Positions 1 through 13,185 of a stretch of 13,185 nucleotides of DNA are shown one piece after another. How positions within the stretch are numbered: position 1 is the first letter of the stretch; each line of letters begins with the position of its first letter. Origin of the DNA: Pelagophyceae sp. CCMP2097 (taxonomy: Eukaryota > Sar > Pelagophyceae); assembly GCA_026770575.1 (NCBI GenBank), contig MU657897.1, positions 3,464-16,648 on the forward strand, written 5' to 3'. Below the pieces are notes generated by a model, which was not told where the DNA came from, made no database searches, and worked only from the letters and a program-made list of their open reading frames with translations. A program made the position numbers and the translations under genes.

Positions 1-23
1 GCCCCTGGTAATCCTTCAATCAA

Positions 24-86
24 AGGACCCGAAGGGCCCTTGCCGTAAACTGACGTTGAATAAACGGCAAGGACCCTTCGGGTCCT
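24..86. repeat. Compound foldback (inverted repeat made of two smaller hairpins)
   Basis: Two 23-nt arms (24-46 and 64-86) are reverse complements at 22 of 23 positions, around a 17-nt spacer; the only mismatch is C37 against A73. Each arm also folds on itself. The right arm has AGGACCC (70-76), a TTC loop and GGGTCCT (80-86), a perfect 7-bp hairpin. The left arm has AGGACCC (24-30), a GAA loop and GGGCCCT (34-40), with one mismatch. The sequence can therefore form one long hairpin or two short ones. No coding frame overlaps it. Its role is unknown; a foldback element end, a structured RNA or a replication-born palindrome are all possible. Confidence 0.85.
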
Positions 87-120
87 CAATAAACTTCCTA
101 TTGAGGCTTTTTGGTACCCA

Positions 121-212
121 GACCCGGATTTGAACCGGCGTACATTCATTTCACTTGCTGACATTTTTCCGAATTTTTAATACGCAAAGCCGGGCTCGAA
201 CCGGCGACCTCG
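121..212 (-). other. Two tRNA-like T-arm / B-box sequences, probable tRNA-derived remnants
   Basis: On the minus strand, GGTTCAAATCC (near 126-136) and GGTTCGAGCCC (near 192-202) both match the pol III B-box/T-arm pattern GGTTCRANNCC. They lie 66 bp apart, close to one tRNA length, and share GAACCGGCG on the plus strand. The second has a perfect 5-bp T stem (GCCGG/CCGGC) around a 7-nt loop, preceded by a variable-loop-like AGGTC. I could not build a full cloverleaf: the 3' acceptor strand TTTGCGT has no 5' partner, and the anticodon region (about 211-234) is instead a long hairpin, GTGTAAAA/TTTTACAC. These look like degenerate tRNAs or the head of a tRNA-derived SINE, not working tRNA genes. 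Confidence 0.45.
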
Positions 213-286
213 TGTAAAACCATTTTTACACACGCTGTTAGTAGACGCAGTAGACCTAATACCTTTGAGCACAGGCAACGAACGCA

Positions 287-338
287 CTCGCAAGCGAGGG
301 AACGAAACGTCTCTCGCAAGCGAGGGAACGAAACGTCT
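287..338. repeat. 26-bp unit, two exact tandem copies
   Basis: Copies at 287-312 and 313-338 are identical. Each begins with the palindrome CTCGCAAGCGAG, a 5-bp stem with an AA loop, so the array holds two identical mini-hairpins. The unit is not a multiple of three and no convincing coding frame crosses it. Confidence 0.9.
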
Positions 339-412
339 CTCTGAAGGTGATGTCACAACGGTTCAGCACGGGAACTGAACAGTAACCGAGTGCACTAGCC
401 CGCGCGAGGGGA

Positions 413-886
413 ATGCGAGGGGGGTTCTTCAATTCTTCCGAGGTAAAGTGCTCTGGATTCGGTCTATTCTGGACGCCCCCGGAACAGCCCTGGAACAGGG
501 CCACGCAGACGAAGACTCCCCCGCGGAACGGGGCTACGCAGACGAAGACTCCCTCCGGGAGGGCCTCCAGGACCTCCGGTTGGTTCTCGAAGAATCATCC
601 GTCGAGTGCTGATTCTCGAAGAGTCATCCGTCGAGTGCTGAAACGCAGTCTCCTTTCTGTTTCAGCAATCGACGGAAGGTTCAATAAGCAAGTTCGTCGA
701 GACGAGTCGCAAACTTTTGGCCGCGCTGGCACTGGTCCTAGAGGTCTACGGAAGATTCGAGACGAAGTTGAGTCTGAAGATCCCTCTCAGATGAAGTCTG
801 AAGAACCCTCTCAAGAGGAGGGTAGGCTTACGCGACGCTCGTGGACGAGCAGGGCGTGGACGAGCAGAGGCAAACAAGAGGTCTAG
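413..886 (+). CDS. Doubtful hypothetical ORF, 157 codons
   Basis: An ATG at 413 opens a 157-codon frame ending at TAG 884-886. The predicted protein has no domain I recognise and is built largely of local duplications: a repeated ATQTKTP (from the 33-bp DNA repeat), paired SEDPSQ/SEEPSQ (24-bp repeat) and paired WTSR (15-bp repeat). Three duplications inside it are multiples of three and so keep the frame, which is mildly suggestive of coding. A fourth (29 bp, 584-640) is not. Codon use is less GC-rich at third positions than in the confident genes. It may be an exon of an unseen gene, a decayed element ORF, or chance. Confidence 0.15.
   Translation: MRGGFFNSSEVKCSGFGLFWTPPEQPWNRATQTKTPPRNGATQTKTPSGRASRTSGWFSKNHPSSADSRRVIRRVLKRSLLSVSAIDGRFNKQVRRDESQTFGRAGTGPRGLRKIRDEVESEDPSQMKSEEPSQEEGRLTRRSWTSRAWTSRGKQEV
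492..557. repeat. 33-bp unit, two imperfect tandem copies
   Basis: Copies at 492-524 and 525-557 share the exact 18-mer ACGCAGACGAAGACTCCC (503-520 and 536-553) and a similar leader, GGAACAGGGCC versus GGAACGGGGCT. A third short copy of GGAACAG lies at 481-487. Confidence 0.85.
584..640. repeat. 29-bp unit, two tandem copies
   Basis: The 28 nt at 584-611 and 613-640 differ at one position (AGAATC versus AGAGTC); the period is 29 bp. Within each copy, TTCTCGAAGA is nearly palindromic. Confidence 0.88.
637..666. repeat. Short inverted repeat (8-bp stem, 14-nt loop)
   Basis: GCTGAAAC at 637-644 pairs exactly with GTTTCAGC at 659-666. The stem overlaps the end of the second 29-bp repeat copy. 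No T-run follows, so it is not an obvious terminator. Confidence 0.5.
771..818. repeat. 24-bp unit, two imperfect tandem copies
   Basis: AGTCTGAAGATCCCTCTCA (from 771) is repeated as AGTCTGAAGAACCCTCTCA (from 795), a period of 24 bp. Confidence 0.85.
841..870. repeat. 15-bp unit, two tandem copies
   Basis: GTGGACGAGCAG occurs at 841-852 and 856-867, a period of 15 bp. A looser similarity (GTAGGCTTACGCGACG at 822, GTAGGTTCACACGACG at 892) flanks the array at a distance of 70 bp. Confidence 0.8.
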
Positions 887-1277
887 AGAGAGTAGGTTCA
901 CACGACGCGTCTCTTCTCAGAGGGTCTTCGCCCGAGCCAATTTCTGAACACGAGGACGGATTTGATATGTATTCCGGCAAGGAGGTCCAGGAGATGCAGT
1001 CGCATCGGATGGGCCCAGCAAGACGCACGCCGGGCGAGAACTTGCACGCGAAACGTTTAAACGAGTCAAATCGCGACGGAAAAGCTCCAATAATCCCGGG
1101 ATTTTCACTAGGAATCCCCATTTGCGCAAGGAACATTTTGCTTTCTGTTCACATGAGATTTCACATGGGAGGTTACGGAGGAAGCGTCAATCAACGCGGT
1201 GCGGCCCTGAGAGGTTCGACTTGCCGTCCAGCGGTTTATCGGCGGCGGCGCGTCTTTTTTTTTTGCCGCCGCGGTGC
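871..1277. other. Upstream region of the first plus-strand gene; no gene seen
   Basis: I see no recognisable gene here. The notable element is a run of ten T at 1255-1264, just 13 bp before the chosen ATG at 1278. The reading frame of the downstream gene stays open back to about 1122 without an upstream ATG, so a spliced N-terminal extension cannot be excluded. GC content rises sharply at about 1260, which fits the start of coding sequence. Confidence 0.5.
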
Positions 1278-3509
1278 ATGGAGGGCGCGCCGCTGGTGCG
1301 CGTGCGGCGCGCGGCCGATTCGGCGGGCGGGCGTGTCTGGGTCGTGTTAAAAGTGCGCTTACGCGACGGTTCGCTCTTCGTCGACGGCGCCGCCGCGGCG
1401 AGAGGTTTTGCGTTCCGCGCAACGCTCGCCGTCGACGCGGCGCTGACCCTCGAAGACGCCGCAGACGCGCTTCAGCTGACTCAATTAAACGGCGCGTGGC
1501 GCGTCACGCTCGCCGCGCGGCCCGCGGCGGGGCTGGCCGTCGTCGACGCGGAAGGGGACGAGCCGCGCGCGCGTGACGGCGCAGGCGACGACCGCATCGC
1601 GTCCGAGCGACGCGCGCGCTTCGCGCCTGACGTTTTAGAGCCGGGCTTTGGGGATGAAGGACTGCCACGCGCCGCCGCCGAGGCGCCGCAAGGCCGGCGC
1701 GCGTCGACGCCGCCCGTCAATTTCTCGCTACAATACAACTACGACGACGACGACGACGACTACAGCGACGACGACGAGGCAGCAGACGCCGCGCACGAAG
1801 AAGACGGAGGAGCGGGGCGGGACGACGGCGCGCAGGACGATCGACGGGCGTGCTTCGCGCCCGACGACCTCCGGGGCGAAGAGCCGCACGAGGCCGCCGC
1901 CGAGGCGCCGCGAGACAGGGGCTCTTCGACACCGCCCGTCAAGTTCTCTTTGCAGTATAACTACGACGACGACGACGACGAGGCAGCGGCAGCGAGCGAT
2001 GACGATGACGACGAGGCCGCGCAGGGGTTATTTTCGAGCAACCCATCGTACCGCGACGACGGCTGGCGCTTGGACGACCAGGCGCCTCTACCGACCAGAC
2101 TGCACGACGACGCGTACGGCGACTGGGGCTTCACGCCCGCCAACGCCGCGGACGACGCCGACGGCGCCGCGGTGCAGAGCGACTATGCAGACGACGACGC
2201 CGACGGCATCGTGGACGACGATGCGGCGGCCGCCTTCGATTCCGCCGAGGCGCACTGGGCGGCGGCGCGGGTGCAGAGCGTCGCCCGCGGCGCGCAGGCG
2301 CGGGCCCGCGCGGGCTCGCGCGCGGCGATTGAGGGCCGGCGCCGCGACGCCGAGCGCTTCGAAGAGGAGTCCGACGCGGCGACGGTCGTCGAGGCGGCGT
2401 GCCGCGGCGGCATCCTACGACTGCGGGCGGTGCGAGCGCGCCAGCTCCGCGACGACGCCGACGCGGCGGCGCGGGTGCGCAACGCCGTAGCAGCGGGCCA
2501 CCGCGAGCCGGCGGCGCGGCGCCGCAAGCTCGAAAGCCTTCGGTGGCGCGACGCCGAATTAGCGGCGACGCGCATCCAGTCCGCGCACCGCAGCATCGTC
2601 TCGCACGCCACGCTGGCGGCGCACCGCGCAAGAGGCCTGTCCAGGGCCGCGTCGGAGCCCCCGGCGCCGTCGCCGGGCCGCTCGTCGCAGAAAGAGGCAT
2701 CGCCGGACCCCGCGGTGCCGTCAAAGGCCGACCTCGTCAAGAAATGGATGGCCGAGCGGCCGGTCCAGAAACCGGCCGCGCTGCCGCCCGCGGCTCGCGC
2801 GCCGCCGCCGCGCCTCGCCGCCGGCCGGCTCCACGCCGCCGCCGCGCCGCCCGCGGCGGCCGCGGCGGCGGCGCGAGCGGAGGGCGCGCGGCCCTCCGCG
2901 ACCTACGACGACTGGAGCCGGCGGAAGCGGTCCGAGGCGCGGGCGCGCGCCGATCGCGCAACGGCGGCGGCGGCGGCGGTGGACGCGCGCCTGGCGCTTC
3001 GCGCGGCGCGGCGCGAGGCCCAGGACCGCGAGCGGCGCCGCAAGGCGCAGATGCAGCGCGAGGCGCTCGCGCGGCAAAAGGTCAAGGGCCGCGGCAAGAA
3101 ACGCGGCCAGCCGGCGGCCTCTCGCGGGGCCGACTTCATCGTCGGGCCCTCGTTCATCCAGGCCGCCACCGCGTACCCGGCGGCCGCCGCGGGGCCGGGC
3201 GGCGTCAGATCCTCGGCCTCGCTGCCGCACATCGCGCCGGCGCGGCAGCAGCCCGAGAGCCCGCGGCCGCCCGCCGCGACTGTCAACTCGCTGCCGGGCA
3301 TCCGCCCGTCGCCGCCGGCCGAAACGGCCGCGCCGTGGATCCGGCGGCGCGAGCAGGCGCCCAAAAAGGCCGCCGTCTCCTTTGCGGGCGACGGCGGCGG
3401 CGCGCGGGAACCGCGGCTGCCCGGCGTCCGCGGCGCGCTCGGCCGCGCCGCAGAGGAAGATTCCCTCTTGAGGCAAGTCCAAGGCCTCTGCGGCATCGCT
3501 AGCTCGTAG
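1278..3509 (+). CDS. Acidic IQ-motif (calmodulin-binding-like) protein, unknown function
   Basis: This 743-aa protein starts at the first ATG of a long open frame and ends at TAG 3507-3509. Residues 1-95 look globular and are not recognised. Residues 110-160 and 188-234 are a duplicated block (consensus RRA-FAPD, then AAAEAP, then STPPV-FSLQYNY followed by an Asp run). Residues 155-320 are very acidic. Residues 326-450 carry IQ-like motifs: VQSVARGAQAR (332-342) fits the IQ consensus with V for I, VEAACRGGILR (371-381) has E for Q, V400-R409 is degenerate, and IQSAHRSIVSH (433-443) is good. Residues 545-612 form a strongly basic helical or coiled-coil stretch ending KVKGRGKKRG; the C-terminus is disordered. 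IQ motifs in other proteins bind calmodulin or myosin-type light chains, so a calcium-linked cytoskeletal or ciliary scaffold is possible but unproven. No membrane segment is visible. Confidence 0.72.
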   Translation: MEGAPLVRVRRAADSAGGRVWVVLKVRLRDGSLFVDGAAAARGFAFRATLAVDAALTLEDAADALQLTQLNGAWRVTLAARPAAGLAVVDAEGDEPRARDGAGDDRIASERRARFAPDVLEPGFGDEGLPRAAAEAPQGRRASTPPVNFSLQYNYDDDDDDYSDDDEAADAAHEEDGGAGRDDGAQDDRRACFAPDDLRGEEPHEAAAEAPRDRGSSTPPVKFSLQYNYDDDDDEAAAASDDDDDEAAQGLFSSNPSYRDDGWRLDDQAPLPTRLHDDAYGDWGFTPANAADDADGAAVQSDYADDDADGIVDDDAAAAFDSAEAHWAAARVQSVARGAQARARAGSRAAIEGRRRDAERFEEESDAATVVEAACRGGILRLRAVRARQLRDDADAAARVRNAVAAGHREPAARRRKLESLRWRDAELAATRIQSAHRSIVSHATLAAHRARGLSRAASEPPAPSPGRSSQKEASPDPAVPSKADLVKKWMAERPVQKPAALPPAARAPPPRLAAGRLHAAAAPPAAAAAAARAEGARPSATYDDWSRRKRSEARARADRATAAAAAVDARLALRAARREAQDRERRRKAQMQREALARQKVKGRGKKRGQPAASRGADFIVGPSFIQAATAYPAAAAGPGGVRSSASLPHIAPARQQPESPRPPAATVNSLPGIRPSPPAETAAPWIRRREQAPKKAAVSFAGDGGGAREPRLPGVRGALGRAAEEDSLLRQVQGLCGIASS
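1605..1979 (+). repeat. In-frame duplicated block with GAC (poly-Asp) tracts
   Basis: Segments 1605-1757 and 1839-1979 encode related peptides. The offset is 234 bp at the FAPD motif and 222 bp at the STPPV motif, so a 12-bp (4-codon) difference separates the copies. Each ends in a pure GAC run (1742-1759, 1964-1981). The most conserved core, S-T-P-P-V-x-F-S-L-Q-Y-N-Y, is not low complexity. Confidence 0.85.
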
Positions 3510-3668
3510 ATTCATCCTAAGTAAATATGTTTATAACGCCGTCGGCACGGCCTCGGTGCATCGAAGCGCGCGAGGAGTCTGCGCCGCACCTCGCATCGGC
3601 CCCGGGGCCCGGATCAATGTCGGAATTGGTGCAGTTCCGGGGGCGCGGTGATTTGGCGACGGGTCGCG
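3510..3668. promoter_or_regulatory. Intergenic gap between two plus-strand genes, with an upstream ATG
   Basis: A short AT-rich patch follows the stop codon (TAAGTAAATATGTTTATAAC, 3518-3537). It includes an AGTAAA-like sequence that could serve as a polyadenylation signal. ATGs at 3527 and 3617 open a different frame that runs to 3793 and overlaps the next gene. They may lie upstream of its transcription start or may be uORFs. This is a positional inference. Confidence 0.3.
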
Positions 3669-5147
3669 ATGCTCCGCTGCTGGCGAGCCCGGGCTGTTGG
3701 GCGCGTCGCGGCGGCGCGCCGCTTCGGCGACGCGTCCCAGAAGGCGCCGGCGCCGCAGCCGAGCCACCGGCCCCTCGGCGCCCGGCCGGCTAAAACGCGG
3801 TCGGCGCCGGTGCCGTCCAAGGCGGCGCCGGCGGAGTCGGCGCTGGCGGAGTCGGCGAAGCCAAAGCGCAAGTTGGACCTGCGCGAGCTGCGGTCGGGTT
3901 CCGCCGCGGAGGCGCCGGAGGACGCGCCCCTGCCGACGGGCCCGGCGGAGTTGTGCGTTCGCAACATGCCTTCGCACGCGACCGCTTTGGACGTCCGGAA
4001 GCACTTTGCCGAAGTCTGTGAAGTGATCCACGTGCGGCTGCCCATGGACAAGGAGACGGGCGCTACGAAGGGCTACGCGTTCGTGTCAATAGCGAGGGAC
4101 GCGGCGCAAGGTGTGTGCGACAAGCTGCACCACTCGATGCTCCTCAATTCCAAGATCGCGGTCAGCGTCGCCAAGTCGGCGGTGAAGCAGCCGCCGACGA
4201 CGAAGCAGAAGCAGCGCAACGCGAAGAACGCTGCTATTGCCATCAATAAGAAGTTGGTCACCTTTGGTCAGGCCGAGCACATTCTCAGTGTCTTCGACGT
4301 CAAGGCCGCCGACTTCAACCACGTCAACCTCACCACGGCCCTGCACCGCCTCGGCTTACTCGGGCCGGTGCCCGAATCGCAGCTGCCCGCGCTGGGCCGG
4401 CTGGTGGACCGCGCCGCATCGAGTATATCATGCGACGAGGCCAACGACTGGGACGCGCGCGGTCTGGCAAACGCCTGCTGGGGCGTCGCCAAGCTCGGCG
4501 CCGCCGCAAACGCGGGGGTGTTCTTCGACGCCGCGGCTTTGGACGCTTCGAGGAAGATTGCCACGTTCACCGCGCAGGAGCTCGCCAACACCGCCTGGGC
4601 CTTTGCGACGGCAGACCGCGCGGCGCCGTTGCTTTTCGAGGCCCTGGCCGCCGAGGCGGCGTTGAAGGTGGAGGCGTTTACGCCGCAGAACCTCGCCAAC
4701 ACTGCTTGGGCCTTTGCGCAGGCGGGCGTCGAGGCGCCTTTGCTATTTGGAGCCCTTTCCGCAGAGTCCTTGCGCAAGGTGGCCGGCTTCAACCCAAAGG
4801 ACTTTGCGAGCACGGCGTGGGCGTTTTCCAAGGCGGGCATCGAGGCGCCTTTGTTGTTCGCGGCAATTGCCGCGGGCGCGCCGTCTAAAATCGCCGCCTT
4901 CAACGCGCACGAACTCTCCAACATCGCCTGGGCGTTTGCAAACGCCGGCGTTGCCGTTCCGCAGTTGTTCGACGCCGTCGCAGAGGTGTCGCTCGCCAAG
5001 GTGGACACGTTCACTGCGCCCGCGCTCGCAAACACACTCTGGGCGTTTTCCACGGCCAAGTTCGAGGCACCCATCCTCGTCGAAGCCATGAACAACGCAA
5101 AGGCCGTGCTAGACGCGCGCGCCGAAAACGCCGAAGCGCAACCGTAA
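3669..5147 (+). CDS. Probable mitochondrial RNA-binding protein: RRM plus 37-residue LANTAWAF repeats
   Basis: The first ATG in this frame gives a 492-aa protein ending at TAA 5145-5147. Residues 1-20 (MLRCWRARAVGRVAAARRFG) are Arg/Ala-rich with no acidic residue, like a mitochondrial presequence. Residues 93-171 are an RRM with RNP2 LCVRNM (95-100) and RNP1 KGYAFVSI (134-141), the latter with both aromatic or hydrophobic RNA-stacking positions. A Lys/Gln-rich linker (172-197) follows. From 266 to the end are six helical repeats with cores LANACWGVAKLG, LANTAWAFATAD, LANTAWAFAQAG, FASTAWAFSKAG, LSNIAWAFANAG and LANTLWAFSTAK, starting at 266, 305, 342, 379, 416 and 453. Such repeats resemble OPR/FASTK-like organelle RNA-processing proteins. 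A C-terminal RAP domain, common in that group, is absent. The likely role is stability, processing or translation of organelle transcripts. A plastid location is also possible. Confidence 0.82.
   Translation: MLRCWRARAVGRVAAARRFGDASQKAPAPQPSHRPLGARPAKTRSAPVPSKAAPAESALAESAKPKRKLDLRELRSGSAAEAPEDAPLPTGPAELCVRNMPSHATALDVRKHFAEVCEVIHVRLPMDKETGATKGYAFVSIARDAAQGVCDKLHHSMLLNSKIAVSVAKSAVKQPPTTKQKQRNAKNAAIAINKKLVTFGQAEHILSVFDVKAADFNHVNLTTALHRLGLLGPVPESQLPALGRLVDRAASSISCDEANDWDARGLANACWGVAKLGAAANAGVFFDAAALDASRKIATFTAQELANTAWAFATADRAAPLLFEALAAEAALKVEAFTPQNLANTAWAFAQAGVEAPLLFGALSAESLRKVAGFNPKDFASTAWAFSKAGIEAPLLFAAIAAGAPSKIAAFNAHELSNIAWAFANAGVAVPQLFDAVAEVSLAKVDTFTAPALANTLWAFSTAKFEAPILVEAMNNAKAVLDARAENAEAQP
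4464..5066 (+). repeat. Six in-frame units of about 111 bp (37-residue repeats)
   Basis: Unit cores begin near 4464, 4581, 4692, 4803, 4914 and 5025. The spacing is 117 bp, then 111 bp four times. The third and fourth units share GTCGAGGCGCCTTTG/ATCGAGGCGCCTTTG, so DNA identity between neighbours is high enough to suggest recent tandem duplication. Confidence 0.8.
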
Positions 5148-5341
5148 CGGCGTCTTCTCTCGCCTTGAGGTGTCGCTCGCCGGATCTACCTGGCCCGATG
5201 CGATGCTTGCCGCCAGCCGGTAGGGCCACCTTTCGAAGCCGGCTCGGGGCGGCCCGGGCGGCGGTGTCGCGCGGGGGCGACGGTTTAGAAAATCATTACG
5301 CAGGACCTCCTCGCCTTGGTGCTTTTCGCAGTGAATCCAGG
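5148..5341. other. Convergent 3' intergenic region
   Basis: This 194-bp gap separates the stop codons of the plus-strand RRM gene and the minus-strand SET/SLBP gene. I see no AATAAA, hairpin or small gene. Both genes must end transcription in it or run into each other, so their 3' UTRs may overlap. Confidence 0.5.
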
Positions 5342-8300
5342 CTAGGGCTGAAAGGTCGGGGCCGCCGTCGGGGCGCCGTCGACGTGGCTGTCGGCCTTGG
5401 GTGCGGCCGTTTCCGCCTCTGGAATTCGTTCGTCTTGGGGTACGTGTATTGGCGCGTTGTTCCTATGCGAGTCATCAACCCATTCGGCCTCGGCGGGCTG
5501 CTCGGCCTGCTGCTGCGCAGGAGCCTGCGCGCTCGCCTGCTCGTCGGCCCGCGCCTCGCCGCGCCACCAGCCTTCGCCGCCGTCCGGCCGCGCCTCCGAG
5601 TCTGGCGCGTCGACGCGCGGAGCGCCGGCCGCGCCCGCGTCGCCGGCGGGCTCGAACCGCGGCTGTGTCGGCGGCTCGTTTGTCGTGTCGTGCGCCGCCG
5701 GCGCGTCGCCCTTTGGCTCGTGCGCCTCTGCGCCGCGCCGCTTCTTCGCCTCCTCTTGCAGCTTCCATGCGCGGAGCTGCTCGAGGTACGTAATCGTCTG
5801 CTGCTGCTTGACCACGGCGGCGCGCTGCAGCACCAACTCCTGCTGCTGCTGCTGCGCCGCCGCCGCGCGCTGCTGCTGCTGCTGCGCGGCGAGCTGCAGT
5901 TGTTGCTGTTGCGCGAATTGCAACTGCTGCTGCTGATGCGCCAGAGCCTGCTGCTGCAGCTGCTGCAGGATCAAAGCCTCGCCGAGCGGCCGGCCGTAGG
6001 CGTTGAACTGCTGCGGCGGCATCTGTTGCGCTAGCTGCTGCTGCGCGAGCTGGCGCTGCAGCTGCTGCTGCAGGCCCTGGCTCCGGTACTGCTGCGTGAG
6101 CTGCGCCTGCTGCCAGGCGAGCTGTTGCTGCTGAGCAAGCACCGGCCCCGCCAGCGACTCCCACCCGACGAGCTGCTGCCGCCACTCGGCGACCATTTGG
6201 TTGAACTCGCGCGTCGACGTCTTGATGGTCACGTCGGGCGTCAGCGGGTCGCCGCGGCGCCGCAGGTGCTTGGGTACCGCGCGCACGTAGCGGTCGTACG
6301 CCGGCGACGTGAGGTCGTAGAAGAGCACTTTTTTTCGCTGCGCGATGAGGTGCGGGTCCGTCTCCAGCGTCGACCGCCGGTCCAGCTCGGGCGCCGCGCC
6401 GCCCTGGTGCAGTGCCGAGTACGACGGCAGCATGGCGAAGAACGCGCCCGCCGCGGCCGCGTCGACGGCCGCATCGCCGGCCGGCGCCGCAGCAGCTCGC
6501 TGCTGCTGCTGCAGCAGCTGCTCTGCCTGCTGGCGCTGCTGCTGCTCTGCCTGGTGGCGCTGCTGCTGCTGCTGAAGCTGCAGGAAGTAGGCCTGCTGCT
6601 CCTGCTGCTGGAGCTGCAGCAGCTGAGCCTGTTGTCGAAGTAGCTGCTGCTCGTGCTGCTGCTGCTGCTGCATCTGCGCGAGCTGCGCCGCCGCCTGAGA
6701 CTGCGGCGGCGGACCGCCGCGCGCCTGCAGCTGCTGTGCGTACGCCGCGCCGCCGGGCGCGTACATGGTGCCGCCGGGCGCGTACGGAGCGCCGTTGGGC
6801 GGCGCATACGGGGCGCCATTGGGCGCGTACGCGGCGCCGTTGGAAGCGTAACCAGCGCCGCCGGGCGCGTATGGGGCGCCGTTGGGCGCGCCGGGCGGCA
6901 GCTGCACCCATTGCTGCTCGAGGCGCTGCTGCTGCACCTGCTGCTGCTGAAGCAGCTGCTGGTGTTGCACCTGGTGTAGCCGCAGCTGCTGCTGCCGCTC
7001 CTGCGCCAGCTGCCGCTGCGCAGGCGGCGACAGCGCCGGCGGCGGCCGCAGCGGCGACGGCGGTTGCAGCGGCGACGTCTGCGCGCCGGCGCGCTGCTGC
7101 GCGGGAAAGGGCTGCGGCGGCGACGTCTGCGCGGCGGCGCGCTGTTGCGCGGCGAAGGGCTGCTGCGGCGACTGCCCCTGCGGCCGGTTCGCGGGCCAGT
7201 CGCCCGGCGCCTCGTCGTCGAGCCGCGCGCGCTTCGGCGGCGGCGGCGCGTCAAACGGCTCGTCGAACGGCGCGTCGAACGGCGCGTCAAACGGCGGGCG
7301 ACGATGAGTCGGCGTAGCTTCAAACGACGGCGCGTCGTGGTCGCCCGCCGGCGTCGCGCAGCCCGCGCGCGCATCCGGGCCGCCCGGCGCGCCCGCGCCG
7401 CTGGGAAAGCCCGGCGAGTGGCGCCCGCCGCGGTGGTCGCCGTACGCCTCGTCCGAGGCCTCTTGCGCGCCGGGCCGCGGCGCCGCGCGCAAGACGCCGC
7501 CACGGTCCGCCGCGTCCGGCGCCGCACGCGGCGGCGCGCCGCCGGCGCTTTGCGGCGGCTGCCAGTCTATCGACGCGGCCGCGGGCCGCGCATCCGGCTG
7601 CTGCCAGTCGGGCTGCGCGCCGACCGGCTGCTGGTCGGCGTGCGGCTTCTGCCAGTCGAGCGAATCGGCCGCGGGCCACTGCCGGCCGGCCGCCGCCTGG
7701 CTCGCGGCCGCGCTGTCGCCGTCGCGGAGCGGGTCGTCCGCGTCGGCGCCGTACGGCGAGGAGTTTGTACCCGACCGCCGCGGAGTTTGTGCCGGCAAGG
7801 AGTTAGATCCCGCCTCGGCGTTGTACGGCACGCCCGCGCTGCCGCCGCGGTAGTCGACGGGCGCGTCGCGGTGGTAGCCGCCCGGTTGGCCGCCGCGGTG
7901 CGGCGTCTCCGCGGCACGGAGGCCTGGCGCGCCGCTCGGCGAGCCGTCGGGAAAGGCGCGCGCGTCGTCCCGCGCGTAGGCCGAACGCGCAAAGTACTCG
8001 TCGACGTACCGGACAACGTCGAGCGCCGTCGCCTGGTTGAAGTCGTAGCGGTCCTGGAGACCGCGCGCCTCCGCGCGGTCCGCCACCAAAACGTCGGAGA
8101 GCATCGATGCGACGGAGCCCCGGTGCGCCTCGTCGAGCGACCCGCGCGCGACGTGCTTGTCCAGCGCGCGGGAGACGCCCGCGGTCATCGCGGCCTGGAA
8201 CGCGTCGAACCGGCCGTGGCGCCGCTCCTGCGCGGCCGTCGGCGGCTGCGCCGCCCGGACGCCGCTCCGGTCGCCGCCGTCGAAATCGGCACCCCGCGGC

Positions 8301-10708
8301 GGCTCGCCGTTGCGCGACCAGTCGGCGTAGCGCGCTTCGTTCGCGTAGCGTGGTTCGTGGCCGACGGCGCGGCCACGGATGCGGCCGCCGCCGACGACGG
8401 CGCGGCTCGAGGGGTCGTAGGACGCGTCGCGGTCGCTGTAGGAGTCCGCAGAGCGGTACGTGGCCGTCAGCTCGTGCGGGCCCGTGTACTCGTGCCGCGA
8501 GTCGTGCGTGCCCGCGTACACGTGCGCGCCCCGCGGCGACGGCCGAGCGTCGGCGCGGCCTGTCGGCGCGCGGCCGGCGGGCGGCGCGCGCGCGGGCGGC
8601 GGCGCGGCGGGCGGCGCGGTGCGCTCCTGCGCCGCCGTCGCGATGATCTTGGCCGCCGCGGCGACGGCGGCGCGCGGCGAGAGCGACTCGTTCAGGACGG
8701 CCTTGCGCATCACTTCATTGCGGCGCGCGCAGCGCTCGAGCCTTTCGAGGAGCGCGTCGTAGAGCCCGTCGTCGGCGGCCCCTCCTGCCTTGGCGTACGC
8801 CGCCGTCTCGAGGTCGATGGCGGCGCGCTGCGCGACTTGTTCGTCGAAGTCGCTGCCCTCGGTAACCAGGCTCGCGAAGAGGCGCCGCCGCTGCGCCTTG
8901 CGCGTCTCGACGGAGACGTAAACGTTTGGCCGCGGCGACTTGCCGGCCGCGCCGTACTTGCCGCGCGGCGGCGGCGGCGGTGGGTCGTCGTCGCCGTAGG
9001 GTTCATCCGCGTAGGCTCCTGCCGAACGCGCGTCGGGCGCGGCCTGCCGCCCGGCCGCGCGCGAGAAGCGGCGGCCCGCGGCTTCCGGACCAGCGGCGCC
9101 GTGGCCCGAGGCGTCGGCAGCCGGCGGGTTAGCGCGCCGCTTGCCGCCGGCGCCGCGCTGCGCGCTGGCCCAGCCGCTGCCCGGCGCCGCGGACTTCGAC
9201 TGCCGCACGCCGACGCGCGCCTGCGCCTTGTCGCGCGCGGCCCCGCCGTACATCCCGCGCGGCGGCGGCGACGTGCGGCCGGCGGCGACGGCGTCTTGCG
9301 CGTCGGCCGCCGCCGCTTTGGCGCGCTTGTGGCCGCCGCGCTGGGGCGCGTCGGCGCCGCAGTCGGCGTCGGCGTCGCGCTCGTCGAGGACGAGGACGCT
9401 GTCGACATGGCGCGCCGCGGCCTTGCTCGTCGCCAGGGTCGAGGACCGTTTGGAGTCTGCGTCCTCGTCCAAAGCGAGCTGCGCGAGGTACCTGCGGTTC
9501 AGGTGCGGTGCCTTGTCGGCGACGAGGACGAACCCCGCGCGCTTCGCCCAGTCCGCCGCCTGCGCTGAAGGCAGGAAGATGGCCGCGAGGGACTGCTGGC
9601 GGCAGAATTGCAGCAGCGCGGGCAGCAGCGTCTCGCAGGCGTTGGCGCCCGCCTTTTGCGCGATTGCCTCGATGAAGAGGATGGTGCTCGACGGGCCCGC
9701 GCCGGCCTGGTCTGGCGTCGACCCGGCCGCGGGTGCCTTTTCGACCATCTTCGTTGCGGCCACGCTAACAGACCGGAAGGCGCACATCGTCGTCACGGCG
9801 CCGTCGACGGCGATGGTGACGACGGTCTTGGTGCTGTCCTTCAAGCCGCCGCCGGCGCATCTCGCGACAAATGCCGCGTCGGGCCTCCAGACGGCTTCCG
9901 CGCGCGCGGCCAGGTCCCTTGCCTGACGCAGCAGCTCCGAATCGTCCGAGTTCGCCTCGAGCATTATGCACCGCTCCGTCGCGTGCGGCTGAGAAAGCAT
10001 CTCGCCGCAGACCCACCGGGCCGTCTCGCGCGGGAAGGATTTGAGCACGTCGTCCACCACGTCGTCCGGCGCGCCGCCGCCGCCCGCGGACGAGCCCTCG
10101 AGAGCCACGCAGGCGTCGAGCCATCCCTTGACACCGCGGTCGTCGAGGCACCTGCGGTGCTCGACGAGGTCCGCGCGCTCCAGCGCGGTCAGCGACCGCT
10201 GCTGCCAGTACATGTCACCATAATCGACCCAGACGATCTCGCCCGCCTCGATGGTCCGCGTCGAGATGAGAAAGATCCAGCACTTGCCGTCGCGCTCCAC
10301 CTCGCAAAACGTCGTGTTCGGGTGCGATTCGGCCTCTCGCCGCGGGCCGTGGAAGTCGTTGACGTACGCCGCCGGGTTGCCCAGCGGGTCGAGGTAGGGT
10401 AGGCAGCAGAGCTCGTCGCCGTGCGCGATGGAGTACGCGTACTCTCCCCAGTTCTTTACCTCTATAGGGTCCATGAGGCCGAGGAGGCCGGCGATGGTCT
10501 GCGACGGACCAATGTAGCCCGCGAACTCGAGGGGCGCGCCCGCCGGGATATTTTGGCACGCCAAAACCTCGAGCTGACCGTGCAGCGGGCCGGGCCGGAC
10601 GACGCGCGCCGTCTTGACGCTCTGCACAAAGTGGCCGCGCTCGCCGTCGATGATGCGGTTAATCTCCTCCCTGTCCACCCGCCCGTGCTCCTTGATCGGG
10701 TAGTCCAT
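5342..10708 (-). CDS. Multidomain chromatin/RNA protein: SET, GNAT-like, TFIIS-central-like, SRI-like and SLBP RNA-binding domains
   Basis: One uninterrupted frame of 1788 codons. SET domain, residues 44-170: IPAGAPLEFAGYIG (54-67), AYVNDFHG with NTTFCEVE (114-138) and GEIVWVDYGDMYW (156-168); no Cys-rich pre-SET. GNAT-like fold, about 294-400: LFIEAIAQ (344-351), QKAGANA in the acetyl-CoA loop position, IFLPSAQAADWAKRAGF (377-393). TFIIS-central-like, about 602-695, with NEVMRKAVLNESLSP (664-678). SRI-like helices, about 832-907, ending VVRYVDEYF. Gln-rich and Pro-rich disorder fills most of 910-1445. SLBP RNA-binding domain, 1447-1518: ETDPHLIAQRKK, AYDRYVRAVPKHLR, DPLTPD, then AEWRQQLVGWE. 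A Gln-rich tail (1524-1640) follows. SET and SLBP calls are strong; GNAT is moderate; TFIIS and SRI are tentative. The inferred role is nuclear, coupling histone modification or polymerase II to histone mRNA. The frame stays open 32 codons upstream of the ATG, with plausible sequence, so the true N-terminus may be spliced. Confidence 0.85.
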   Translation of the reverse strand: MDYPIKEHGRVDREEINRIIDGERGHFVQSVKTARVVRPGPLHGQLEVLACQNIPAGAPLEFAGYIGPSQTIAGLLGLMDPIEVKNWGEYAYSIAHGDELCCLPYLDPLGNPAAYVNDFHGPRREAESHPNTTFCEVERDGKCWIFLISTRTIEAGEIVWVDYGDMYWQQRSLTALERADLVEHRRCLDDRGVKGWLDACVALEGSSAGGGGAPDDVVDDVLKSFPRETARWVCGEMLSQPHATERCIMLEANSDDSELLRQARDLAARAEAVWRPDAAFVARCAGGGLKDSTKTVVTIAVDGAVTTMCAFRSVSVAATKMVEKAPAAGSTPDQAGAGPSSTILFIEAIAQKAGANACETLLPALLQFCRQQSLAAIFLPSAQAADWAKRAGFVLVADKAPHLNRRYLAQLALDEDADSKRSSTLATSKAAARHVDSVLVLDERDADADCGADAPQRGGHKRAKAAAADAQDAVAAGRTSPPPRGMYGGAARDKAQARVGVRQSKSAAPGSGWASAQRGAGGKRRANPPAADASGHGAAGPEAAGRRFSRAAGRQAAPDARSAGAYADEPYGDDDPPPPPPRGKYGAAGKSPRPNVYVSVETRKAQRRRLFASLVTEGSDFDEQVAQRAAIDLETAAYAKAGGAADDGLYDALLERLERCARRNEVMRKAVLNESLSPRAAVAAAAKIIATAAQERTAPPAAPPPARAPPAGRAPTGRADARPSPRGAHVYAGTHDSRHEYTGPHELTATYRSADSYSDRDASYDPSSRAVVGGGRIRGRAVGHEPRYANEARYADWSRNGEPPRGADFDGGDRSGVRAAQPPTAAQERRHGRFDAFQAAMTAGVSRALDKHVARGSLDEAHRGSVASMLSDVLVADRAEARGLQDRYDFNQATALDVVRYVDEYFARSAYARDDARAFPDGSPSGAPGLRAAETPHRGGQPGGYHRDAPVDYRGGSAGVPYNAEAGSNSLPAQTPRRSGTNSSPYGADADDPLRDGDSAAASQAAAGRQWPAADSLDWQKPHADQQPVGAQPDWQQPDARPAAASIDWQPPQSAGGAPPRAAPDAADRGGVLRAAPRPGAQEASDEAYGDHRGGRHSPGFPSGAGAPGGPDARAGCATPAGDHDAPSFEATPTHRRPPFDAPFDAPFDEPFDAPPPPKRARLDDEAPGDWPANRPQGQSPQQPFAAQQRAAAQTSPPQPFPAQQRAGAQTSPLQPPSPLRPPPALSPPAQRQLAQERQQQLRLHQVQHQQLLQQQQVQQQRLEQQWVQLPPGAPNGAPYAPGGAGYASNGAAYAPNGAPYAPPNGAPYAPGGTMYAPGGAAYAQQLQARGGPPPQSQAAAQLAQMQQQQQHEQQLLRQQAQLLQLQQQEQQAYFLQLQQQQQRHQAEQQQRQQAEQLLQQQQRAAAAPAGDAAVDAAAAGAFFAMLPSYSALHQGGAAPELDRRSTLETDPHLIAQRKKVLFYDLTSPAYDRYVRAVPKHLRRRGDPLTPDVTIKTSTREFNQMVAEWRQQLVGWESLAGPVLAQQQQLAWQQAQLTQQYRSQGLQQQLQRQLAQQQLAQQMPPQQFNAYGRPLGEALILQQLQQQALAHQQQQLQFAQQQQLQLAAQQQQQRAAAAQQQQQELVLQRAAVVKQQQTITYLEQLRAWKLQEEAKKRRGAEAHEPKGDAPAAHDTTNEPPTQPRFEPAGDAGAAGAPRVDAPDSEARPDGGEGWWRGEARADEQASAQAPAQQQAEQPAEAEWVDDSHRNNAPIHVPQDERIPEAETAAPKADSHVDGAPTAAPTFQP
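5784..6135 (-). repeat. Impure CAG/CTG tract (Gln-rich coding, C-terminal block)
   Basis: On the plus strand this reads as runs of CTG interrupted by TTG, CGC and GAG-like triplets; in the minus-strand gene it encodes roughly residues 1524-1640, mostly Gln with Leu and Ala. The longest pure runs are only about five to six triplets (for example 5871-5885), so interruptions probably stabilise it. Confidence 0.85.
6490..6672 (-). repeat. Impure CAG/CTG tract (Gln-rich coding, central block)
   Basis: This encodes roughly residues 1346-1405 of the SET/SLBP protein, Gln-rich with Leu, Arg and Glu. It lies directly N-terminal to the SLBP-type domain, so that RNA-binding domain sits between two polyglutamine-rich arms. 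A further CTG-rich patch lies at 6905-7015. Confidence 0.85.
6737..6895 (-). repeat. Short-period repeat encoding YAPNGAP/YAPGG units
   Basis: Residues 1272-1324 are imperfect units of the type A-P-Y-A-P-N-G and Y-A-P-G-G. In DNA, GGGCGCGTAC-like blocks recur every 15-30 bp (near 6749, 6776, 6821, 6860). It is a disordered linker in the large minus-strand gene. Confidence 0.8.
7244..7291 (-). repeat. 12-bp tandem repeat encoding FDAP units
   Basis: Four copies of a 12-bp unit encode FDAPFDAPFDEPFDAP (residues 1140-1155). On the plus strand the unit reads like GGCGCGTCGAAC. Just downstream in the protein is PPPPKRARLDD (1155-1165), whose KRAR resembles a nuclear localisation signal. Confidence 0.85.
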
Positions 10709-11259
10709 GGGGCCGATGCGCAGCGACTTGGAAGCGCCGCAGTTGCGCGCGGCGTCCGTCAGGTGCTTGGACGTCTTGGGCCAGTCGACCCTAGGATCGT
10801 ATAGTCAAAGGCGCATCCACCTCCCTCGAATACGACGACCGTGGGCCCGAGCAGGTGCCCTCCCTCGCGGCCGTCATGATATTTTGACGACGCGTCACGG
10901 GTCGCTCGTTCAAAAGGTTCGAATAGAAAAAGTTCGACAAGAGCAAGCGACGTACTTGGACCGCAGCATCGACATGGAGATGAGTTCCTACAGGCCGCCG
11001 CGTTTGTAGGGATGCGGACGCAGCAGAAAATGAAACGCCGTATTTTGCAAGCACGCGTGAGTCGACGTCGTCCCTGGCGGCTCGAGCCTCTCGTCTCCCG
11101 GAGAGACGCTTCGGGCGCGCGGCCCGGCCCAGCGGGCCCCGGTTCGATCAACGCATCAGATGAAGCAGCTGCACGGCGCACCTTGACTCGCTTGAGCTCG
11201 TGTTTGCACGCGATCGCGGCATCGCCTAGCGACGGCAAAGTCTCGGCATGATCCGACAA
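10709..11259 (-). other. Region upstream of the SET/SLBP gene: possible 5' exon sequence or promoter
   Basis: From 10708 the SET/SLBP frame continues upstream to a TGA at 10805-10807. The extension reads like protein (DWPKTSKHLTDAARNCGASK, then SLRIGP before the Met). A 3' splice-site-like CCTAG ends at 10791, which would leave the extension in frame. A second minus frame is open from about 11259 to 10759 without a stop (about 166 codons) but has no ATG at its start and no domain I recognise. An AT-rich patch at 10908-10932 could equally belong to a promoter. I cannot decide between promoter and intron-containing coding sequence. Confidence 0.3.
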
Positions 11260-12619
11260 TCACTCCAGAGTCCCCAAAGAACAAAGGAGCTGGGCCGGCC
11301 CTCCCCCGATGGTCTCCGACGGAGACGTCGGAGATGGCCATCCGTCACTCGGTTTGAAAATGAGAACCGCGGGCCAGTTTTCGAGCACCCGGACCGCGTC
11401 GTCGACGAGCCTTGGGGCCCCCAGAGGACGCCCGCTAAAGACCCCTCTTCCCTTGGACTTGAATATAGCCCCCTCTCGCGAAGCGTGCATCGGCGCGGAT
11501 CTCGACTCGTCGGCCCCGGAAAGGCGAGCTGCCGAGCTTCCGCGCATAACGTCGGCCGACGTTTCCGACGGGCCTCTGCGTTCCCCTGAGCCGGACGCCG
11601 CGGCGCGCGGATGCTCGCCGAATTGATGAGCGCCTCTACGATGACACCGGCTTTGCCTCTGCGCTCGTGTTCGACGAGTGCCTCGAGCAGCGAGTGTATC
11701 GTCGCGTGCGTCCGCGCGAGCGCGCGCACGAAGCCGCCTGGAGGGATCGTCGGCCCCGCGCCCCCCCGTCGTACGCAGGGGCGCCCTCGAAAGGACCGAA
11801 CGACGAGTATCAACCCGACCGCGCGCCTCTCCGCGGGCGATGGAACGCGCGCCCCCCGCGACGGACCCCGGGCACGGATGCCCCGCGGCGTCCCTCGGAG
11901 GAGAGCAATACGGGATGGCGCCGCGCCCGTCGAACCCTCTTCCTCGGTGCGCGCCGCGCGAATGCGGACACCCGCCGGCGTGCCCGCGGCCGCAAGACGC
12001 CGGCGCTTCGCCGTGGAAGCCGATGGGCGAGACGGAGCCGCGTTCGCAGAACTCGAGGAGCGCGTGGAGCTTCTGGCGCACGATAAGGTTGTCGGCGACG
12101 AGCGAGGCGCGCGAGCCCTCGTCGGCAAAGTGGCCGCGCGGCCGCTGCGCCTCGCCGCGGTCGCAGTGCTGCGTGCACTTGGCGCAGACGTAGTCTGCGC
12201 GGGCGTTTGTCCCGGCGCGGGCGGCCGCGCGAAACCCCCGGGAGCAATAGCGGCGCCGCGGGCGGAGGCGCACCGACGGCGTCCGCGGCCTCGGAGCACG
12301 CGGCGTGCTGCCACGTGCTGCACTCCTCGCACTTGATGTACTCTGCGTACGAGTCCGAGTTCTTCGTGTGCTCGCCGCACTCGCACTCGATGACCTGAGA
12401 AGGGCGCGCCGTCGGAGGGGGCCGAAGGCGGAAAATCCGGCGCCCCGCGACCACCGCGCGCCGACTGCGCCGTCCTGGACGTACCCAGAGCGCGAGCGTC
12501 GCATGACAGGCCCAGGCTGGCGCCGCGCTGTCCTCCGCAGCCGCCGCCCCCGCGGCCGCCCCCGCGGTCGTGCGCTGCTGCCCCTCGGTGCGGTCGAGGG
12601 ACCGACCGCGTTTATGCAT
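11260..12619 (-). CDS. Spliced PHD-finger protein gene (3' part of the model uncertain)
   Basis: Proposed exons: 12619-12485 (ATG, 45 codons), 12394-12274 and 12194 onward. After splicing, the PHD finger reads with ligands C-x-C (ECECGEH), C-x2-C-x4-H-x2-C (KCEECSTWQHAAC) and, ten residues later, C-x2-C (DYVCAKC). These are all eight C4HC3 zinc ligands, with the aromatic W two residues before H. The C-x-C first pair and the S-x-W-Q-H motif are typical of Set3/MLL5- and Bye1/PHF3-type fingers, several of which bind methylated H3K4. Exon 3 continues in good frame through NLIVRQKLHALLEFCERG. Below about 12000 the frame is unclear: it stays open to TGA 11260-11262, but another minus frame carries a helix-like ATIHSLLEALVEHERRGKAG near 11690, suggesting further introns. 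A nuclear chromatin reader is likely. It may be the 5' part of the SET/SLBP gene, next on the same strand. Confidence 0.55.
12195..12273 (-). other. Predicted 79-nt intron 2, inside the PHD finger
   Basis: The donor GTCG|GTGCGC (from 12273) and acceptor CGCGCAG|ACTAC (ending 12195) give a phase-1 intron of 79 nt. Only with its removal do the first six zinc ligands (one minus-strand frame) join the last C-x2-C pair (another frame), with a newly formed GAC (Asp) codon at the junction. The spacing from HxxC to CxxC becomes 10 residues, normal for PHD fingers. Confidence 0.75.
12395..12484 (-). other. Predicted 90-nt intron 1 of the PHD-finger gene
   Basis: The donor CTCTGG|GTACGT (from 12484) and acceptor CCCTTCTCAG|GTC (ending 12395) are both strong. 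The intron is phase 0 and its length is a multiple of three with no stop, so retention would not break the frame. Its conceptual translation (RPGRRSRRAVV and similar) is unlike the flanking protein, and removal joins the short N-terminus directly to VIECECG, the start of the PHD finger. Confidence 0.6.
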
Positions 12620-13106
12620 GCGTGGAATCGCGGATGCGGCGCCGGCCCGAATTCAGAGGCCGTGCGCCGTGGCCGCGCGGGCGGCCGTCTCTTCCCGCGC
12701 CGGGACCGGGGCCGACGTCACTCAACAGGTGGCGCAACCTAAACCGCAATCCACATTCTTTTGTCTCCATGAGGCATGAGAGTTTTTATTTATATCCCGT
12801 GAGGTGAAATTTGATTACAATTGTATATGCAACTCGTCGTAGAGAATTCACGTTCCCAAATTTTGAGTCAATAATTGCTTTCTAAAATTAATTATTTTTT
12901 GGGAGTTGAACTTTATTTAATTGCGATTGAATTTATTGAATTTCAGGTGTTTGGCCGCATTTTTTGCCTTTTTTTGGAAAACCTCTCAAATTCTTCATCC
13001 AAAGTTTCGTGGGATGTTCGGAGCTGGCTATGGGGCTGGGTCCAACGTTTCGGCGAGTCCAACATAAATCTCTCAGAGGGGGGAATTGGAATGGTGCCCG
13101 ACGCGG
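12620..13106. promoter_or_regulatory. AT-rich divergent intergenic region
   Basis: This stretch separates the leftward PHD-finger gene from a rightward partial gene. From about 12740 the composition switches abruptly from very GC-rich to AT-rich. It holds a TATA-like TTTTTATTTATAT (12783-12795), AT-only runs (about 12883-12899), an exact 9-bp tandem pair ATTGAATTT (12926-12934, 12935-12943) and a CRE-like GACGTCAC (12714-12721) near the PHD gene. GAATTTCAGGTG (12939-12950) could be a 3' splice site of a 5' UTR intron. I see no RNA gene. A shared bidirectional promoter is an inference from layout. Confidence 0.4.
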
Positions 13107-13185
13107 ATGAAGTTGCGCTTTGCTAAGTACTGCAGGAAACGCCACGAGGCCAACCCTCACAAGCGCCGCCGCCTCACGCAGCTCG
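13107..13185 (+). CDS. Partial gene at right edge, basic N-terminus, unknown
   Basis: ATG at 13107 opens a frame of 26 codons that runs off the window. It begins MKLRFAKYCRKRHEANP and continues HKRRRLTQL. The sequence is strongly basic with a possible nuclear or RNA-binding character (KRRR), and GC content rises again here, as in other genes of the window. A faint resemblance to the start of SPX domains (M-K-F-x-K-x-L) exists but the Trp/Tyr positions expected next are not seen. The product cannot be named. Confidence 0.4.
   Translation, partial: MKLRFAKYCRKRHEANPHKRRRLTQL

Follow-up and report, generated by a model that had tools for sequence, protein, structure and literature searches.

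The window, a stretch of 13,185 nucleotides from Pelagophyceae sp. CCMP2097 (contig MU657897.1), carries a long minus-strand reading frame in which a predicted SET domain and an SLBP-type RNA-binding domain lie in a single frame. The ORF (5342..10708) encodes 1788 aa from an ATG at 10708 to a stop ending at 5342, exactly the uninterrupted 5.4-kb frame reported in the first-pass annotation, and belongs to a start-independent open frame of 1820 codons. The corresponding long exon and the two candidate exons upstream of it are bounded by predicted splice sites, read by eye from the sequence. The features of this gene are as follows:

12274..12394, minus strand: exon encoding the N-terminal portion of a PHD finger, flanked by a predicted AG acceptor (before 12394) and a predicted GT donor (after 12274)
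11970..12194, minus strand: next exon, with the end of the PHD finger (DYVCAKC) and a helical stretch; 3' limit approximate
5342..10790, minus strand: long terminal exon carrying, in a single frame, the SET domain, the linker, the SLBP domain and a Q-rich tail (acceptor AG predicted at 10792-10791)
10217..10567, minus strand: SET domain, residues 48-164 (sub-threshold Pfam match, paralogue, fold search)
9986..10138, minus strand: region after SET shared with the paralogue at C1, residues 191-241 (39% over 61 aligned positions)
9530..9697, minus strand: second region shared with C1, residues 338-393 (39% over 59 aligned positions, E 0.004)
8663..8908, minus strand: helical stretch, residues 601-682, weakly similar to the TFIIS central domain (Pfam, sub-threshold)
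7955..8236, minus strand: predicted three-helix stretch, residues 825-918 (AlphaFold2)
6158..6361, minus strand: SLBP RNA-binding domain, residues 1450-1517 (Pfam, PDB matches, residue map)

Elsewhere in the window lie two plus-strand frames. Positions 3648-5147 carry a neighbour gene in which an RRM domain (E 1.1e-6) precedes tandem LANTAWAFA-type repeats; its family is remarkably expanded, with at least 157 related matches in the genome. A convergent gene of this kind lies beside both the window and the C1 SET loci, and a duplicated gene block was considered and dropped, given the abundance of such matches; the C1 neighbour ranks only 53rd in the match list, in which the window itself is included. 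Positions 1122-3509 carry a 795-aa GC-rich frame that matches no Pfam family and displays an internal repeat, STPPVxFSLQYNYDDDDD, twice, together with IQ-motif-like stretches recognized by eye. The algal nature of the genome is borne out by 60 matches to light-harvesting proteins.

Stops are absent from the frame of the long ORF, against 17 and 13 in the two alternative frames of the same strand. No stop-free frame was obtained in 300 dinucleotide shuffles of the whole exon (0/900 frames, mean 21.4 stops per frame) or in shuffles of residues 441-1440 alone (0/900, mean 10.0 stops per frame), and the openness of the ORF is thus not a matter of chance. The GC3-highest/GC2-lowest signature of coding sequence is observed in 33 of 35 fifty-codon windows and runs unbroken from SET to SLBP, compared with 12/55 windows in six control stretches without an assigned gene (9/36 without the L025 control stretch, L025:2801-3850, which may be partly coding). 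Similarly, the 30 of 261 sliding 150-base windows with a GC content below 0.58 have no overlap with the ORF. As a counterpoint, GC-rich DNA opens frames easily, and the antisense strand opposite the ORF also displays a frame of 834 aa (7064-9568); over some stretches of 100 codons, synonymous codon use scores as high for an antisense frame as for the sense frame. The 834-aa frame matches no Pfam family and was rejected as a real second gene. The unbroken periodicity, the lack of stops and the shuffling result together make it much likelier that the SET and SLBP parts belong to one gene than to two, in which case a single transcript would cover both.

The gene probably extends beyond the ORF, beginning upstream with PHD-finger exons as the paralogue does on contig C1 (locus L024). 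The single-frame SET-SLBP protein of the first-pass annotation thus stands as a joint coding frame, but the complete protein would be larger than the ORF. The Pfam PHD profile matches an ORF covering exon 12274..12394 with an E value of 0.0031, and the two PHD exons, 12394-12274 and 12194-, which join in phase, reach an E value of 0.0006 when spliced in silico, although their 20.2 bits remain below the 24-bit cut-off of PF00628. At C1, the paralogue's PHD exon clears this cut-off (28.7 bits vs 24). The first window exon matches this C1 exon at 52% over 23 aa, and SLVADNLIVRQKLHALLEFCE, from the exon at 11970..12194, matches the C1 paralogue at L024:911-976 with 64% over 22 aa. At both loci the PHD exons lie upstream of SET, on the same strand and in the same order.

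On paralogue and model evidence we take the divergent SET domain of the ORF to be real. PF00856 matches residues 48-164, where a hit had been anticipated, but with 14.3 bits in the whole protein (E 0.057) and 19.7 bits in a 192-aa piece (E 0.0012) the match stays below the cut-off of 22.4, and the window locus is absent from the 42 genome-wide PF00856 matches at E <= 0.001. The C1 paralogue, which is 46% identical in the SET region (query 20-218, 199 query positions), likewise displays a sub-threshold SET (19.5 bits vs 22.4). By eye, the N...PN and DYG positions are kept in both copies, and the usual NHS reads ND. A low-confidence structure model of residues 1-440, built from a five-row alignment (mean pLDDT 41.4), gave 23 Foldseek matches against the PDB at E <= 0.001, 22 of which are titled SET methyltransferases (SETD8/SET8, MLL1, MLL5), the remaining one being a yeast COMPASS chain. 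The SET domain proposed earlier is therefore upheld by the fold search and the 46% identical paralogue, with a Pfam score that falls short. The best PDB sequence matches of the SET part are to ATXR5/6 and are weak (E 0.014-0.055, or 0.017-0.073 with a two-sequence profile), so the SET subfamily is left unassigned. The SET part may have catalytic activity and modify histones. Elsewhere in the genome, a SET match at G000:C87:82968-83234 lies within a 17920-codon frame, with one TAA inside the match, and may belong to a giant protein.

The two regions that follow SET, residues 191-241 and 338-393, match no Pfam family in either the window or the C1 copy. A GNAT acetyltransferase after SET, suggested by the core of region 338-393 as seen by eye, was rejected, as no profile match was found in the window or at C1. 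At C1, the PHD-SET gene seems to terminate near L024:4380, leaving about 0.5 kb to the gene that follows, and profile searches placed no SLBP domain on C1. In the window copy, the long segment between residues 440 and 1446 is of low complexity. Residues 601-682 match TFIIS_M (PF07500) with an E value of 0.018 and 15.9 bits against a cut-off of 29.2, and a genome-wide PF07500 search found another locus and not the window; with a sub-threshold score only, a TFIIS central domain was not retained. AlphaFold2 predicts the helices of the second stretch at model residues 236-266, 271-295 and 303-329 (overall pLDDT 47), and a fold search with the model of the middle region returned 61 matches at E <= 10 and zero at E <= 0.001. 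An SRI domain of Set2 (PF08236), seen by eye at about residues 830-925, was discarded, as Pfam scans of the pieces gave no match; a PF08236 search of the genome was silent throughout, as it was on the controls. Among in-genome relatives of both stretches (601-682 and 825-918), the best non-self match has an E value of 0.09.

The SLBP RNA-binding domain, first delimited as residues 1447-1518, is confirmed. The Pfam scan of the 1788-aa translation places PF15247 (SLBP_RNA_bind), the family expected there, at residues 1450-1517 with an E value of 5.3e-15 and 55.7 bits, well above the cut-off of 27, and matches positions 1-69 of the 70 in the profile. Human SLBP (4l8r, E 3.9e-11) gives the best phmmer matches among PDB sequences, which also include the Histone RNA hairpin-binding protein chains 4tv0, 4tux and 4tuw. 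The fused domain is identical to human SLBP at 27/69 aligned positions. A residue map of the window, human and C63 domains (C63 being the genome's other SLBP locus), with alignment rows entered by hand, indicates that the fused domain keeps Tyr144, Tyr151, Tyr154, Arg163, Thr171, Pro172 and Arg181 (human numbering), Arg1500 being equivalent to Arg181, Thr1490 to Thr171 and Val1514 to His195. In contrast, Arg137 is replaced by Gln, Lys146 by Leu, Arg160 by Lys, Asn173-Lys174 by Asp-Val and His195 by Val. Thus, in the TPNK motif with the phosphorylatable Thr171, Thr1490-Pro1491 are kept and the motif reads TPDV, as it also does in the C63 SLBP. His195 is absent from the fused domain and present in the C63 SLBP, and is not known to be family-defining. 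PMC10388802 describes Arg181 of SLBP as making a base-specific contact to G7 of the stem-loop, and PMC5429643 describes Tyr144 and His195, both labelled 'Exo' there, as stacking on loop bases. Because Val replaces His195 and Leu replaces Lys146, RNA binding of the fused domain may be weakened or altered.

Two SLBP loci are found in the genome, the window and C63. The latter carries an ordinary-looking SLBP, which answers the first-pass annotation's question about a separate gene, and the fusion is thus not the sole SLBP. The C63 gene (L025:4628-5268) displays an Arg/Ser-rich N-terminus and a short intron inside the RNA-binding domain, and also reads TPDV for TPNK. The window and C63 domains are identical at 36/69 aligned positions, compared with 27 and 29, respectively, against human SLBP. 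They share TPDVTIK and a Gln at the Arg137 position; in contrast to the fusion, the C63 domain is split over two exons, keeps His195 and has no SET found in frame. The 36/69 identity and the shared TPDVTIK point to a duplicated copy of the SLBP gene of this alga as the most likely origin of the fused domain. With a separate SLBP in the genome, basic processing of histone mRNA does not require the fused copy. The long terminal exon (5342-10790) is uninterrupted at three sites where introns are predicted in the paralogues, two at C1 and one at C63, and, unlike it, the PHD exons of the window gene keep their introns. Loss of introns by reverse transcription of a spliced joint transcript would fit this pattern, which only suggests it.

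The cognate ligand, a histone 3' stem-loop, is present in the genome. A search with the Rfam histone stem-loop (RF00032), in which 75 of 9824 first-look candidates were scored, gave 20 genome matches at E <= 0.001, none above the gathering score of 34 (best 31.5); one control genome, Lactococcus, also gave signals below the cut-off. Histone motifs are found in 18 of the 19 loci covering these matches, L010 being the one without. A 6-bp GG...CC hairpin with a 4-nt loop lies no more than 160 nt after the stop in 41/42 histone genes, namely those with enough downstream sequence in loci chosen by stem-loop matches, against a background of 17/478 stretches by the same criterion. By type, it follows H3 in 17/17 genes, H4 in 14/14, H2A in 9/9 and H2B in 1/2. 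The H3 count is not independent, because the loci were chosen via mostly H3 hairpins; the H4 hairpins are not among the Rfam matches and thus provide a fairer test. The alga's histone stem-loop is GGUGUUUCUUAACACC, and its stem differs from the Rfam consensus, which accounts for scores below the Rfam gathering threshold. The stem, GGUGUU...AACACC, is nearly invariant. Histone clusters (L010-L021, L030-L036) are many, with H3, H4, H2A and H2B in close pairs. With the hairpin after 41 of the 42 examined histone genes, an SLBP-type ligand exists in this genome.

What the computation establishes, namely the domains, an unbroken coding frame, a second SLBP gene and the stem-loops, would be best explained by one gene for a PHD-SET chromatin protein to which a long low-complexity linker and, at the C-terminus, an SLBP RNA-binding domain have been added. 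By binding the 3' stem-loop of histone mRNAs or their precursors, this domain would concentrate the PHD-SET module on these RNAs, most plausibly at histone genes during transcription, where the SET domain or its partners would mark chromatin or histones; the separate C63 SLBP would do the ordinary histone mRNA work. We tentatively assign a probability of about 45% to this scenario, in which a PHD-SET-SLBP fusion specific to the lineage would tie a chromatin protein to histone transcripts. That the fusion is a histone-mRNA-guided enzyme, in which a PHD-SET methyltransferase with its own SLBP domain rides nascent stem-loops and marks histone genes or new histones, coupling histone supply to histone modification, seems to us unlikely. 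The interpretation advanced in the first-pass annotation therefore survives in part: the SLBP domain, the divergent SET, the single frame and the ligand stand, but the protein would be larger, the fusion is not the sole SLBP and Val occupies the His195 position.

Other readings were weighed as well. In one, the fusion is real and its SLBP domain acts on histone mRNA as a competitor or regulator, by sequestering it or by altering its processing or decay, with PHD-SET as a scaffold rather than an RNA-guided enzyme. This is possible, with odds clearly against it: a separate SLBP with His at 195 exists where the fused domain has Val, and the PHD and SET scores are sub-threshold, as a degenerate SET could be, but the SET core is 46% conserved between the paralogues, including N...PN and DYG, which suggests a retained role. 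A drift of the fused domain to other RNAs, with no special link to histone mRNA, appears distinctly improbable. It would fit the Val for His195 and the Leu for Lys146, and PMC5429643 describes Tyr144 and His195 stacking on loop bases; however, Thr-Pro and Arg181, the latter a base-specific contact according to PMC10388802, are kept, and the ligand is still found on 41/42 examined histone genes. We consider it very unlikely that the ORF comprises two genes, with the PHD-SET gene closed near residue 430 by a frame-changing splice that escaped notice and the SLBP gene beginning at an internal Met. Internal Mets are present (such as 486, 1315, 1346 and 1426), the region matching 338-393 seems to lie close to the end of the C1 paralogue, and long frames arise easily in GC-rich DNA, as the 834-aa antisense frame illustrates, but the periodicity in 33/35 windows continues with no stop and no low-GC break within the ORF. 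A gene in decay, or an artefact of assembly or gene prediction, would be conceivable on a single short contig (16.6 kb, of 638 contigs) without visible read support, but is hardly credible when the reading frame, the codon bias and the conserved motifs persist intact across 1788 codons and the RRM-repeat neighbour, with its at least 157 in-genome matches, makes the contig look native.

The predicted fusion presents a true SLBP domain in an architecture for which we could not find a description, although such absence is weak evidence. No fusion was found elsewhere when the SLBP region was searched against long proteins (109 candidates), when the SET part was searched (7996 candidates scored) or when the SLBP part was searched against 166-527-aa proteins (33 candidates); the window's own protein is unlisted too, so that the protein database seems poor in this lineage and the absence says little. 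The open-access literature likewise yielded neither an SLBP-SET fusion nor an SLBP in this lineage, which is again weak evidence. Histone production and chromatin state are usually studied as cross-talk between separate proteins. If true, the fusion would be a natural, direct physical link between a chromatin-type enzyme and a histone mRNA recognition domain, and would offer a simple handle on whether SLBP-type binding recruits chromatin factors to histone genes or mRNAs. In this lineage, SLBP would then have been copied and co-opted for a novel architecture, next to a stem-loop system that is conserved and works.

One close relative is the C1 PHD-SET protein, which displays PHD, SET (46% identical) and the two further shared regions in identical order; in contrast to the window copy, it has no SLBP domain found and is predicted to contain introns at sites that are uninterrupted in the window copy. 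In MLL5/KMT2E/SETD5/Set3 the PHD precedes SET, and the MLL5 SET is among the fold matches of the window. The plant ATXR5/6 proteins give the best, if weak, PDB sequence matches, and a search of the ORF for the PIP-box pattern found none; neither the MLL5-type nor the ATXR5/6 match is strong enough for a subfamily assignment. We know of no PHD-SET protein of other eukaryotes with an SLBP domain. Human SLBP is a small stand-alone protein, whereas the domain described here would form the C-terminal part of a protein of more than 1788 aa with SET. In comparison with the SLBP family (PF15247; human 4l8r/4qoz), the fusion keeps E-T-D, A-Y-D-R-Y, P-x-H-L-R, T-P, R181 and the W positions, and differs from the human protein in reading TPDV for TPNK and Val for His195.
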